Source of the DNA: an uncultured Bacteroidota bacterium
GTDB taxonomy: Bacteria; Bacteroidota; Bacteroidia; NS11-12g; UBA9320
DNA length: 64,000 nt
NCBI GenBank assembly: GCA_937124965.1
Contig: CAKZLB010000013.1
Location: 62,001-126,000, forward strand
Direction: 5' to 3'
Of this stretch, positions 1 through 64,000 are shown piece by piece. Both the position numbers and the translations under genes were made by a program. The notes under the pieces were generated by a model. The model was not told where the DNA came from and did not search any database. It saw only the letters and a list, made by a program, of their open reading frames with translations. How positions within the stretch are numbered: position 1 is the first letter of the stretch; each line of letters begins with the position of its first letter.

Positions 1-1
1 C

Positions 2-115
2 GACTTTAAAGACAAATACAAAGTTGATATGTATTCGACCGCTTTTAAGATAAATGTAAACAACGAATGGATTGATGCTCTTAATTCCTTGGGATTAGAA
101 TATAAAATCAATTAG
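2..115 (+). CDS. C-terminal end of an unknown protein (partial)
   Basis: An open frame runs in from the left edge of the window and stops at TAG 113-115, giving 37 visible residues that end in LEYKIN. The next gene follows at once in the same direction. The fragment is too short to assign to a family and has no recognisable motif. It is reported only because the frame is open from the first complete codon and the spacing fits a real gene end. Confidence 0.5.
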   Translation, partial: DFKDKYKVDMYSTAFKINVNNEWIDALNSLGLEYKIN

Positions 116-131
116 TTTGACAAAACCTAAA

Positions 132-815
132 ATGCTTCGTAAAACCATAATCAGTGTTTATTTTGTGTTCTTTAGCCAATTTTTAGCGATTAGTCAAACG
201 GGTACAAATCACCATTTCAACGTTACTGCTTTTAAAGTACTATCCACCAAAAACGAAGCGAATATGCATCGATATGGTCTTAGCTTAAGCAAAACTGAGA
301 CACATCATTTTAATGAAAAAGTTGGTGTTGATCTTGGCGTGGGATATACATTTACTAATCTGATGTCTTCCGATATTCCATTCAGCGGTATACTTTCTGG
401 CTGGACAGAAATACGTCATAGTGAATCTATGCACATTGTCAATGTCCCGCTTGGTTTGAGAATTAACATTACCCCGAGATTAAACGTCCTGGCCGGGTAC
501 CAATTTGGCTTTACATTTCGCGATTACAAAAAAACTGAAACTTGGTTATATAGAGGGAATGGCAGTGGAAATGTAGTTTCTAAAACTACACTTATCAGTT
601 CCAAAGGAAATTATCAAAATCAGCTAACAAACTGTTTTCAGGCTGGAATTAATTACTATTTTCCTTATAATGAAAACCGTGTTTCATTGGGTTTAATGTA
701 CTCTGTTTATCCTCGGAAGTTCAGTTACAATTATTCAGGAACCACTCAGCAATTCAGAGCAAGTCAGGTTGGAATTACAGTAAGCTATGTAATCGAAAAA
801 ATCGACAAACACTAA
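132..815 (+). CDS. Small outer-membrane beta-barrel protein
   Basis: The protein has 227 residues from ATG 132. A TTG 15 bases upstream also opens the frame, but the ATG gives a cleaner signal peptide (basic LRK, a hydrophobic stretch, then an A-I-S-Q type cleavage site). The rest alternates polar and hydrophobic residues in short strands with aromatic girdle residues, such as VGVDLGVGYTF, VPLGLRINITPRLNVLAGYQFGF and SQVGITVSYVIEK at the end. This is the pattern of the small Bacteroidota porin-like barrels. No enzymatic motif is visible. The topology is inferred and the substrate or partner is unknown. It lies between an unknown gene end and a T9SS-secreted protein. Confidence 0.65.
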   Translation: MLRKTIISVYFVFFSQFLAISQTGTNHHFNVTAFKVLSTKNEANMHRYGLSLSKTETHHFNEKVGVDLGVGYTFTNLMSSDIPFSGILSGWTEIRHSESMHIVNVPLGLRINITPRLNVLAGYQFGFTFRDYKKTETWLYRGNGSGNVVSKTTLISSKGNYQNQLTNCFQAGINYYFPYNENRVSLGLMYSVYPRKFSYNYSGTTQQFRASQVGITVSYVIEKIDKH

Positions 816-922
816 CTATTACCAGTGACTACGTCGGTTCTATTTATGCCTTTCCTAATAATGTTAGGCAACTTTCTATAAAAAATCGTGTCTATATATT
901 AAACTGACTCATTATTTTTTAA

Positions 923-2380
923 ATGAAATCACTCCTACAGATTATTATTATCCTTGTTTGCACATCAACATTGGTGTTCGGACAAACACCTACAAAACCA
1001 TCCTCTAACTTCACTTTTCAAGCAATTAGTTGTGACTCCATTAAGATTTCGTGGAAACCCGGTAATGGCAGTAGTCGTGTTGTTTGGGTTACGAAAACGG
1101 AAGATCTTGATGGAAGTGTACCAAAAGAAGGATATTTATATGTCGGAAAATCCAGTTTTGGCAGCGGCAGTAGAATCGGCACAAAAACGTATTGCGTGTA
1201 TAACGGCCAAGATTCAACAGTGACCGTATCAGGTATTGAAGCTAACAAAGAGTACACGATATCAATTTATGAATACAATAGAAACACCTCAGTTAATTAT
1301 TTGATAACTGGTGGCACAAATGTTTTAAAGGTAAAAAACGAAAACTTAAATGCTAAATTTAAGACTAACCAACGATACCAATGCCTCTCCGGAAACAAGT
1401 ACATTTACACCAATCAATCGTCAAACAGTCTTTCTGGAGCTATGACCTATTCATGGAAAATAGGAGATTCAGTTACAGCTTCTAAAGATCTTACATATAC
1501 TCATAACAAAGGTGGGGTCATTCCCGTAGAGCTAACAGCAAAATTTGGTTCATGTTTCTCAACGTTTTCTCAAGACGATACCGTTGTTGTGCCATGGAAT
1601 TTAGATTTCTATCTTGATACGATCTCAGGAAATGATTCTATACAATGTTTAGTCAATAACGAATTCAACTTTATAAACTCGTCAACACCACCAGACCAAC
1701 CAATTTATGGCACGTATGATAGGACACGGAGTAAGTGGTTTACCAATCACGGTGAAATCGGACGTCTATACGACTTTAAATTAAACACGACTAAACCAGA
1801 CACCTTAGCTGTAACCCTTGTTATTGGAAGACAAGTTAGTTTTGGACGACAATTTTGCGATGATAGCATTACAAAAAAATATTATGTCCGCTATCCTATT
1901 TTTGATTCAACCAAAATAGTTTGCTCAGATAGTGTTTGGGATAGACACTCATCAGCACCACTGGCGTTTAGGCTAGACCAATTCAGTCATCAATCAACGT
2001 TTTGGGCATTTGGTGATAAGGATACCGCATCAGGAATAAAAGTAACACACCGTTACGACACCATAGGAATATTTAAAGTCACCTGTTTTGGAGAAGATAG
2101 CAGTGGTTGTCCTTACTATGCAACCAAAAAAATAAGAGTAACCGATAATGTTAGCCTAAGAAATTTGCAGAAAGCCAACATCTCACTATCGCCAAACCCA
2201 GCCTCTACTTTTTTACAAATAAACGGAGCTAAAGAAATTGTGATTTACAATTCAACAGGTCAACTTATACTTAATCAAAAAACGAACGATCAAGATAAAA
2301 TCGATATTCGAAGTCTAAAAACTGGTGTTTACACGATTGTGCTTGACGAAATTTATCGAACCCAGTTCATCAAAGAATAA
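923..2380 (+). CDS. Secreted Fn3-like/PKD protein with T9SS type A sorting domain
   Basis: This 485-residue protein has a signal peptide (about 1-20, ending VFGQ). A fibronectin-III-like module follows (about 24-130, with the strand motif YTISIYEYNRN), then a PKD-like module (about 145-225), a linker with a YDRTRSKW motif, and a second PKD-like module (about 345-405, FWAFGDKDTASG). The last 65 residues are a T9SS type A sorting domain (SLSPNPAS, VIYNSTGQLI, DIRSLKTGVYTIVL). The protein should be exported by Sec, carried across the outer membrane by T9SS and anchored or released there. It is paralogous over most of its length to the protein at 34655-36823, which instead carries a type B sorting domain. 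The surface ligand is unknown. It converges with the lipoprotein gene at 2382. Confidence 0.85.
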   Translation: MKSLLQIIIILVCTSTLVFGQTPTKPSSNFTFQAISCDSIKISWKPGNGSSRVVWVTKTEDLDGSVPKEGYLYVGKSSFGSGSRIGTKTYCVYNGQDSTVTVSGIEANKEYTISIYEYNRNTSVNYLITGGTNVLKVKNENLNAKFKTNQRYQCLSGNKYIYTNQSSNSLSGAMTYSWKIGDSVTASKDLTYTHNKGGVIPVELTAKFGSCFSTFSQDDTVVVPWNLDFYLDTISGNDSIQCLVNNEFNFINSSTPPDQPIYGTYDRTRSKWFTNHGEIGRLYDFKLNTTKPDTLAVTLVIGRQVSFGRQFCDDSITKKYYVRYPIFDSTKIVCSDSVWDRHSSAPLAFRLDQFSHQSTFWAFGDKDTASGIKVTHRYDTIGIFKVTCFGEDSSGCPYYATKKIRVTDNVSLRNLQKANISLSPNPASTFLQINGAKEIVIYNSTGQLILNQKTNDQDKIDIRSLKTGVYTIVLDEIYRTQFIKE

Positions 2381-2381
2381 G

Positions 2382-2855
2382 CTAATTATAGTTTAACCCA
2401 AGAGACACTCCTTCGGTATAATCAACAGGTACCTCAAATTGTCGGCTTAAGAATTGAACGGTTAGGTGGCCGCTGTAGTTCACATCAACTTCATCTTTAA
2501 GTAGCTTATTTAAGAAAGCAGAAACAGCGTTTTTATCCTTTTTAACAACGTTTTTGATATCTACATCAAACGTGATTGGAACCACAAAATCTGTTTCAGG
2601 CTGAATCACAGCACTTTTTGTTTGAGAAATATGCGTAACTTTTACATCATCTACCGTAATGTCCATTTCCAGCGCAACCAAGTTTCCTCCAATACTATTT
2701 GGATTTGTGTAAACTGCATCTGCAGTTACAGTGTAAATATTGCCTTTTGCCTTTGTTACCCGTGCGTTTTTAATCGTTTTAAAATCTGGTGATTTTGGAG
2801 CACTGCAACTTGCAAGTATGAATATTACTGGAAGCGCGTAAAAAATATTTTTCAT
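2382..2855 (-). CDS. LEA/WHy-type lipoprotein
   Basis: The protein has 157 residues from the ATG at 2855; a TTG two codons earlier is less likely. The N-terminus is a lipoprotein signal with lipobox LASC. The mature part resembles the LEA type 2 / WHy fold: one immunoglobulin-like beta domain with a VYTNPNSIGG segment (the family's characteristic N-P-N) and strands ALEMDITVDD and VPITFDVDIK. Members occur as periplasmic or outer-membrane lipoproteins of unclear function. It starts 7 bases after the stop of the gene at 2862-3299 and is probably co-transcribed with it. Family assignment is moderately sure, the role unknown. Confidence 0.7.
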   Translation of the reverse strand: MKNIFYALPVIFILASCSAPKSPDFKTIKNARVTKAKGNIYTVTADAVYTNPNSIGGNLVALEMDITVDDVKVTHISQTKSAVIQPETDFVVPITFDVDIKNVVKKDKNAVSAFLNKLLKDEVDVNYSGHLTVQFLSRQFEVPVDYTEGVSLGLNYN

Positions 2856-2861
2856 AAACAA

Positions 2862-3299
2862 CTACAAATATGGCAAACCGATATGACTTAATGCCAATTC
2901 GTTTGCCTCTTCAAAGGTATTCACGATTACTTGTGGCGCAAATGGCTTAGAGAAAAAGTTAAGACTTTTCTCCAATGCCCGCATTGGTTTAGACGGAATA
3001 ACTTGAATCGTCAGTTTCAATCTACTCTGAAATTCCCATTCTATTCGCTCGATGACTTGTTGAAGTGCCAACCGTGTTTTTACCGCAACTCTTACGTTTG
3101 ACGACGGTTTGACTATTATGACAAATGAGCCAATTGTACTTCGCAATGCATCCTTAAACATTTTCTCATACTCTTCTATTTGCTTCCTGGTTGGAATATC
3201 ATTGTGCATATTCGCTGTGATTATAGGGAACGTACTAACATCCACGGTACAGCATGAGCAAGAGAAAAGATATTTTCTTGTGGCGTTTTGTGACAACAC
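2862..3299 (-). CDS. Possible SEC14/SpoIIAA-like (STAS-related) small protein
   Basis: This 145-residue soluble protein opens with GTG at 3299. Its layout resembles the small SpoIIAA-like/SEC14-like proteins: a first strand around FPIITANMHND, a long helix (IPTRKQIEEYEKMFKDAL), a central strand (FVIIVKPSS), a second helix, a strand (TIQVIPSKPMRAL) and a final VNTFEEANELAL segment, which matches the usual C-terminal aspartate/phenylalanine-plus-EEA helix of that group. No catalytic residues are visible. It lies just upstream of, and probably in one operon with, the LEA-type lipoprotein. The first 25 residues, rich in Cys and Ser, are atypical, so the start could lie further downstream. Confidence 0.5.
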   Translation of the reverse strand: MLSQNATRKYLFSCSCCTVDVSTFPIITANMHNDIPTRKQIEEYEKMFKDALRSTIGSFVIIVKPSSNVRVAVKTRLALQQVIERIEWEFQSRLKLTIQVIPSKPMRALEKSLNFFSKPFAPQVIVNTFEEANELALSHIGLPYL

Positions 3300-3400
3300 G
3301 TTATAATTTTAGTTCAATGAGTAGTTACAACCACTCGATTCAAAGGTAGTTTAACATAGAACTAAAAAAATCACTAGTTGTAGTGAAGTATCGGAATGTA

Positions 3401-4069
3401 TTACTCAGGTTTTAGAACTTTCAAATCCTGAAAATCGGAATTGTCAATCAGAATATCTGAACACGCTTCTGGGTCATTTTCTTGAATGTAGATAGTTGAA
3501 GCTCTGTGATAGCGATTGAGGTATTTTTCTTTGGTTGATTCGTAGCCTCCAAGAACTAGTTTATCTCTTTCAATTCCTCTTTTCTGTGCAATTTCAAAAC
3601 TCGTTTTAAGGTAGATTTTCAAATCCCAATGTGGCCTATAAACATTTTTAAATAAGTATGCTCCATCTGTTAAAATCACTGTATCACGCTGAAGGAATAT
3701 TGGTTCCAGTGATAATTTTTCATCTGAGTCTAAATCATGGATGGCAGGGACGTAATGGGGGCAATCACTTTGCGACGCCTCTAACACGTGTTCAACAAAA
3801 GCATTTTCATTATATGCATCGTGATAATAGCCGAGTGCAGAATCCCGCCCTTTTGCATATCGAACAGCTTTGGGATTATGAAAACCATCAATAGTTACAT
3901 GAATCGCATTAACATATTGAGACTGAAGATAGTCGCAAAGTTTTTCTGTAAGAGTTGTTTTACCTGTACCTTCAATACCATTTACAGCGACCAAAACTGG
4001 TTTGGCTTTTTGGACTTGAATGTGTTTTATTTTCTGGCGAAGGAATTCAAATAATTCTAGCTGGGTCAT
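3401..4069 (-). CDS. Uridine kinase-like P-loop kinase
   Basis: This 222-residue protein has a Walker A motif GIEGTGKTTL near residue 33, followed by a TIDGFHNPKAVRY segment characteristic of the phosphoribulokinase/uridine kinase superfamily, where the D-x-F-H region binds substrate. Further hallmarks are a DLDSDEK strand-loop and the lid-like REIAQKRGIERDK region. It is likely to phosphorylate a nucleoside or a similar small hydroxyl substrate in the cytoplasm. The true substrate cannot be read from the sequence. It is a single gene: about 100 bases separate it from the upstream start of the 2862-3299 gene and a long gene-free stretch lies on its 5' side. Confidence 0.75.
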   Translation of the reverse strand: MTQLELFEFLRQKIKHIQVQKAKPVLVAVNGIEGTGKTTLTEKLCDYLQSQYVNAIHVTIDGFHNPKAVRYAKGRDSALGYYHDAYNENAFVEHVLEASQSDCPHYVPAIHDLDSDEKLSLEPIFLQRDTVILTDGAYLFKNVYRPHWDLKIYLKTSFEIAQKRGIERDKLVLGGYESTKEKYLNRYHRASTIYIQENDPEACSDILIDNSDFQDLKVLKPE

Positions 4070-4339
4070 TTAATTTGGTGTCTAAACTGAAGTCTAAATA
4101 AACAATATTTAAGAAGTCCCTTCAATTGAATTTAGAAGGTTTTAAAATATATTAGTAATTGGTTTTTGAATTATAATATGACACATATTTAGATAAATAT
4201 ACACAATGCTGAAATCCTGTAAATACTGTCGTTTTCTTTGACATTTCTGTTAAAAATATTAGAAATAATCTTAACATTTTTTATGATGTTAATAAACTAG
4301 TAGATTTTTTTGTTCATTAAAGCGATAATTTCGTAGTCA

Positions 4340-5200
4340 TAATAAAAGAAAAGAAATAATCTTTTTTTCGGATTTGCATCTTCCCCAGATTGGAATTCTG
4401 GTGATTTCTCTTTCCGCCAATATTACCTCATTGGAGATGAGGTTTCGGAGATTATTCCTTTAATTAACTTAAGGCAGGGCGATAGCCCTGTTTGTGTTTA
4501 GAAGCTTTTTTCGACTTCTAAACAAAAGTACGCTGCAGTGTAGTGCCTTTTACCTTACACTTTTCCACAGATAATACCATTTCCGCATAGTTAAAGACTT
4601 ATACCTGTTGACAACAATAAGTTGTCATTTGCACAAAAATCAAAGCGCATTTCACGAATTACTTACGACTTGACACGTACAGGTTATTCGTACTTTCATT
4701 AATCATTAACAATATTAATCGGCTCTTAAATCTCATCAACTTGTTATATTTAAGTTTACCTCATATTTAGGATTCAACACTAATCTTTAAATGCGAAGCG
4801 AGCGCCGGAAAGACAGAAATGCGGGCCGGCGGTTGGGTGAATGTTGAATGCTGTAGAAAATCCATAAAAGAGTTTACGTCCTTTTATGAGATTTTGTTAG
4901 CATTCAGCAGAGAGCGGAGATAGCATATTTCTGTCAAGACGTTTTTCTTTAGTTTTTGCGTTTCAAAAAGTAAAATCGGGTTTGGGCTGATAAGCCCATA
5001 TTTGACTTTTTGCGCTATTGTTTATAGATCATAGATCTATTGAGCAGCAAGATTGCTAACGCGATCTCGAAAAGTCGAGGAGTTGATTAACGTAGCATTC
5101 TGCTGCGCAGCCTAGATTCCAAAATCAAGCTAAAACTGATGCAAGCATCGACTTATCTTTCTTTTTGGAACCACGTTGAACCCATCGACATTGATCCCTT
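4340..5200. ncRNA. Hairpin-rich gene-free region; candidate large structured RNA (strand unknown)
   Basis: No ORF with coding character covers this stretch, yet it contains a dense series of perfect inverted repeats. They are 4385-4389/4397-4401, 4426-4431/4437-4442, 4475-4480/4485-4490 (GATA loop), 4496-4504/4515-4523 (9 bp), 4537-4542/4556-4561, 4609-4615/4621-4627, 4654-4659/4686-4691, 4803-4808/4826-4831, 4812-4820/4927-4935 (9 bp), 4843-4852/4899-4908 (10 bp with one G-T), 4863-4870/4881-4888, 4964-4971/5005-5012 enclosing 4983-4988/4993-4998 (GATA loop), 5024-5030/5034-5040, and 5044-5049/5101-5106 enclosing 5066-5070/5075-5079. I recognise no tmRNA, RNase P, SRP or 6S signature. A weak -7-like TAATTTCG lies at 4326-4333 on the plus strand. 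It could be one large RNA or several small ones. Confidence 0.5.
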
Positions 5201-5211
5201 TGATCATCTAG

Positions 5212-5295
5212 TACCCAGAACAAGATTCGAACTTGCACGACCGTAAGGTCACCACCCCCTCAAGGTGGCGTGTCTACCAATTTCACCACCTGGGT
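5212..5295 (-). tRNA. tRNA-Leu (anticodon GAG)
   Basis: On the minus strand an 84-base tRNA folds fully: acceptor ACCCAGG pairs with TCTGGGT, the D arm is GTG/CAC, and the anticodon stem CCACC/GGTGG encloses loop TTGAGGG with anticodon GAG. A long class II variable arm and a T arm GCAAG-TTCGAAT-CTTGT follow. The discriminator is A and no CCA is encoded. A long variable arm and GAG together identify leucine. A promoter matching the Bacteroidota consensus lies just upstream (5316-5345). Confidence 0.95.
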
Positions 5296-5315
5296 AGGTT
5301 GTTTTTTAGACGGGA

Positions 5316-5345
5316 CAAAGTTAATTGAGAATTGATAATTGTCAA
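5316..5345 (-). promoter_or_regulatory. Promoter of tRNA-Leu
   Basis: On the minus strand TTG (5343-5345) is followed after 19 bases by TAACTTTG (5316-5323), a perfect match to the Bacteroidota housekeeping -7 element TAnnTTTG with ideal spacing. Transcription would begin about 10 to 15 bases before the tRNA. Confidence 0.75.
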
Positions 5346-5377
5346 TTGAAATTTAAAATGATGTAATCCCTCAAAAC

Positions 5378-5441
5378 CGTTGACCATTTTTTGAATAGGT
5401 ATACGACCCTATTGCGTAATCAAAGCTTCTCTGACCGACGT
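5378..5441 (+). repeat. Dispersed intergenic repeat, copy 1
   Basis: This copy begins CGTTGACC and ends CTGACCGACGT, with shared internal blocks (a T tract, AGG, CGACC, GTAAT-AAAGC). It matches copy 2 at 6810-6876 in the same orientation. The two copies bracket the PQQ-propeller lipoprotein gene. Short AATTGAGAATTG / CAATTTTCAATTCTC inverted segments flank it (about 5324-5350 and 5460-5477). There is no coding potential. Confidence 0.6.
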
Positions 5442-5514
5442 TACTGAACTGCATTGTCGATTCTCAATTTTCAATTCTCTGTCGTTTGTTCTCAATTAAA
5501 ACATCTTTCTACTC

Positions 5515-6732
5515 TTACATCTCATTGGGGTCAAGACAATATACGTATCGATTGTCACTGGTATAAACAAACCTCTTTTCTGGATGGCAGACAATAGATT
5601 TATTCCATGAACCTTTACCCTTATTATTCCAGCGCTTCAGAACCTCTCCTGAGTATGCATTTATCACAATTACGCCGCTCGATGCAGTCCATAAACTATC
5701 GTTACGCAAGGTAAACCTGTTAAAGCTTATTGGCCCTACATTCGAATTCACACTCTTCTTTCCAGAAAATTTATTGATTACTAAAAAAGTCCCATCGTCT
5801 TGAACCACCTGAATAACATTTTCCATAAATGGAAATAAATTGCTGTCGAAATAACTACTATTATCAGGTGTTGCAACCCACTTTAGCTGACCTGATTCTG
5901 CATGCAAACAACTTGTATTAAAATTATCTTTAATAAAAATCAAACTATCTTGAATCTCTGGACTTTGCATATTCCACTCGCTACTAAATTCTTTTAAATA
6001 CCATTGATATGAGTCTGAAGTAGCATTATACGCTACAATATCGGTACGACTCTCTCCTCCACTATTTATATTTTCATAGGCTATCACCTTAGTAATAAAT
6101 AAAGCTTCACCAACTGGAGAAGTCCACCTTACAGGAAGACGGATTAGCAAATTGTACTTCCCTTCCCCTTCAACCTGCTTGGTCATTTCAAACAATTTCT
6201 CCATCGTTCCAGTATTTATATCAAAGCGTACCAAACTGCTAACTCCTTGACCGTCATGTGTTGGCTTGTAAACCCATCCATCGATTAATCGTATTCCAGT
6301 CAAACCTTTAGCAATAGTGCTTGACCAAATCGTTTCACCATTTTCGACGTTGATTGCCAAAATAAAGTCTAGACCTCCGACAACTAAAATATTCTCGCTA
6401 ATAACTGCGTTCTCTAAATCAAATAAAAAATCGGCTTCAACATCTCCTTTCCAATCGTTGTTTTCCCATACAACCTTACCTGAATCTAACGTTAAGCCAT
6501 AAATCGAAAACGTTCCTCCATAACTTTTTTCACTCTGCCCCTGGATTAACAAGTTTTTGTAAATGAAATTCTGAGTTGTTGCATGTATTTTACCAAAATC
6601 AGTTTGCCAAACAATTGGACTAGGCTGTCCTTGCGCTTCTTTGGATTCATCTTTATCACATGATATAAAAAAAGCAAACACAAAAAATCCCAAAAAGAAA
6701 TATTTAAATTGAGGAGAAGGAATATATTTCAT
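5515..6732 (-). CDS. PQQ-type beta-propeller lipoprotein
   Basis: This 405-residue protein has a lipoprotein signal peptide (lipobox FISC near residue 25) and an acidic tether DKDESKE. The rest consists of beta-propeller blades of the PQQ/BamB-like type, each with a D-x-x-x-G-x-x-x-W pattern: LTLDSGKVVWENN, INVENGETIWSS, HAESGQLKWVA and INAYSGEVLKRW. It is probably anchored at the periplasmic face of a membrane. No cofactor-binding or catalytic residue is evident, so it may be a binding scaffold. A -7 element TATTTTTG lies at 6752-6759 on the minus strand, about 20 bases before the start. It stands alone, framed by two direct repeat copies. Confidence 0.8.
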   Translation of the reverse strand: MKYIPSPQFKYFFLGFFVFAFFISCDKDESKEAQGQPSPIVWQTDFGKIHATTQNFIYKNLLIQGQSEKSYGGTFSIYGLTLDSGKVVWENNDWKGDVEADFLFDLENAVISENILVVGGLDFILAINVENGETIWSSTIAKGLTGIRLIDGWVYKPTHDGQGVSSLVRFDINTGTMEKLFEMTKQVEGEGKYNLLIRLPVRWTSPVGEALFITKVIAYENINSGGESRTDIVAYNATSDSYQWYLKEFSSEWNMQSPEIQDSLIFIKDNFNTSCLHAESGQLKWVATPDNSSYFDSNLFPFMENVIQVVQDDGTFLVINKFSGKKSVNSNVGPISFNRFTLRNDSLWTASSGVIVINAYSGEVLKRWNNKGKGSWNKSIVCHPEKRFVYTSDNRYVYCLDPNEM

Positions 6733-6809
6733 GCTGTTATTTTGATTTTGACAAAAATAATATAACGTCGAAAATTGATAGTTGCTAACTTGTTTATATT
6801 CCTAAATAG

Positions 6810-6876
6810 CGTTGACCGTTTTTTTTTCATTAGGCGTTCGACCATAAAAAGTAATAAAAGCACGCCTGACCGACGT
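6810..6876 (+). repeat. Dispersed intergenic repeat, copy 2
   Basis: This second copy of the 5378-5441 element is in the same orientation, from CGTTGACC (6810-6817) to CTGACCGACGT (6866-6876). The middle is diverged and slightly longer. As with copy 1, it is followed by an ATTGTCAATTTTCAA-like segment. It lies between the PQQ-propeller gene and prfB. Confidence 0.6.
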
Positions 6877-6943
6877 CGGGGCAACACACATTGTCAATTT
6901 TCAAGTATCAATTCCAACTTCGTCATTCCGCCTTCAAACTTAT

Positions 6944-6978
6944 GACTTCGGACTTCTGACTTCTGACTTCTGACTTCA
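6944..6978 (+). repeat. Five tandem 7-base units (GACTTCT)
   Basis: Units lie at 6944, 6951, 6958, 6965 and 6972. The three central copies are identical and the outer two each differ in the last base. The array begins at the prfB stop codon, so the last unit overlaps the TGA read on the minus strand. Confidence 0.85.
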
Positions 6979-8071
6979 TCCTTCGCTCTTCCCACTGCTC
7001 TTCAACAAATATGCTTTAAAAAACTCGTTTAGATCTCCGTCCATAACCGCTTGAACATTACTCGTTTCATGACTTGTTCGCACATCTTTCACAAGCTTAT
7101 ATGGCTGCATGACGTAGTTTCGAATCTGACTCCCCCACTCTATTTTCATTTTGTCGGACTCAATCTCAGCACGTGCTTCATTCTTTTTCCGCAATTCAAT
7201 TTCATACAGCTGAGACTTTAACATCTTCATTGCCATATCTTTGTTTTGAAGTTGCGATCGTGCTTGCTGACATTCAATTACCAAACCCGAAGGTTCATGC
7301 CTTAGGCGAACAGCTGTTTCAACCTTGTTTACATTCTGCCCGCCTTTCCCACTACTTCTAAACGTATCCCATGAAATGTCTGCTGGATTAACAACAATTT
7401 CAATGGTGTCATCCACAAGCGGGTAAACATATACAGAAGCAAAAGAGGTTTGTCGTTTTCCTTGAGCATTAAACGGTGAAATTCTTACTAATCGGTGAAC
7501 TCCATTTTCGCCTTTTAGATACCCGTAAACAAAATCACCTGAGACTTCAATACTACATGACTTTATGCCTGCAACATCGCCATCAACTTGATCAAGTAAT
7601 TCTGTTTTATAGCCATTTCTTTCAGCCCACATGAGATACATCCGCTGAAGCATAACTGCCCAGTCGTTACTCTCTGTGCCACCAGCACCAGCATTGATTT
7701 CAATAACAGCGTTGAGTTGATCTTCCTCTCCGCTCATCATGTTTTTGAACTCAAGATCTTCTAAAGCAGATACTGCTTTATCGTATTGAACATCGACCTC
7801 ACTATCCTCAACTTCTCCAAGTGTTTTAAACTCATAGAGGACTTCCAAATCCTCCGTCATTGCTTCAATTTTGGCAAAAGAATCTGTCCAAATTTTGATT
7901 TTATTGATTTCGCGTAAGTGAGTCTCCGCTTTTTTAGGATCATCCCAAAATGTTGGGTCTTGAGATTCTATTTCTTTTTGCTCAATTACTGCAGTTTTCT
8001 GGGGTATGTCAAAGATACCTCCCCAAGGCATTGATTCTGCCTTTTAACTCTACCAGCTGTTCGTTTGTCAT
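6976..8071 (-). CDS. prfB: Peptide chain release factor 2, with programmed +1 frameshift
   Basis: RF2 terminates translation at UGA and UAA. The gene reads as two parts joined by a +1 shift. ATG 8071 opens a 20-codon frame, [10 protein letters not shown]...ALGRYL, ending in CTT TGA C. Reading continues at GAC 8010 as [16 protein letters not shown] to TGA 6976, for a total of 364 residues. The GGGGAGG upstream of CTTTGAC is the Shine-Dalgarno-like stimulator known for prfB. The anticodon-like SPF motif and the catalytic [11 protein letters not shown] (GGQ) are both present. An ATG at 8031 happens to open the second frame but gives a false N-terminus. A -7-like TACATTTG lies 11 bases upstream. 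RF2 thus regulates its own level through the in-frame UGA. Confidence 0.95.
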
Positions 8072-8082
8072 GTATGATGTGT

Positions 8083-8108
8083 CAAATGTATTAGATAAAA
8101 CCCTACAA
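8083..8108 (-). promoter_or_regulatory. Probable prfB promoter
   Basis: On the minus strand TACATTTG (8083-8090) is a perfect TAnnTTTG element. The nearest TTG (8106-8108) is 15 bases upstream, shorter than the usual 19. The element ends 11 bases before the RF2 start codon, so the leader would be very short. Confidence 0.5.
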
Positions 8109-8151
8109 TTAGTGCAGGTAGTATACTCTTTTGACTGTTATAACCGCTTTA

Positions 8152-8484
8152 CTATCCGTAAAGCTCAGTGTTCAACAAGTCACGTATTTCTCTAATTTCC
8201 TGAAGATTAACCTCACGTTCAGATTGAAGCATTAACTCTAACAAGTATTCAAAGTCTGTCATGTCCAAGCCTTCTTCTTCATCAACAAAGTTTATGTCAA
8301 ACGAGTCATTCTCTTCAATGTAGGTATACGCCAAACGACAGATTTTTACGAGGGCTGGATTACGCTCCAACCGTGCAATTTCTCTAATTTCTTTTAGAGC
8401 TTCGATTACTTCTTCACTATTGAATTCCTTTCGAACAGATGCCAATAATTCTTCGATTTTCTTATTGCCTTGAGCGCTAACCAT
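8152..8484 (-). CDS. Small acidic helical protein of unknown function
   Basis: This 110-residue protein is not recognised. It is strongly acidic, rich in Glu and Leu, and appears all-helical, with heptad-like stretches (IEELLASVRKEF, VIEALKEIREIARL, YLLELMLQSEREV). It has no signal peptide, membrane segment or metal-binding motif. It starts with ATG at 8484 and lies upstream of prfB in the same direction, separated by 80 bases that contain the presumed prfB promoter. It is probably cytoplasmic; helical repeat or scaffold functions are possible but not shown. Confidence 0.6.
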   Translation of the reverse strand: MVSAQGNKKIEELLASVRKEFNSEEVIEALKEIREIARLERNPALVKICRLAYTYIEENDSFDINFVDEEEGLDMTDFEYLLELMLQSEREVNLQEIREIRDLLNTELYG

Positions 8485-8614
8485 GTTTTTATCTAATTTT
8501 TATAAGTCGGCAAAGTTATTTATTTTTAAGAAACATCTAACCCCACTTCTTGAAACGTTTTTTAAAGATTTGAATCTCGATTTGCTGTCTATCTGCGCTG
8601 ACTTTTAATATTTG

Positions 8615-8622
8615 TATCTTTG
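8615..8622 (+). promoter_or_regulatory. -7 element of the 1857-residue PKD protein gene
   Basis: TATCTTTG is a perfect TAnnTTTG match ending 19 bases before ATG 8642. No TTG sits at the standard distance upstream, so the -33 half is weak or absent. Confidence 0.5.
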
Positions 8623-8641
8623 TTGACAACACACTTCATAG

Positions 8642-11600
8642 ATGCAGCTATTACTACTTTTATTGCCTCTGTCTCAAAGAGGTTTTGGAGTGATCGTGTT
8701 GCTTATAACAGCATCCGTTGTGTCAGCTTGCACCAACATTACAGTCAACTTTTCGACCAGTCAATCTGGATCATGTATTCCTAAAACCGTACAAATTACA
8801 AATAACTCTAGCGGGTCTCTCGCAGCTTCCGCAGTATATGAACTGTACCTTGACGGTGTTTTAAAAGACACGTCACACGGCACTTCGAAAACATTCTCAT
8901 TATCTCTCCATCGTGGAGCTTATTTAGTAAAACTAAAATCTATTGACGGCAATGGATGTATTGACTCTTCTGAAAAAACAGTTACAATAGCAAAGCCTCG
9001 AATTGAATTCACCGGTAATCCTGGAGGCTACTCTGAAACGCCAGAATGGGCAAACTGCATCCAACAAAACACAGATCCTGATTCATTTCTGGTAACCACT
9101 AAAAATAAAGACTCGATTAATTCTGTAAAAATTGTTTGGGGCGATGGGAATTCCAACACATTTTCTGCATTACCCAAAGACAGCGTCATTTCACACTTAT
9201 ATGTATCCACTGGCTCGTTTACAACCTACTTTATCACAACAGACACAGGAGGATGTGTGGATACTACCATTGGTTTAGTAATTAACGAACGAATACCTAC
9301 CGCTGGAATTGTGGGTCCTAACTCTGGGTTTAACGTTGGTTGTGCCCCTTTTGCCATCAAATTTGTCAATAATTCATCCAACATCTCTAACGGTACAATA
9401 TTTACCTGGACTTTTGGTGATGGAAAATCGTTAACACGCGACAATACCACGTACAACCAAGCGTATACGCACACCTATTCAGGCACGCTTTGTAATGGGA
9501 CAGTTCGATTAGTTGCCAGCAATGCCTGCGGTTTCTCGCAAACAACTTGGAACCCAATTCAAGTTTCTAAAGTCGACAAAGCCCTGTTTGAAATTGATAG
9601 CAGCAATTGTGACACAAGTGGTGTATTCACGTTCGTTAACAATAGCACCGATAGCTTTTGCATTTTCCCAGACTCTAAACAGTATTATTGGGATTTTGGC
9701 GATGGCACAAATTCTGGATGGATTTCAAGCAACGGTAATGTTACTCACTCTTATAAAGTTCAAGGCCCAAAAAAAGTATGTTTGATTGCCAAGAATAAAT
9801 GTGGCAACGATACAATGTGCCAGACATTCAATGTGGTATACACACCCGTTATCGGTTTTGTATCAGATACTCTCCTCGGTTGTGGCAGTGTAAAAGTCAC
9901 GGTAAGAGACACAAGTACTGGTTATGGTTTATCGAGGTTATGGGAATGGGGAGATGGAGATACCTCGTATGGCGCAATCGACAGTCATTTATACCTTCAA
10001 CGTGGTAAGTACACTCTCAAACTTAGAGTCAGTAATAGATGTGGTGCGCGATCTGCCACTGAAACCGTTGAAATAAAAGATAAACCAACTGCGAATTTTA
10101 CAGGAGAATCTGACGGATGCGCAATTTTAGATCTCAGTCTTAAAAATGCAACAACTACAGACTTTACTAATTCGATTAATTACTATTGGATGTTTGGAAA
10201 TGGTGACACATCGACGTTAGCTAATCCACCGCTCGTTAGTTATAACGACAGTGGAATATACGAAATTAGATTAATCGCTAACGATACATGCGGTACAGAC
10301 ACTATATCAAAAGAGATAGAGGTTTATCGGCTACCTGAAATCGACGTATCTTTTGATTCCGTTTATTGCTCGTTGGATACTATTACTTTTAACAATAATT
10401 CTAAACATTACGACTTTTTATTGATTGACTATGGTGATGGTTCAGTTGTCGATTCGATTAAATCGTCTGGATTTTTTAAGCATGTTTTTCAAACTAGCGG
10501 ATCATTTCAAGTTATAATAAAGGCTATAAACAAAACTATTTGCGAAACTTCTGACACCATTTTAATCAGCATTAAACCAAACTCAGAAGCAATCATAACT
10601 TTACAAGATTCTGTCGCCTGCGCCCCATTTACGTTCCAGTTTAAAAATGATAGTAAAAATGCCAGTGATTTTATTTGGTTAAAAAACGACTCCTTCTTGT
10701 CCAAATCGACACAAATAGATAGTATTACGATACATACAGATTCAACATTTGTCAATCTAAAACTGGTGGCCAAAGACACCATTGGTTGTGAAAGTGATAC
10801 CTTCAGCCAAACCTTTTATACTGGAAAAAACCCGATTGCATCAATTCTAAAAACCACTGATTCTAGTTGCAGCCCTTTTAATGATACCATTGTAAATACC
10901 TCAACGTATAGTGAAACATATCAATGGAATTTCAGCAACGCAACGTCTTCAAACTCTAAAGAACCAATAGTGACGTTTGTAGGCACAGAAGCAGGAGACA
11001 CAGCATATTCTGTTCAGCTAATTGCTAAAAGTTGGCTTGGTTGTGTTGACACAGCGTATGCAGTTCGGAAAGTTTTTGCGATTCCATACGCCTCGTTTTC
11101 TGTGGATACAAATGAAGGTTGTTATCCATTAACGGTTCGTTTTTCAAATCAATCGAATTCAAATGGCGCAAGTGGAAACAACGACATAGATTATTTATGG
11201 GATTTTGGAAACGGAAATACCGATACAGCGTTTACTCCAACAACACAATCGTTTGAAGAATCAAAAACTAAGGATTCTGTATATTATGTAAGTCTAAATG
11301 TTACTTCATCGACGAACTGCTCAGCGACATTTTGGGATACAATAACTGTATACCCGAAACCAACCATAGCCTTTGTGCCATCAGACTCCGCTGGCTGTGG
11401 TGTTTTACAAAACTCTTTTGACAACAAGTCTGTTCCGAACAATTCAGGTTCAATAAACTTAATGAGGTTTGTATGGAATTTTGGCAATGGAGACTCCTCA
11501 GAGAACATTAACCCAACAGCTACCTTTTCATCAAGTTCAACGAAAGACACCTTTTACCAAGTTGGATTAGTGGGATTTACTGAGCATGGTTGCGTGGATA

Positions 11601-14215
11601 GCATTAAACACACAATCCAAGTTTACCCAAAACCGTTAGCTCTATTCACAATGGACACAAATGCTGGTTGTTCGCCGTTAGTCGTGCAGTTTAGTAACCA
11701 ATCCATACCTTTCGATACGAGCACTATTGATGAAATGACATTTGCATGGAACTTCGGAAATTCCACTCAATCAACAAGCAAAAACGACACAATACAGTTT
11801 TATGAAGGAGGGTCAAACGTGGACAAAATATACACGATTCAGCAGATTTCGATTACAGATCATGGGTGCAAAGACACGATGATTGATTCCGTCACAATTT
11901 ACCCAACTCCTTCTTCTTCTTTTAGCGCAAGCGACACTATTGGTTGCGGTCCGTTGTTCGTTAGTTTTACAAATACAAGCGCTCTAAACGACACCAATTA
12001 TTGGGATTTGGGAAATGGATTTTCAGAATCTCCAGTAGATACAAACGCATTGTTCCCATATGCGCTATTAAATGATACAACCTATTTGATTCGTTTAAAA
12101 ACCAAAAGTAAAAATGGGTGCACTAGCGATACATTTAACCAAAAAGTTACCGTGTGGGCACAGCCGATTGCGAATTACACCATAGCCGAAGACAGCATAT
12201 GTTATTACGATAGTTTCTATTTTACGAATACATCCCTAGGTGCTACTAATTATTTCTGGGATTTATCGGATGGATTTACGTCAACTAAAGAGAATCTCGA
12301 CTATCAATATAGGAAAGGGAAAAATGCCACTGAAGAATTGCAATACAGTGTCATCCTTCAAGCGATTTCCTCTAATAATTGCAGAGACACCATTGAACAG
12401 GCTGTTGTTGTTCATCCGTTTACAATTGCGCAAATAGGCAACACACTAGACTCTTTTTGTTCGCCTAATACAGTAAATTTCATAAACAACTCAGTCAATT
12501 ACACAGACTCGTATTGGGATTTCAACAATGGCGACACATCCGATCTAAACGAACCAAACTATACCTACCAAAACATATCAAGCGTTACAAGAAAATTGCG
12601 AGTAATATTAAGAACGATCAATCAATATCAATGCATTGATCGAGACACCATCGACTTTAAAATACTACCAGAACCGATTGCTGATTTTTCTCCATTTCGA
12701 TTGAACGTGTGTGACTCTGGCTATCATACGCTGGTCAATCGCAGTATCAACAATATATCAAACCAATGGTCTTTTGGCGACGGAAATACCAGTACCGAAA
12801 AGGAACCCACCCATTTATTGCCACGAAATAGCTCCGCTTTTGTTAATTACACAATACAGTTAATTATCAATAACCACGCGGGTTGTGCTGACACTGCCGT
12901 TGAAAATGTCTCAATGAATCCGTTTCCAACTATAAAATTCGACACCACTAGAAACTATTCAATTTGTGTTGGAGACGTTGTGCAATTCAACAACCAATCG
13001 ACCTTCGCTAAATATCACAAATGGAGTTTTGGAGATGGCGCAATTTCACGGGATTCACAGGCAAGTTATATTTATGGGGGTGCAGGAACCTTTACCGTAA
13101 AATATGTTGGATATGATGTAAATGGTTGCGCAGATTCTATGTCAAAAATTGCCATGGTAACAGCTGTTGACCGTCCTAAAGCAGATTTTACATTTACACC
13201 AAATAACCCAAAAATGCCTAACTCGTTAGTTCAGTTTACAGATATGAGCGCACCAACCAGCGGATTAATATATTCGTGGGATTTTGACGACTTAGGTGCA
13301 TCTTCAAACGCACAGAACCCTTCGCACACATATAGCGACTCGGGCAGATATTCGGTCATGTTTATCGTTGACAATGGATTATGCCGAGACACAGTTTCAA
13401 AACCTATTTACATCGAACCACCCTTCCCTATTCCAAATTTTAGTAGTTCAGATACTGCAGGTTGTAGTCCATTTGAAGTAGCTTTTACGCAACAAAGCAT
13501 TCATGCAAACCGGTATCGTTGGTTTTTTAATGATGGTTCAGAATCTAACGAAGAAGAACCCAATCACACCTTTATAAACGAGGGTTACTATGACATTACG
13601 TTAGTTGCTTACGGACCTGGTGGAGAAGTTGATACCACTTTTAATCAACTAATTCGAGTGTATCCAAAACCATTTGCCTTTTTCACCATTACCGAAAAAG
13701 AAAAATATTTACCGAACCCGTTTTTCAATTTAAAAAACGAAAGTGTTGATGGCACTAGTTATTTATGGGAGATGTCTGACCAAGACAACAATATCGTTTC
13801 CACAAGTATTGACGAACATGCCACTTTCGAACCATTAAATCCCGGTCAATTTTCTATTCAACTAGAAACTGCTAATAAATTTGGTTGTAAAGACACCTTT
13901 GTTCGCCCGCTGTATTTAACTGTTTTTGATAGTGGTTATGTATTTGTACCATCCGCCTTCTCTCCAACAAAAACACCTGGCACCAATGATGTCTTTAGGC
14001 CAATAATGGAAGGTGTTTCAACAGACGGGTATTTATTTCAGATATATAACCGCTGGGGCGAAAAAATATTTGAAACTCAAAAAATTGATGAATATTGGGA
14101 TGGTGTATATCAGGGAGAAAAAAGCGAAGTCGAACAATACATTTTCATTGTCTCAGGTCGATTTTACAATGGGCACCCATTCGAGCGAAAAGGTACAGTT
14201 ATGATTGTGCGGTAA
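8642..14215 (+). CDS. Giant PKD-repeat surface protein with T9SS type B sorting domain
   Basis: This 1857-residue protein has an N-terminal hydrophobic signal (LLLLLLPL...ITASVVSA). It then carries about seventeen tandem PKD-like modules, each about 85 to 100 residues with a W-x-F/W-G-D/N-G core: WGDGNS, WTFGDGKS, YWDFGDGTN, WEWGDGDTS, YWMFGNGDTS, LWDFGNGNTD, VWNFGNGDSS, YWDLGNGF, QWSFGDGNTS, KWSFGDGAIS and others. The last 90 residues are a gliding-motility-type (type B) T9SS domain (VPSAFSPTKTPGTNDVFRP, YNRWGEKIFE, YWDGVYQGE, YIFIVSG). It is expected on the cell surface as a long filament or adhesin. Many modules carry paired cysteines (GC...F/T), which may stabilise them outside the cell. 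The ligand is unknown. It is a single gene with its own -7 element. Confidence 0.9.
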   Translation: MQLLLLLLPLSQRGFGVIVLLITASVVSACTNITVNFSTSQSGSCIPKTVQITNNSSGSLAASAVYELYLDGVLKDTSHGTSKTFSLSLHRGAYLVKLKSIDGNGCIDSSEKTVTIAKPRIEFTGNPGGYSETPEWANCIQQNTDPDSFLVTTKNKDSINSVKIVWGDGNSNTFSALPKDSVISHLYVSTGSFTTYFITTDTGGCVDTTIGLVINERIPTAGIVGPNSGFNVGCAPFAIKFVNNSSNISNGTIFTWTFGDGKSLTRDNTTYNQAYTHTYSGTLCNGTVRLVASNACGFSQTTWNPIQVSKVDKALFEIDSSNCDTSGVFTFVNNSTDSFCIFPDSKQYYWDFGDGTNSGWISSNGNVTHSYKVQGPKKVCLIAKNKCGNDTMCQTFNVVYTPVIGFVSDTLLGCGSVKVTVRDTSTGYGLSRLWEWGDGDTSYGAIDSHLYLQRGKYTLKLRVSNRCGARSATETVEIKDKPTANFTGESDGCAILDLSLKNATTTDFTNSINYYWMFGNGDTSTLANPPLVSYNDSGIYEIRLIANDTCGTDTISKEIEVYRLPEIDVSFDSVYCSLDTITFNNNSKHYDFLLIDYGDGSVVDSIKSSGFFKHVFQTSGSFQVIIKAINKTICETSDTILISIKPNSEAIITLQDSVACAPFTFQFKNDSKNASDFIWLKNDSFLSKSTQIDSITIHTDSTFVNLKLVAKDTIGCESDTFSQTFYTGKNPIASILKTTDSSCSPFNDTIVNTSTYSETYQWNFSNATSSNSKEPIVTFVGTEAGDTAYSVQLIAKSWLGCVDTAYAVRKVFAIPYASFSVDTNEGCYPLTVRFSNQSNSNGASGNNDIDYLWDFGNGNTDTAFTPTTQSFEESKTKDSVYYVSLNVTSSTNCSATFWDTITVYPKPTIAFVPSDSAGCGVLQNSFDNKSVPNNSGSINLMRFVWNFGNGDSSENINPTATFSSSSTKDTFYQVGLVGFTEHGCVDSIKHTIQVYPKPLALFTMDTNAGCSPLVVQFSNQSIPFDTSTIDEMTFAWNFGNSTQSTSKNDTIQFYEGGSNVDKIYTIQQISITDHGCKDTMIDSVTIYPTPSSSFSASDTIGCGPLFVSFTNTSALNDTNYWDLGNGFSESPVDTNALFPYALLNDTTYLIRLKTKSKNGCTSDTFNQKVTVWAQPIANYTIAEDSICYYDSFYFTNTSLGATNYFWDLSDGFTSTKENLDYQYRKGKNATEELQYSVILQAISSNNCRDTIEQAVVVHPFTIAQIGNTLDSFCSPNTVNFINNSVNYTDSYWDFNNGDTSDLNEPNYTYQNISSVTRKLRVILRTINQYQCIDRDTIDFKILPEPIADFSPFRLNVCDSGYHTLVNRSINNISNQWSFGDGNTSTEKEPTHLLPRNSSAFVNYTIQLIINNHAGCADTAVENVSMNPFPTIKFDTTRNYSICVGDVVQFNNQSTFAKYHKWSFGDGAISRDSQASYIYGGAGTFTVKYVGYDVNGCADSMSKIAMVTAVDRPKADFTFTPNNPKMPNSLVQFTDMSAPTSGLIYSWDFDDLGASSNAQNPSHTYSDSGRYSVMFIVDNGLCRDTVSKPIYIEPPFPIPNFSSSDTAGCSPFEVAFTQQSIHANRYRWFFNDGSESNEEEPNHTFINEGYYDITLVAYGPGGEVDTTFNQLIRVYPKPFAFFTITEKEKYLPNPFFNLKNESVDGTSYLWEMSDQDNNIVSTSIDEHATFEPLNPGQFSIQLETANKFGCKDTFVRPLYLTVFDSGYVFVPSAFSPTKTPGTNDVFRPIMEGVSTDGYLFQIYNRWGEKIFETQKIDEYWDGVYQGEKSEVEQYIFIVSGRFYNGHPFERKGTVMIVR

Positions 14216-14239
14216 TTTGGACTTTCAATAAAAGTACTC

Positions 14240-14893
14240 TTACTTCTTCTTCGCCCAAACATATTCAGCGAAACCATACCAATCCCAATAAACACTTGCC
14301 AATACATGACCATATTTTATGCGATTATGAATAAACTTAATCGGCATCATGGCAATATTGCGGTAGCTTCTTCGCATTCCTCCTGATAAGACATTGAATC
14401 CTGACTCTTCTAAAATGCCAGAAACCTCAGGAACAGAATAAACCCGCACATGGGTATCATCATCATAAAAATTAAGTGTGCCTTCTCGGCTTGGAAGTGT
14501 TGTGCTTTTTTGCCCAGGATATTCGATATAAATCACACCTCCCGACTTTAGTTTAGGAGCAAGGTGTTTTAATACTTCATCTCCATTGTGCAGATGTTCG
14601 ATAATATGCGCCATCAATATCGCGTCGAAATGATTATCCGGAATCGCACTATAGTCTAATTGCGTTAAATCCATTTCATAAAACGCCTCCATTTTGTTGA
14701 AATCGTCTGGTGTATAGTTATAGTCTTTAACCATATCAACACCATGATAGGTCCCATTTGGGAAATATGTTTTGAAGTCTGTTGCTGATTTATTGCCAGA
14801 CCCAACATCCAACAACGTAAATGGTTTAGAACCAAAATGTTTGCGAAGCAATACAAACTTGGAAGGAATTTTTAACGCGGTCAACAATGACAT
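14240..14893 (-). CDS. Class I SAM-dependent methyltransferase
   Basis: The protein has 217 residues from ATG 14893; a TTG two codons upstream is less likely. Motif I is LLDVGSGNKSATDF (residues about 26-39), followed by GVDMVKDY for the ribose-binding acidic residue, FDAILMAHIIEHL as motif IV, and LKSGGVIYIEYPG as motif VI. This is the Methyltransf_11/23 type common on small molecules, glycans or quinone precursors. The specific EYPGQK segment and the C-terminal HNRIKYGHVLASVYW do not reveal the substrate. It is convergent with the PKD protein gene, 24 bases apart. Confidence 0.8.
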   Translation of the reverse strand: MSLLTALKIPSKFVLLRKHFGSKPFTLLDVGSGNKSATDFKTYFPNGTYHGVDMVKDYNYTPDDFNKMEAFYEMDLTQLDYSAIPDNHFDAILMAHIIEHLHNGDEVLKHLAPKLKSGGVIYIEYPGQKSTTLPSREGTLNFYDDDTHVRVYSVPEVSGILEESGFNVLSGGMRRSYRNIAMMPIKFIHNRIKYGHVLASVYWDWYGFAEYVWAKKK

Positions 14894-14952
14894 AGACAAA
14901 TATTATGGGGCAAAGAAAATGTAAAAAATGAAACAAATCCGTTCAAAGGAAA

Positions 14953-15993
14953 TTACGCCTCCTTATCGAAGTACAATTTGTAGTACGAACGACCGTCAGA
15001 CTCCACCCCTTTTTCAATTTTATCTCGATTGCCATGAACGTAAATATGAAAGTTTTTATCCAGCTTAATGACACTCTTAAAAACACGTGCTTTCTTTTTA
15101 ACAGCTTCCTTCGAAATGTGAAAGTGTTCTGGCATCTCTAAGTCATTTTCATCGGCATACTGATCATTGAATGTATGAAACGACTTGATAATTTCTGGAT
15201 CCCGAAAAACAGCTCCTTCAAATTCCTCCTGATTGAATTGTTCGTTCTCCTTGAAATAATTAATCGATTTATTTAACAAATCAATTTGATCTGCTTTTTC
15301 CATTGTGTACTCTTCTGGCAATTGCTCCGAAACAAACGATTTACACGCAGAAAGCACATTTTGCGTGTTGAAATATACGTCACGTCGATGTTTAATATGT
15401 ATGAACTCATCAGACCAAAATCTTGCCTCAACTCCCTTATTTGTCTGATCAACAACGGTCACCAAATAGCCTTCTTCTTTTCTGGCGTTAAAAATCAAAC
15501 ATCCTTTATCAAGCTTTCCGACATTGATTCCTTCATCACTTTCTACGTCAAATTGATTCCCATCTTTTAACACTTTTAAAAAAGTCTCTTTATTTTCTGA
15601 TTTAAAAATCCCAACAGCGTCCAAGGTTTCACCATCCAAATGGCAATCTCGGATTAACGCCACACAAAGCTCTCCAGATTTAATGTTTGGGTGTTCACTG
15701 CAACGATACAAATGTCGAGCGATGTTTACAGACTGTTCCTTTAAAGTTGACGTGTTCTCAAAAATATGCGTCACGTAAGAATATAGCTCATTGAGCTTAA
15801 TATCTACATCATGGGTTAAATGATACACTTCGTTTGAGTTAAATGAATCGAAAAAATATCGCTTAAAAGCAGACTCAATATTTTCATTGAGTTTCAACGG
15901 CTCTTCCGAAAAAACACAGCCATCTTCCAAACTTTTGTTACCTACTTGGTGTAAAAAAACCGACTCAATTTCTACCTCTTCTCCGTATAACAT
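14953..15993 (-). CDS. Nucleoid-associated protein (NdpA/YejK family)
   Basis: This 346-residue protein has the usual length and organisation of the 37-kDa nucleoid-associated family. It opens with a predicted core (LYGEEVEIESVFLHQVGNKS), followed by ALIRDCHLDGETLDAVGIFKSE, the conserved GCLIFN strand, and a basic C-terminal part (EAVKKKARVFKSVIKLDKNFHIYVHG) that may contact DNA. Family members bind chromosomal DNA in the cytoplasm; their exact role is unsettled. The gene is alone, followed by a methyltransferase gene in the same direction after a 59-base gap, and divergent from the BatA-type gene at 16154. Confidence 0.8.
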   Translation of the reverse strand: MLYGEEVEIESVFLHQVGNKSLEDGCVFSEEPLKLNENIESAFKRYFFDSFNSNEVYHLTHDVDIKLNELYSYVTHIFENTSTLKEQSVNIARHLYRCSEHPNIKSGELCVALIRDCHLDGETLDAVGIFKSENKETFLKVLKDGNQFDVESDEGINVGKLDKGCLIFNARKEEGYLVTVVDQTNKGVEARFWSDEFIHIKHRRDVYFNTQNVLSACKSFVSEQLPEEYTMEKADQIDLLNKSINYFKENEQFNQEEFEGAVFRDPEIIKSFHTFNDQYADENDLEMPEHFHISKEAVKKKARVFKSVIKLDKNFHIYVHGNRDKIEKGVESDGRSYYKLYFDKEA

Positions 15994-16091
15994 GTAAACT
16001 ATTCGTTGTTAAGCGTGCAAAAGTATATGTATTTATTTCGTTTCGTCTTTTTTGTTTCTGCCTTGCTCTAATGTTCGTCTTCGACGTTATG

Positions 16092-16117
16092 TTGTTGGAC
16101 AAAACCCATTACATTTG
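16092..16117 (+). promoter_or_regulatory. Promoter of the 16154-20450 operon
   Basis: TACATTTG (16110-16117) matches TAnnTTTG perfectly. TTG at 16092-16094 lies 15 bases upstream, closer than the usual spacing. The start codon of the BatA-type gene is 36 bases downstream. Confidence 0.5.
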
Positions 16118-16153
16118 CCAAAATAAAAACGAGAAGTAAGCGTATTCATTTAT

Positions 16154-18196
16154 ATGACTTTTGTACATCCGAATTTCCTATGGGCTCTCACCCTTCTCGC
16201 CATCCCCATTTTAATTCATTTATTTCATTTTAGAAGGTACAAAAAGGTTCTTTTTCCGAACGTAAAGTTTTTAAAAGACGTCAAAAAACAAACACAATCA
16301 GTTAAAAAAGTTAGAGACCTTTTAGTCCTTTTAGCTCGACTATTAGCCATTGCATTTTTAGTGTTTGCATTCGCACAACCTTACATTCCAATAGAAAATC
16401 AACAGGTTAATGGTGAGGATGAAGTTGTAGGTATTTATCTCGACAACTCGTTTAGCATGGAAAATGAGGGATCGGAAGGGCCACTGTTTGAAGAAGCAAA
16501 GAAAAAAGCACGGGAATTAGTAAACTCGTATAAAGCTACAGACCGATTTATCGTCAATAGTAATTCGACGACAAGTCTAACTCCTGTTAATCAAGAAGAT
16601 GCAATAACGTTAATCGACAACATTGATATCCAAAAAACATCTAAGTCGTTAGAAGACGCAATTCTTAGTGTGCATAAGGCAGTTTCAAATGTTAGTGCCA
16701 CTAAAAAGCATTTATACCTTTTATCCGATTTTCAGAAGTCGAATGATCTTGCATTTTCTGGTAGTTTGGATTCTAATACGCATCTAACTGCAATTCCACT
16801 AGTGGCCTCAGAGTCAAATAACTTAAGCATTGATTCAGCTTGGATTGAAAGCCCTGTCATTTTATTAAGTGAACCAATCGCTCTTAAAGTTTCCATTTCA
16901 AATCATGGTTCATCTCCAATAAATAGTGGAAGTATTAATTTAGATATCAACGGTGAGCGTAAAGCTGTAACTGGATTTGAACTTGATGGAGATTCGAAGT
17001 CAACATTTGAATTAGGTTTCACACTATCAAAAGGAGGTTGGCAAGAATTAAAGCTGAGTATTGAAGACAACCCAATAATTTTTGATGACACTTACTTTTT
17101 AAGTTTTAATGTTAAAAAACAATTGGAAGTACTTGTGGTCAATGGCGGTAACGAAAACCAATTTGTCAATAAACTTTTCGATGCCGATTCGTATTACAAA
17201 CTCAATAACCAAACTGCAGGTAATATCGACTTAAAAGCTTTAGAAACGGCAGATTTATTAGTACTCAATGAAGTCATTTCATTAAGTTCAGGAATTATAG
17301 TTGCAATTAACGAGTATGCAACGGGTGGTGGAAATGTGCTTATTATACCAAGTGACAATAAACCATCAGAAGAACTAAAATCACTAACGTCATCTTTAGG
17401 AATTCCTGCCTATGGAGCCAAAAATGATGTTAAAATCAATGTTGGAAAATTAGATCTACAACATCCATTGTTTGATAAGGTCTTCAAGGAAATTCCCAAA
17501 AATCCAAACTTCCCAACGATTTCCAAATACTTCCGATTAATCACAAACCAATCCAATTATTACCCGCTGATGCAGCTTGAGAATCAGGATGTATTCCTTT
17601 CTACTTCATCCATAGGTACTGGAAATGTATATCAACTGGCAGTGCCACTTAGTTCAGAATGGAGCAACTTTCAACAACATGCGTTGTTTGTGCCGTCTAT
17701 TTTAAAAATGGCTATGAATAGGTCCGTTGATTATCCTTTGCATTATACTATTTCAAACCAGAATATCTTTAAAGCGACGCCTGAGTCGAAAGGTATGCAG
17801 GGAGAGCTTTCACTAATTTCTGCCGAGTCAGAATGGATGCCTGTTGTAAATAACGCTGGGTCGTCTCCATATATTGATGCCGGATATGACAATTTAACTG
17901 CAGGCAATATTAAGCTTCAAACGAATGACAGCTTGCTTCAAATAATAGCATTTAATTTTGATCGATCTGAGTCATCAAATACTTATAGAACTAAAGACGA
18001 GTTGACTTCTTTTGTACCGAACATTACAATGGATGTAACTGATAATCCAGCTACATATGTCAAAGAAACAGTCACTCAGCATCGATTTGGAAAACAGTTT
18101 TGGAAGACATGCATTATTCTATCATTGATTTTCATAGCAATTGAAATACTTTTGTTGAGATTTTGGCCAACAACGGTCAGTCAGTCTAAAGGATAA
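16154..18196 (+). CDS. BatA-domain (aerotolerance-type) membrane protein
   Basis: This 680-residue protein has an N-terminal two-helix BatA domain (FVHPNFLWALTLLAIPILIHLFHF, then the basic RRYKKVLFPNVKFL, then VLLARLLAIAFLVFAFAQPYIP), which is diagnostic of the family. A von Willebrand-like region follows (VGIYLDNSFSMENEGSE, a partial DxSxS metal-ion site, residues about 95-110). After a long periplasmic or extracellular beta-rich part comes a final membrane helix (TCIILSLIFIAIEILLLRFW). Such proteins are typical of Bacteroidota; the role in stress tolerance is inherited from the family name and is not proven. It heads an apparent operon with the dihydroorotase-like gene (12-base gap) and a glycosyltransferase (10-base gap). 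Confidence 0.85.
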   Translation: MTFVHPNFLWALTLLAIPILIHLFHFRRYKKVLFPNVKFLKDVKKQTQSVKKVRDLLVLLARLLAIAFLVFAFAQPYIPIENQQVNGEDEVVGIYLDNSFSMENEGSEGPLFEEAKKKARELVNSYKATDRFIVNSNSTTSLTPVNQEDAITLIDNIDIQKTSKSLEDAILSVHKAVSNVSATKKHLYLLSDFQKSNDLAFSGSLDSNTHLTAIPLVASESNNLSIDSAWIESPVILLSEPIALKVSISNHGSSPINSGSINLDINGERKAVTGFELDGDSKSTFELGFTLSKGGWQELKLSIEDNPIIFDDTYFLSFNVKKQLEVLVVNGGNENQFVNKLFDADSYYKLNNQTAGNIDLKALETADLLVLNEVISLSSGIIVAINEYATGGGNVLIIPSDNKPSEELKSLTSSLGIPAYGAKNDVKINVGKLDLQHPLFDKVFKEIPKNPNFPTISKYFRLITNQSNYYPLMQLENQDVFLSTSSIGTGNVYQLAVPLSSEWSNFQQHALFVPSILKMAMNRSVDYPLHYTISNQNIFKATPESKGMQGELSLISAESEWMPVVNNAGSSPYIDAGYDNLTAGNIKLQTNDSLLQIIAFNFDRSESSNTYRTKDELTSFVPNITMDVTDNPATYVKETVTQHRFGKQFWKTCIILSLIFIAIEILLLRFWPTTVSQSKG

Positions 18197-18208
18197 AATT
18201 AGAAGAGC

Positions 18209-19486
18209 TTGTCTAACAACACGATACTAATTCAACGCGGGACTTTAATAGACCCATCCAGCGATTACAACCGCAAACGGGTAGATATTTTCATTTCCAA
18301 AGGAATCATTGAGACAATTTCTGTGAGCCCAATTACCAACAATGCAGATGTTACAATTGACGCGTTAGATACCTTTATCCTTCCTGGGATGTTTGATTTA
18401 CGTTGTCAGTTGAAAGATCCCGGATTAGAACATCAAGAAGATATCGTTTCTGGAGCAAAAGCCGCAGCATTCAGTGGGTTTACAGGTCTTGCTGTTTTAC
18501 CAACTACGGAACCGGTTGTACAATCGAAGTCACAAATAGAATACATCAAACAAATAGGAAAAACGGTTTTTGCTGATATTCATCCTATTGGTGCAGCTAC
18601 TGTAGATCTTCAATCCGAAGACATAACAGAAATGTTTGACATGCGACAAGCTGGCGCACTGGGTTTTTGTAATGGAGATTCTGGATATAAATCATCAGGA
18701 ACGTTAACTAGAGCATTATTGTATTCCAAAGAAATTGGTGGCCTAATTATGAGTCATCCTATCGACATGGATTTAGCTCAACATGCATCTGTAAACGAAA
18801 GTGCAACAACAATTCACACTGGATTGAAGCAACAACCAGATTTAGCTGAAACAAGTCAAATCAAAAAAGAAATTGACATAGCAGAATACACTGACGCTGC
18901 CATTCATTTTTCGCACATCTCATCAAGTAAATCTGTTCAGTTGATTCGTCAAGCAAAAGCAGAAGGTCTTAAAATTACTGCAGATGTTTCAATTTGGCAT
19001 ATAATTTACACAGATGCTGCAATCTTAGAGTACGACACCAATTACAAGGTTACTCCACCATTTAGGACAGAGTCCGATCGCAAAGCACTAATAGAAGGTT
19101 TGCTGGATGGAACAATCGACGCAATAGTTTCAGACCATAACCCTCAAAATATAGAAAACAAACTTGTTGAATTTGACTATGCGAGCTATGGAATTAACGG
19201 CCTTCAGACCTTTTTTTCGGCGTATACTCAATTCTTAAGCAATGATATTTCACTAGAGACATTGGTCGAAAAAACGTGTTTTGCACCACGTAAACTCTTA
19301 GGCTTGGTAAAAAATAAGATTACGGAGAAGGCTACTGCAAACCTTTGGGTTGCTGACAACAAATCGGAGTGGACGTTTGACAAATCGAATAACTTGTCTA
19401 AATCAGAAAACAATCCACTTTTCAATCAAAAACTGACAGGCAAGTGCGTCTTTTCTGTAAATGGAAAACAACATTTAACCTTTTAA
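18209..19486 (+). CDS. Dihydroorotase-like protein lacking the HxH metal site
   Basis: This 425-residue amidohydrolase-fold protein starts with TTG. It follows the dihydroorotase pattern: LPGMFDLRCQLKDPGLEHQED (about 60-80), TGLAVLPTTEPVVQSK, the HxxxxHxS-like SHPID and HFSHISSS regions, VTPPFRTESDR, IDAIVSDHNPQN with the late Asp, and YGINGLQTFF. In active dihydroorotases the segment after D-x is H-x-H, which binds two zincs; here it reads R-C-Q. The later His and Asp are retained. It is therefore probably a non-catalytic PyrC-prime-type subunit or has changed activity. It sits between a BatA-type gene and a glycosyltransferase, not in a pyrimidine operon. pyrB is not visible in the window. 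Confidence 0.75.
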   Translation: MSNNTILIQRGTLIDPSSDYNRKRVDIFISKGIIETISVSPITNNADVTIDALDTFILPGMFDLRCQLKDPGLEHQEDIVSGAKAAAFSGFTGLAVLPTTEPVVQSKSQIEYIKQIGKTVFADIHPIGAATVDLQSEDITEMFDMRQAGALGFCNGDSGYKSSGTLTRALLYSKEIGGLIMSHPIDMDLAQHASVNESATTIHTGLKQQPDLAETSQIKKEIDIAEYTDAAIHFSHISSSKSVQLIRQAKAEGLKITADVSIWHIIYTDAAILEYDTNYKVTPPFRTESDRKALIEGLLDGTIDAIVSDHNPQNIENKLVEFDYASYGINGLQTFFSAYTQFLSNDISLETLVEKTCFAPRKLLGLVKNKITEKATANLWVADNKSEWTFDKSNNLSKSENNPLFNQKLTGKCVFSVNGKQHLTF

Positions 19487-19496
19487 ACCACGATCA

Positions 19497-20450
19497 ATGA
19501 ACGATATTTCCATAGTCATCCCTTTATTTAACGAGGAAGAATCATTACCAGAGCTTACCTCATGGATTTCCAAGGTGATGGCCGAACACAGCTTTTCGTA
19601 TGAAATCTTGTTCATAGACGACGGAAGTTCTGATACGTCATGGCAGGTAGTTGAGACTCTTCAGGAGAAATATACGGAAGTAAAAGCAATTCGATTTCGA
19701 CGAAACTATGGCAAATCTGCCGCGCTTAACGAAGGATTTAAATATGCTCAGGGCTCTGTTGTAATTACAATGGATGCAGATTTACAAGATAGTCCTGAAG
19801 AAATTCCAGAACTTTATCGAATGATCACTGAAGATGGATTTGACATTGTATCTGGCTGGAAGAAAAAACGATACGACCCTATCTCAAAAACAATCCCCAC
19901 TAAACTGTATAATTTCGTTACGAGCAAAATGTCTGGCGTGCAACTAAACGACATGAACTGTGGTTTAAAAGCGTATAAAGTAGATGTTGTCAAAAACATT
20001 GAAGTATATGGTCAGATGCATCGATACATTCCTGTAATTGCAAAATGGGCAGGATTTTCTAAGATAGGTGAAAAAGTTGTTCAGCATCAGGCGCGGAAGT
20101 ATGGAACTACAAAATTTGGTTTATCTCGATTTATTTATGGCCCGTTAGATTTACTTTCCATCATGTTTGTCGGAAAATTTGGCAAGCGACCAATGCATGT
20201 TTTCGGTGCACTTGGAGGTTTATTTTTTCTAGGGGGATTTGTAATCGCTGCATATCTATCCATAGCGAAAGTAGTTTTCTTGGAATATGATATGACGGAA
20301 AGACCCTTGTTTTATTTGGGAATTCTATCCATGATTATCGGTGTTCAATTGTTTGTTGCTGGCTTTTTAGGCGAATTAATCAGTCGGTCTGGCAGAGAAA
20401 GAAATCAATATCAAATTCGAGATGTTTATCGGATTGAGCTGGAAGATTAA
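19497..20450 (+). CDS. Family 2 glycosyltransferase (DPM1/GtrB-like), membrane bound
   Basis: This 317-residue protein has a GT-A catalytic domain (ISIVIPLFNEEESLPEL at the start, LFIDDGSSDTSW, the YGKSAALNEGF loop and a D-x-D-type MDADLQDSPEE near residue 85). Two C-terminal membrane helices follow (FGALGGLFFLGGFVIAAYL and YLGILSMIIGVQLFVAGFLGELI). This arrangement fits polyprenyl-phosphate sugar transferases that load a sugar onto a lipid carrier at the cytoplasmic membrane. It is third in the operon beginning at 16154, separated from the previous gene by 10 bases. The sugar donor cannot be read from the sequence. Confidence 0.85.
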   Translation: MNDISIVIPLFNEEESLPELTSWISKVMAEHSFSYEILFIDDGSSDTSWQVVETLQEKYTEVKAIRFRRNYGKSAALNEGFKYAQGSVVITMDADLQDSPEEIPELYRMITEDGFDIVSGWKKKRYDPISKTIPTKLYNFVTSKMSGVQLNDMNCGLKAYKVDVVKNIEVYGQMHRYIPVIAKWAGFSKIGEKVVQHQARKYGTTKFGLSRFIYGPLDLLSIMFVGKFGKRPMHVFGALGGLFFLGGFVIAAYLSIAKVVFLEYDMTERPLFYLGILSMIIGVQLFVAGFLGELISRSGRERNQYQIRDVYRIELED

Positions 20451-20500
20451 TTTCAGCTAAAAAATTGTTCTTATACTTGCATAAATAAAATTTAATAAAA

Positions 20501-21091
20501 ATGTCTAAAACGTTACTTGTCGTTCTTGGAGTTGTTCTCCTACTTGGAGGCTGTTCTTTTTCTGGTTATAATAATATGCTAACCTCTGGAAACAAGGTTG
20601 ATCAAAAGTGGGCTGATGTTGAAACCGCTTATCAAGCCAGAGCAGATAAAGTTAAAGGTTTAGCAGCCATAGTAAAAAACGCAGCTGATTTTGAGAAGGA
20701 AACATTAACCGCAGTTGTTGAGGCGAGAGCAAAAGCCACAAGTGTCAATATTTCTGCCGACAATTTAACCCCAGAAACGATGGCACAATTTGAACAAGCT
20801 CAAGGTCAACTATCTGGTTCATTGAGCCGTCTATTAGTAACCATCGAAAAATATCCTGAATTAAAAGCAGTTCAAGGTTATCGTGATTTTCAACACCAAT
20901 ATGAAGGTATAGAAAACCGCATTGCTTCTGCAAGAGTAGATTACAATGAGGCTGCTACGCTTTACAATACATTAATCAAAAAATTACCGAATGGTTTCTA
21001 TAGCGGGTTATTAGGTTTCGATAAAAAACCACTTTTCAAATCAAATCCAGGTTCTGAAGACGCTCCTGATGTTGACGACTTGCTTAATTAG
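20501..21091 (+). CDS. lemA: LemA family lipoprotein
   Basis: This 196-residue protein has an N-terminal lipoprotein-like signal (VVLLLGGCSFSGYNN). The LemA hallmark follows: NNMLTSGNKVDQKWADVETAYQARADKV, a long helical domain (AAIVKNAADFEKETLTAVVEARAKAT), and VEKYPELKAVQGYRDFQHQYEGIENRIASARVDYNEAA, with final KLPNGFYSGLLGF. Function is unknown, but the gene is widely found beside TPM-domain genes, as here (4-base gap to the next gene). It begins 51 bases after the glycosyltransferase and has a degenerate -7-like TATACTTG at 20472-20479, so it may start a separate unit. Confidence 0.9.
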   Translation: MSKTLLVVLGVVLLLGGCSFSGYNNMLTSGNKVDQKWADVETAYQARADKVKGLAAIVKNAADFEKETLTAVVEARAKATSVNISADNLTPETMAQFEQAQGQLSGSLSRLLVTIEKYPELKAVQGYRDFQHQYEGIENRIASARVDYNEAATLYNTLIKKLPNGFYSGLLGFDKKPLFKSNPGSEDAPDVDDLLN

Positions 21092-21095
21092 ATAG

Positions 21096-21530
21096 ATGGC
21101 CTGGAAACCTTTTAGTTCGAAAATCGAGAAATCAATTCTCGATGCTATTAACGAAGCAGAAGAAACCTGTTCTGGAGAAATTCGTGTACACGTTGATGAA
21201 TATTGCAAAGGCGACCCAATGTACAAAGCCAAAAATCTTTTTTTCCATTTAGGCATGGAAGCTACTGAATTAAAAAATGGTGTTTTAATTTATGTGGCAA
21301 TAGGTGATAAAAAGTTTAGCATTATTGGAGACACTGGCATTAACGAAAAAGTTCCTAGCGACTTTTGGGACAGCACCAAAGACATGATGCTTAAACACTT
21401 TAAGGATGGAGACATTGATGCTGGAATAGTAACAGGAATTAAAAACGCTGGAGAGCAACTTAAAAAATACTTCCCGGCAGATGACACCAAAGGCAACGAA
21501 TTATCTAATGACATTAGCTATGGTTCGTAG
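21096..21530 (+). CDS. TPM-domain protein, cytoplasmic-type short form
   Basis: This 144-residue protein consists of one TPM domain: KIEKSILDAINEAEETCSGEIRVHVD, then YVAIGDKKFSIIGDTGINEKVPSDFWD, and the final GIVTGIKNAGEQLKKYFP. It has no signal peptide or membrane helix, unlike its neighbour. TPM domains have been linked to phosphatase activity and photosystem repair in other phyla, which does not transfer safely to this protein. It follows lemA at 4 bases and overlaps the next TPM gene by 11 bases, so translation of the three is probably coupled. Confidence 0.8.
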   Translation: MAWKPFSSKIEKSILDAINEAEETCSGEIRVHVDEYCKGDPMYKAKNLFFHLGMEATELKNGVLIYVAIGDKKFSIIGDTGINEKVPSDFWDSTKDMMLKHFKDGDIDAGIVTGIKNAGEQLKKYFPADDTKGNELSNDISYGS

Positions 21531-22254
21531 ATTTTTATTTGTCATTCTTGCATTTTCTAGTGTTGCGTTATTCGCTAAAGACGTGCCGAAGCCAAATAAA
21601 GGCGAATGCGTTTACGTCCAAGATTTTGCAGAAGTTTTATCTACTGATCAGGTTCACCGATTATGTGAAAAGCTTCGAAACTATGACGACACAACAAGCA
21701 ATCAGATTGCAATTTATCTTGACGAGAGTTTAGAGGGCGAAGATGTTTTCACCTACTCTAACAAGGTTGCAAAAGCTTGGGGGGTTGGCGGTGATGAGAA
21801 CAATAATGGTATTCTAATCTATGCTGCGATGAAAGAGCGCAAGCTTTTCATTCAAGTTGGTCGTGGCTTGGAGCATCGAATAACGGATGCCTTGGCTGGT
21901 CAAGTAGTGGATTACGTTCTTAAACCTAATTTCAAACAAGTAGGATATTATCAGGGATTAAATGAAGCAGTTGACAACCTGATTTTATACGCAGCAGGAG
22001 AATACAAAGGAACTGGCAAATCTCCCAACAATGGTTTTCCAGCATGGGTGATTGTCGTGCTTATTATCATCGTTCTAATTATCATTTCAAACTTTGGCAA
22101 CACCAATGGCAAAACGTATCACAACAATCGTGGTGGTGGTTGGATAATTGGTGGCGGTGGAGGTGGCTTTACAGGCGGCGGTGGCTCAAGTGGAGGCTTC
22201 GGTGGCTTCGGCGGTGGTAGCTTTGGCGGTGGTGGCGCAGGTGGAAGCTGGTAG
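21520..22254 (+). CDS. TPM-domain membrane protein with glycine-rich tail (YgcG-like)
   Basis: The protein has 244 residues from ATG 21520, which overlaps the end of the previous gene; an earlier in-frame start at 21481 would extend the signal peptide unnaturally. A signal peptide (RRFLFVILAFSSVALFA) precedes a TPM domain (VYVQDFAEVLSTDQVHRL, IYLDESLEGEDVFTYSNKVAKAWGVGGDENNNGILIYAAM, GRGLEHRITDALAGQVV). A membrane helix (WVIVVLIIIVLIIISNF) and a tail almost wholly Gly and Ser, ending GGGGAGGSW, follow. The tail type is common to this family and may interact with itself. It forms a lemA-TPM-TPM unit with the two genes upstream. Confidence 0.88.
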   Translation: MVRRFLFVILAFSSVALFAKDVPKPNKGECVYVQDFAEVLSTDQVHRLCEKLRNYDDTTSNQIAIYLDESLEGEDVFTYSNKVAKAWGVGGDENNNGILIYAAMKERKLFIQVGRGLEHRITDALAGQVVDYVLKPNFKQVGYYQGLNEAVDNLILYAAGEYKGTGKSPNNGFPAWVIVVLIIIVLIIISNFGNTNGKTYHNNRGGGWIIGGGGGGFTGGGGSSGGFGGFGGGSFGGGGAGGSW

Positions 22255-22522
22255 GTTATTTAATTGATATTTACAAATCTTATGATTTGTGAACAATAGG
22301 TAAAGGCCTTGACGTTTATTTCTAATTACGCCTAAACGTAAACTCAGTTTTATATTTCCTGGAACATTAATTTTAGTTCCTACATTCATATTTGATTCTA
22401 ACAACGTGTTTCAAACCGTATGACCGAGTTAGAATAAAACTAATACTTTAAAATTGGTCGACTCGCGTTAAGATATACTCTTAAGCTGTTTTTCTCCTCC
22501 ACCACTCGGTATTTAGATTTGT

Positions 22523-22966
22523 TCAGTGGCTTATAGCCATTATTGCAGCCAGTTTTTCTCTGTATTTTCCTTCAATTACTCTTCCAAATTCTGCTTTGTC
22601 TGTTCTTAATAATTGCATTCCATCGTCATCAACAATAGTTGGATGTGCTTCTCTTAAATGTTTATCACTCCAAATACCTAACTCTAAAATTACTGGTGTT
22701 AAATCTAACGCTTTATCCGTCAGGTGGTAGTAAATCGACTTTTTATTGTTGGGTAGTTTAGACTTTGTAACCAGCCCATATTCTTCCAGTTGTTTCAGTT
22801 TACTGGAAAGAATATTGGTTGCAATAGCTTCATCACTTTCTGTAAAATCCTTGAAAGTTTCTTTGTTTTCTAATAGCATTTGCTTGATGATTACTAACAT
22901 CCATTTATCACCCAAAACATCAAGAGCGGAAGTAAATGGGCAATTACATCTATACTTTGTTTCCAT
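22523..22966 (-). CDS. HxlR family winged-helix transcriptional regulator
   Basis: This 147-residue protein has the HxlR hallmark near the N-terminus (CNCPFTSALDVLGDKWMLVIIKQMLL), then the recognition region FKDFTESDEAIATNILSSKLKQLEEYGLVTKS and the wing SIYYHLTDKALDLTPVILELGIWSDKHL. The cysteines of CNC lie where redox- or aldehyde-sensing HxlR members have a reactive cysteine, so sensing is possible but not shown. It is divergent from the SnoaL-like lipoproteins. The shared region at 22989-23090 contains repeated ACTTG/CAAGT-like operators lying on both promoters, which points to local autoregulation and control of the divergent genes. Confidence 0.9.
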   Translation of the reverse strand: METKYRCNCPFTSALDVLGDKWMLVIIKQMLLENKETFKDFTESDEAIATNILSSKLKQLEEYGLVTKSKLPNNKKSIYYHLTDKALDLTPVILELGIWSDKHLREAHPTIVDDDGMQLLRTDKAEFGRVIEGKYREKLAAIMAISH

Positions 22967-22988
22967 TGGCTGTTACTTTTTTCTTTTA

Positions 22989-23090
22989 CAAAGATAGTAA
23001 AGTTTGATTTTTTACTTGCAAAATGAAATTAATCCAAATATTACTTGCAAAATAAAAGTGTTATTGTACTTTTGCTTGCATAATACAAGT
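22989..23090. promoter_or_regulatory. Divergent promoters with HxlR-type operator repeats
   Basis: Two identical 13-base direct repeats TTACTTGCAAAAT lie at 23012-23024 and 23041-23053, and an inverted repeat CTTGCATAATACAAG at 23075-23089. The rightward promoter is TTG 23045-23047, 19 bases, then TACTTTTG 23067-23074. The leftward promoter is TTTG 23022-23019, 22 bases, then TATCTTTG 22996-22989 on the minus strand. Each 13-base repeat therefore carries the -33 element of one promoter. The inverted repeat sits just downstream of the right -7 element. A bound HxlR dimer would be expected to block both directions. Confidence 0.75.
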
Positions 23091-23108
23091 AATAACGTTT
23101 TATAAAAA

Positions 23109-24005
23109 ATGAAATCAATGAAAAAGGTAAAGACCGTATTTGTGTTAGCAGGCATTCTTGCTTCCTGTGACACAACAAAAAAAAATTCAACAAGTGAGAA
23201 TAAACAAACAGAACAAAAAACAATGAACAACAAAGAAATCGTAGGTACTTTCTTAGCTGCCGTAGCCAAACAAGACTCAGAAACTATGCGAAAATTTGCA
23301 AATTCCAATTACATTCAACACAACCCAGTTGTGCCAACTGGTTTAGAACCTTTTATTGGTTTATTACCAGTTTTAAAAGAACACGGAACGTATGCCGAAA
23401 ACGTGAGAATGTTTCAAGATGACGATTATGTATTTATGCACAACATTTGGAAAAATGCAAAACCATTTGGTGCAGATGAAATGGTAGCTTTTGATATAAT
23501 CCGTGTCGATGAAAACGGAAAAGTAGCAGAGCATTGGGACGCAATGACCGTTTTAGAGAAAGAATCAGCAAGCGGCAGAAGTCAAACCGATGGACCAACA
23601 ACTGTTGAGGATTTAGACAAAATCGAAGCAAATAAAGCCTTGGCAGTTGCCCTTATTGAAGATGTACTAATGGGTAAAAATCCAGAGAAGATTGCCGAAT
23701 ACATCAGTTCAGAACAATACGATCAGCACAACCCACAAATTAAAGATGGTTTGACTGGTATAGTGGAAGCTGTCGAGTATCTAACCTCACAAAAAAATAT
23801 GTTCATATATACCAAAATCCATAAAGTGTTGGGTGAAGGCAATTTCGTCCTTACCGTAAGCGAAGGTGAATGGAATGGTGGCAAGAAACACGTTTTTTAT
23901 GACTTGTTCAGAATGAAAGATGGCAAAATCATAGAACATTGGGATGTGATTCAAGAAATACCTACTGAAGGTTTGGCACATGAAAATGGCATGTTCGGAT
24001 TTTAG
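23109..24005 (+). CDS. Lipoprotein with two SnoaL-like (NTF2-fold) domains
   Basis: This 298-residue protein has a lipoprotein signal (LAGILASCDTT) and a Lys/Asn/Ser-rich linker, then two related SnoaL-like cone domains at about 38-165 and 175-298. Both contain Q-H-N-P followed by G-L and an EH-W-D segment (AEHWDAMT, IEHWDVIQ) that lines the pocket in this fold. Its neighbour at 24041 is a close paralog (35-base gap), so four domain copies lie in tandem. The enzymatic role is unknown; the family includes polyketide cyclases, and many lipoproteins of this type are merely binding proteins. It is divergent from hxlR and probably under its control. An ATG three codons later is an alternative start. 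Confidence 0.8.
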   Translation: MKSMKKVKTVFVLAGILASCDTTKKNSTSENKQTEQKTMNNKEIVGTFLAAVAKQDSETMRKFANSNYIQHNPVVPTGLEPFIGLLPVLKEHGTYAENVRMFQDDDYVFMHNIWKNAKPFGADEMVAFDIIRVDENGKVAEHWDAMTVLEKESASGRSQTDGPTTVEDLDKIEANKALAVALIEDVLMGKNPEKIAEYISSEQYDQHNPQIKDGLTGIVEAVEYLTSQKNMFIYTKIHKVLGEGNFVLTVSEGEWNGGKKHVFYDLFRMKDGKIIEHWDVIQEIPTEGLAHENGMFGF

Positions 24006-24040
24006 TTCAATTTATTTTAACTCTTAAATATTTACAAACA

Positions 24041-24922
24041 ATGAATAATTTATTTCAAAAATCTATTTTAGTTCTAGGCGTATTGTTAACTCTTGCTGCA
24101 TGCAATGAAGATGATGATCCAACGATAACATCGACAGAACCCACTCAAAAAGAAAAAGTAGCCCAGTTTTTGAAAGCGGTTAATGAACGTGACGTAGCTA
24201 CATTAGAAGACTTAGTAAATGAGGATTACATCCAACATAATCCATCTATTCCTACGGGTAGAGAGCCTTTTGTAGGTTTGTTAACAACAGTCTTGGAACA
24301 AAGTGGTACTCAAGTTCAAAATATCAGAATGCTGGAAGATGGTAAATTCATTGCCATGCATAACCTCTGGACCAATGCCTCCCCTTTTGGTGCTGATACC
24401 GTTGTTACTTTTGACGTATTACGATTTGACGATAATGGAAAAATCGTAGAGCATTGGGATGCCATTCAACCATGGGAAAGTAACACAGTCAACGGAAATA
24501 CAATGATTGACGGTGGTACAACCATTGCTGATTTGGATAAAACCCAAACGAACAAAAGTATAGCTACATCAATCATTCAGGATGTATTGATGGGACAAAA
24601 CCCAAATAACATAACCAATTATATTGCCGAAGATTACATCCAACACAACCCACAAATTGACAATGGTTTACAAGGGATTCAGGATGCCGTTGCTTACCTA
24701 ACTTCTATAAACAATATGTTTCAATACAATACTATTCACAAAGTGGTTGGTGAAGGAAACTTTGTCCTTACCGTAAGCGAAGGAACATGGAATGGTACTT
24801 CAAATGCATTCTATGATTTATTCAGAATAGAAAATGGCAAAGCTGTAGAGCATTGGGACGTCATCCAACCAGTGCCTAACGAAGGTTTGGCGAATGAAAA
24901 CGGAATGTTTGGAGGATTTTAA
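24041..24922 (+). CDS. Second SnoaL-like lipoprotein, tandem paralog
   Basis: This 293-residue protein has lipobox LAAC and then an acidic DDD linker. Domain order and motifs mirror the previous gene: DYIQHNPSIPTGREPFVGLL and VEHWDAIQPW in the first half, DYIQHNPQIDNGLQGI, VGEGNFVLTVSEGTWNG and VEHWDVIQPVP in the second. The QHNP in each half of both proteins suggests an old internal duplication followed by a more recent gene duplication. It follows its paralog at 35 bases in what looks like one transcription unit, and an SDR gene remnant follows it. Its substrate is unknown; co-localisation with HxlR and SDR genes suggests metabolism of small electrophiles or aromatic compounds (inference). 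Confidence 0.8.
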   Translation: MNNLFQKSILVLGVLLTLAACNEDDDPTITSTEPTQKEKVAQFLKAVNERDVATLEDLVNEDYIQHNPSIPTGREPFVGLLTTVLEQSGTQVQNIRMLEDGKFIAMHNLWTNASPFGADTVVTFDVLRFDDNGKIVEHWDAIQPWESNTVNGNTMIDGGTTIADLDKTQTNKSIATSIIQDVLMGQNPNNITNYIAEDYIQHNPQIDNGLQGIQDAVAYLTSINNMFQYNTIHKVVGEGNFVLTVSEGTWNGTSNAFYDLFRIENGKAVEHWDVIQPVPNEGLANENGMFGGF

Positions 24923-24937
24923 TTTAACTTAGGAATT

Positions 24938-25173
24938 ATGTCAGAAAACACAATTTCAATCTTTGCAATGGGCGAAAGTTTTGCTCCAATGTAACAAAGC
25001 GTAAATTCGCCTGACCCGCGCAATGGGTTGTAGATACTTATATAAAATTGGCAAAAACGCCTTTTGGCAGTCGTCCAGTTCGCACTGTTGTGGGAATAAC
25101 TTGGGGCGTTGATGAAATTAATGAATTGACACAACCTATTCAAGACAGAGAGTTCTTAAAAAAATGCAGTTAG
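24938..25173 (+). pseudogene. Remnant of an SDR-family oxidoreductase (C-terminal end)
   Basis: No intact ORF covers this stretch, yet the frame ending at TAG 25171 reads PAQWVVDTYIKLAKTPFGSRP, then VRTVVGITWGVDEINELTQPIQ. This is the characteristic C-terminal end of a class of short-chain dehydrogenases (RP-x-RT-V-VG). A change to another frame near 25015 joins it to SPDP upstream, and that upstream frame holds a stop at about 24992. The catalytic part is missing. It lies 15 bases after the SnoaL-like genes in the same orientation, so a once-functional HxlR-SnoaL-SnoaL-SDR cluster has decayed. If the frameshift is a sequencing error, the gene would still lack its N-terminal half. Confidence 0.65.
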
Positions 25174-25228
25174 AAAATGTACTTGGTGGCGTTTCAGCAT
25201 AACCAATCCACTTTTAATTAATCAAATA

Positions 25229-25265
25229 AAATCACAAGGGTTTTGGCTTTTGTGATTTTTTTTAT
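25229..25265 (+). terminator. Rho-independent terminator
   Basis: AAATCACAA (25229-25237) and TTGTGATTT (25250-25258) form a 9-bp stem, followed by a T tract through 25263. It closes the SnoaL/SDR-remnant transcription unit. Confidence 0.75.
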
Positions 25266-25375
25266 TTCAACCATGTTAGTGATTAAAATGTTGATTTTTA
25301 GTCAAATCGGCTAGACCGGTAACGGTTTTGCGAAGTGCGAGTTTCTTATTGTGATGTTTATTGGTTTGCGTGAAT

Positions 25376-25405
25376 GTTACTTGGCCATTTGATCAGCCAA
25401 GTAAC
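25376..25405. repeat. Perfect 10-bp inverted repeat in a gene-free region
   Basis: GTTACTTGGC (25376-25385) and GCCAAGTAAC (25396-25405) are separated by 10 bases. There is no T tract, so it is not a simple terminator. The region 25266-25794 around it has no ORF with coding character and no other recognised element. The end of that stretch carries a CAATTCTCAATT segment like those beside the 5378 repeat. Confidence 0.6.
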
Positions 25406-25794
25406 GTAATCAGTTTTGGTAGTAGGATGTGAGCTTTGTATTTAGTCAGTGTTGGGCTTAGTTCTTTTTATGTGACATACTTTTTTGTAACTTTTTGAGC
25501 AAGAAGTCAGACCTAATATTGTAATTATGGCTATATATTTAATGAAGTTCATTGAATAGAGCGCAACTGTAAATATCGGTAAATCCAGTTATATAAAGTC
25601 CATGGTCCTAATTAGTGAATCGAACAAAGTCCATATTGCTGCTTTCAAAACCTTTAACACGTTTTAATTTGTAATCCTCTGCAAACGGCCGTTGTTTTCT
25701 TGTTATTTGTACTTGTAATGACATATTGACTTTTTTTAATTTCGGTCAACCTATATCAAGGATGTAAAAATACAAATTGTCAATTCTCAATTAC

Positions 25795-26607
25795 CTAATA
25801 CTGCTCTTCCTCATTTGGAAAGTCTTTGCTTTTAACATCAGCAATATAATTTTCTACAGCACCTTTAACGTCGTCATATAAATTCAAATAACGACGTAAA
25901 AATCGTGGATTAAACTCTTTGGTGAGACCAATCAAATCGTGCAAAACAAGCACTTGTCCGTCTACCCCGGCTCCAGCCCCTATGCCTATCACCGGTATAT
26001 TTAATGATTTTGTAACCTGAGTTGCTAATTTCGCTGGAATCTTTTCAAGTACTACTCCAAAACATCCTGCATCTTCTAACAATCGAGCATCTGCTCTTAA
26101 TTTATCCGCTTCGGCTTCTTCTTTTGCTCGAACGGAATATGTACCAAATTTAAAAATGCTTTGGGGAGTTAATCCTAAGTGGCCCATAACAGGTATTCCC
26201 GCAGACAAAATTCGTTTTACAGACTCCAAGACCTCTTCTCCTCCTTCAAGTTTTATTGCATGAGCACCGGATTCTTTCATGATTCGAATCGCACTGTTCA
26301 ACGCCTCTTTACTGTTTCCTTGATACGAGCCAAATGGTAAATCAACCACTACAAGCGCACGATCAATTGCACGAATAACGGATTGCGCATGATAAATCAT
26401 TTGGTCTAAGGTAATTGGTAAGGTAGACACATGTCCAGCCATTACATTACTCGCTGAATCGCCCACCAATACAACATCAATATTGGCGTCGTCAATAATC
26501 TTTGCAAAAGAAAAGTCATATGCCGTTAACATACTTATTTTCTCCCCACGTTGCTTCATTTCCAACAACGCGTGGGTGGTAACTTTTTTATAATCTGCTC
26601 CTGACAT
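25795..26607 (-). CDS. panB: 3-methyl-2-oxobutanoate hydroxymethyltransferase
   Basis: PanB transfers a hydroxymethyl group from methylenetetrahydrofolate to ketoisovalerate, the first committed step of pantothenate (coenzyme A) synthesis in the cytoplasm. The 270-residue length and motifs fit: [81 protein letters not shown] and [25 protein letters not shown]. The metal-binding aspartates lie in VGDS and VDLPF. It follows the 26613-27704 gene after a 5-base gap, so it may be co-transcribed with that secreted protein, which has no obvious link to the pathway. No panC or panD is present. Confidence 0.95.
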
Positions 26608-26612
26608 ATTTG

Positions 26613-27704
26613 TTAATTTCCGCTCTCTAACGCTCTAATTTCTTCTTTTAATTTTTTATTCTCTTCCTTTAGTTGGTTGGTTTCTTCTTTTTGCTCAGAC
26701 AAGAGCTTTGTTAAATGCAATATAATATCTCCATTCGTTTGAGCTTCAATATCCTCTTTCATAGATTCTAGATATGCTAAACGTTTGTTCGCTTGATTCA
26801 GCTGATTTGTCTTAGAATCTAATTGCTGTTTTAACTCTGCGTTCTCCTTTTCCAATGACTTTGCAGCATTTGCCGAACTAGTATCCAACGACAAATTAGA
26901 CTTGCAGATAGTTATTTCTTGGTTTAATCGTTGAATCTCTTGGTTTTGCTTATCGATTTTGTCCCGAAACAACTTAACTAACTCCGTGTAAGTTTCATCC
27001 CCTCCAGAGTTTTCAGTCTCCCCTGTTTCGTCTATTTGTTTTTCAGATAGTTCAATCAGTCCATCTGTTTTTAGTATAAATGAATGCGCTTCAATAGAAC
27101 TTAAGGAGTTAGCAAAAAAACCAATTCTTCCTGTTTTGTAAGATGTTTCTATAAATGAACGCTGAAATTTCCCATTAAGGTAAACATCAAACACGTTCCC
27201 TTTTGTAACGATTCGAATCTTATTCTCACCTTTTTTACTCAGATTTTTTGACTTTATCCAGCCATTATTCTCATCCGAAAAAAGAGCATGAATAACACCT
27301 TTTTTCATAATTGAAACCCGAAACTGTTTATACCGATTTATTTCAAATAAAATTGCTCCATCCCCTGACCTTTGAGCTTTAAATATTAATCCCCCGCTAC
27401 TGAATTTATTTGAACTATTGTGTTCGAGTATAATTGTTGCCTCAATATCAAAATCCGCAATGGATGTCACATCATTAGTCAAGGCCACAGTAAAATAACT
27501 ATTTACTAATCGCTCGACACGATATTTATTGTCAGAAATAATCAATCGTTCCGTGCTGGTATTATTTTGTTCCCACCGATCTGTAGCATAACTAAAATCA
27601 TCAAATACAGCTATGTTGTCAAAATTTGATTCAACTCGCGGAGCATTTTGTCCGTTTGTAAATTTTGACAAGAATAACAGTATTATCAAGCTGAAATATT
27701 TCAT
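26613..27704 (-). CDS. Secreted LamG/concanavalin-like protein with C-terminal coiled coil
   Basis: This 363-residue protein has a signal peptide ([16 protein letters not shown]). A jelly-roll domain of the concanavalin/3-keto-disaccharide-hydrolase-like type follows (about 30-215), seen in [63 protein letters not shown] and [11 protein letters not shown] long coiled coil (about 235-363) with heptads such as [12 protein letters not shown] and [24 protein letters not shown] ends the protein. It probably acts in the periplasm or at the surface. Binding to sugars or peptides is possible, but no catalytic residue is evident. It is divergent from the lipoprotein at 27747, with a -7 element TAGCTTTG at 27725-27732 (minus strand). 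Confidence 0.75.
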
Positions 27705-27746
27705 ATTTGCCCTTGGCTTTAGTGCAAAGCTAATTGAATTGATTTA

Positions 27747-28799
27747 ATGCGTATACACAATAAAAAACGTTTCATTCCAATATTATTTATCACTCTCCTA
27801 ACAACTAGCTTTTTAGGTTGTGATAATTCACTGGACGTAACTGCAGACTGGAAAGAAATTCCATTAATATATGGTTTGCTTAACCCATCTGCAGAGTATA
27901 ATTACATTCGTGTAAACCGAGCGTATTTAAATCAGGAAGGTGACGCCTTTAAATTTGCATCAGAATCTGACAGTATTCAATTCAAAGACCTAACTGTGAG
28001 CTTGGTTGAATTCAAAAATGGTGTTGAAGAAAATGCAATTACCATGAATAAGGTTATAGGAGATACAATTGGATTAGAAAAAGAAGATGGCAACTTCGCA
28101 AAATCACCGAATATTTTATACAGAACATCGTACCCAATTAAGCAGTCATTTTTAAGTACCATATATAGTTACGAATTGGTTGTGGTAAACAATCAAAGCG
28201 GTAAAGTCTATCGGTCACTTGCAAACATGGTAGGTGAGTCAGAAATATTCTCTCCAATTCGCGAATCAAATCAGGTGATAAATATCGACGACGATACCCT
28301 ACGCTTTTTGTACATTAACTACCGCGAAGGTCCTCAAGCAAAAATGTACGATTGTATAATGCGTTTCCGATATAAGGAATACGCCAAAGGATCGCCAAAT
28401 GAATTTGTAGTTGATAGTGTTGATTGGTTAATCTTTAAAAGCCGTGAAACCCTTACTCTGCGAGGATACAAAGAACAACAGACAAATATCAAAAGTTATC
28501 TATTCTACGATTTTTTACGCACTTCAATTGGTGAAAATTCAGATGTGGAAAGAGTACCTCTAGACATGGGATTTTACCTTTACGGCTCTGGAGAAGACTT
28601 ATTCACGTATGTTGAAGTAAATAAACCAAGTATTGGAATTGTTCAGAAAAAACCTGAATTCACAAATATCTCTGATGGTTTAGGAATCTTTTCATCCTTG
28701 AACATAAAAGCGTTCAATCACGTCACCATATCTGACCCAATGATGAACACGCTAATTTCTTCAGAAAGAGTGGCTGGATTAAACTTTGTCAGACCATAG
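27747..28799 (+). CDS. Bacteroidota lipoprotein of unknown function (DUF4249-like)
   Basis: This 350-residue protein has a lipoprotein signal ending FLGCDNS. The mature protein is beta-rich. It begins TADWKEIPLIYGLLNPSAEYNYIRVNRAYL, a segment resembling the N-terminal Ig-like part of the DUF4249 lipoproteins that often sit near TonB-dependent receptors. No receptor is adjacent here. It is probably anchored in the outer membrane facing the periplasm or the surface. I recognise no enzymatic motif. It diverges from the secreted coiled-coil gene with only 42 bases between the two start codons. The family assignment is tentative. Confidence 0.6.
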   Translation: MRIHNKKRFIPILFITLLTTSFLGCDNSLDVTADWKEIPLIYGLLNPSAEYNYIRVNRAYLNQEGDAFKFASESDSIQFKDLTVSLVEFKNGVEENAITMNKVIGDTIGLEKEDGNFAKSPNILYRTSYPIKQSFLSTIYSYELVVVNNQSGKVYRSLANMVGESEIFSPIRESNQVINIDDDTLRFLYINYREGPQAKMYDCIMRFRYKEYAKGSPNEFVVDSVDWLIFKSRETLTLRGYKEQQTNIKSYLFYDFLRTSIGENSDVERVPLDMGFYLYGSGEDLFTYVEVNKPSIGIVQKKPEFTNISDGLGIFSSLNIKAFNHVTISDPMMNTLISSERVAGLNFVRP

Positions 28800-28966
28800 T
28801 GACTAATTGTCACATTTTCATAAACCACGACGAATTTACATACAAATCTAATTATCAAATAGTTACGCCTCCTTTAATTATTAATCCTATTAAATCGTGA
28901 CGGTAACTGCTCAAGTATTTGTCTTGGCACTTCTATTGCTCATTAACTTGTAAAAACAGCTAAAAT

Positions 28967-30889
28967 ATGAGCAAAGTAATAGGAATAGATTTAGGAACCA
29001 CCAACTCGTGTGTTGCGGTGATGGAAGGTAACGAACCTGTTGTTATTCCTAACAGTGAAGGGCGAAGAACAACGCCATCTATTGTTGGATTTTTGGACAA
29101 TGGAAATGGAGAACGAAAAGTAGGTGATCCAGCCAAAAGACAGGCAATTACTAACCCTGGAAACACAGTAATGTCGATTAAACGATTTATGGGTTCACGA
29201 TATTCAGATATCGCAAGTGAGCTTAATAAAGTATCGTATAAAGTGGTTAAAGGAGACAACGACACTCCAAGAGTAGAAATTGGAGATAGAAAGTACACTC
29301 CACAAGAAATTTCAGCAATCGTACTTCAAAAAATGAAGAAAACAGCTGAAGATTATTTAGGAACAGAAGTATCAAGAGCGGTAATTACTGTTCCTGCATA
29401 CTTCAATGATTCACAGCGTCAAGCAACCAAAGAAGCTGGAGAAATTGCAGGTTTAAAAGTTGAAAGAATTGTCAACGAGCCAACAGCAGCAGCTTTAGCA
29501 TACGGTTTAGATAAGCGAGACAAGGATATGACCATTGCGGTTTATGACCTTGGAGGTGGAACATTTGACATCTCTATCTTAGAATTAGGAGACGGAGTTT
29601 TCGAAGTAAAATCAACAAACGGTGATACACACTTAGGTGGTGATGATTTTGACCAAGTAATAATCGATTGGTTAGCGGAAGAGTTTTTAAGCGATGAAAA
29701 CATTGACTTAAGAAAAGATCCGATGGCGCTTCAACGTTTAAAGGAAGCAGCAGAAAAAGCTAAAATTGAATTATCAAGTAGCACAGAAACTGAAATCAAC
29801 TTGCCGTATATCATGCCAGTAGATGGTGTACCAAAGCACTTGGTTCGTAAATTATCTCGATCAAAATTCGAGCAATTGGCAGATTCGTTAATCCGAAGAA
29901 GTTTAGAACCTTGCAAACAAGCAATTAAAGATTCAGGATTGAGCGCAAGCGAAATCGACGAAGTAATCTTAGTAGGAGGATCAACACGTATCCCAAGAAT
30001 TCAAGAAGAAGTTGAAAAGTTCTTTGGCAAAAAACCTTCTAAAGGTGTTAACCCGGATGAGGTTGTGGCTATCGGTGCTGCAATTCAAGGTGGTGTTCTT
30101 ACTGGAGAAGTGAAAGACGTTTTACTATTAGACGTTACTCCATTATCTTTAGGTATTGAAACCATGGGAGGCGTAATGACTCGATTGATCGATTCGAACA
30201 CGACCATTCCAACGAAAAAATCAGAAGTATTTTCAACGGCTTCAGACAATCAACCTTCAGTAGAAATTCACGTTTTACAAGGTGAGAGATCAATGGCTAC
30301 CGACAATAAAACAATTGGAAGGTTCCATTTATCCGATTTACCACCAGCACCACGGGGTGTACCTAAAATTGAAGTAACTTTTGACATTGATGCAAACGGT
30401 ATCTTAAATGTAAGTGCTAAAGATCAAGGTACTGGTAAGGAACAAAAAATTCGAATTGAAGCATCAAGTGGATTAAGCGATGCCGAAATAGAACGAATGA
30501 AAAAAGAGGCTGAAGCAAATGCGGAATCTGACAAGGCAGCGAAAGAGGCGATTGAAAAAGTCAATCAAGCTGACACGCTAGTATTTACGACAGAAAAGCA
30601 GTTAAAGGAATATGGAGACAAAATTCCTGAAGACAAACGCAAAGCAATTGAAGAAGCTAAAGAAGCATTAAAAACTGCTGTAGGTTCTAAAGACAATGCA
30701 GGAATAGATAGCAACATGGAAGCGCTTAATAAAGCGTGGGAAGCTGCTTCTCAGGATCTTTACAATGCACAACAAGCAGAAGGCGGAAATAATGCAGACC
30801 AAAATGGCGGAGACGCTGGTGCGGGAGATGCGAACGCTGGAAATGAAACTGACAACGTTGAAGACGTTGACTTCGAAGAAGTGAAGTAA
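28967..30889 (+). CDS. dnaK: Chaperone protein DnaK (Hsp70)
   Basis: This 640-residue Hsp70 is of normal length. The ATPase part has phosphate-1 [18 protein letters not shown], the connect region [22 protein letters not shown], phosphate-2 [13 protein letters not shown] and the adenosine motif [16 protein letters not shown]. The linker [10 protein letters not shown] precedes the substrate domain; the helical lid and the acidic end [11 protein letters not shown] follow. It folds and rescues proteins in the cytoplasm together with DnaJ and GrpE, neither of which is adjacent. It is a lone gene with its own terminator at 30908. A 167-base leader separates it from the previous gene; no CIRCE repeat or clear TAnnTTTG is seen there. 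Confidence 0.98.
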
Positions 30890-30907
30890 TAAGTTATTTT
30901 AGATATC

Positions 30908-30940
30908 AAAGGGCAACTAGATTTTAGTTGCCCTTTTTTT
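30908..30940 (+). terminator. dnaK terminator
   Basis: GGGCAACTA (30911-30919) pairs with TAGTTGCCC (30925-30933) and is followed by seven T, 19 bases after the dnaK stop codon. This is a strong intrinsic terminator. Confidence 0.92.
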
Positions 30941-30944
30941 ATGC

Positions 30945-30978
30945 AAATAAAAACCCCATTGATTGACTCAACGGGGTT
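30945..30978 (-). terminator. Terminator of the MscS-type channel gene
   Basis: On the minus strand AACCCC-TTGA (30978-30968) pairs with TCAA-GGGGTT (30962-30952), with one mismatch between the two blocks, and leads into TTTTTATTTG. It lies back to back with the dnaK terminator, so this short gap isolates the two convergent genes. Confidence 0.8.
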
Positions 30979-30997
30979 GCTAAATTAAGAATATCTT

Positions 30998-31804
30998 TTA
31001 TCCTTCTTTATGGATTTCAACTTGATGTGGGTAAGGAATTTCGATTCCAGCAGCATCTAGTGCCTCTTTACAGTTTTCCAATGTCCCAAAATATACATCC
31101 CAATAGTCTTCAACAGTTGCCCATGGTCGAACTGCAAAATTTACCGAACTATCAGCAAGCTCTTTTACATTCACAGTTGGTGCTGGATCTTTAAGCACTT
31201 TGGGATCTGCAAGCATCGTATCTAAAAGTACCTTCTTCGCCTGTTTAATATCTTCATCATAACCAACACCAATAGTTAAATCGATACGCAGTTTTCCTTC
31301 TGCAGAAATATTCATGATATTACCATTTGATAAAGCTCCATTCGGAATGATTACTCTTCTATTTTCAGGTGTTGTTAGAACAGTGGTGAAAATTTGAATT
31401 TCCTGAACTGTACCTAATTCTCCTTGGGCGTTAATAATATCCCCAACTTTAAATGGCTTAAAAAAGATAATTAACGCGCCACCAGCAAAATTTGAAAGTG
31501 AACCTTGCAATGCAAGACCTATAGCTAAACCTGCTGCACCAATAATCGCAGCAAATGATGTAGTCTCAATTCCTAATTTCCCAGCTACGGTAACAAATAA
31601 TAAGATTTTAAGCGTCCAACTTATAAGGCTCGCTAAAAACTTTAAAAGAGATTCATCAATCCCCCTTTTACCCATTAACTTTTTTGTTAAACCTGTAACA
31701 AATCGAATTGCTAGTAGTCCTATAATTAAAATTGCTAAAGCAGCAATCACCTTAGGGCTAAAATCAATAACGACTGTTTTGATCTTTTGTAAGTACTCTT
31801 CCAT
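30998..31804 (-). CDS. mscS: Small-conductance mechanosensitive channel (MscS family)
   Basis: This 268-residue protein has three membrane helices. The last is the glycine/alanine-rich pore helix of MscS (FAAIIGAAGLAIGLALQGSLSNFAGGALIIFF), followed by the beta domain (PFKVGDIINAQGELGTVQEI, IIPNGALSNGNIMN) and a carboxy-terminal alpha/beta domain. Its length matches the smallest MscS type (E. coli MscS has 286 residues). It opens under membrane tension to protect from osmotic downshock. It has its own terminator; the upstream sirtuin gene, 57 bases away in the same direction, could share its transcript. Confidence 0.95.
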   Translation of the reverse strand: MEEYLQKIKTVVIDFSPKVIAALAILIIGLLAIRFVTGLTKKLMGKRGIDESLLKFLASLISWTLKILLFVTVAGKLGIETTSFAAIIGAAGLAIGLALQGSLSNFAGGALIIFFKPFKVGDIINAQGELGTVQEIQIFTTVLTTPENRRVIIPNGALSNGNIMNISAEGKLRIDLTIGVGYDEDIKQAKKVLLDTMLADPKVLKDPAPTVNVKELADSSVNFAVRPWATVEDYWDVYFGTLENCKEALDAAGIEIPYPHQVEIHKEG

Positions 31805-31861
31805 TTTTGTGTTTTTGACAAATATATCTTCTTTACCACGTTCCCAACGAAGAATCAGCTG

Positions 31862-32545
31862 CTACATTTTTAACAAAATATCCTTTAGTTCTTGCAAACC
31901 GCTTGTTGCTGGTTTAACAATGTGAGTAACCTTCCGCGCAACGGCGATCATTGGGTTAGGGTCTACAACGTAAATAGGGCAGTCTTTGGGTGCATACCGA
32001 ATCAACCCAGCGGCAGGATATACTTCTAAGCTTGTTCCAACAACTACTAAAATATCCGCAGTAAACACTTGTTCTGCCGCCTTTTCTATTAATGGTACAT
32101 CTTCCCCAAACCAAACAATATGTGGCCGAAGCTGACTCCCAAGCTCACAGGTTTCTCCGAACTCAATACGCGATTTAGTCATGCTGTAAATCAAATTTTC
32201 GTTTTTTGAGCTCCTGGACTTTAGTATTTCTCCGTGTAAATGCAGCACTTTTGAACTGTTTGCTCGTTCATGTAAGTCGTCAATATTTTGCGTAATAATA
32301 TGAACATCAAAATACTGCTCTAACTCAGCAAGTATAGTGTGGGCTTGGTTTGGAAAAACGTTTAATACATTCTCCCTCCGTTTATTGTAAAATTCTAAGA
32401 CTAACTCTGGATTATTCGCCCAACCTTGAGGACTTGCTACCTCCATGATGTCATGTCCCTCCCAGAGTCCTCCTGCACCTCTAAAGGTTTGAATACCACT
32501 TTCAGCACTTATTCCCGCTCCGCTTAAAACAACTAATTTCTTCAC
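31862..32545 (-). CDS. cobB: Sirtuin, NAD-dependent protein deacylase (CobB type)
   Basis: The protein has 227 residues from the GTG at 32545. A longer frame to 32569 would begin inside the promoter and in the divergent gene. Rossmann motifs GAGISAESGIQTFRG and TQNIDDLHERA are clear, with the catalytic His in LHLHGE and PHIVWFGEDVP, VVGTSLEVYPA after it. FYNKRREN contains the YxxR pair associated with desuccinylase-type class III sirtuins. The zinc ribbon lacks its usual four cysteines (only one is left, near ETCELG), which I recall as normal for the Bacteroidota branch. It removes acyl groups from lysines using NAD and so could tune metabolic enzymes. Confidence 0.92.
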   Translation of the reverse strand: MKKLVVLSGAGISAESGIQTFRGAGGLWEGHDIMEVASPQGWANNPELVLEFYNKRRENVLNVFPNQAHTILAELEQYFDVHIITQNIDDLHERANSSKVLHLHGEILKSRSSKNENLIYSMTKSRIEFGETCELGSQLRPHIVWFGEDVPLIEKAAEQVFTADILVVVGTSLEVYPAAGLIRYAPKDCPIYVVDPNPMIAVARKVTHIVKPATSGLQELKDILLKM

Positions 32546-32549
32546 AAAA

Positions 32550-32563
32550 CAAATATACTTTTG
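32550..32563. promoter_or_regulatory. Back-to-back overlapping -7 elements
   Basis: On the plus strand TACTTTTG (32556-32563) stands 4 bases before the MATE start codon. On the minus strand TATATTTG (32557-32550) stands 4 bases before the sirtuin GTG. The two elements overlap by two bases. No TTG lies at the usual distance on the plus side. Both transcripts would have almost no leader. Confidence 0.6.
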
Positions 32564-32567
32564 CGCC

Positions 32568-33911
32568 ATGCTAAAAAACAGCTATTACAACCCAAAAATA
32601 ATTGGGTCACTTATTAAACTAGGTGCGCCAGTAGTAGCTGGAAATGTTGGTCTAGTTCTTATGGGCCTTGCAGATAATGCAATGGTTGGCTCTTTAGGAT
32701 ATGTACCTTTGGCAGCTGCAGGAATATCCAACACTGTTTTTTTTATTGCTACCATATTTGGTATTGGTGTGTTGATGGTGTTTTCAGCGAGCATTGCGGC
32801 AGAGCAAACAAAAAAGAAAGCTGAGACAGAATCTATTATTAATGCGTCTCTATTTATAAACATACTTGTTTCAGTTTTTACGTTTATTGTTTTGCTTTTG
32901 ATAGTGCACTACTTCTCCATATTCAAACAAACCTCAGCTATCGAAGCGGAAGCAATTCCTTATTTAAAAATAGTAACATGGAGTTCGATACCGATGTTTC
33001 TCTACCTTTCGTTTAAGTCAGTTGCCGATGGCCACAACCTAACAAGAGCAGCAATGATAGCTACTTTGTTAGCCTTAATTCTGAATGTTTTTCTAAACTG
33101 GATACTGATTTTTGGGAACTTAGGGTTTAATAAGTATGGGTTGTTAGGTGCGGGATATGCGACGTTAATAAGCCGATCGTTTATGGCAATATTTCTTATG
33201 TTGTATTGCATTTATCATAAAAAGATTGTTTTCTATTGGCGCACTTTCAAAGTAAAGATTCAAAAAGTCCATGTAAAACGGTTATTAGCTGTAGGCATTC
33301 CAAGTGGAGGTCAGTTTTTCTTTGAAATTTCCGCTTTTGCAGGGGCCGCAATTATAAGTGGATGGATTGGTGAAAAGGAACTTGCAGCTCATACGGTCGC
33401 AATCCAATTGGCAGCTCTAACATATATGTTTGCAAGCGGGATAAGCATTGCGGGAATGATTAAGGTTGGTGAAACTTGGGAACAAAAGAAGTATCAAAAG
33501 ACATTGGACATAGGTAGAAATACTACACTTTTAATCGCAGCATTTATGTTCATTGCAGCTATTTTATTTGTTGTATTTCGATACAAACTAGTAGGTTACT
33601 TTACAGACGACTTAACGGTAATCGAAATCGCCGCAAACCTTATGATAATTGCTGCATTCTTTCAGTTTTTTGATGGTTTACAAGCTGGAAGTTTAGGGTT
33701 GTTAAGGGGTATGAATGATACAAAGATCCCTTCGTATATAACCTTGTTTGCATATTGGATACTTGCGTTACCTTTAGCATACCTACTTGGGATGCATACT
33801 TCGCTCAAAATGACTGGAGTGTGGTTTGGGTTAACACTTGCTCTTGTCGTGGCTTCCTTATTTTTGTACCATCGCTTTTTAAAATTATCAAAACGAAAAA
33901 TACCGCATTGA
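32568..33911 (+). CDS. MATE family multidrug/cation antiporter
   Basis: This 447-residue protein has twelve predicted membrane helices in two homologous halves and the MATE pattern (GAPVVAGNVGLVLMGLADNAMVGSLGYVPLAAAGISNTVFF, then AVGIPSGGQFFFEISAFAGAAIISGWIGEKELAAHTVAIQLAAL in the second half, the repeat of the first). It probably exports cationic drugs or dyes in exchange for Na+ or H+ across the inner membrane. The start codon lies 4 bases after a -7 element shared back to back with the sirtuin gene. The stop overlaps the TTG start of the next gene (ATTGA), so they are probably translated together. Confidence 0.92.
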   Translation: MLKNSYYNPKIIGSLIKLGAPVVAGNVGLVLMGLADNAMVGSLGYVPLAAAGISNTVFFIATIFGIGVLMVFSASIAAEQTKKKAETESIINASLFINILVSVFTFIVLLLIVHYFSIFKQTSAIEAEAIPYLKIVTWSSIPMFLYLSFKSVADGHNLTRAAMIATLLALILNVFLNWILIFGNLGFNKYGLLGAGYATLISRSFMAIFLMLYCIYHKKIVFYWRTFKVKIQKVHVKRLLAVGIPSGGQFFFEISAFAGAAIISGWIGEKELAAHTVAIQLAALTYMFASGISIAGMIKVGETWEQKKYQKTLDIGRNTTLLIAAFMFIAAILFVVFRYKLVGYFTDDLTVIEIAANLMIIAAFFQFFDGLQAGSLGLLRGMNDTKIPSYITLFAYWILALPLAYLLGMHTSLKMTGVWFGLTLALVVASLFLYHRFLKLSKRKIPH

Positions 33912-34651
33912 AGAACATAATACTATTTGCATTCCTTATCGTTTCGGCTCTAGACCTATCGGCTCAAGTTAGGCTAGAGGCTTTTCTAACCCCGGCAGTT
34001 GGTTATCGACAGTTGTCAGGTACTAAATTTGCGTCAAACCAACTCACTGATTCACTTAAGAATGCCGATAGAGCAAGACAAAATTGGAGTGGAGGTTTGA
34101 AACTTGTTCTTGGAATCGACAAGTACTCAGCTTTACAAATAGGTGTAAATTACAAAGGACTAAGTTTCATGCGTGTGCGGGAAGATTATCAATTTCATGA
34201 TACAGTACACCCAAAAATTGGACGAGTTTTAGATTTGTCACAAACCGTTTTGTCGAAAGACGCCTATTTTGCCCATAGGTACCGCTATCTATCGGTTCCA
34301 ATAATCTACCAAAAAGCGTACACAAGAAAAGTGTTTAATAGTAAAATGCAGTTCTATGTAACCACAGGATTAGAGTTTGACTTTTTGATTAAAGACAAAA
34401 TGTTTGTGAATTTACCAGGTTGGTCGATTGGTGGAGAAGATCAATTTGAAATTGAAAGCGACTATGAAAGTTCGCAAGTAAATTTATCTTTTAATCTCGG
34501 CTCTCGATTTGAATACAAACTCTCTGAACGCTCATCATTTTCTGCTCAACCAGCGTTCAATTTTCCTTTTTTAGTTACTGCAAAAGATGAATTTGTGCAA
34601 TTTAGAATGTTTCAGTTTGGCGTTTCTGTTGGAGTGAATTATTTGTTGTAA
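33908..34651 (+). CDS. Outer-membrane beta-barrel protein (PorT-like)
   Basis: The protein has 247 residues from TTG 33908, which overlaps the MATE stop; the frame extends further upstream, but those residues lie inside the MATE gene. A signal peptide (NIILFAFLIVSALDLSAQ) precedes alternating strand segments (LKLVLGIDKYSALQIGVNYKGLSFM, YRYLSVPIIYQKAY, MQFYVTTGLEFDFLI, VNLSFNLGSRFEYKLSERSSFSAQPAF) and a final strand FQFGVSVGVNYLL ending in a hydrophobic residue, the usual barrel signal. It is the PorT/OmpW-like 8-stranded type common in this phylum. The coupling with an inner-membrane efflux pump is suggestive, but a functional link is not shown. Confidence 0.75.
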   Translation: MKNIILFAFLIVSALDLSAQVRLEAFLTPAVGYRQLSGTKFASNQLTDSLKNADRARQNWSGGLKLVLGIDKYSALQIGVNYKGLSFMRVREDYQFHDTVHPKIGRVLDLSQTVLSKDAYFAHRYRYLSVPIIYQKAYTRKVFNSKMQFYVTTGLEFDFLIKDKMFVNLPGWSIGGEDQFEIESDYESSQVNLSFNLGSRFEYKLSERSSFSAQPAFNFPFLVTAKDEFVQFRMFQFGVSVGVNYLL

Positions 34652-34654
34652 TAA

Positions 34655-36823
34655 TTACCGAATTATATACAATGGGCCACTAGCCATCTTGTTTACGTAT
34701 GATCCATTTTCAGGTAGTTGATACCGAATCATATAATAGTACGTTCCTGGTTGGCAAACTTCACCATTAACTTTTCCATCCCAACCTTTTCCTTCCGTAA
34801 ACGATTCAAACAAGCGTTGGCCATACTCATCCCACACTTGCAATGATATGAAGCGGAACAAGCCCAACGGATAGAACTGTTCGTTTAAAAAATCTGAATT
34901 TGGAGAAATTGCATTAGGAATGAATATTTCACAAGCTGTTGGTAGTATATCGATGTTGATTGAATCTGTAACAACTCCACATGGATGTGTTATAGTCGCG
35001 ACATAGAATCCAGATTCAGTAACTGTTCTATCAAACCCTTCTTGACTTCCGTCGCTCCAAACTATCGACCCTGCATCTGATTGAATACTTAACTTCACAA
35101 ATTCACCACCACAAATTGAGGTATCATTTCCTAAATCCATTATTGGAAGGGTTACCCCTACAATTGTAACCGTGTCTGAAAACGCACAGCTGCCATTATC
35201 TCCTTCTACCCAATACGTACCTTCTTTGTCTACCGTGCGCGTTTGATCGGTCGTACCATCATCCCAATCGTAATTTAATCCAGATGAGTCAACTCGTAAA
35301 TCTATGGTTGTACCTGAACAGATAATGGTATCTTTTCCAATGCTAAAAAATGGACGAGGTAAAACTTCGGTTTCGACTATAAACGTATCCACACAACTTC
35401 CAACTGCGTAGATATATCCAACAGTATATTTTCCTGGAGTACTTGGATTAAACGTTGAATCAATTGTATTAACCATCCCACCCTTAAACGTACCGCCTGG
35501 CAAATTAGGTTTTAAGGTTACGATTGGATCCCCTTCACAATAAATTGAGCTCAAACCTGAAAAGAAGTTATTTGGAGTCTCAACGACCGCAACAGAATCT
35601 GTTATTTCTGCAGTACACCCAATATTGTCAGTAACCGTGCACGTAATTTCGTAAACACCTGCTGATGTATATGAGTGGGTAGCAGGATTCATGGTAGAAC
35701 TTGTGTTATCTCCAAAGTCCCAAGTAGTTGCAACAACGTTGTTGCCTGAGTGACTAAAAGTATATTCGTTATCACTTAAACACAATATTGAATCACTGAT
35801 ATTGACTTTAGATTCATCAATAACAGGAGGTAGAATCACGTACACCTTTTCAAGGCTATCATAACAGTAGTCTTGACCAGGACTTACTAAACGTCCAACA
35901 ACAAGTTTCACTCGAATCTCCCCTGTTACATCGGTACCAAAATCAAAATCGTAAAGAGTACCTTTTGTTCCTTCATCTGTAGTCCATGAGTTTCTAGTTC
36001 TATCAAACAAACCATAGATAGGTTTATCAGGCGGCTCTGATGTATTTAAAATATTAAAGTAATTGTCTCCGTAGCACTGAACACTATCATTATCAGAAAT
36101 TGATTTATCAAGTTCAAAATCAATTATCCAAGGAACTACAACCGTATCTGAAATAGTTGTATCAGTTTTACAACCCACTGATTCTGCTGTTAGTCGAACA
36201 TCAAAAATACCTCCAACGGTATAGGTATGACTGCTGTTTTCAGAAACTACCTTAGTGCTTTTGTTTTCTCCATAATTCCAAGTATACGTAAGACTGTTGC
36301 TCGATGGGTTTATTCCAAGCGTATTTGTAGACGTATTTGTAAAATTGAAAACATTGCCGCTTAAGCATTGGTACTTGTCGTCAATAGTAAAGTTTGCCGT
36401 GATACTCTCTGTAGTAAAATTCACTGTACCGTAACCCGAGCTTGTGTAATATTCGTAATTTCCAGAATTGTCGTTGTACTCGTAAATTGCTACAAAATAT
36501 TTTGTCCCTTTTTTCAATCCAGTGAGGGTAATTGAGGACCCACTTCCATCATAAACCGTTGTACTTCTTCGCAGCTTGGTCCCTTTTCCATACTCAGAAT
36601 CAGCGTTGTACTTTTGATAATCTGTAGGAAAAGTATCCACTGCAAATGAATCCGAAACAAAGATAATTCGCCCGTCACCATTACCAGAATCCCAAGAAAT
36701 TGTAGCTGTGTTACAGTATTTGTCAGTAACGCTTAAATTACTAGCATGCACTGTAGGAGCCTGAGCTTTTAGCATCAGAGAACTTAAACCGAAAAAAAGA
36801 AAAAGGAAAATGTTCTTAGTCAC
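34655..36823 (-). CDS. Secreted Fn3-like/PKD protein with T9SS type B sorting domain
   Basis: The protein has 722 residues from the GTG at 36823. A TTG at 36832 lies inside a -7 element (TATCTTTG, 36837-36830) and is unlikely. The signal peptide ends MLKAQ. An Fn3-like module (about 25-145), a PKD module (TWNYGENKST), a YGLFDRTRNSW region and a second PKD module (TWDFGDNTSS) match the 923-2380 protein in order. Extra Ig-like modules (YDWDDGTTDQT, SIVWSDGSQEGFDR) and a type B sorting domain (IFIPNAISPNSDFLNEQFYP, LQVWDEYGQRLFE, WDGKVNG, YYYMIRY) follow. It is exported by T9SS to the cell surface. The end is 3 bases from the convergent barrel gene. Its role is unknown, probably adhesion. Confidence 0.88.
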   Translation of the reverse strand: MTKNIFLFLFFGLSSLMLKAQAPTVHASNLSVTDKYCNTATISWDSGNGDGRIIFVSDSFAVDTFPTDYQKYNADSEYGKGTKLRRSTTVYDGSGSSITLTGLKKGTKYFVAIYEYNDNSGNYEYYTSSGYGTVNFTTESITANFTIDDKYQCLSGNVFNFTNTSTNTLGINPSSNSLTYTWNYGENKSTKVVSENSSHTYTVGGIFDVRLTAESVGCKTDTTISDTVVVPWIIDFELDKSISDNDSVQCYGDNYFNILNTSEPPDKPIYGLFDRTRNSWTTDEGTKGTLYDFDFGTDVTGEIRVKLVVGRLVSPGQDYCYDSLEKVYVILPPVIDESKVNISDSILCLSDNEYTFSHSGNNVVATTWDFGDNTSSTMNPATHSYTSAGVYEITCTVTDNIGCTAEITDSVAVVETPNNFFSGLSSIYCEGDPIVTLKPNLPGGTFKGGMVNTIDSTFNPSTPGKYTVGYIYAVGSCVDTFIVETEVLPRPFFSIGKDTIICSGTTIDLRVDSSGLNYDWDDGTTDQTRTVDKEGTYWVEGDNGSCAFSDTVTIVGVTLPIMDLGNDTSICGGEFVKLSIQSDAGSIVWSDGSQEGFDRTVTESGFYVATITHPCGVVTDSINIDILPTACEIFIPNAISPNSDFLNEQFYPLGLFRFISLQVWDEYGQRLFESFTEGKGWDGKVNGEVCQPGTYYYMIRYQLPENGSYVNKMASGPLYIIR

Positions 36824-36881
36824 AACGAACAAAGATAAGGACTATTAAGTCATTTTTCCGTCTTCAAAGTGTTAAATTAAT

Positions 36882-37766
36882 CTAGATGTTGGATATTGTT
36901 CCAGTAACGCCTGTAGGCATTTTGTAACCGCTTTCACTTAGAAGAAATAATTCCTTAGAATTTAAGGATTTAGCGTGAGGGAAATGTGCTTTTAACAAGT
37001 TGTCAACTACCAACGGAGTAAAGCTTGGTGAGTACGTGTTTAGAACTACAAAACTTTTGGTTGGGTTTAAAACTTGTCGAACCTGCGATATCAGTTCATT
37101 AATCGACTCTTCTAACTTCCATCGCTCACCTTTGGAACCCAGACCAAACGAAGGAGGGTCTAAAATAATTCCATCGTATGTGTTGCCACGCTTGTTTTCT
37201 CGGGAAATGAACTTCAGTGCATCTTCTACAACCCAACGAATATCCTTTAGTTTTGATGAGGACATGTTTTCCTTTGCCCAAGAAATCACCTGTTTAATAC
37301 TATCAACATGAACCACATCAGCGCCTGCCGCTTTTGCAGCTAAAGATGCTCCTCCAGTGTAGGCAAAAAGGTTTAGTACTCTTGCCTCTGGGCCTATTGC
37401 TCTTACAGAGTCATAAATAAAATTCCAATTCACATAATGTTCAGGAAAAAGCCCAACATGTTTAAACCTTGTTAGCTGTAAATTGAACATTAAAGACTTT
37501 CCTTTTAGCGTATATTCAATATTCCAGTTTGACTTAAAGTCCTTATACCTTTTCCACTCAGCTTTATTATTTGAAAGTTGAACACATTCTGCATATGCCA
37601 TTTTAACCCATTCTTCTCTAGATAGTTTTGCTGGCCAAATAGCAGAAGGTTCTGGTCTAATTAATACAACCTGTCCGAAACGTTCTAACTTTTTACCATC
37701 ACCACAGTCAATCAATGAATAAGACGTCCAATGTTGAATGGTATTTTTTGATTTTTTATGGATCAT
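36882..37766 (-). CDS. Class I rRNA/nucleic-acid methyltransferase (RlmI/RlmK-like)
   Basis: This 294-residue protein has an N-terminal domain (QHWTSYSLIDCGDGKKLERFGQVVLIRPEP) followed by the SAM domain: VLNLFAYTGGASLAAKAAGADVVHVDSI, WAKENMSSSKLKDIRWVVEDALKF and catalytic YDGIILDPPSFG. The D-P-P-S motif is typical of N- or C-directed base methylation in the RlmI/RlmK/TrmA relatives. It probably methylates rRNA in the cytoplasm. Its N-terminal PUA-like part differs from E. coli RlmI, so the exact target is not assigned. The next gene upstream (exonuclease) lies 1 base away, so they are coupled. Confidence 0.85.
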   Translation of the reverse strand: MIHKKSKNTIQHWTSYSLIDCGDGKKLERFGQVVLIRPEPSAIWPAKLSREEWVKMAYAECVQLSNNKAEWKRYKDFKSNWNIEYTLKGKSLMFNLQLTRFKHVGLFPEHYVNWNFIYDSVRAIGPEARVLNLFAYTGGASLAAKAAGADVVHVDSIKQVISWAKENMSSSKLKDIRWVVEDALKFISRENKRGNTYDGIILDPPSFGLGSKGERWKLEESINELISQVRQVLNPTKSFVVLNTYSPSFTPLVVDNLLKAHFPHAKSLNSKELFLLSESGYKMPTGVTGTISNI

Positions 37767-37767
37767 T

Positions 37768-38487
37768 TTACTCTGCGATTTGAATATTTTTTTCGTTTAA
37801 AATTGGAAGACTTTTAAACCTCAGTAGAATATTTGCTAAGGTAGTAATATCCTTCTGACAATAAATTCTTATTCTTTCTAAATCGTTTTCTTCATAATAT
37901 ACTCGGTGAACCATACTTCCGTCAATATCATCTTTAGGTGTTGGAATGTCAAAAAGAGCAGCCAGTAAGTCAAGTGATGTATAACTTTTAAAATCTCCAA
38001 ACTTCCAAAGCTGCATGGTGTCAATATGATTCACCTCCCACGGTTTTTTACCCGCTGTATTTAGCAAATACGGTAGTTTCAACCCGTTCACTAAAATTCG
38101 TCTAGCTAAAAAAGGGAAGTCAAACTCTTTACCATTATGACCACATAACGCTTTTGACGGTATATTGAAATTGGCATTTAACAGTTCACAAAACTCTTGC
38201 AGTAAAGCACGTTCATCATCTCCGTAAAAACTCTTAATTTTAAAATTCCACTCATCATCAGGTTTGAAAAACACTCCAACTGATATGCATATCACTTTAC
38301 CAAACTCCGCATAAATTCCAGCACGACCATAAACATCTTCAGGAGTTTCATCATCAGAGACTAAAAAGGATGCCTTCTTATTCCACAGCTTTTTCCAACG
38401 ATCATCCAAGTCTTGGTACGTTGGAGTTTGAGGCACCGTTTCAATATCTACTACAAGGATATTTTCTAGTTTTAAATTTTCTAACAT
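37768..38487 (-). CDS. 3'-5' exonuclease, RNase H-like (PolB-proofreading type)
   Basis: This 239-residue protein matches the predicted PolB-like 3'-5' exonuclease family: LVVDIETVPQTP (DxE, exo I), CGHNGKEFDFPFLARR (exo II with N and D) and RIRIYCQKDITTLANILLRF (the YxxxD exo III). All four acidic metal-binding residues are visible. Such stand-alone exonucleases trim single-stranded DNA or RNA; the physiological substrate is not known. The gene starts 17 bases after the SDR gene and overlaps none; 1 base separates its stop from the methyltransferase start, so it is probably part of the 36882-40302 unit. Confidence 0.88.
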   Translation of the reverse strand: MLENLKLENILVVDIETVPQTPTYQDLDDRWKKLWNKKASFLVSDDETPEDVYGRAGIYAEFGKVICISVGVFFKPDDEWNFKIKSFYGDDERALLQEFCELLNANFNIPSKALCGHNGKEFDFPFLARRILVNGLKLPYLLNTAGKKPWEVNHIDTMQLWKFGDFKSYTSLDLLAALFDIPTPKDDIDGSMVHRVYYEENDLERIRIYCQKDITTLANILLRFKSLPILNEKNIQIAE

Positions 38488-38504
38488 GTTTTTAAATCAC
38501 ACAA

Positions 38505-39317
38505 CTACTCATACATTTTATCATAGTCTTTGTGACTTTTTCGCAGCATTGCATAGACTATTCCAGGAGCTAATTTCAGCATTATATGTTGTAATTTCCC
38601 TAAAGTCGTTAATGTAATCTCCTTCTTTCGCTTTTCAATCACCTTGGCAATTTGATTTGCAACATCTTCCCTGCTTGACAGTTTTAACCCTTTACGTTCT
38701 TTCAATTCTCCATACGTTCCATCAGGTTTTAAGATCCGTTTCTGATTTTCGTTTGCAGTAAACCCAACATACACTAACCCACAATGTATCACATTTTCGA
38801 GCTCAATTTGAAGGGATTTTGCATAAGCAGTTAATGCCATTTTAGAAACTGAATAACCTGCATGTCCAGGCACACCTACTTTTGCAGCCATACTGCTTAT
38901 TATAATCACGCTACCGTTGGTTTTCTTTAAATACGGGAGAGCATAAAACGTGGTGTTTATGGTCCCCATGGTATTTATGTTGACGATTTTCTCCCAATTA
39001 CTTGGGTCACTCTCTTCGATTAAACCGTGGCTAGCAATTCCAGCATTGTTAATCAACACATCTAAGCGACTGTAATGTTTAATTCCTTCCTCTATCAGCA
39101 ATTTACATTGTTCTGGAATTGAGACATCTGCCACAATTTGACAACAATCGATGCCCATTTCTTTTATTTCGGCGTAAGCAGATTGTAGTTTTTCAGCGTT
39201 TCTTCCATTCAGAATGATTTTCGCCCCAAAACCACCTAATGTTATTGCGGTTGTTTTCCCAATTCCTTGACTAGAACCCGTTATGCAAATGACCTTACCT
39301 TGAAAAAATTGCTTCAT
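38505..39317 (-). CDS. Classical short-chain dehydrogenase/reductase
   Basis: The protein has 270 residues from ATG 39317; an upstream frame to 39374 lies inside the next gene. The TGxxxGxG motif is GSSQGIGKTTAITL, NNAG is LINNAGIASHGLIEESD, and the catalytic serine and Y-x-x-x-K are in SSMAAKVGVPGHAGYSVSKMALTAYAKSLQ. The substrate is unknown. The C-terminal KKEITLTTLGKLQHIMLKLAPGIVYAM is a hydrophobic helical end, as in lipid-acting SDRs (sphinganine/ketosphinganine-reductase-like). It lies one base after the end of the epimerase-like gene upstream; the two appear co-transcribed, with cofactors NAD(P). Confidence 0.88.
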   Translation of the reverse strand: MKQFFQGKVICITGSSQGIGKTTAITLGGFGAKIILNGRNAEKLQSAYAEIKEMGIDCCQIVADVSIPEQCKLLIEEGIKHYSRLDVLINNAGIASHGLIEESDPSNWEKIVNINTMGTINTTFYALPYLKKTNGSVIIISSMAAKVGVPGHAGYSVSKMALTAYAKSLQIELENVIHCGLVYVGFTANENQKRILKPDGTYGELKERKGLKLSSREDVANQIAKVIEKRKKEITLTTLGKLQHIMLKLAPGIVYAMLRKSHKDYDKMYE

Positions 39318-39318
39318 A

Positions 39319-40302
39319 TTACAAATACTTCTCTTCTTTAAACCACTCAACCGCCTCATTAATAGCAAATTCAATATCCGTTTCTGGCATTCCTAGCTCA
39401 TTTACCGCTTTTTTATTGCTGTAATAATGATACTCATTGGAAATTAGTGCTAATGGATAACTGATAACTGGTTCTTTCTTTGTGATTTTTCCAACTATTG
39501 AGAGAATTCTACCGTAAATCAACACAGCAAAACCGGGAATACCCAAAGTTGGTGGTTTTACATTAAAGATTTTGGCTATTCGTGAAAACATATCTTGGTA
39601 GCTTAGATTTACACCGGCAGCAAGATAGCATTCTCCTACACGTCCTTTAGTTATTGCACTTACAATTGCATTTGCAACATCTTTGACATATACAAAATTT
39701 CTCCCTCCAGGTGCATAACCAGGAACCTTTCCTTGAATTACCGAAATAATCATCTTTCCAGAACTTGGCTTCACGTCATAAGGTCCAATCATAAAAGTTG
39801 GGTTTACAATTAAAGCTGGCAATTGACTATCCTGTACTTCTTTCAATATTAATTGTTGTGCCTTGTACTTTGAGGTAATGTAATCCAACTTATATTTTTC
39901 ACCTTCAAAAGGTCTAGTTTCGTCGCCAGGGTTATTAATATCACCGGGGCCAAACGAATTAGCTGTACCCACATGAATTAACCGTTGCACGTTGAGGTCT
40001 TTTACTGCCTTTATTACATTAACAACTCCATCAACATTAACCTTCCAGTACAACTCTCCTTGGTTTGGCCAGGTATCCGTAACCGCTGCTGCATTAATTA
40101 CCACTTCTGCACCGCTCATTGAGGTTGACAATTCTTCGTAATTTAACAAATCTCCATAGGAAACGTCAATTTGCAATCCTTCCAAATATCCTAAATCTTT
40201 TCCTTTTTGGATAAAAACTTTAACCTCATGCTGGGCATCTAACAACAGCCTTACTAGATTATTTCCAAGTAAACCATCGGCTCCTGTAACAAAAACTTTC
40301 AT
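39319..40302 (-). CDS. Extended SDR, NAD-dependent epimerase/dehydratase-like
   Basis: The protein has 327 residues from ATG 40302; a longer frame to 40371 lacks a plausible start. The Rossmann motif is VFVTGADGLLGNNLVRLL, followed by INAAAVTDTWPN, VGTANSFGPGD and the catalytic YITSKYKAQ. The PSSGKMIISVIQGKVPGYAPGGRNFVYVKDVANAI segment is typical of the dihydroflavonol-reductase / 3-beta-HSD-like subgroup. It probably acts on a sugar nucleotide or a sterol/polyketide-like alcohol; the substrate is unknown. It heads an operon with the SDR and exonuclease genes downstream. A degenerate -7 (TATCTTCG) lies at 40324-40331 on the minus strand. Confidence 0.82.
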   Translation of the reverse strand: MKVFVTGADGLLGNNLVRLLLDAQHEVKVFIQKGKDLGYLEGLQIDVSYGDLLNYEELSTSMSGAEVVINAAAVTDTWPNQGELYWKVNVDGVVNVIKAVKDLNVQRLIHVGTANSFGPGDINNPGDETRPFEGEKYKLDYITSKYKAQQLILKEVQDSQLPALIVNPTFMIGPYDVKPSSGKMIISVIQGKVPGYAPGGRNFVYVKDVANAIVSAITKGRVGECYLAAGVNLSYQDMFSRIAKIFNVKPPTLGIPGFAVLIYGRILSIVGKITKKEPVISYPLALISNEYHYYSNKKAVNELGMPETDIEFAINEAVEWFKEEKYL

Positions 40303-40525
40303 TAAACTCAATTTTAGTGTGGGCGAAGATACTTGTTGATTAGATAATTGAAAGAGTTTGTTGAATAACAACCAAACATCGTCTTATTGTCGACCAATGA
40401 AACCATTTAAACGTCTTGCACAACTTGATTTTTTTGATTGTGAATAAATCACTGACAATTGGAACCCTTTTAAAACGAAATAAAAACAGAAGTCAAGTAC
40501 ATTGCCGCTAAATAAATCTACAAAA

Positions 40526-41668
40526 ATGGTTGAAGGTAAAATTTTTATAGCTGGAGCAGGGGGAATTGGCCGAGCAGCAGCATTGCTCATAGAAAATAGT
40601 ACAGCATTACAAGCTAATGTTTTACTTGGTGACATAGATCAAAATCAACTTAACGAGTCAATCTCCTGGTTGTGTGTCGCAAACGGAGAAACATCTGTAA
40701 AACCGTTTTTGATGCCTCAAGACGGTGATGACGATGTTGAATTTAACGCAGCACTTGATGGTTGTGATGTAATTCTTGATTGTCTTCCTGGCAGTCAAGC
40801 TCCTAAACTTGCCAGACTTGCCCTCAAACACTCACTGCATTATGCAAACCTTACGGAGTATGTAAAAGAAACAGAGGAGATTACGGAAATGGCTCAAAAC
40901 GCTAAAACTGGTTTCGTACTTCAAACTGGATTGGCGCCAGGTTATGTCAACATTTTAGCATTAAAGCTATACTCGAAATTTATAGAAGATTTTGGAGATG
41001 CTAATGTTGAACAAATGTCCATGAAAGTTGGAGCATTGTCTGAAAACGCATCTTCACCACACCACTATGCATTTACATGGAGTCCAATAGGCGTTGCAAC
41101 TGAATATGTAAAAGACGCTATTGTTGTAAGAAATAATAAACGTGAAGTGATTCCAGCTTTAAGTGGGCGCAGTCTTATTACTATTAAAGGAACCGTCTAT
41201 GAAGACAATTTCACATCTGGTGGTGCGGCAAACCTACCAAATGCGCTCGCTGACAAAATTACAAATATCGACTATAAAACATTGCGGTATCCTGGCCATT
41301 ATAAATGGGTAGAAGAAACTTTAAACACCATACCATTAGCCGAAAACAGAATTGACAAATTGTTTCATATCATGTTGGACCAGATACCTTTAGTTGATGA
41401 AGACGTAGTTATAATTTATGCTTCAGTGATGGGTAAAGACTCTAACAATTTCAAGCGATCTTATGAAAAGTCGCTTAAGATAAAACCAATGCAAATAGGC
41501 AAATTGCGATTACGAGCGATTCAATCTACTACTGCGTCCGCATTATGTGAAATGGCGTATTATTTATTAACCCAAAAAAAGAAAGGCGTTATTCTGCAAA
41601 CGGATATCGACGCTGATGCTTTTCTTAATGGCCCATTTGTTCAAAATGTATATGGTTCATTTAGCTAA
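40526..41668 (+). CDS. Saccharopine dehydrogenase-like oxidoreductase
   Basis: The protein has 380 residues from ATG 40526; the frame opens earlier but without a good start. The N-terminal Rossmann motif is IFIAGAGGIGRAAALLIE, followed by VILDCLPGSQAPKLARLALKHSLHYANLTEYVKE and GLAPGYVNILALKL, which match the saccharopine dehydrogenase NADP-binding family. The C-terminal catalytic-type domain contains HHYAFTWSPIGVATEYVKDA and LRYPGHYKWVEETL, as in lysine-degradation LYS1/LYS9-like proteins. The reaction is probably NAD(P)-linked amino-acid oxidation, but paralogs of other function exist. It is divergent from the SDR operon (220-base gap). Confidence 0.82.
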   Translation: MVEGKIFIAGAGGIGRAAALLIENSTALQANVLLGDIDQNQLNESISWLCVANGETSVKPFLMPQDGDDDVEFNAALDGCDVILDCLPGSQAPKLARLALKHSLHYANLTEYVKETEEITEMAQNAKTGFVLQTGLAPGYVNILALKLYSKFIEDFGDANVEQMSMKVGALSENASSPHHYAFTWSPIGVATEYVKDAIVVRNNKREVIPALSGRSLITIKGTVYEDNFTSGGAANLPNALADKITNIDYKTLRYPGHYKWVEETLNTIPLAENRIDKLFHIMLDQIPLVDEDVVIIYASVMGKDSNNFKRSYEKSLKIKPMQIGKLRLRAIQSTTASALCEMAYYLLTQKKKGVILQTDIDADAFLNGPFVQNVYGSFS

Positions 41669-41757
41669 ATATTTTAGCGCCCAAAGCAACTTGCTGACAA
41701 TAAGCACATTAACAACAACCTAACTAGTTAGGAAATATTTTAATAATTATTTTTTCA

Positions 41758-41788
41758 TTGTATCTAACAACCTGAATTCATATATTCG
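41758..41788 (+). promoter_or_regulatory. Promoter of the universal stress protein gene
   Basis: TTG (41758-41760), 20-base spacer, then TATATTCG (41781-41788), which differs from TAnnTTTG at one position. It lies 21 bases upstream of the ATG. Confidence 0.55.
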
Positions 41789-41808
41789 TTTCCTTACAGT
41801 GTTGTTAT

Positions 41809-42621
41809 ATGGATTTTCAGATAAAAAATATTTTAGTCGGTTTCGACAATTCAAAATCAGCGCAGATTGCGCTCATAAAAGCTGCAGATACTGCAAAGCG
41901 TTTTGACGCTAAATTGCATGCCGTTTATGTTCACCGTGAAGGTAAAACATCTCCAGAAGAAATTGGTAAAGAAGTATTTAGAATTGGAAGTGAGTCTAAT
42001 TTAGATATTGAATATCTCGTAAAACACGGAAAAGTGTATAACGAGGTGATAGCGTTAGAGCGAGAACTTGGTGCAGACATGTTAATAATTGGAACTCATG
42101 GAAGCGATGGGTGGCAACCGTTTTGGGCTGGAAGTAACGCTTTCAGAATAGCTAGTTCAGCAAATTGTCCGGTTATTACGATTCAGGAAACAACTAAGTC
42201 CGTTCCACTTTCTGACATTCTTTTACCACTTGACGATGATGATACGACTCGTCAAAAGGTTCCATACGCTGCAATGATGGCAAAAGCTTTTCAAGCAACC
42301 GTGCACATATATTGTGTCTCTAAAAATTCTGGAAAATCCGTTGAAGCGCGACTCAAAGCCTATGGCAACCAGTCTGAAAAGTTTTTGAACGAACGAGGTG
42401 TAAAGACAACTATGAACTCATCCTTCGGTGTTGAAGTTTCAAAAAGTATCTTAAATTATTCGAAAGAATTACGCGCTGGTCTTGTCATGATGATGGCCGA
42501 TACAGAAAGCAAAGGGTTAATTATGGGATCTTATTCTCAGGATATTGTAAATAATAGTAAGGTACCTGTAATGATAATGCACAGTAGAGATTTGGCTATC
42601 TCTGGTGCCGTGGGTTACTAA
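41809..42621 (+). CDS. Tandem-domain universal stress protein (UspA family)
   Basis: This 270-residue protein contains two Usp domains. The first (about 1-140) has KNILVGFDNSKSAQIALIKA, then ADMLIIGTHGSDGWQPFWAGSNAFRIASSANCPVITIQE, carrying the G-2x-G-9x-G(S/T) ATP-loop pattern. The second (about 148-270) has DILLPLDDDDTTRQKVPYAAMMAKAF and LVMMMADTESKGLIMGSYSQDIVNNSKVPVMIMH. It probably binds ATP or a related nucleotide and is induced by stress. A second, separate Usp gene with the same two-domain form lies at 51094. It is convergent with the SDR at 42633 (11-base gap). Confidence 0.88.
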   Translation: MDFQIKNILVGFDNSKSAQIALIKAADTAKRFDAKLHAVYVHREGKTSPEEIGKEVFRIGSESNLDIEYLVKHGKVYNEVIALERELGADMLIIGTHGSDGWQPFWAGSNAFRIASSANCPVITIQETTKSVPLSDILLPLDDDDTTRQKVPYAAMMAKAFQATVHIYCVSKNSGKSVEARLKAYGNQSEKFLNERGVKTTMNSSFGVEVSKSILNYSKELRAGLVMMMADTESKGLIMGSYSQDIVNNSKVPVMIMHSRDLAISGAVGY

Positions 42622-42632
42622 ATTAGAATTAG

Positions 42633-43400
42633 TTAATAGCCTTTATTTCTGATTACATTACCTGCTGAAGGCTGAGCTTTTGGCATAATTATCATATCAT
42701 TTATATTCACATGCTCAGGTCTTGAAACGATGTAGAACACGGCATCTGCTATATCCTCAGCGACTAAGTTTTCGAAACCATCATACACCTTACCCGCTTT
42801 TTGAGAATCACCGTGTAATCTAACTAGTGAAAACTCTGTTTCAACGGCACCTGGATTTACAGCAGACACTTTTATTCCATGTTCTGCCAACTCTCTTCGC
42901 ATACTTTTGTTTAATGCATCCACCATGTGCTTCGTCCCACAATAAACATTACCATTAGTATATACTTCTTTACCAGCAATTGAACCTATGTTTACTATGT
43001 GTCCAAAACCTTGTTTAATCATTTGAGGGATTACTTGTCGACTCACATATAACAGACCTTTCACATTTGTGTCAATCATTTTATTCCAATCATCAACATC
43101 CCCATTTTGAAGCTTATCTAAACCACTTGCTAAACCTGCATTATTGACAAGCACATGAATTATTTGATTTTTGTTGGTCAAAGATTCGATTGCACTAATT
43201 ACCTGATTATTGTCTCTCACGTCGAAACACAGCGTTTCACATTCTACCGTAAAATTCGTCAAAATGTCTTCTTGAATTTGTTCCAAACGATCGGATCGAC
43301 GACCAGTAATTATTATGTTGTACCCATTTTTCGCCAGTAAATATGCGGTTGATTTACCTATTCCAGATGTTGCACCAGTTATTAAAGCCGTTTTGTTCAT
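42633..43400 (-). CDS. Short-chain dehydrogenase (YdfG-like)
   Basis: This 255-residue protein has the full SDR motif set: ALITGATSGIGKSTAYLLAK (TGxxxGxG), VLVNNAGLASGLDKLQNGD (NNAG), GSIAGKEVYTNGNVYCGTKHMVDALNKSM (Ser, Y-x-x-x-K) and VSAVNPGAVETEFSLVRLHGD. The last segment, with PGAVETEF and the LHGD loop, matches the YdfG group, which oxidises 3-hydroxy acids such as serine with NADP. It is a lone gene, divergent from RNase Z by 83 bases. The DHxxD-like residues are complete, so activity is expected. Confidence 0.9.
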   Translation of the reverse strand: MNKTALITGATSGIGKSTAYLLAKNGYNIIITGRRSDRLEQIQEDILTNFTVECETLCFDVRDNNQVISAIESLTNKNQIIHVLVNNAGLASGLDKLQNGDVDDWNKMIDTNVKGLLYVSRQVIPQMIKQGFGHIVNIGSIAGKEVYTNGNVYCGTKHMVDALNKSMRRELAEHGIKVSAVNPGAVETEFSLVRLHGDSQKAGKVYDGFENLVAEDIADAVFYIVSRPEHVNINDMIIMPKAQPSAGNVIRNKGY

Positions 43401-43448
43401 GTCTGCAAATATTGAATAATTCGTGTTAATAGAAATACTTTTTTAGAA

Positions 43449-43479
43449 TTGTACGGAGGTTTTAAAACACGTAACCTTG
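43449..43479 (+). promoter_or_regulatory. Promoter of rnz
   Basis: TTG (43449-43451), 20-base spacer, then TAACCTTG (43472-43479), one mismatch from TAnnTTTG. The start codon of RNase Z follows only 4 bases later, so the leader is nearly absent. Confidence 0.6.
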
Positions 43480-43483
43480 CGAA

Positions 43484-44395
43484 ATGATCGCAGAATTGAC
43501 CATTTTAGGAAGTAACTCAGCAACCCCTACTAAGACCAGAAATCCAAGTGCTCAATTACTTCAGTTAAATGAAGAATCTATATTAATTGACTGTGGAGAA
43601 GGCACTCAGAAACGGTTAATTGTAAATAGAATTAATTATCAGAAAATATCGACCATTTTCATTTCACACCTTCATGGTGATCATTTTCTTGGCTTAATGG
43701 GACTAGCAAATACGATGTCCTTAAATGGTAGAAAAAAAACATTAAGAATTATTGCACCAGAAGGATTGAAAAAATTATTTACTCTGTTCCAAGAAACATC
43801 AAAAGCACACCAAACCTTTGACATTGATTTTATAGAATTAACTCCAGAAATAAAGACAACCATCGAAACAAAAAAGTTTCTTGTAAAAGCGATTCCTGTG
43901 TCACACCGCATTCCTTGTTTTGCTTTTAAATTTCTTCAAAAACCACAAGAACGGTCCTTAAATATTACTAAGTGTAATGAGTTAGGCATACCAATTAACG
44001 AGTATTCACTAATAAAAAATGGGGCAGATATTACGTTAATGGATGGCACAGTGATTTTAAACAATGAACTGAGTTACGACCCACCTAATCCGATTTCTTA
44101 TGGGTACGTCACAGACACCTTGTTTCGACCAGATTTGGCACAAGAATTTCATCAATGCCATACACTTTACCACGAAGCTACGTATTTGCATAATTTACTA
44201 GACAGAGCTATTCACACACATCATAGCACGGCAATTCAAGCTGCTGAATTTGCAAAAAAAGCATCTGTAAATCAGTTACTTATTGGACATTTTTCTTCAA
44301 GATATAACTCCACAGATGGACATTTGGATGAAGCTAAAAGTGTTTTTCTAAACACAGCAATTGCAACTGAAAACGAAACATTTGAAATAAGCTGA
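43484..44395 (+). CDS. rnz: Ribonuclease Z
   Basis: This 303-residue metallo-beta-lactamase-fold tRNase Z matches the short bacterial form. It has the ILGSNSATPTKTRNPSAQLLQ start, catalytic IFISHLHGDHFLGLMGL (HxHxDH), PVSHRIPCFAFKF, YVTDTLF with the metal-binding Asp, YHEATYLH and the late LIGHFSSRY. It removes the 3' trailer of tRNA precursors in the cytoplasm. The two tRNA genes in this window do not encode CCA, which fits the use of tRNase Z here. It is divergent from the SDR at 42633, with an almost leaderless promoter, and 82 bases upstream of ftsK in the same direction. Confidence 0.95.
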   Translation: MIAELTILGSNSATPTKTRNPSAQLLQLNEESILIDCGEGTQKRLIVNRINYQKISTIFISHLHGDHFLGLMGLANTMSLNGRKKTLRIIAPEGLKKLFTLFQETSKAHQTFDIDFIELTPEIKTTIETKKFLVKAIPVSHRIPCFAFKFLQKPQERSLNITKCNELGIPINEYSLIKNGADITLMDGTVILNNELSYDPPNPISYGYVTDTLFRPDLAQEFHQCHTLYHEATYLHNLLDRAIHTHHSTAIQAAEFAKKASVNQLLIGHFSSRYNSTDGHLDEAKSVFLNTAIATENETFEIS

Positions 44396-44477
44396 TTGTC
44401 CACAGCGTTTAATACAAACACTAGGACTAAAACGCCCTTAACCCACCTATTTTTGTGTGTTCGGGCAAAAAGAGGGA

Positions 44478-46901
44478 ATGGCAAAGAAAAAGGCATCAAC
44501 ACGTAAATCTAAAAGTACAGCATCTAAAAAATCTAAAACCAGTGTTTTAGACCACGTGTTGTTGAGAGATCCTAAAACACGAAAAATAGTTGGAGGTATT
44601 ATTTGCGTGTTTGCAATTTTCATGGCGTTATCTTTTCTTTCATTCTTATTTACTTGGAAGCTAGATGAGAGTGTCGTTTCTGACAGTTCTATTTATATGC
44701 GAGACAATCAAGAAGCCGCAAAAAACTGGATGGGAAGAGGCGGTGCCATGTTAGCTTTTCAATTAATGCATACTGGCTTTGGCATTACCGCTTTTATTTT
44801 ACCATATTTATTTGCTGTAATCGGTTTGCGTATTTATACAGACTCAAAAACGTTTAATATATATATAGCGTTAAAGTATACTGTTTTAACAATAACTTTT
44901 TTTGGGCTGCTACTTGGTTTTTTATTTCACAAATCATATCCCGTATTACCAGGTGTGTTCGGATACAGCTTGTACGGTTGGTTGGAGAACCTTGTTGGCC
45001 AATTAGGAGTTGTATTAGTTTTGATTTTGTATCTAGCAATAATCCTAATCTACAACTTCGATATTGATTTATTTCGATGGATTGGACAGAAGGGAAAAGC
45101 ACTTAATGAGAAAAGGGCTAAACTTAAAGCTAACAAGAAAGATGACCATACATTTAAAGAAAAAGACGATTACATTCCACCATCTGAGACGCTCTTTGAT
45201 AAAGACAATATAGACATTGTAAAAGAGCCCATCAAACCGGTCGAAACAGCAAATTCATCCTCAGATTTTGAAATCATAAAGCCAAAAAAAGAGGTGGAAG
45301 TTGAGGAAGTCAATGAAGATGAACTTGCACTCACTATTGAAGACAAGGTTGAAGAAGAAGAGCTCAGTGAAAAAGAAATTGGTCGCCAAGGTTTGGACAC
45401 TGAATACGATCCAACTTTAGATTTGTCCGGTTACAAGTTCCCTAATATCTCTTTTTTGAATGAATATGCCGACAACAAAACCGAAGTAAGCGAAGCTGAT
45501 TTAAAAAGGAGTAAAGATTTAATTGTTGAAACGCTTAGAAATTACAAAATAGAAATTTCTCAAATAAAGGCTACAATTGGACCAACTGTCACCCTTTTTG
45601 AAATTGTACCTGCTCCAGGAGTTAAAATATCAAAAATCAAAAATTTAGAAGATGATATTGCGCTGAGCTTAGCGGCATTAGGTATTCGAATCATTGCTCC
45701 AATTCCAGGTAAAGGAACTATTGGTATCGAGGTGCCAAACCAGAACCCTGAAATTGTGTCCATGCGATCAGGTATTGCAAGTAAAAAGTTTCAAGAGACT
45801 AAACATGATTTACCGGTTTGTTTGGGTAAAACAATATCAAACGAAGTGTATATCGCCGACTTAGCCAAAATGCCTCATTTACTTATGGCGGGTGCCACGG
45901 GACAAGGAAAGTCAGTAGGATTAAATGCATTGTTGGTTTCTTTAATGTATAAAAAGCATCCAGCAGAACTAAAGTTTGTGCTTGTCGACCCAAAAAAGGT
46001 CGAACTCACATTATTTCAAAAAATTGAACGACACTACTTAGCTAAAATTCCGGGAGAAGGAGAGGCGATTATCACCGATAATAAGTTAGTTGTAGCAACT
46101 TTGAATAGCTTGTGTATCGAAATGGATAATCGATATGCCTTGCTGCAAGATGCACTAGTACGAAATTTAAAAGAGTACAATCAAAAATTCAAACAACGAA
46201 AACTTAACCCAAACGAAGGTCATCGGTTTTTGCCATACATTGTTGTTGTAGTTGACGAGGTTGCAGATTTGATAATGACTGCAGGAAAAGAAGTTGAACA
46301 TCCAATTGGTAGACTAGCACAGTTGGCAAGAGCAATTGGAATTCACTTGGTGTTAGCCACACAGAGGCCATCAGTAAATATCATTACAGGTACGATTAAA
46401 GCAAACTTTCCTGCCAGAATAGCATTTAGGGTAACTTCGAAAATCGATTCTCGAACAATTTTGGACGGTAATGGAGCAGACCAACTTATAGGTAAAGGTG
46501 ATATGCTCTATTCAAATGGAAGCGACATTATTCGCCTTCAATGTCCATTTGTAGATACACCTGAAGTTGAAATTATAACTTCGTTTATTGGAGAACAAAA
46601 AGGATATTCGACGGCTTACATGCTGCCAGAAGTCCAAGAAGACAGCAGCGGAAATGACTCTCCATTGGACGACGGTGACAAGGATGCTCTATTTGAGGAC
46701 GCGGCAAGAATCGTTGTACAACATCAACAAGGAAGCACATCACTATTACAACGCAGATTAAAGATAGGCTATAATAGGGCCGGTAGAATAATTGATCAGC
46801 TAGAACGAGAAAATATTGTTGGGCCATTTGAAGGTAGCAAAGCACGACAGGTTCTTTTACCTGACGAATATGCTTTGGAACAGTATTTGAATAATCAATA
46901 G
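44478..46901 (+). CDS. ftsK: DNA translocase FtsK
   Basis: The protein has 807 residues from ATG 44478; a GTG at 44457 adds seven codons and falls just after a TATTTTTG -7 element (44448-44455). Four membrane helices lie within about residues 30-210, then an acidic linker (about 210-300). The RecA-like motor follows with Walker A GATGQGKSVGLNALLVSL and Walker B YIVVVVDEVADLIM, then the gamma winged-helix domain (ARIVVQHQQGSTSLLQRRLKIGYNRAGRIIDQLERENIVGPFEGSKARQVL). It pumps chromosomal DNA at the division septum and coordinates dimer resolution. lolA follows 61 bases later, an arrangement I recall as common in the phylum. Confidence 0.95.
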   Translation: MAKKKASTRKSKSTASKKSKTSVLDHVLLRDPKTRKIVGGIICVFAIFMALSFLSFLFTWKLDESVVSDSSIYMRDNQEAAKNWMGRGGAMLAFQLMHTGFGITAFILPYLFAVIGLRIYTDSKTFNIYIALKYTVLTITFFGLLLGFLFHKSYPVLPGVFGYSLYGWLENLVGQLGVVLVLILYLAIILIYNFDIDLFRWIGQKGKALNEKRAKLKANKKDDHTFKEKDDYIPPSETLFDKDNIDIVKEPIKPVETANSSSDFEIIKPKKEVEVEEVNEDELALTIEDKVEEEELSEKEIGRQGLDTEYDPTLDLSGYKFPNISFLNEYADNKTEVSEADLKRSKDLIVETLRNYKIEISQIKATIGPTVTLFEIVPAPGVKISKIKNLEDDIALSLAALGIRIIAPIPGKGTIGIEVPNQNPEIVSMRSGIASKKFQETKHDLPVCLGKTISNEVYIADLAKMPHLLMAGATGQGKSVGLNALLVSLMYKKHPAELKFVLVDPKKVELTLFQKIERHYLAKIPGEGEAIITDNKLVVATLNSLCIEMDNRYALLQDALVRNLKEYNQKFKQRKLNPNEGHRFLPYIVVVVDEVADLIMTAGKEVEHPIGRLAQLARAIGIHLVLATQRPSVNIITGTIKANFPARIAFRVTSKIDSRTILDGNGADQLIGKGDMLYSNGSDIIRLQCPFVDTPEVEIITSFIGEQKGYSTAYMLPEVQEDSSGNDSPLDDGDKDALFEDAARIVVQHQQGSTSLLQRRLKIGYNRAGRIIDQLERENIVGPFEGSKARQVLLPDEYALEQYLNNQ

Positions 46902-46962
46902 TAACTTTGTAACTAATTAAGTAACTCGTCACAAAGCATTTATCAGTCTTAAAAACATTTGA

Positions 46963-47622
46963 ATGAAAAAACACATTTCCATATTTACTTCAGTCATCGC
47001 ATTATTATTCCTTGGACTTACACCACTTGTTGCTCAAGATGCTACAGCGTCAAAAATTTTATCTAAGGTAAGTACCACCTATCAATCTTATAAAACAATC
47101 AAAGCTGGTTTCACCCTTACAATAACTAACGGACAAACTACTAGCAAGATTAAGCAAAATGGAACTCTTTACCTTAAAGGTAAAAAGTTCCGTATCAGTC
47201 TTTCTGATCAAGAAATTTACTGTGATGGTAAAACAATGTGGACCTACTTCAATGAAGAAAATGAAGTTCAAATAACAAAATATGATCCTTCTGCTCAGGA
47301 CATTAATCCCTCTGAAATTTTCACAATTCATCAAAAAGGATTCAATTCGAAATATATTGGAGAGGCACTTATGGGTGGCAAGAAAATCCAAAAAATCGAG
47401 TTAACACCTATAGACAAAACAAAGCCTTACTTTAAGGTTAAACTAAATATTGACAAAGCAGCTTCTAAGATTACTAGTATGTCTGTGTTAAACAAAAATG
47501 GTATCAACTCGGAATACACTGTGACAAGTTTTCAGTCAAATTTGACAATGAACGATACTTTTTTCAAGTTTGACCCAAGAACAAAGCCTGGTGTAACCAT
47601 TATCGACTTAACAAAAAATTAA
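46963..47622 (+). CDS. lolA: Outer-membrane lipoprotein carrier LolA
   Basis: This 219-residue protein has a signal peptide (FTSVIALLFLGLTPLVAQ). The LolA half-barrel fold follows (TYQSYKTIKAGFTLTITNGQTTSKIKQNGTLYLKGKKFRIS, then YCDGKTMWTYFNEENEVQITKYDPSAQDINPSEIFTIH and VKLNIDKAASKITSMSVLNKNG). It shuttles mature lipoproteins from the inner to the outer membrane through the periplasm. The window encodes at least eight lipoproteins that would be its clients. It lies directly downstream of ftsK; its stop overlaps the start of the next gene by one base (TAATG), so those two are translationally coupled. Confidence 0.9.
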   Translation: MKKHISIFTSVIALLFLGLTPLVAQDATASKILSKVSTTYQSYKTIKAGFTLTITNGQTTSKIKQNGTLYLKGKKFRISLSDQEIYCDGKTMWTYFNEENEVQITKYDPSAQDINPSEIFTIHQKGFNSKYIGEALMGGKKIQKIELTPIDKTKPYFKVKLNIDKAASKITSMSVLNKNGINSEYTVTSFQSNLTMNDTFFKFDPRTKPGVTIIDLTKN

Positions 47623-48095
47623 TGAATAAGAAAAGCCTCAACTTTTTATGGATGGGGCTTCTTTTTTTGTCGGTTAACAGTATGGTTAGCGGATGTAAGA
47701 GGAATGCTCCTACCCCTTCGTCAGAAATATATTTTAAAAAAACATCGTGTTTTGGCACATGCCCAATTTATTCTATGACGATTCAAGGAAGTGGATTAGC
47801 AACATTTGAAGGAATTCGATTTACCGAAAAAATAGGCAAACACACTAAAGAGCTTTCGTCAGAAGAAGTAAAACGCATATTTAACGGTCTTGCATCTTTA
47901 GACTGGAATGAAATCGACGAGTTATATCCAACAAACATAAGTGACTTACCAAGTACGATAATTAAACTTAAACACCGAAAGATTGATCGAAAAGTAATCA
48001 TTGCAGGAGAACATCCTGCGTTTTTAGATGTTATTGATGATGAGTTGTCCAAAATTGCAATGAGCGATGGTTGGACGTCAGTAAACTCAGAATAA
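47622..48095 (+). CDS. DUF6438-like lipoprotein
   Basis: This 157-residue protein has a signal peptide with lipobox-like MVSGCKRN. The mature domain reads EIYFKKTSCFGTCPIYSMTIQGSGLATFEG, the C-F-G-x-C-P signature of DUF6438 proteins, followed by a strand SSTIIKLKHRKIDRKV. The two cysteines of CFGTC could form a disulfide in the periplasm. The family function is unknown. It is coupled to lolA by the one-base overlap and is followed 2 bases later by the rhomboid gene. Confidence 0.75.
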   Translation: MNKKSLNFLWMGLLFLSVNSMVSGCKRNAPTPSSEIYFKKTSCFGTCPIYSMTIQGSGLATFEGIRFTEKIGKHTKELSSEEVKRIFNGLASLDWNEIDELYPTNISDLPSTIIKLKHRKIDRKVIIAGEHPAFLDVIDDELSKIAMSDGWTSVNSE

Positions 48096-48097
48096 TC

Positions 48098-48835
48098 ATG
48101 TTAAAACTTTTAACTCAAATTATTGATGACATTTTATGGCCAGCCGTTTTTGTTATCTTTTTTTGGCTCATATTTTTCACCAATGAGTCTTATTTGCTCG
48201 ATTTAAATCAATTTGGTGTTCGTCCGTTAGAAGCTAGAGGGCTTCTGGGCATTATAATGATGCCATTTTTGCATGGAGACTTCGCACATTTGTTTTCGAA
48301 TACCATTCCATTTATTGTTTCAGCGTCGTTTGTGTTTTTCTTTTTCAAGGGAAAAAGTTGGCAAATACTTATTGGTATCTGGCTAATCTGTGGTTTAGGC
48401 GTTTGGCTGTTTGGTCAAGAGCGTAGCATCCACATTGGTGCCAGTGGTTTGGTTTATGGTCTTGTTGCTTTTTTAATGACATCAGGTTTCATACGACGAA
48501 ACAAACATTTGTTGGCAGTTGCGTTTATCCTTGTTTTTACTTACGGCAGTATGGTTTGGGGACTATTCCCTCAGTATAGTTGGGTAAGGGAAATGAATAT
48601 TTCGTGGGAAGGTCATTTATTTGGAGCACTTGCAGGAGTCGGTTTTGCCTTTTTCTACCGAAAAATTGGCCCTGTTGATGACCCTGACCCATTTGAAGAA
48701 AATGATGAAATGCCGCAATGGTGGATTGATATGGAAAACGAAAAACGAGCTCAAGAAGAGTATAGGAATCAACAAAACAACCAGACTATTATTTATCAAT
48801 TCAAACCAAAAGATTCAGATAACAATCAGAAATAA
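48098..48835 (+). CDS. Rhomboid family intramembrane serine protease
   Basis: The protein has 245 residues from ATG 48098. A TTG-led frame to 48071 overlaps the previous gene. Six or more membrane helices hold the motifs: FLHGDFAHLFSNTIPFIVSA (HxxxxHxxxN region), GASGLVYGLVAFLMTSGF with the catalytic Ser in GASG, and WEGHLFGALAGVGFAFFYRK with the catalytic His. It cleaves transmembrane segments within the inner membrane. The soluble C-terminus (about 50 residues) is rich in Glu and Asn. It follows the DUF6438-like gene at 2 bases. Substrates are unknown. Confidence 0.92.
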   Translation: MLKLLTQIIDDILWPAVFVIFFWLIFFTNESYLLDLNQFGVRPLEARGLLGIIMMPFLHGDFAHLFSNTIPFIVSASFVFFFFKGKSWQILIGIWLICGLGVWLFGQERSIHIGASGLVYGLVAFLMTSGFIRRNKHLLAVAFILVFTYGSMVWGLFPQYSWVREMNISWEGHLFGALAGVGFAFFYRKIGPVDDPDPFEENDEMPQWWIDMENEKRAQEEYRNQQNNQTIIYQFKPKDSDNNQK

Positions 48836-48914
48836 CGCCTGATGTTTAATATTAGCAGTTTGGAGAACCACCAACCTTGCTTTTAACCATTTGTGTTTAA
48901 TTCGGCGTTATAAA

Positions 48915-49871
48915 ATGAAAAAGCTTGTAACGTTTGGTTGTCTTCTTATAATTTCATCAACCACAGCTGTTCATGGTTGGGGATTCTTTGGTCATAGAAC
49001 GATCAATTATTCTGCAGTTTTTACCTGTCCAAAAGAAATATTTCCATTTTATAAAAAGCATATAGTAACGATACAAAATCAATCAGTAAATCCAGACAAA
49101 AGACGATATATCATAGAAGAGGAAGCACCTCGACATTATTTGGATGCAGATTTTTATGAAAAATCCACTCCATTAGACACGATACCGCACAATTACGATA
49201 GTGCGATTGCTAGATATGGAGAAGCTGCTGTTCTAAGTCATGGAATTGTTCCTTGGTACGTCATTACCATGAAACATAGATTGACATGGGCGTTTGCACA
49301 TGGAGAGGTTGATCAAATAATACGTCTAAGTGCCGATATTGGCCATTATATCGCTGATTTACATGTTCCATTACATAGTACACACAACTACAATGGGCAG
49401 CTTACAGACCAGCACGGCATTCATGGATTTTGGGAGTCACGGCTGCCTGAATTGTTCTCTAAGGATTATGATTTTTTTGTAGGAGAAGCTAAGTACATTC
49501 ATAACGTTTCCGAGGAAGTATGGAAACATTTCGAACAGAGTTATGGAGCAAAAGATTCAGTATTATTGATAGAAAAGAAGTTAAACCAATCTATTAAACA
49601 AGACAAAAAGTACACTTACGAACAACGAGGCAATCAAAATATAAAAACGTACTCTCAGTACTACAGCGATTTGTATCACAAAAAGTTAGATAATATGGTA
49701 GAACGGAGAATGCGTGAAAGCATATTAATGGTAGGGTCAATGTGGTTCACATGTTGGGTTGACGCAGGTCAGCCTGACTTAAAAGCACTTATGGAACCAA
49801 CAATTTCACCCAGTGAAGAGGATAGTATTGATTTGAATGAGCCAATTAAAGGTAGGTTTGAGCCACATTAA
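48915..49871 (+). CDS. Zinc-dependent phospholipase C / S1-P1-like secreted hydrolase
   Basis: The protein has 318 residues from ATG 48915; the frame opens 8 codons earlier. A signal peptide (TFGCLLIISSTTAVHG) ends directly before WGFFGHRTIN, where an N-terminal Trp binds metal in this superfamily. Other ligands are in RLSADIGHYIADLHVPLHSTHNYNGQ (H-x-x-x-D) and HGIHGFWESRLPEL (H-x3-W). The fold groups phospholipase C and S1/P1 nuclease; which activity applies is unclear. A conserved HVPLHS is typical of both. It is convergent with the efflux adaptor; the two stop codons share TTA. Confidence 0.82.
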   Translation: MKKLVTFGCLLIISSTTAVHGWGFFGHRTINYSAVFTCPKEIFPFYKKHIVTIQNQSVNPDKRRYIIEEEAPRHYLDADFYEKSTPLDTIPHNYDSAIARYGEAAVLSHGIVPWYVITMKHRLTWAFAHGEVDQIIRLSADIGHYIADLHVPLHSTHNYNGQLTDQHGIHGFWESRLPELFSKDYDFFVGEAKYIHNVSEEVWKHFEQSYGAKDSVLLIEKKLNQSIKQDKKYTYEQRGNQNIKTYSQYYSDLYHKKLDNMVERRMRESILMVGSMWFTCWVDAGQPDLKALMEPTISPSEEDSIDLNEPIKGRFEPH

Positions 49872-51010
49872 GAAGACTTCCCTCCCCTACCCCGCTGACT
49901 TTGAGGTTTTTGAGGTTTTTCCATGTCTTTTGGTTTGGACTTAATTTTATCGTCTTTGTCCACACCTGAAAGAATTTCCACGTGCATCCCATCAGAAATA
50001 CCAATTTCAATTTCTCGTTTTTCAAACTGCTGGTCTCCTGTTTCTATCTCAACAAAAGGCTTTTTATTTTCATCAAATTGTAATAGAGACTCAGAAATTA
50101 CTAGAATACTGTCTTTCTGCTCCAATACTATATCTGCATTTGCGCTGTAACCCGCACGAATATACAAGTCCTTCATACTTAGAATTGCAGCCTTGATTTC
50201 AAACTGTATTGCTCCTTGATCATCTACTCCTTTTGGAGAAATATATTCCAATTTTGCAGGGATCTTTTGATTTTCTATGGCACCCAATGTAAGAATCAAA
50301 TCCATGCCTAATCTCAGTTTCCCAACTTCAGACTCATCAACTTTGCCTTCAAAAACCATTTTGTCCATGTCTGCAACAAAAGCGATAGTGGTTCCTGCGT
50401 TGAAGGTATTTGCTTCAATAACTGAGTTTCCTATTTCCACTGGTACGTCTAACACCGTTCCTGATATGGTTGATCGAACAAGTGTATTTGACGATTTACC
50501 AGAAAAGCTTGACACACCTTCCTTTACAATTTGTAAATTGTCTCTAGCAGAACTTAATTCTTCTTTAGCAGTAGCTAAACTGTTAGTAAATCGCTGAAAA
50601 TCTTGAGCAGATATTACTTTTTGATTGTACAACGACAAGTTTCTGTCGTAATCTTTTTGAGCATTATCCAACGCTATTTTAGCGCGGTTCAAACGATTCT
50701 CTGCATTATTTAAACTGGTCATATTCGGAATGACCTTTATTTTAGCAATTAAATCCCCTCGTTTAATTTGCTGACCAGCTTCTACATATAACTCAGCGAT
50801 TATTCCACTAAGTTGTGGTTTAATTTCTATTTCATTTCTAGGTAAAACGGATCCCGTGGCAACGGTCTTTTTAGTAATCGAAGAGGTAAATGCCTGTTCC
50901 GTTGTGTAGATTACAGGTTTTGTTTTCCCTTTTTTATAAAGATAACCGAACGTCCAAACAAATAGACCTAAAAAAATAACAACCAGTAAAATTTTGAAAA
51001 CTTTTTTCAT
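49868..51010 (-). CDS. Efflux RND/ABC periplasmic adaptor (HlyD/MacA-like)
   Basis: This 380-residue protein has an N-terminal membrane anchor (KILLVVIFLGLFVWTFGYLY). A lipoyl half (VLPRNEIEIKPQLSGIIAELYVEAGQQIKRGDLIAKI), a helical hairpin about 90 residues long (AENRLNRAKIALDNAQKDYDRN, SAQDFQRFTNSLATAKEEL), the second lipoyl half (VRSTISGTVLDVPVEIG) and beta domains follow. The length is typical for MacA-type adaptors. No MacB-type transporter or TolC partner is next to it; its own downstream neighbour is convergent and the upstream gene is a Usp. It must use partners encoded elsewhere. The C-terminal end is charged (PKDMEKPQKPQSQRGRGGKSS). Confidence 0.88.
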   Translation of the reverse strand: MKKVFKILLVVIFLGLFVWTFGYLYKKGKTKPVIYTTEQAFTSSITKKTVATGSVLPRNEIEIKPQLSGIIAELYVEAGQQIKRGDLIAKIKVIPNMTSLNNAENRLNRAKIALDNAQKDYDRNLSLYNQKVISAQDFQRFTNSLATAKEELSSARDNLQIVKEGVSSFSGKSSNTLVRSTISGTVLDVPVEIGNSVIEANTFNAGTTIAFVADMDKMVFEGKVDESEVGKLRLGMDLILTLGAIENQKIPAKLEYISPKGVDDQGAIQFEIKAAILSMKDLYIRAGYSANADIVLEQKDSILVISESLLQFDENKKPFVEIETGDQQFEKREIEIGISDGMHVEILSGVDKDDKIKSKPKDMEKPQKPQSQRGRGGKSS

Positions 51011-51093
51011 TTTGATAAGTACAAAACTGGGTCTTAATTCTTTAGGGGCAATAAAGATGTATCGTTAGTCGACCAAGAAGTTTGAATATTCTA

Positions 51094-51996
51094 TTAAGCG
51101 AAAGATTCTGTTGCCCAATACGACTTCACGGTATCTTTCGGTCTAATTGCCATTACAGGAGTATTCTTGGATGCGTGAATAATGTGTCGAGCAAAAGACC
51201 CAATTCTTAGGTAATCTTGTACACCTGATTCTTTTTGAGTCATAATCATTATCAGGTCAGCCGACACTTCGTCAGCATATTGAACTACATCATGACCGAA
51301 ATTATCTGGATACTGCTTGTCATCTAAAATCTTCGAAACATATTTCACATCGTATTTCGACAAAATACTTTCTACTTGTTTTAAACTTGCTTTGACCTTA
51401 TTGGCTAGAAATTCATCATCTTCAATCTCCATGATTACATGAACTTCCGAATTGTATTGTTTCGCAAAATGAATCGCCCAATCAACTTTTTGTCGAGACT
51501 CACGAGTTAAATCAATTGGCAAAATAATTTTCTCATATTTCATGTTGGTTTGAACGTCCTTAATAATAACGACAGGAACTTCAGAGCTTTTCAGTACTCG
51601 AGTAGTTGTACTTCCCATAAACCGCTCCATACCGTTTGAACCACTGAACCCCATAACGATACTATCACACGCATATGACCGAGACACTTCAATAATTTGC
51701 TTATACACTTTACCCTCCCGTACTAATGTGTTTACGGTTAGATTAGGATATTTATCCGTTATGCTCTTTGCCTTTTCCTCAAGTTTACTAGTAATGGCAT
51801 CAACCATAACTGTCTTTTCCATACCACCACCAAACATGGATTTAAAAAAGCTTTCTTCAACCACGTATAATAACGTTATTTGGTTGTCAAAAAGTTTTGC
51901 AATTCCAACGGCATGGTCCAATGCAAAATTTGATGCAGTTGACAGATCAGTAGGTACTAAAATGATGTTCTCTTTAGGAGTTTTTATCGAATTCAT
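51094..51996 (-). CDS. Tandem-domain universal stress protein (UspA family)
   Basis: This 300-residue protein contains two Usp domains. The first has NIILVPTDLSTASNFALDHAVGIAKLF, then CDSIVMGFSGSNGMERFMGSTTTRVLKSSEVPVVIIKD, with the ATP-loop glycine pattern. The second has YEKIILPIDLTRESRQKVDWAIHFAKQY and ADLIMIMTQKESGVQDYLRIGSFARHIIHASKNTPVMAIRP. A -7 TACCTTTG lies on the minus strand at 52024-52017. It is the second such two-domain Usp gene in the window. Both contain an unusual first domain that keeps the nucleotide motif and a second domain that loses part of it, so one domain may be structural. Confidence 0.88.
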   Translation of the reverse strand: MNSIKTPKENIILVPTDLSTASNFALDHAVGIAKLFDNQITLLYVVEESFFKSMFGGGMEKTVMVDAITSKLEEKAKSITDKYPNLTVNTLVREGKVYKQIIEVSRSYACDSIVMGFSGSNGMERFMGSTTTRVLKSSEVPVVIIKDVQTNMKYEKIILPIDLTRESRQKVDWAIHFAKQYNSEVHVIMEIEDDEFLANKVKASLKQVESILSKYDVKYVSKILDDKQYPDNFGHDVVQYADEVSADLIMIMTQKESGVQDYLRIGSFARHIIHASKNTPVMAIRPKDTVKSYWATESFA

Positions 51997-52016
51997 CTAA
52001 AAGTGTTTATTTGCCG

Positions 52017-52050
52017 CAAAGGTAGTATTATTAAAATTTAAGAATTGCAA
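52017..52050 (-). promoter_or_regulatory. Promoter of the 51094-51996 stress protein gene
   Basis: On the minus strand TTG (52048-52050), 23-base spacer, then TACCTTTG (52017-52024), a perfect TAnnTTTG. The start codon is 20 bases downstream. The -33 half lies inside the first codons of the divergent nucleoside phosphorylase gene. Confidence 0.55.
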
Positions 52051-52896
52051 GAATCTGAATTAATCCTAAACGAAAACGGTTCGATATACCATTTGAACCT
52101 ATTACCCGAAGATATCGCGTCCACGATTATTACTGTAGGTGACCCACAACGTGTTTCTGATGTTAGCAAATTCTTCGATAAAGTATTCATAACAAAATCC
52201 AATAGAGAATTTGTAGTTCATACAGGAACACTTAACAATCAACCTATTACATGTTTAAGTACAGGCATGGGAACGGACAATATTGACATAGTTCTAAATG
52301 AATTGGATGCCTTAGTTAACATAGACTTCGACACAAGATTGGTTAAAGAACATCATACAGAATTGACCATTGTACGTCTTGGAACATCTGGAAGTATTAA
52401 CAGAAATATTACAGTTGGTGCTGTTTTGTATTCAAAAATCGCAGTTGGTCTTGAGGGGTTGTTTTCTTGGTATAAAACCAAACCGAAGACCGTACTCGAA
52501 AAAAAATGGACGGAAAGGATTGCAGAAATAAGTCAGGACATACGACCGTTCGTTTTTGAAGTCGACCAAACCTTAGAAAGCAGATTTCAGCCGCATTACA
52601 AACCTGGAATAACAATTACCGCAGGAGGATTTTATGGTCCCCAAAACAGGCAGCTTAGGCTTGTCCCTTGTTTTGACATAATATCACGTTTAAGTGGGAT
52701 AAAAGTAGATAACGACTCCCCTACTAACATCGAGATGGAAACAGCTGGAATCTATGGTTTAGGTGCTTTGTTAGGACATAAAGCAATATCTATTAATGCT
52801 ATTTTAGCAAATCGAATAACCGGCGAATTTGCTAAAGATCCAAAGAAAATCATGGAGGAAACAATTAAAGAAAGCTTGTCCATTTTATGCTTATAA
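52045..52896 (+). CDS. Nucleoside phosphorylase (uridine phosphorylase-like)
   Basis: This 283-residue protein opens with TTG 52045. Family motifs are TIITVGDPQRVSDVSKFFD, REFVVHTGTLNNQPITCLSTGMGTDNIDIVLNELDAL, the phosphate-site IVRLGTSGSINRNITVGAVL and the ribose/base-site NIEMETAGIYGLGALLGHKAISINAILANR with the M-E-T. It cleaves the glycosidic bond of uridine or a related nucleoside with phosphate in the salvage pathway. The 40-residue middle insertion and the ITAGGFYGPQNRQL segment match a Bacteroidota subgroup. It overlaps the next gene by 10 bases. Confidence 0.88.
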   Translation: MQESELILNENGSIYHLNLLPEDIASTIITVGDPQRVSDVSKFFDKVFITKSNREFVVHTGTLNNQPITCLSTGMGTDNIDIVLNELDALVNIDFDTRLVKEHHTELTIVRLGTSGSINRNITVGAVLYSKIAVGLEGLFSWYKTKPKTVLEKKWTERIAEISQDIRPFVFEVDQTLESRFQPHYKPGITITAGGFYGPQNRQLRLVPCFDIISRLSGIKVDNDSPTNIEMETAGIYGLGALLGHKAISINAILANRITGEFAKDPKKIMEETIKESLSILCL

Positions 52897-53960
52897 TCCA
52901 AGTAGAGAATTACCATGACTTCAAATTATTTCTCAGTGTTCCTGACTTAATTTATAAAAATGATTCGGAGTACATTCCCCATATCAAACAAGAAATAAAG
53001 AGTATACTCTGGGACAATTCCGAAGCCAGAATGTGGATTGTGAAACACAACGAAGAACTCGTTGGTCGAATTGCTGCATTTATAAACAAGAACGATGTTG
53101 GCGGAATGGGTTTTTTCGAATCCATAAATGATAAAAGTGTTGCAAAAGTGTTATTTGATGAAGGAACTAAATGGTTACGTTCACAAAAAGTAAAAAAAGT
53201 CGAAGCACCAGTAAACTTTGGTGCTCGGGACAAATTTTGGGGTTTAATGGTTAAAGGATTTAAAAAACCTAGTTACCAAGAAAATTACAACCCCACATAT
53301 TACCAAAAACTATTCGAATTAAACGGCTTTCAAGTGAGCTTTACTCAAAGTACTCAGGAAGTATCAACGTCTAGCTTTCAGTTAGACAAAATCAAAGCGC
53401 TTACACTTAGGTACAGTGATTCCAATGTAACATTTCAGCACATTACTAGGAATAATTTAGGTAAGTACGCAAATGATTTCGCAGAAGTATACAACGCCTC
53501 TTGGAAAGAACACAGCCACTTTACACCACTTAGTTCAACACAGGTTTTAAAAACCCTTAAATCCATCAAATCTATTATTCGCGAAGACCTAATGTGGTTT
53601 GCGTACGCAGATAGCAAGCCAATAGCCTTTTATCTTAGCATAATCGAAGTAAATCAAATTTTTCAGCATCTAAATGGAAATTTAAATTGGTTGGGTAAAT
53701 TGAAATTCTTTTACTTCAAGGCCGTTACCCCAATAAAACGAATACGTGGTTTAGTTTTTGGTGTTGCACCATCATATCAAGGTACATGGGTGGCTGCTGG
53801 CTTAATGCTTAAGGTATTTGAAGTAATCTCTAATGATAAACACATTGAGACAAATGAGTTGGCATGGATTGGAGATTTTAACCCTAAAATGTTGAAGCTT
53901 TTGTCGTCTATTGGGGCTAAAGAGACAAAGCAACATGTGACTTATGAAAAAAAGATTTAA
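52887..53960 (+). CDS. Large GNAT-like N-acetyltransferase of unknown substrate
   Basis: This 357-residue protein resembles Bacteroidota GNAT-like proteins of about 370 residues, with two weakly similar acetyltransferase folds. The N-terminal half reads FLSVPDLIYKNDSEYIPHIKQEI, then VGRIAAFINKNDVGGMGFFES and VEAPVNFGARDKFWGLMVKGFKKPSY. The C-terminal half has IAFYLSIIEVNQIF and GLVFGVAPSYQGTWVAAGLMLKVFE, a substitute for the Q/R-x-x-G-x-G/A pyrophosphate loop. Its substrate is unknown. The 10-base overlap with the nucleoside phosphorylase gene shows translational coupling. tRNA-Lys follows 94 bases later. Confidence 0.72.
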   Translation: MLIIQVENYHDFKLFLSVPDLIYKNDSEYIPHIKQEIKSILWDNSEARMWIVKHNEELVGRIAAFINKNDVGGMGFFESINDKSVAKVLFDEGTKWLRSQKVKKVEAPVNFGARDKFWGLMVKGFKKPSYQENYNPTYYQKLFELNGFQVSFTQSTQEVSTSSFQLDKIKALTLRYSDSNVTFQHITRNNLGKYANDFAEVYNASWKEHSHFTPLSSTQVLKTLKSIKSIIREDLMWFAYADSKPIAFYLSIIEVNQIFQHLNGNLNWLGKLKFFYFKAVTPIKRIRGLVFGVAPSYQGTWVAAGLMLKVFEVISNDKHIETNELAWIGDFNPKMLKLLSSIGAKETKQHVTYEKKI

Positions 53961-53976
53961 AAAAAATCAATTCAAG

Positions 53977-54006
53977 TTGTTTTGATTGCGAAAAAATCTA
54001 TTTTTG
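53977..54006 (+). promoter_or_regulatory. Promoter of tRNA-Lys
   Basis: TTG (53977-53979), 19-base spacer, then TATTTTTG (53999-54006), a perfect Bacteroidota -7 element. The tRNA begins 48 bases later. Confidence 0.8.
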
Positions 54007-54054
54007 CACCCTCAAAAAAAGGAAAAAGAAATTTATTTCTTACCTTATTTGGAT

Positions 54055-54127
54055 GATTCAGTAGCTCAGCTGGTAGAGCATTTCCCTTTTAAGGAAGTGG
54101 TCCTGGGTTCGAGTCCCAGCTGGATCA
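54055..54127 (+). tRNA. tRNA-Lys (anticodon TTT)
   Basis: This 73-base cloverleaf is complete: acceptor GATTCAG pairs with CTGGATC, the D arm is GCTC/GAGC, the anticodon loop CTTTTAA has TTT at 54088-54090, and the T arm CTGGG-TTCGAGT-CCCAG is perfect. Discriminator A, no CCA encoded. A terminator follows 5 bases later. Confidence 0.97.
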
Positions 54128-54132
54128 CAACT

Positions 54133-54165
54133 AAAGCCTAATTCTAAATGAGTTAGGCTTTTTTT
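54133..54165 (+). terminator. tRNA-Lys terminator
   Basis: AAGCCTAA (54134-54141) and TTAGGCTT (54153-54160) form an 8-bp stem followed by a run of T to about 54165. Confidence 0.88.
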
Positions 54166-54821
54166 ATACCTTTTGTATATGGTTTTTTTAAATCTTATTT
54201 TATGATGTAGGGTTGTTTTTTCTGCTTTGAAATTATTATTCCTAATGCCAATATACTCACTTTGCTTAAACAGAATAAAAAGTGTATTTCAAAGCAAAAT
54301 CTCAAAACCATAGTAGTTCGACCAAAAAGACCAAACATAAATCAGTGACACATAAAACAAATGGTCTACAGTATTTTGATAAAAGAGCAGATACTTCTGA
54401 AACCGAAACCCTACTTCTGTTAGTGGTTCGTTTTAAGATTTGCCATGACTAAAAAACAGATATAATAACTCTAAAGGCAGAGCTTCTTTCCACAATGTCC
54501 CCTTTTAAAATTTTTAGTTTAAGGCATTTGTTCATTTCACAAAAGACACTCATTTACAGAGAGAAATTAGGTCATTAACCATCGTTAGTTGTTTACAAAA
54601 TTGAAGTTAAGATGGTGAAAATGGTACAAATTTTCAGTTTTCCTGTTCATCACAAATTGATTTTTCCTTTTGATGTAAAGCTTGAAATTAATTTTCTTAA
54701 ACTAAAGCGAACAAAAGGAAGTTAGGCGCGAGTTTCTAGAATTAACTTCCTTCGTAAACTATAATAAATAAATTTGCAAATACTCACTTGTTTAACCAAG
54801 TAAAAAACTAAAATATTACCA
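54166..54821. other. Gene-free stretch with one long inverted repeat
   Basis: No ORF with coding character is present. A perfect 10-bp inverted repeat GCTTTGAAAT (54224-54233) / ATTTCAAAGC (54286-54295) encloses a shorter CACTTT / AAAGTG pair, which could fold as a 72-base stem-loop. TAAATTTG (54769-54776) is a -7 element for the next gene, without a TTG at standard spacing. Nothing else is recognised. Confidence 0.5.
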
Positions 54822-57659
54822 ATGAAAAAACATTTATATATTTTACTCCCGCTCGTTTCTTTATTTGTTACAACTGCAAAAGCGACGCATGTTGTAGGCG
54901 GGGAAATTACTTATGAATATGTCCAAGATTCTGTTTACAATGTCTCACTTGAATTATATCGCGACTGTAGCGGAATAGCACTTGATACAAATCCAATGGA
55001 TATAGGGATAATTTGCCAGTCATCAGGTCATTATGCTGAACTCGGTCTCAAGTACCATTCAATAACCGACATCACTTATCAATGTGATTCGATCAAGAAA
55101 CCATGTGACCCAAAAAACACGAGAATTGCAGGGTCTAAGGGTCTTGAAAGACATGTTTTCAAATCTACACTGGATTTTAGAACCGTTGCCTACAAGTCAA
55201 TATATTCTTGTGGAAATATCATCTTTCAAGTAAGTCTTTGTTGCAGAAGTTCTGACATTACTACTGGGCAAGAGAATTCACGCTTTTACATTTCAAGTGA
55301 ATTAGACTTGAGTAAGAGCACAACAAATTCATCACCAAAATTTGTTCATGCTCCCGTAGGTAAATTGTGTTGTAATTTGATGGCAAATTTAGACTTTAGC
55401 GCCAAGGATAAAGATGGTGATTCACTGAGCTACCACCTAATAGATGCTCGCATTTCATATTCTGGAAAGGCAACTTATATCACAGGCCTTAATGGTAATA
55501 AACCATTTAACCATTTTTCTACTCTAAATTTTGATAATGAAATTGGACTCTTATCTTTTGTTCCTAGTAAATGTAATCAAGTTGGAGTGACCGTAGTGGC
55601 GGTAAAAGAATGGAGAAAAGATAAAAGTGGTAAATATGTGCAGATTGGAGAAATTTCAAGAGAGGTTACATCTTCGACACTATCCTGTAATTCAAACAAT
55701 CTTCCGACGTTTTCAAATAGAAAATCCTACAGTGTTTGTTACGGAAATGAGCTTGAATTCACAATAAAGTCCTATGATCAAAGTATAGGCACCCCAGATT
55801 CTGTGCGTTTAGCTTGGAATGAAGGTATTGTCAATGCATCCTTCAAGATTGTCGATGATACAGCGCTCAATCAATCAGCTCTGTTTAAATGGAGACCCGA
55901 CTCTAACGACATTTCAACTAGTCCACATGGTTTTGTTGTCTCAGCGCTTGATGATCATTGCCCAACTCCTGGGTCTGCATACGCTAAGTACAAAGTTTAT
56001 GTCAAACCAAAACTTATTTCAAGAAGCAATGTATTATCTTTAGATTGTGGTTATTATCAAGTTGATGAATATTTTGATTCAACTTTTTTAGTAAAACATA
56101 CTGTACATTGGCAAGTCTTAGACACTCTCGGCGTTGAAATTAGTGACTCAACATTTGTTCAATTTAATTCAACCAATGAAGCAACCGGAACTTCAAAAAG
56201 AGATACTATTCAATTTTTCAAACCCGGCAAGTATATTCTTAAAGGAACGGTTTCCGGCACTGATATGACATGCTCTGTTTATACACTTGACACCATTCAG
56301 ACTGTAGGATCTTTAAACTTGATTACTCCACAAGATTCAATACTGTGCAGAAATGTCCCGTTCAGAATTGATTTAGATTCAGTTCACAAAGCTAGAATTC
56401 AAACATTCAATTGGACTCTAGGTCAAGTGTATGATAGCTTACATTACTTCTCAGGGAGTTTAAAAGATGGACCAAGGTTCCTTTTTATCACTGCTCAAGA
56501 TAAGTCTGGGTGTTTTATGAATGATTCCATTTTATTATCCCCACTTGACGCTCCTAAATTATCTGCTATTTCTGATACATTAATATGCACCAAGAATGAG
56601 CTCGAGTTTAAAGCTCTAAACGTGTTAGACTCTGGATTGGTTGAAACTAAGTTTCGCTGGAATACAGGATCTGAAATGGACTCAATTGCGGTTAATTCCT
56701 CAGGGATATATTCTATTCTTGCTGAAAACTTTTGTGGAATTGATACTGATACTTTTGAAGTGACATATGATTCTAATTACATATTCGACCTAGGTTTCGA
56801 TAAATTCTTGTGTGACATGGACAGCTTTTTAATCGGTGATCAAAGCGGAAGAAATCGAATAAACTACATATGGAGCACAGGTGATACAAACGCGGTAATA
56901 TATGCTAAAAAGAGTACAAAGTATTATCTTACGTATTACAATGGTTGTGATACAAACAAGGACTCCATATCTATTTATTTTGATCAAACCCCAAAGCCGC
57001 TGCAATGGAAAGACACTATAACCTATTGTGATGAGGTGAATGACATTTACAATGCTGGCGATATTGGAAGATATTATCTTTGGAACTCAAACGATACTGG
57101 ACAAACTAGCCATATTACAACTCCTGGCTGGCATTGGGCAGAAGCCCAATCTCGTCATTGTGGGAGCTTTAGAGACAGTACATATGCAAACCTGGTTTAT
57201 TCCCCAGTTGTTAATTTGGGGTCAGATCGTATCGTGACCAAACCATTTTCGGTTGATTTAAAAGCTAAAATTCAAGAGGCACAATACCTGTGGAACACTG
57301 GAGAAACTACGTCCATGATACGTGTAAGTGACTACGGACAATATTGGGTCACAGTTACTAATTCTTGTGGACAAGTCGCTGATACTGTAAACTTTACACA
57401 CGATTTAGGGATTTTTAACACAAAAGAATCTCATTTGATTCAAATCGTGCCAAATCCGAACAACGGTGTTTGGCGCGTGTCTTATCCCAATTGGGACATC
57501 GAAAAAATTACTTTATTTGACCAGCTAGGAAGAGAGGTTCAATTCGAAACTCTTGACGATGGCAGATTAAAAATTAGTCATACTAATCAAGGGCTATTCT
57601 ATCTTCTTATCGATACAAATCAGGGTGTTTTCTTTCAAAAAGTACTTATTGAGGGTTAA
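54822..57659 (+). CDS. Secreted surface protein with T9SS type A sorting domain
   Basis: This 945-residue protein has a signal peptide (LYILLPLVSLFVTTAKA). The mature N-terminus reads THVVGGEITYEYVQDSVYNVSLELYRDCSG, the start of a known group of large Bacteroidota surface proteins. Cys-rich beta modules follow (SLCCRSSD, KLCCNLMANLDFSAKDKDGDSLSYHLIDA). After about residue 490 come Ig/PKD-like modules with W-N/S-T-G motifs (FRWNTGSEMD, YIWSTGDTNAV, YLWNTGETTSM). The C-terminal 75 residues form a T9SS type A domain (IQIVPNPNNGVWRVSY, ITLFDQLGREVQFE, GLFYLLIDTNQGVFFQKVLI). The partner is unknown; adhesion or substrate capture is likely. It lies immediately before the giant gene at 57925. Confidence 0.85.
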   Translation: MKKHLYILLPLVSLFVTTAKATHVVGGEITYEYVQDSVYNVSLELYRDCSGIALDTNPMDIGIICQSSGHYAELGLKYHSITDITYQCDSIKKPCDPKNTRIAGSKGLERHVFKSTLDFRTVAYKSIYSCGNIIFQVSLCCRSSDITTGQENSRFYISSELDLSKSTTNSSPKFVHAPVGKLCCNLMANLDFSAKDKDGDSLSYHLIDARISYSGKATYITGLNGNKPFNHFSTLNFDNEIGLLSFVPSKCNQVGVTVVAVKEWRKDKSGKYVQIGEISREVTSSTLSCNSNNLPTFSNRKSYSVCYGNELEFTIKSYDQSIGTPDSVRLAWNEGIVNASFKIVDDTALNQSALFKWRPDSNDISTSPHGFVVSALDDHCPTPGSAYAKYKVYVKPKLISRSNVLSLDCGYYQVDEYFDSTFLVKHTVHWQVLDTLGVEISDSTFVQFNSTNEATGTSKRDTIQFFKPGKYILKGTVSGTDMTCSVYTLDTIQTVGSLNLITPQDSILCRNVPFRIDLDSVHKARIQTFNWTLGQVYDSLHYFSGSLKDGPRFLFITAQDKSGCFMNDSILLSPLDAPKLSAISDTLICTKNELEFKALNVLDSGLVETKFRWNTGSEMDSIAVNSSGIYSILAENFCGIDTDTFEVTYDSNYIFDLGFDKFLCDMDSFLIGDQSGRNRINYIWSTGDTNAVIYAKKSTKYYLTYYNGCDTNKDSISIYFDQTPKPLQWKDTITYCDEVNDIYNAGDIGRYYLWNSNDTGQTSHITTPGWHWAEAQSRHCGSFRDSTYANLVYSPVVNLGSDRIVTKPFSVDLKAKIQEAQYLWNTGETTSMIRVSDYGQYWVTVTNSCGQVADTVNFTHDLGIFNTKESHLIQIVPNPNNGVWRVSYPNWDIEKITLFDQLGREVQFETLDDGRLKISHTNQGLFYLLIDTNQGVFFQKVLIEG

Positions 57660-57924
57660 AATTAATCACGTTTGTTGTGATTGTTGTGATGCGTTAATTA
57701 AGACAAATTTGAGCCATAAAATCACTGTTGTTTTAAGTTGATTATTCTTTGCCCAGACGTTTATAAATTAAAGCCTTAGGCACATCATCAGTTCATTGCT
57801 TATAAGTGTGCGAAATGATTTAAAACTAATTGCCAAAATTCAGCTAGATCGGAAGATTACAACTTTAAAAAAGTTTTGTTAATTACAAAATTGTGTATAA
57901 TTGATACTTGTCAATCAACGAACT

Positions 57925-60900
57925 ATGATATTTCCGTTTAAGAACCTCCTATTTAAATTTGTTTTTACTTGTACAATTGTGTTTGCTGCTTATTCAGTAA
58001 AAGCTCAGCAAGTAAACTGCCAATATGGAAATAAAATCTCCACAAATGCTGGTATAGTTGGCCATTTCGACGAAGCGCAAAATGAGCTTCTAGAATCACA
58101 TTACGTGAGCATAATTTCCTATAAAGACTTATTAAAAAACAATAACAACCAAACTCCTAAAGGTGTTATTGACTCGTTATACTTTGACAAGCCAGAAGGT
58201 TGCGGATTGAAGACAAAAATGGGTGGTTTGACAATTTATCTTAAGAAAACCAACAGGACCACTATAGATACTAATCATTCCAGTTTTACAGGTCACCTAT
58301 ATGGTGCGGAGCTCGTTTTTAATAGTGACACTTTTAGTATTTCAGACAACGCTAATTACATTGGTATTCCTACAAATAGAAGCTTTAATTATTCAGACAC
58401 ATCAAATATTATGGTGATTATGGAATGGCGAAAACCAATAATAGCGTCATGTCTAAAAATTGGGTGGTTAGGCGCAGAAGTTTCTGACAGTACTGCTATG
58501 ACTTGGTCAACAATTACATCGAACTTTAAAGCCACAGATGAAAAGTACTTCAAACTAAATACTGGGTTTAAATTTGATTCATCAATTGATTCCTGTTCCA
58601 ATAATATTTCATTTAACATTTCAGACCTCAACGGAGGCCAGTTTGCAATAAAACTAAATGGGGCTTCAGCGTTAAAACATTATGTTGAGGTCGTTGAAGG
58701 TAAGTCCAGACAAGATAGGAAAATCCTTGATCTAAAAACAGACAAAACCTTTATCACCGTATCCAAACTCTCAAAAAATACAATATACAGTGTATACGTA
58801 ACAGATGGTTGTGTTCCTACTAGTTATAATCTATTTAACCTAAAATCCTCCGTAAGAACTACGTGCGAAATGCCTAGTTTGGACAGTGTTATTTATTCTG
58901 AAGGGTTTGAGAGAGCTGAAGATACGTGCATGGTTCATGACGATGTTTCATTTGCATTGAAACAAGACAAAGGGTATTTGTCAGACAATGGTGTTGCACT
59001 TAAAAATAACTCAAACAATTGGTTAGAATTGCCCGTTGTAACAAGCACTAAGGGGCGATCACTTGATGTATCTTTTGTTTACGCGATAGCAACGTCAACT
59101 ATAATTCCAATTGATGAGTTTTACTTGGTGTACGACTCTGTTCCTTTGATTAATGGTAGTTACCTTATTGCAGATACTATTAAAGATGTAACTAGTACTA
59201 GTTTCAATTATCACAATTCTTATATCAAACCTGCTTATGGCGGTAAACTACATGTAGGATTCGTGCTTCCAAATCAAAAAAGTTGGAATACACTGTTTAT
59301 CGATCAAATTCAAATGAAATTCAAGTCTACCTGTTCTACCCCAGAGTTAAAAGATTTGGTGAGACGAACTAACGGATTTCAATTTTCATCAGAAATTGAC
59401 ACCTTTGCTACTGTTGGTTATAAGATTGACTTTCTAAACGAAAAACATAAAACTTTGTACCCGTCTGCAGGATCTCGGGTAGTTAACTCTTTGACAAATG
59501 GCGAAAATTATAAATTCTCAGTTACTGCAATCTGTAGCCAAAAAGACACCAGCCTCTCCACCCCTCTCTACTCAGTTTTTGTTCCATGTGTTATTGATTC
59601 GCTATCAAACAAAAAAAATATCAGTTTAACATCTTTTGAAAGCCTCAAATGCATTCAGAATATATCATCAAGTGGAAATGTACTAGTTTTAGAAGATGGC
59701 TATAATGGATCTGGAATTGGTTCTAACACGAGTTCTAAAAAGAGTTTTGACGTTGTAGCAAAAAGCATTTATCTTGAGAAAGACAGTACGTACGATTTAC
59801 AAGTTTACGTAAAAGTAGGACCATACTATGGGGCTACTTACCCCTCCATTCATTTTAAACTGAATCAATTTGGTCAACCCATCGATACCCTCGTAGCATT
59901 ATTGGATTCCACACCACATCAATCTTTTTACAGAATGTCGGCAGAATTTACACCCCAAAAAACGGGTGTTTTTGATGTTAACTTACTTGGTGTTAATTCT
60001 GAAAAATCATTGGTAATAGACGAGCTCTCAATTTCAAAAGGTGAAGTAATTTGTCCAAATATTCTTGGAGAACCTACTATTGACAGCTCAACGGGAACCT
60101 CTGCCTTTCTGAGACTCTCGACTCTACATAATAACTACGATTCTGTCATTATAAAGGTTAACAATCCTGGACTTGAGAGGATACTAACATTCCCGAAAGA
60201 TTCATCTTACCTTCTTTCAAATCTAAAAGAAAATTCTAAAATAACGGGAACCATTCAACTTGTCTGTGAGTCAGGTAAAAGCTTAAATACAAGCAACTTT
60301 TCATTTCATACACCAATTCAATTAGACACCGTTGGAGTAAATGACTCAACCATTCTAGGTTTTGAGACTAGTACAGATTTAAATTACCTCAGTGATTTGA
60401 AGGGATTTGAACGTTTAACTAATGACAGTTCACGTTACTACAAAAAACCAATTAAAGGAAGGAGTTACTTGTATTCTTCATACACAAAAACAGAAGTCAC
60501 AAGACACAGTTTATACTTACTTCAAAATAGTTTGTATGAATTAAAGTATGACTATCTTAAGAAATTCGCAGCCATGAATGTTGTCTTTTCTGTATTAAAT
60601 AAACAGGGAAACAAAGTATATGAAAAAACCATAATTCTACCACAAGGTCAACAACGTGGCACCGCCTCTTCGCTTTTCCATTGTGAAGTTGCAGGAGAAT
60701 ATAGTGTGGTGTTTTCCGCTGAAAAATTTTTCACCATAGACAATCTAGGTGTCGTCTGGACAACCACTTGTAGTACTCCTGAGCCAAGTATAGTTGAAGT
60801 TGTGACACATACAGATTCACTATACTTAGTTTTTCCGACCGACAGCATTCTATCGTCTTTACATGGCTCCATCTCGTCTCAAAACAAAAAAATCCAACGA

Positions 60901-63900
60901 TTCGATTTTACGCCAGATTCTGACGGGGTGATAAAAACTAATAAAATTGCCTCCAAAATGGGTCACGTCTTTGATTGCAACTATTACGCAAAATGTGGTA
61001 GTATTCTCGGTATTCATAAATCCTTGAGGTACGTAACCCCTTCACGCAATTTTGACACGTTACGTATAGGAAAAATTGTCGCATACTCATTTGATACGAT
61101 TTCATCATTAGAAGACCTTTCAATTATTTCTCGGTCTGGCTCAAAAGACCACATAGGATTATTAAACAATTACGCTCAAGGTTTTTCCTGTATAAGTGGT
61201 TCTAATTTCATAAATATCACAGGAAGCGACTCTTCAACGGACTTACCCCTATTTCATTTTATTGAGGGGACAAGTGTAGACTTTCGACTCTTTTACAGCC
61301 AAAACAATTATGGTTCAAGCCAGTTTATTGTTCGCTTATTGAGTCAAACTTTTAGCGACACCTTTATTGTCGATACTCTCAAAACTTCAAGCCTTGCGAA
61401 TGGTTATTTTTATGCTGGTAGTCTAATCCCTATCACGAAGAGTGGCAACTATTTCATAGAATTATCTCCAACAGTCAACACAAGCTCCTTTGTTATAGAC
61501 AACATTTCGTTGCAAGTAATTGCAGGCACTAATGCGACAAAATTGGAGGTATTAAAAATTAATGCAACAAAGCAGAAGGCTTCCATTGCAATAAATAAAA
61601 GTCCCCTTTTAAACGCAGCAAAGTATAAAATTGAGGCCTACAATTATGGAGGTTATTTAATAGATTCGGCGGTGAGTACGACGTCATCCTCTGGCATAAA
61701 CGATACGCTACTAGAAATTGACAATTTAGTATCTGGGAAGCATTACCATCTAGTAGGTTATGTGTTAGACTCTAGTAATCAAAAAATTGATGCAACTAGG
61801 CTAATAAGTTTCGCAACTGACTGTGCTATTGATACCATAAAAAATGTTGGCCAGTTTGATTATGACGACTTTGAAAACGGAATAATCTCAGAACAAAAAG
61901 CCCTTTGCGGGCTCCAATCTTCAACAGCATCGAATATAAAAGTTCAGTCTAGAAGATCGAACGATGCAGCATCAGGGTTGTATTCCGTGGTTAGACCACC
62001 AATGAGCAGTCGTGATATTTATGTATACAAAGACTCCACTTACCTGATTTCTGCGAATTTAAAAGGAGTTGGCAACAGTGTTTTTTTTAGTACAAACAAT
62101 GTAAATCCAATATTCACAAATGGTGTGGTTTTTTATGGTTTTGGAGATACCGTAAATATCAATACACAAAACAAATGGGAAAACCATTCACGAGTATACA
62201 AACCTCCACATGATGGAAAACGACGTTTTGGCATAACATCGAATGGTTCATCTAATCCATTAAAAATTGACGATTTTACAGTTACCCGAATTGACTCCTT
62301 TATGGCAGATACGTTGCCTTTGCTAACGTTAGGTTACGCTAACAATCTAAGAATTCCTATTTCTTGGAAAACAAACCATTTAGCTAATGCTTACATCATT
62401 CAAACTACAATCAATAACTCTATAAATTCCAACGACACTATATTTAATTTAGCATTAAACACTGACACGATTCATAATTTAAAATCTGGCTCACGTTACA
62501 CCATTAAAATTGGATACCAATACTCGAATAATTTAGTTATTTGGTCTTCACCTGTCTCTTATTCTACATCGTGCACGGTTGACACTGTACATTACGGCAA
62601 ACCATACACTAAAGATTTTGAATCTCAATCTATGACAAATGTGGAGTGTATGATGACTGATAAAACATGGGAGTTTGACAATGCAATTAGCGGAACAGGA
62701 GTTGCCAGTTTAAAGTATAGATCAAACATTAGTACTAGTGACACAGCTATTTTATGCGTAGCATCTGTTTACCTAGAATCTGGCAAAAAGTACGAAGTAA
62801 GTTTTGATTATTTATTTAAGAAATCAAATCAAAAATCAAGTCTTATTATAAATGATAAGCGAACAGTCGTTGGTGGAAATTCTGTAGCAAACCTGTATTA
62901 CTCAAGCAGTCCAAATTTTAATAAAGCAAACTATTTATTTAGGCCAAGTACTTCAAAAACATACTATTTCATGGTTGATTCGAAGCTTACCAGCTACAAT
63001 CAGATTAATATTGACAATATAAAAATCACGGCAGTGGGGCCATGTTCTGCAGGTACGGGAAATATTAAATTAGTAGTAGACACTTTATCAAGTCAAGAAA
63101 CTATAATTCATGTTGACAACTCGTATGAAGCCATGAATGGGTTTACGGTTGACGTTAATGACTACCCCGCAGGTCAATCCGGATCAAAGAGTTACGACTA
63201 CTTTGACACTGCACTACATACATTGAATGATACGATTTTTACTTTAAAAAATTTACAGCACTATAGAGCTTATAAAATGCGTGTTAAGGCCAATTGCTAT
63301 GACGGTTTAGAATCTGCTTGGTCCGACTGGGTTAACTTTACGACTGCATGTTATGACTCTATTGAGCACATCGATTCAACCAACTCATATTTCGTTGACT
63401 TTAACTACGTGTCGAGTCCAATATTTCCTGAATGTTGGGAGTCTTCCGCACCTACTATTGATATTACAAATCATCGAATAGATTTCAATAATTCTCAACC
63501 AAAAAGCGGAGAAGGTAGTGTCAGATTTTCAACAAGGAATAGATATAAACTGTATTCAAAAACGGTAACATTTGACACAGCAAATAACTATTCTATTTCA
63601 TTTTTGTCTTCTTCATTCAATAGTCAGGACTCCATTTTCTTAAGTATAATACGACAAGATTCAAATATCGTAATTGCTGATACAGTATTCAGTAGTTACG
63701 ACAATGGCTTATACATTAGAACCCATTCCATGGATTTCATTCCTAAATACTCTGGTAGAGTAAAACTAGTATGGACTGGTTATAATGATAATCAAAAATG
63801 GGTTTATAGTTCATTAGGTTTTTTATATATAGACAACGTAATGATTAAGCAAAAAGGTACTTGTGAAGTTGATAGCATAGCCTTATCATATGATTTTTTC

Positions 63901-64000
63901 AAAGCATCTGCAATAGTAAAGAAGTCGAAAAATTCATTAAGAAATGATTTAGAGATTGTCAGTCAAACCTCGTTTAAAAAAGTGTATTTTTCATCAGCTT
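57925..64000 (+). CDS. Giant repeat surface protein, open at the window end (partial)
   Basis: From ATG 57925 the frame stays open through position 64000, more than 2000 codons without a stop. A signal peptide (FVFTCTIVFAAYSVKAQ) leads. The body repeats a unit of about 250 residues. The recurring F-E/D core appears at residues 327, 571, 813, 1056, 1316, 1565 and 1826. Each unit joins a jelly-roll of the choice-of-anchor-J/MAM-like kind (about 150 residues, with FE, CW or CM and a YxVSF-like strand) to an Fn3-like domain (L-x3-Y-x-V/L...C; for example LKSGSRYTIKIGYQYS). Six full units are visible. Its C-terminus, where a T9SS signal is expected, is outside the window. Adhesion or glycan binding is inferred. 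Confidence 0.85.
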   Translation, partial: MIFPFKNLLFKFVFTCTIVFAAYSVKAQQVNCQYGNKISTNAGIVGHFDEAQNELLESHYVSIISYKDLLKNNNNQTPKGVIDSLYFDKPEGCGLKTKMGGLTIYLKKTNRTTIDTNHSSFTGHLYGAELVFNSDTFSISDNANYIGIPTNRSFNYSDTSNIMVIMEWRKPIIASCLKIGWLGAEVSDSTAMTWSTITSNFKATDEKYFKLNTGFKFDSSIDSCSNNISFNISDLNGGQFAIKLNGASALKHYVEVVEGKSRQDRKILDLKTDKTFITVSKLSKNTIYSVYVTDGCVPTSYNLFNLKSSVRTTCEMPSLDSVIYSEGFERAEDTCMVHDDVSFALKQDKGYLSDNGVALKNNSNNWLELPVVTSTKGRSLDVSFVYAIATSTIIPIDEFYLVYDSVPLINGSYLIADTIKDVTSTSFNYHNSYIKPAYGGKLHVGFVLPNQKSWNTLFIDQIQMKFKSTCSTPELKDLVRRTNGFQFSSEIDTFATVGYKIDFLNEKHKTLYPSAGSRVVNSLTNGENYKFSVTAICSQKDTSLSTPLYSVFVPCVIDSLSNKKNISLTSFESLKCIQNISSSGNVLVLEDGYNGSGIGSNTSSKKSFDVVAKSIYLEKDSTYDLQVYVKVGPYYGATYPSIHFKLNQFGQPIDTLVALLDSTPHQSFYRMSAEFTPQKTGVFDVNLLGVNSEKSLVIDELSISKGEVICPNILGEPTIDSSTGTSAFLRLSTLHNNYDSVIIKVNNPGLERILTFPKDSSYLLSNLKENSKITGTIQLVCESGKSLNTSNFSFHTPIQLDTVGVNDSTILGFETSTDLNYLSDLKGFERLTNDSSRYYKKPIKGRSYLYSSYTKTEVTRHSLYLLQNSLYELKYDYLKKFAAMNVVFSVLNKQGNKVYEKTIILPQGQQRGTASSLFHCEVAGEYSVVFSAEKFFTIDNLGVVWTTTCSTPEPSIVEVVTHTDSLYLVFPTDSILSSLHGSISSQNKKIQRFDFTPDSDGVIKTNKIASKMGHVFDCNYYAKCGSILGIHKSLRYVTPSRNFDTLRIGKIVAYSFDTISSLEDLSIISRSGSKDHIGLLNNYAQGFSCISGSNFINITGSDSSTDLPLFHFIEGTSVDFRLFYSQNNYGSSQFIVRLLSQTFSDTFIVDTLKTSSLANGYFYAGSLIPITKSGNYFIELSPTVNTSSFVIDNISLQVIAGTNATKLEVLKINATKQKASIAINKSPLLNAAKYKIEAYNYGGYLIDSAVSTTSSSGINDTLLEIDNLVSGKHYHLVGYVLDSSNQKIDATRLISFATDCAIDTIKNVGQFDYDDFENGIISEQKALCGLQSSTASNIKVQSRRSNDAASGLYSVVRPPMSSRDIYVYKDSTYLISANLKGVGNSVFFSTNNVNPIFTNGVVFYGFGDTVNINTQNKWENHSRVYKPPHDGKRRFGITSNGSSNPLKIDDFTVTRIDSFMADTLPLLTLGYANNLRIPISWKTNHLANAYIIQTTINNSINSNDTIFNLALNTDTIHNLKSGSRYTIKIGYQYSNNLVIWSSPVSYSTSCTVDTVHYGKPYTKDFESQSMTNVECMMTDKTWEFDNAISGTGVASLKYRSNISTSDTAILCVASVYLESGKKYEVSFDYLFKKSNQKSSLIINDKRTVVGGNSVANLYYSSSPNFNKANYLFRPSTSKTYYFMVDSKLTSYNQINIDNIKITAVGPCSAGTGNIKLVVDTLSSQETIIHVDNSYEAMNGFTVDVNDYPAGQSGSKSYDYFDTALHTLNDTIFTLKNLQHYRAYKMRVKANCYDGLESAWSDWVNFTTACYDSIEHIDSTNSYFVDFNYVSSPIFPECWESSAPTIDITNHRIDFNNSQPKSGEGSVRFSTRNRYKLYSKTVTFDTANNYSISFLSSSFNSQDSIFLSIIRQDSNIVIADTVFSSYDNGLYIRTHSMDFIPKYSGRVKLVWTGYNDNQKWVYSSLGFLYIDNVMIKQKGTCEVDSIALSYDFFKASAIVKKSKNSLRNDLEIVSQTSFKKVYFSSA

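What the first reader, a model, noticed from the sequence alone, without database searches (positions are those of the whole stretch)
4340..5210. Dense series of perfect hairpins with no gene: possible large structured RNA next to tRNA-Leu
About 870 bases lack coding character but contain at least fourteen perfect inverted repeats of 5 to 10 bp. Many have short sensible loops (GATA twice, AAAG), and some stems are nested. I find no tmRNA, RNase P, SRP or 6S signature. Very large bacterial RNAs such as GOLLD and ROOL are known for multi-hairpin folds and some occur near tRNA genes, but I have no evidence of membership. It may also be several smaller RNAs. Strand and boundaries are not decided.
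Basis: partly seen in the sequence, partly recalled or inferred. Interest (0 to 1): 0.8.

Follow-up and report, generated by a model that had tools for sequence, protein, structure and literature searches.

The report
Widespread folded repeat in Bacteroidia
The hairpin-rich stretch beside the tRNA is not one giant RNA: it is a patchwork whose main part is one copy of an apparently undescribed 204-base repeat with a strongly conserved fold, spread through many Bacteroidia and, in one family, sitting at the joints between blocks of defence and metal-resistance genes.

Summary
The hairpins are real, but the 870 bases are a mosaic: folding excess sits in 4471-4530 and 4797-5000; other parts show none or (5001-5210, +) a weaker one. 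Window 4797-5000 (+) is one copy of a dispersed element: long-range stem P1, inner hairpin P2, 3' H-type pseudoknot. No Rfam match. Six similar places lie in the same genome, dozens of copies in the genus; a covariance model finds it in 52 of 395 class genomes. Over 49 copies 37 of 44 pairs change on both sides (covariation 0.529; shuffled 0.133; slid at most 0.084). G-U exceeds A-C 41 to 14, pointing to this strand. RT, TnpB and IS110: 0 of 5 genus genomes each. In family f35 the element is the 5' part of a 0.6-1.0 kb repeat bounded by Xer/dif arms; such repeats separate cassettes (restriction, AIPR/Z1 defence, metal efflux), and two sister species differ by a whole cassette at or near dif. 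Best reading: a non-autonomous mobile repeat with a selected strand-specific fold, also the end of Xer-integrated cassettes. RNA or ssDNA is undecided; the window copy is solitary, without dif.

The parts
4797..5000 (+). The element: one full-length copy of the dispersed structured repeat (covariance model R1)
   Evidence: 205.6 bits, E 6.1e-52, the only significant match in the 64-kb window; fold z -5.2; six other places in the same genome match this part at 80-94%. It is one of the 18 copies the model was built from.
4812..4822 (+). P1 5' arm (GACAGAAATGC)
   Evidence: Pairs with 4923-4935; all 10 P1 pairs show a change on both sides somewhere among 47 distinct copies, 96.6% of cells paired
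4842..4909 (+). P2 inner hairpin (arms 4842-4870 and 4881-4909)
   Evidence: Inverted repeat I1; helices 4-6: 18 of 23 pairs with changes on both sides, 90-95% of cells paired. Short forms of the genus lack P2
4923..4935 (+). P1 3' arm (GCATATTTCTGTC)
   Evidence: Partner of 4812-4822
4938..4974 (+). M3 pseudoknot: X GACG (4938-4941), T5 linker (4942-4946), stem 5' arm TTTAGTTTTTG (4948-4958), X' CGTTT (4959-4963), stem 3' arm CAAAAAGTAAA (4964-4974)
   Evidence: X and X' covary over 28 distinct M3 modules: mean complementary run 4.5, shuffled mean 3.32, largest of 1000 shuffles 3.86; three of four helix-7 pairs change on both sides. The window copy has a G-G mismatch in the stem
4984..4997 (+). 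Terminal hairpin GGGCTGATAAGCCC
   Evidence: Seen in most genus copies; helix 8: 3 of 3 pairs with changes on both sides but gaps in 20-21 of 47 rows, and no clear counterpart in many other genera
5048..5150 (.). Separate unit B beside the tRNA: one copy of a unit that is a 111-bp, 4.5-copy tandem array at the orthologous tRNA-Leu(GAG) locus of G001
   Evidence: 80-82% identity, TRF period 111; not part of the element; fold not significant
4523..4623 (-). Separate stretch C: resembles DNA just upstream of a gene read by eye as a class II ribonucleotide reductase, in G000 and G004; holds TTTTCCACA and TACTTTTG
   Evidence: 74% over 102 nt to L008, 81% over 53 nt to L024. Gene name and the promoter reading (TAnnTTTG) are recalled, not tested
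4475..4527 (.). Two simple hairpins (4475-4490 and 4492-4527), not part of the element
   Evidence: (I3) and reading; fold excess of 4471-4530; no match to 4420-4522 in 38 relatives at E 0.001

Best explanation
Window 4797-5000 is a solitary copy of a non-autonomous, dispersed (mobile) repeat family of Bacteroidia. Shown: the family is multi-copy, mostly intergenic, found in either orientation to genes, and holds one fold (P1, P2, pseudoknot M3) by compensatory change over many genera. Shown for family f35 (8 of its 10 hit genomes looked at): the same fold is the 5' part of a 0.6-1.0 kb repeat bounded by Xer arms; such repeats stand between gene cassettes, and one whole cassette is present or absent at or near dif between two sister species. 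Inferred: the folded strand is recognised by a trans-acting factor that moves or processes it; in f35 host XerCD does the integration and the repeat is the constant end of each cassette. In the window's genus the mover is unknown. Whether the folded molecule is RNA or single-stranded DNA is not settled; I give the two nearly equal odds.
For: Copies and dispersal: own genome, 7 places at 80-100% counting the window's, 16 model matches; G001 21, G002 18, G004 7, G003 1. Fold: 44 pairs, 15 with double changes in 18 genus copies; 49 copies of many families: 93.2% of cells paired, 37 of 44 pairs with double change, covariation 0.529 against 0.133 (0 of 500 shuffles) and 0.060-0.084 when slid. Strand: G-U 41, A-C 14 over 42 pairs. 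Distribution: 18 of 108 order genomes, 52 of 395 class genomes, 5 of 395 in a phylum draw. Orientation of 42 copies: same/same 13, opposite/opposite 9, convergent 7, divergent 6, one neighbour missing 7. Cassettes. Xer arms: exact 11-mer beside the element in 8 of 8 f35 loci and 1 of 34 others; cassette ends; the single G488 repeat is like G274 repeat a on the left and like repeat b plus flank to the right of dif.
Against: No excision, circle or fresh insertion was observed and no target-site duplication was established. In the window's genus no mobilising enzyme was found: RT, TnpB and IS110 0 of 5 each; Y1 in 2 of 5, not in copy-rich G001 and G002, and no dif-like site lies near the window copy. 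Homologous recombination between repeats could also shuffle f35 cassettes. The order of two G416 contigs is inferred. A3 was fitted to the model, and 12 of its 49 rows are copies the model was trained on. Both strands of the window copy fold with similar z, so the strand claim rests on the G-U/A-C count, not corrected for relatedness. 6 of 42 copies overlap mechanical ORFs.
Confidence: 0.6

Rival explanations
1. A family of trans-acting non-coding RNA genes that spreads with islands: each copy is transcribed, folds as P1-P2-pseudoknot and binds a protein or targets.
For: Strong covariation, and letters outside the helices that vary little (around GUGAAU and AGAG.GCG); G-U over A-C 41:14. The Bacteroidota -7 word TAnnTTTG (recalled) lies within 100 nt upstream in 9 of 49 copies, above all 300 letter shuffles (mean 2.07, maximum 8), and in 11 of 42 genus copies, 8 of them at one distance (49 nt), so one 5' module may carry a promoter.
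Against: 40 of 49 copies lack that word, and among the 49 its distance varies (19-82 nt) with related loci counted more than once; a T6 tract within 40 nt downstream in 2 of 49. Dozens of diverged copies per genus. No expression data seen.
Confidence: 0.32
2. A folded single-stranded DNA site (like integron attC or folded phage attP): one strand folds during replication, transfer or uptake and is used by a recombinase such as XerCD.
For: Sits directly beside Xer arms in f35, bounding cassettes; the strand also folds with DNA parameters, z -5.9, 0 of 200 shuffles.
Against: 33 of 34 non-f35 loci lack an adjacent exact Xer arm; the fold is more elaborate than known folded sites (recalled); no enzyme shown to use it; the other strand was not folded as DNA.
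Confidence: 0.33
3. Inert old repeats: REP/ERIC-like debris that only serves as homology for recombination; fold kept by past selection.
For: Many short-form and palindrome-interrupted copies; mosaic neighbourhoods.
Against: Compensatory change across distant families means selection acted widely; several genomes with one to three matches keep full folds.
Confidence: 0.15
4. One large (~870 nt) structured RNA such as GOLLD or ROOL next to tRNA-Leu.
For: Whole-stretch z -5 to -7.6; presence of a tRNA.
Against: No Rfam match; excess confined to sub-parts; parts occur separately in other genomes.
Confidence: 0.02

Closest known systems
IMEX and pdif (dif) modules: Xer-integrated elements (CTXphi, GGI; Acinetobacter plasmid modules)
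   Same: f35 cassettes are bounded by XerC/XerD-like arms and sit at a dif-like site; cargo is adaptive; no integrase was recognised by eye in the cassettes read (not searched systematically)
   Different: Cargo is defence and metal efflux, each with a 0.6-1.0 kb non-coding repeat holding the folded element. The window copy has no dif site
REP / REPIN / BIME repeats mobilised by RAYT (Y1) transposases
   Same: Dispersed, mostly intergenic, hairpin-rich, mosaic; five divergent pairs in genus g3 (G015, G017)
   Different: 204 nt with a pseudoknot instead of 20-40 bp palindromes; no Y1 in copy-rich G001 and G002; the Y1 genes found have other palindromes beside them (by eye)
Integron attC sites and cassette arrays
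   Same: A fold at a cassette joint, co-oriented copies
   Different: Larger fold, multi-gene cassettes up to ~13 kb, Xer-type arms; cargo genes run with the element in L117, L118, L119, L125 but against it in L120 and part of L121/L122; attC core motifs and IntI were not tested
Flavo-1 RNA (RF01705)
   Same: Non-coding motif of Flavobacteria, present at the start of cargo in 3 of 6 f35 loci scanned and once more
   Different: Different sequence and place; Rfam scores it apart from the element. PMC9723704 (passage read) says its hits lie indistinctly sense or antisense to transcribed regions
STAXI motif (pseudoknots near Ssbp and XerDC genes; PMC2864571, passage read)
   Same: Pseudoknot motif near DNA-handling genes
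   Different: Tandem pseudoknots in Enterobacteriales; no Rfam match here
Telomerase-type triple-helix pseudoknots (recalled)
   Same: H-type pseudoknot with U-rich linker and U-A stem; linker T and stem A lengths correlate, r 0.63 over 28 modules mostly of one genus
   Different: Triplex only inferred; some distant copies do not match in length

Membership tests
GOLLD / ROOL large RNAs | Match to the Rfam covariance model | tested here: not met
   only tRNA reached gathering; below it only chance-level ar9 and lsy-6
REP/REPIN with RAYT | Short 20-40 bp palindromic unit | tested here: not met
   Conserved unit is ~204 nt with pseudoknot
REP/REPIN with RAYT | Y1 transposase gene in the genome | tested here: not met
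   PF01797: 2 of 5 genus genomes (G000, G004), none in copy-rich G001, G002
REP/REPIN with RAYT | Inverted pairs of units | tested here: inconclusive
   Five divergent pairs in G015 and G017, not general in genus g1
IMEX / pdif module | Bounded by XerC/XerD arms (dif-like) | tested here: inconclusive
   Arm beside the element in 8 of 8 f35 loci and 1 of 34 others; not met for the window copy
IMEX / pdif module | Integration by host XerCD shown | not testable with these tools
   Only presence/absence and a switch near dif between G488 and G274
Integron cassette | attC core sites and intI | not tested
   No attC model or IntI search was run
OMEGA RNA of TnpB | TnpB in the genome | tested here: not met
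   PF07282: 0 of 5 genus genomes; IscB not searched
IS110 bridge RNA | IS110 transposase in the genome | tested here: not met
   PF02371: 0 of 5
Retroelement RNA (group II intron, SINE-like) | Reverse transcriptase in the genome | tested here: not met
   PF00078: 0 of 5
Flavo-1 RNA | Rfam RF01705 match | tested here: not met
   In L117 and L118 the Flavo-1 matches lie about 625-640 nt downstream of the end of the element, not on it

The most novel reading that the evidence does not exclude
A class-wide, strand-folded pseudoknot element is the cis-acting core of an undescribed cassette system of Bacteroidia: cargo units (restriction-modification, AIPR/Z1 defence, metal efflux), each ending in this element and entered by Xer at dif, stack into arrays, while in other lineages, such as the window's genus, the element has broken free and spreads alone.
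Probability: 0.3. Interest if true: 0.87.

Novelty: new variant of a known kind. Interest (0 to 1): 0.72.

Why it matters
It adds a structured element with strong covariation, not matched in the Rfam 15 scans made here, in at least 52 of 395 sampled genomes of the class. In one family it marks the joints where defence and metal-resistance blocks are gained or lost at what looks like the chromosome's dimer-resolution site. That would give Bacteroidia a modular route for swapping adaptive genes without an integrase of their own, and makes the question of what a pseudoknotted non-coding strand does in such traffic directly testable.

Tried and rejected
Single large RNA: rejected because the fold excess is local and the parts have separate relatives. 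RT-, TnpB- and IS110-driven mobility in the window's genus: rejected for lack of the enzymes in 5 of 5 genomes (G003 and G004 are 84-87% complete). Y1/RAYT: kept only as a weak rival. A replication origin at 4.5 kb (one DnaA-like box at 4561): the 2-kb GC-skew profile shows no sign change there and the box type is not enriched in the window, 5 matches against 13.3 expected. Cis-regulatory leader or 3' UTR element: no orientation bias and no common neighbour gene recognised by eye in 19 loci of other genera. Virus or plasmid origin: no match in viral contigs, plasmids or phages, by exact patterns or blastn only. The 22-nt match in G033 lies in what looks like coding DNA and was taken as chance. 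Phylogeny-corrected covariation (R-scape) was not available. Exact insertion ends were not established: one search showed a locus shared by G017, G019 and G015, and the flank matches of the other four genomes were not examined for an empty site.

Rows dropped or not looked at: A1 holds 18 of 21 long copies found (L006 and L007 had no recognisable end because of inserted palindromes; L021 has an insert in M3; the 5' end of L009 was set by hand). A3 used 41 chosen sources of those at hand, 49 matches, 47 distinct rows. One search left out two of 44 pairs. In one search two candidate places without a 5' arm were dropped and 42 kept. Of ten f35 genomes with a match, G213 and G473 were not fetched. 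Flavo-1 was not found in L119, L120, L121 or L124.

Papers: PMC3025954, PMC5357621, PMC9723704 and PMC2864571 by find passages only; all others by search listing. Absence from print rests on nine searches of open-licence PMC papers; most subscription journals and preprints are not covered.

Full report
What is in the stretch. 4340-5210 lies between a minus-strand ORF (3401-4069) and tRNA-Leu(GAG) (5211-5295 -); no ORF of 40 aa or more overlaps it. Its folding excess is real on both strands but local: 4797-5000 and 4471-4530 carry it, 4340-4470, 4531-4796, 5001-5047 and 5048-5150 show none, and 5001-5210 as a whole a weaker signal on +. Rfam finds only the tRNA at gathering scores; at E up to 5 only two chance-level matches appear.

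A repeat, not a single locus. Searching the window's own genome (G000) with the 871 bases gave six further places that match about 4790-4996 at 80-94%, plus two short partial ones. In 39 genomes (G000 and 38 relatives) sequence search found it only in the same genus (G001, G002, G004, not G003); a fifth genome, G033, matched by 22 bases only and was set aside. Named hits of an exact pattern in the collection of 84,980 species genomes were 24 stretches of three MAGs titled Bacteroidetes or Bacteroidia (JAIBDD, CAJQIC, CALSTB), whose contig lengths agree with G002, G001 and G004. That the class is Bacteroidia is inferred from these titles. The left part of the window stretch shares only a short piece with DNA upstream of a gene in G000 and G004 that I read as class II ribonucleotide reductase. 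The right part (5048-5150) is one unit of a 111-bp tandem array found 4.5 times beside the same tRNA in G001. So the 870 bases are a mosaic.

The element and its fold. Aligned copies show a long-range stem P1, an inner hairpin P2 that is absent from a short form, and a 3' module M3. M3 is an H-type pseudoknot: a word X, a T5-6 linker, a stem 5' arm, X' complementary to X, and the stem 3' arm. X and X' change together (GAC/GTC, ACG/CGT, ATG/CAT, GGG/CCC, GGC/GCC, CTTGAT/ATCAAG); the mean complementary run is 4.5 against 3.32 in 1000 shuffles with a maximum of 3.86. RNAalifold on 18 of 21 long genus copies predicts 44 pairs, 15 with changes on both sides. A U-A.U triple helix is only a suggestion: linker and A-tract lengths correlate with r 0.63, but some distant copies do not fit.

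Spread over the class. The model R1 built from those copies found the element in 18 of 108 genomes of the order, in 52 of 395 genomes of the class, 34 of 196 genera, and in 5 of 395 of a phylum-wide draw, two of them outside the class. At most 21 candidates per genome were scored and 5, so copy counts are low. The counts include genomes used to build the model: G000, G001, G002 and G004 in the order search, G000 and G001 in the class search, G000 in the phylum draw. Forty-nine copies aligned to the model (47 distinct) keep 93.2% of cells paired; 37 of 44 pairs have changes on both sides; the covariation score is 0.529 against 0.133 for shuffles (0 of 500) and 0.060-0.084 for slid partners. The alignment was fitted to the model and 12 rows are training copies, which favours the structure, but the slid controls and the many pair types make chance very unlikely. 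G-U cells outnumber A-C cells 41 to 14 over 42 pairs, which points to the strand read here as the one that folds; minimum-energy folding alone does not tell the strands apart (z -5.2 and -5.1).

Context in the window's genus. Of 42 copies, neighbours lie same/same in 13, opposite/opposite in 9, convergent in 7, divergent in 6, and one neighbour is missing in 7; 6 overlap mechanical ORFs of 90 aa or more. This is no pattern for a leader or 3' UTR element. Some copies are cut by inserted 20-25 bp palindromes. No RT, TnpB or IS110 gene is found in five genus genomes; Y1 transposases occur in two, with other palindromes beside them. The -7 word TAnnTTTG lies within 100 nt upstream of 9 of 49 model-aligned copies at scattered distances, which is above all 300 letter shuffles (mean 2.07, maximum 8), and of 11 of 42 genus copies, 8 of them 49 nt upstream; T6 tracts lie within 40 nt downstream of 2 of 49. 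So a promoter in one 5' module is possible, but none is shared by the family.

Context in family f35. In G140, G180, G244, G274 and G302 two or three copies lie on one contig in the same direction, 8-18 kb apart. Between them lie, in G180, a C5 methylase, a GHKL ATPase, Z1, DUF4420 and AIPR proteins; in G274, an AcrB-type efflux pump and an E1-E2 ATPase; in G416, a type I restriction system (HsdR, HsdM) is followed by a copy. Cargo genes run with the element in L117, L118, L119 and L125 and against it in L120 and part of L121/L122. Smaller units of 1.2-1.5 kb with direct copies occur in G224 and G362, which are not f35. The f35 repeat is 0.6-1.0 kb from arm to arm and the element is its 5' part. 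The repeats begin at TTATGTTAAATA (inverted in L122, L124 and L125, one mismatch in L119), which contains the 11-base end of E. coli dif (GGTGCGCATAATGTATATTATGTTAAAT, passage of PMC3025954). On the chromosome side the last repeat ends in TTGTCCTATAA-TTTATA-TTATGTTAAAT or a close variant, that is, a full dif-like site; several inner joints carry a 9-base centre (TGTACTGCG or similar) instead. The exact 11-mer adjoins the element in 8 of 8 f35 loci (5 direct, 3 inverted) and in 1 of 34 other loci (L112, family f33). Flavo-1 RNA (RF01705) lies at the start of cargo in L117, L118 and L125 of six loci scanned and once in L132, not in L119, L120, L121 or L124.

Cassette gain and loss. In G488 one contig reads MarR (by eye) - small ORF - repeat - flank gene, ending inside MarR. 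In G274 one contig reads MarR - small ORF - repeat a - metal cassette - repeat b - the same flank. Apart from an insert of about 50 nt, the G488 repeat is identical or nearly so to repeat a over its left part and resembles repeat b and its flank only to the right of dif, so the change lies at or near dif. In G416 a type I restriction unit adds a further repeat; there the order of two contigs is inferred. This fits Xer integration of cassettes at dif, as known for IMEX (PMC5357621, passages); recombination between repeats is not excluded. G488 is a draft, and I did not test whether the metal cassette lies elsewhere in it.

Reading. The safest statement is that the window holds a solitary copy of a non-autonomous structured repeat of Bacteroidia, for which I found no description, with a fold under selection. 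Its link with Xer-bounded cassettes is shown for one family (and an adjoining arm at one locus of a second) and not for the window. Whether the fold works as RNA or as ssDNA cannot be decided from sequence; the strand folds in both parameter sets. No match was found in viral contigs, plasmids or phages. Nine literature searches found no description of the element or of such arrays; coverage is limited to open-licence papers.

Noticed in passing
window 5048-5150; L014 1500-1993: A unit beside tRNA-Leu(GAG) is single in the window but a 111-bp tandem array of 4.5 copies at the orthologous place in G001; the array's distal end repeats about a dozen letters of the tRNA 3' end (by eye), recalling tandem repeats beside E. 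coli tyrT.
   Followed up: partly
window 4523-4623 (-); L008 1501-1601; L024 1501-1552: A stretch like the upstream region of a class II ribonucleotide reductase gene (named by eye), with conserved TACTTTTG and a TTTTCCACA box, sits in the window without such a gene.
   Followed up: partly
L118 2114-2551, L124 10021-10509, L125 8889-9359, L177 3242-3679, L180 3289-3714: A recurrent small ORF of about 140-160 aa lies upstream of the repeat in f35 arrays; no Pfam match for the two tested.
   Followed up: partly
L117 3477-3552, L118 3525-3600, L125 32-108, L132 437-512: Flavo-1 RNA lies at the start of some cargo units, as if it were the other end of the same mobile unit; it may be a DNA-level element rather than an RNA.
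   Followed up: partly
L006, L007, L047, L050, L052: Small palindromes of 20-25 bp are inserted inside copies of the element, often in hairpin loops or T tracts, apparently separate mobile palindromes.
   Followed up: no
L131 14076-17515: An rve-domain transposase, an AAA/TniB-like ATPase and a resolvase lie next to genes read by eye as QatABCD (KAP NTPase and TatD by Pfam), left of a Flavo-1 copy in G274.
   Followed up: partly
L182-L186: The pseudoknot module M3 alone recurs in f35 genomes with a different conserved 5' part, a possible second family sharing the same 3' end.
   Followed up: no
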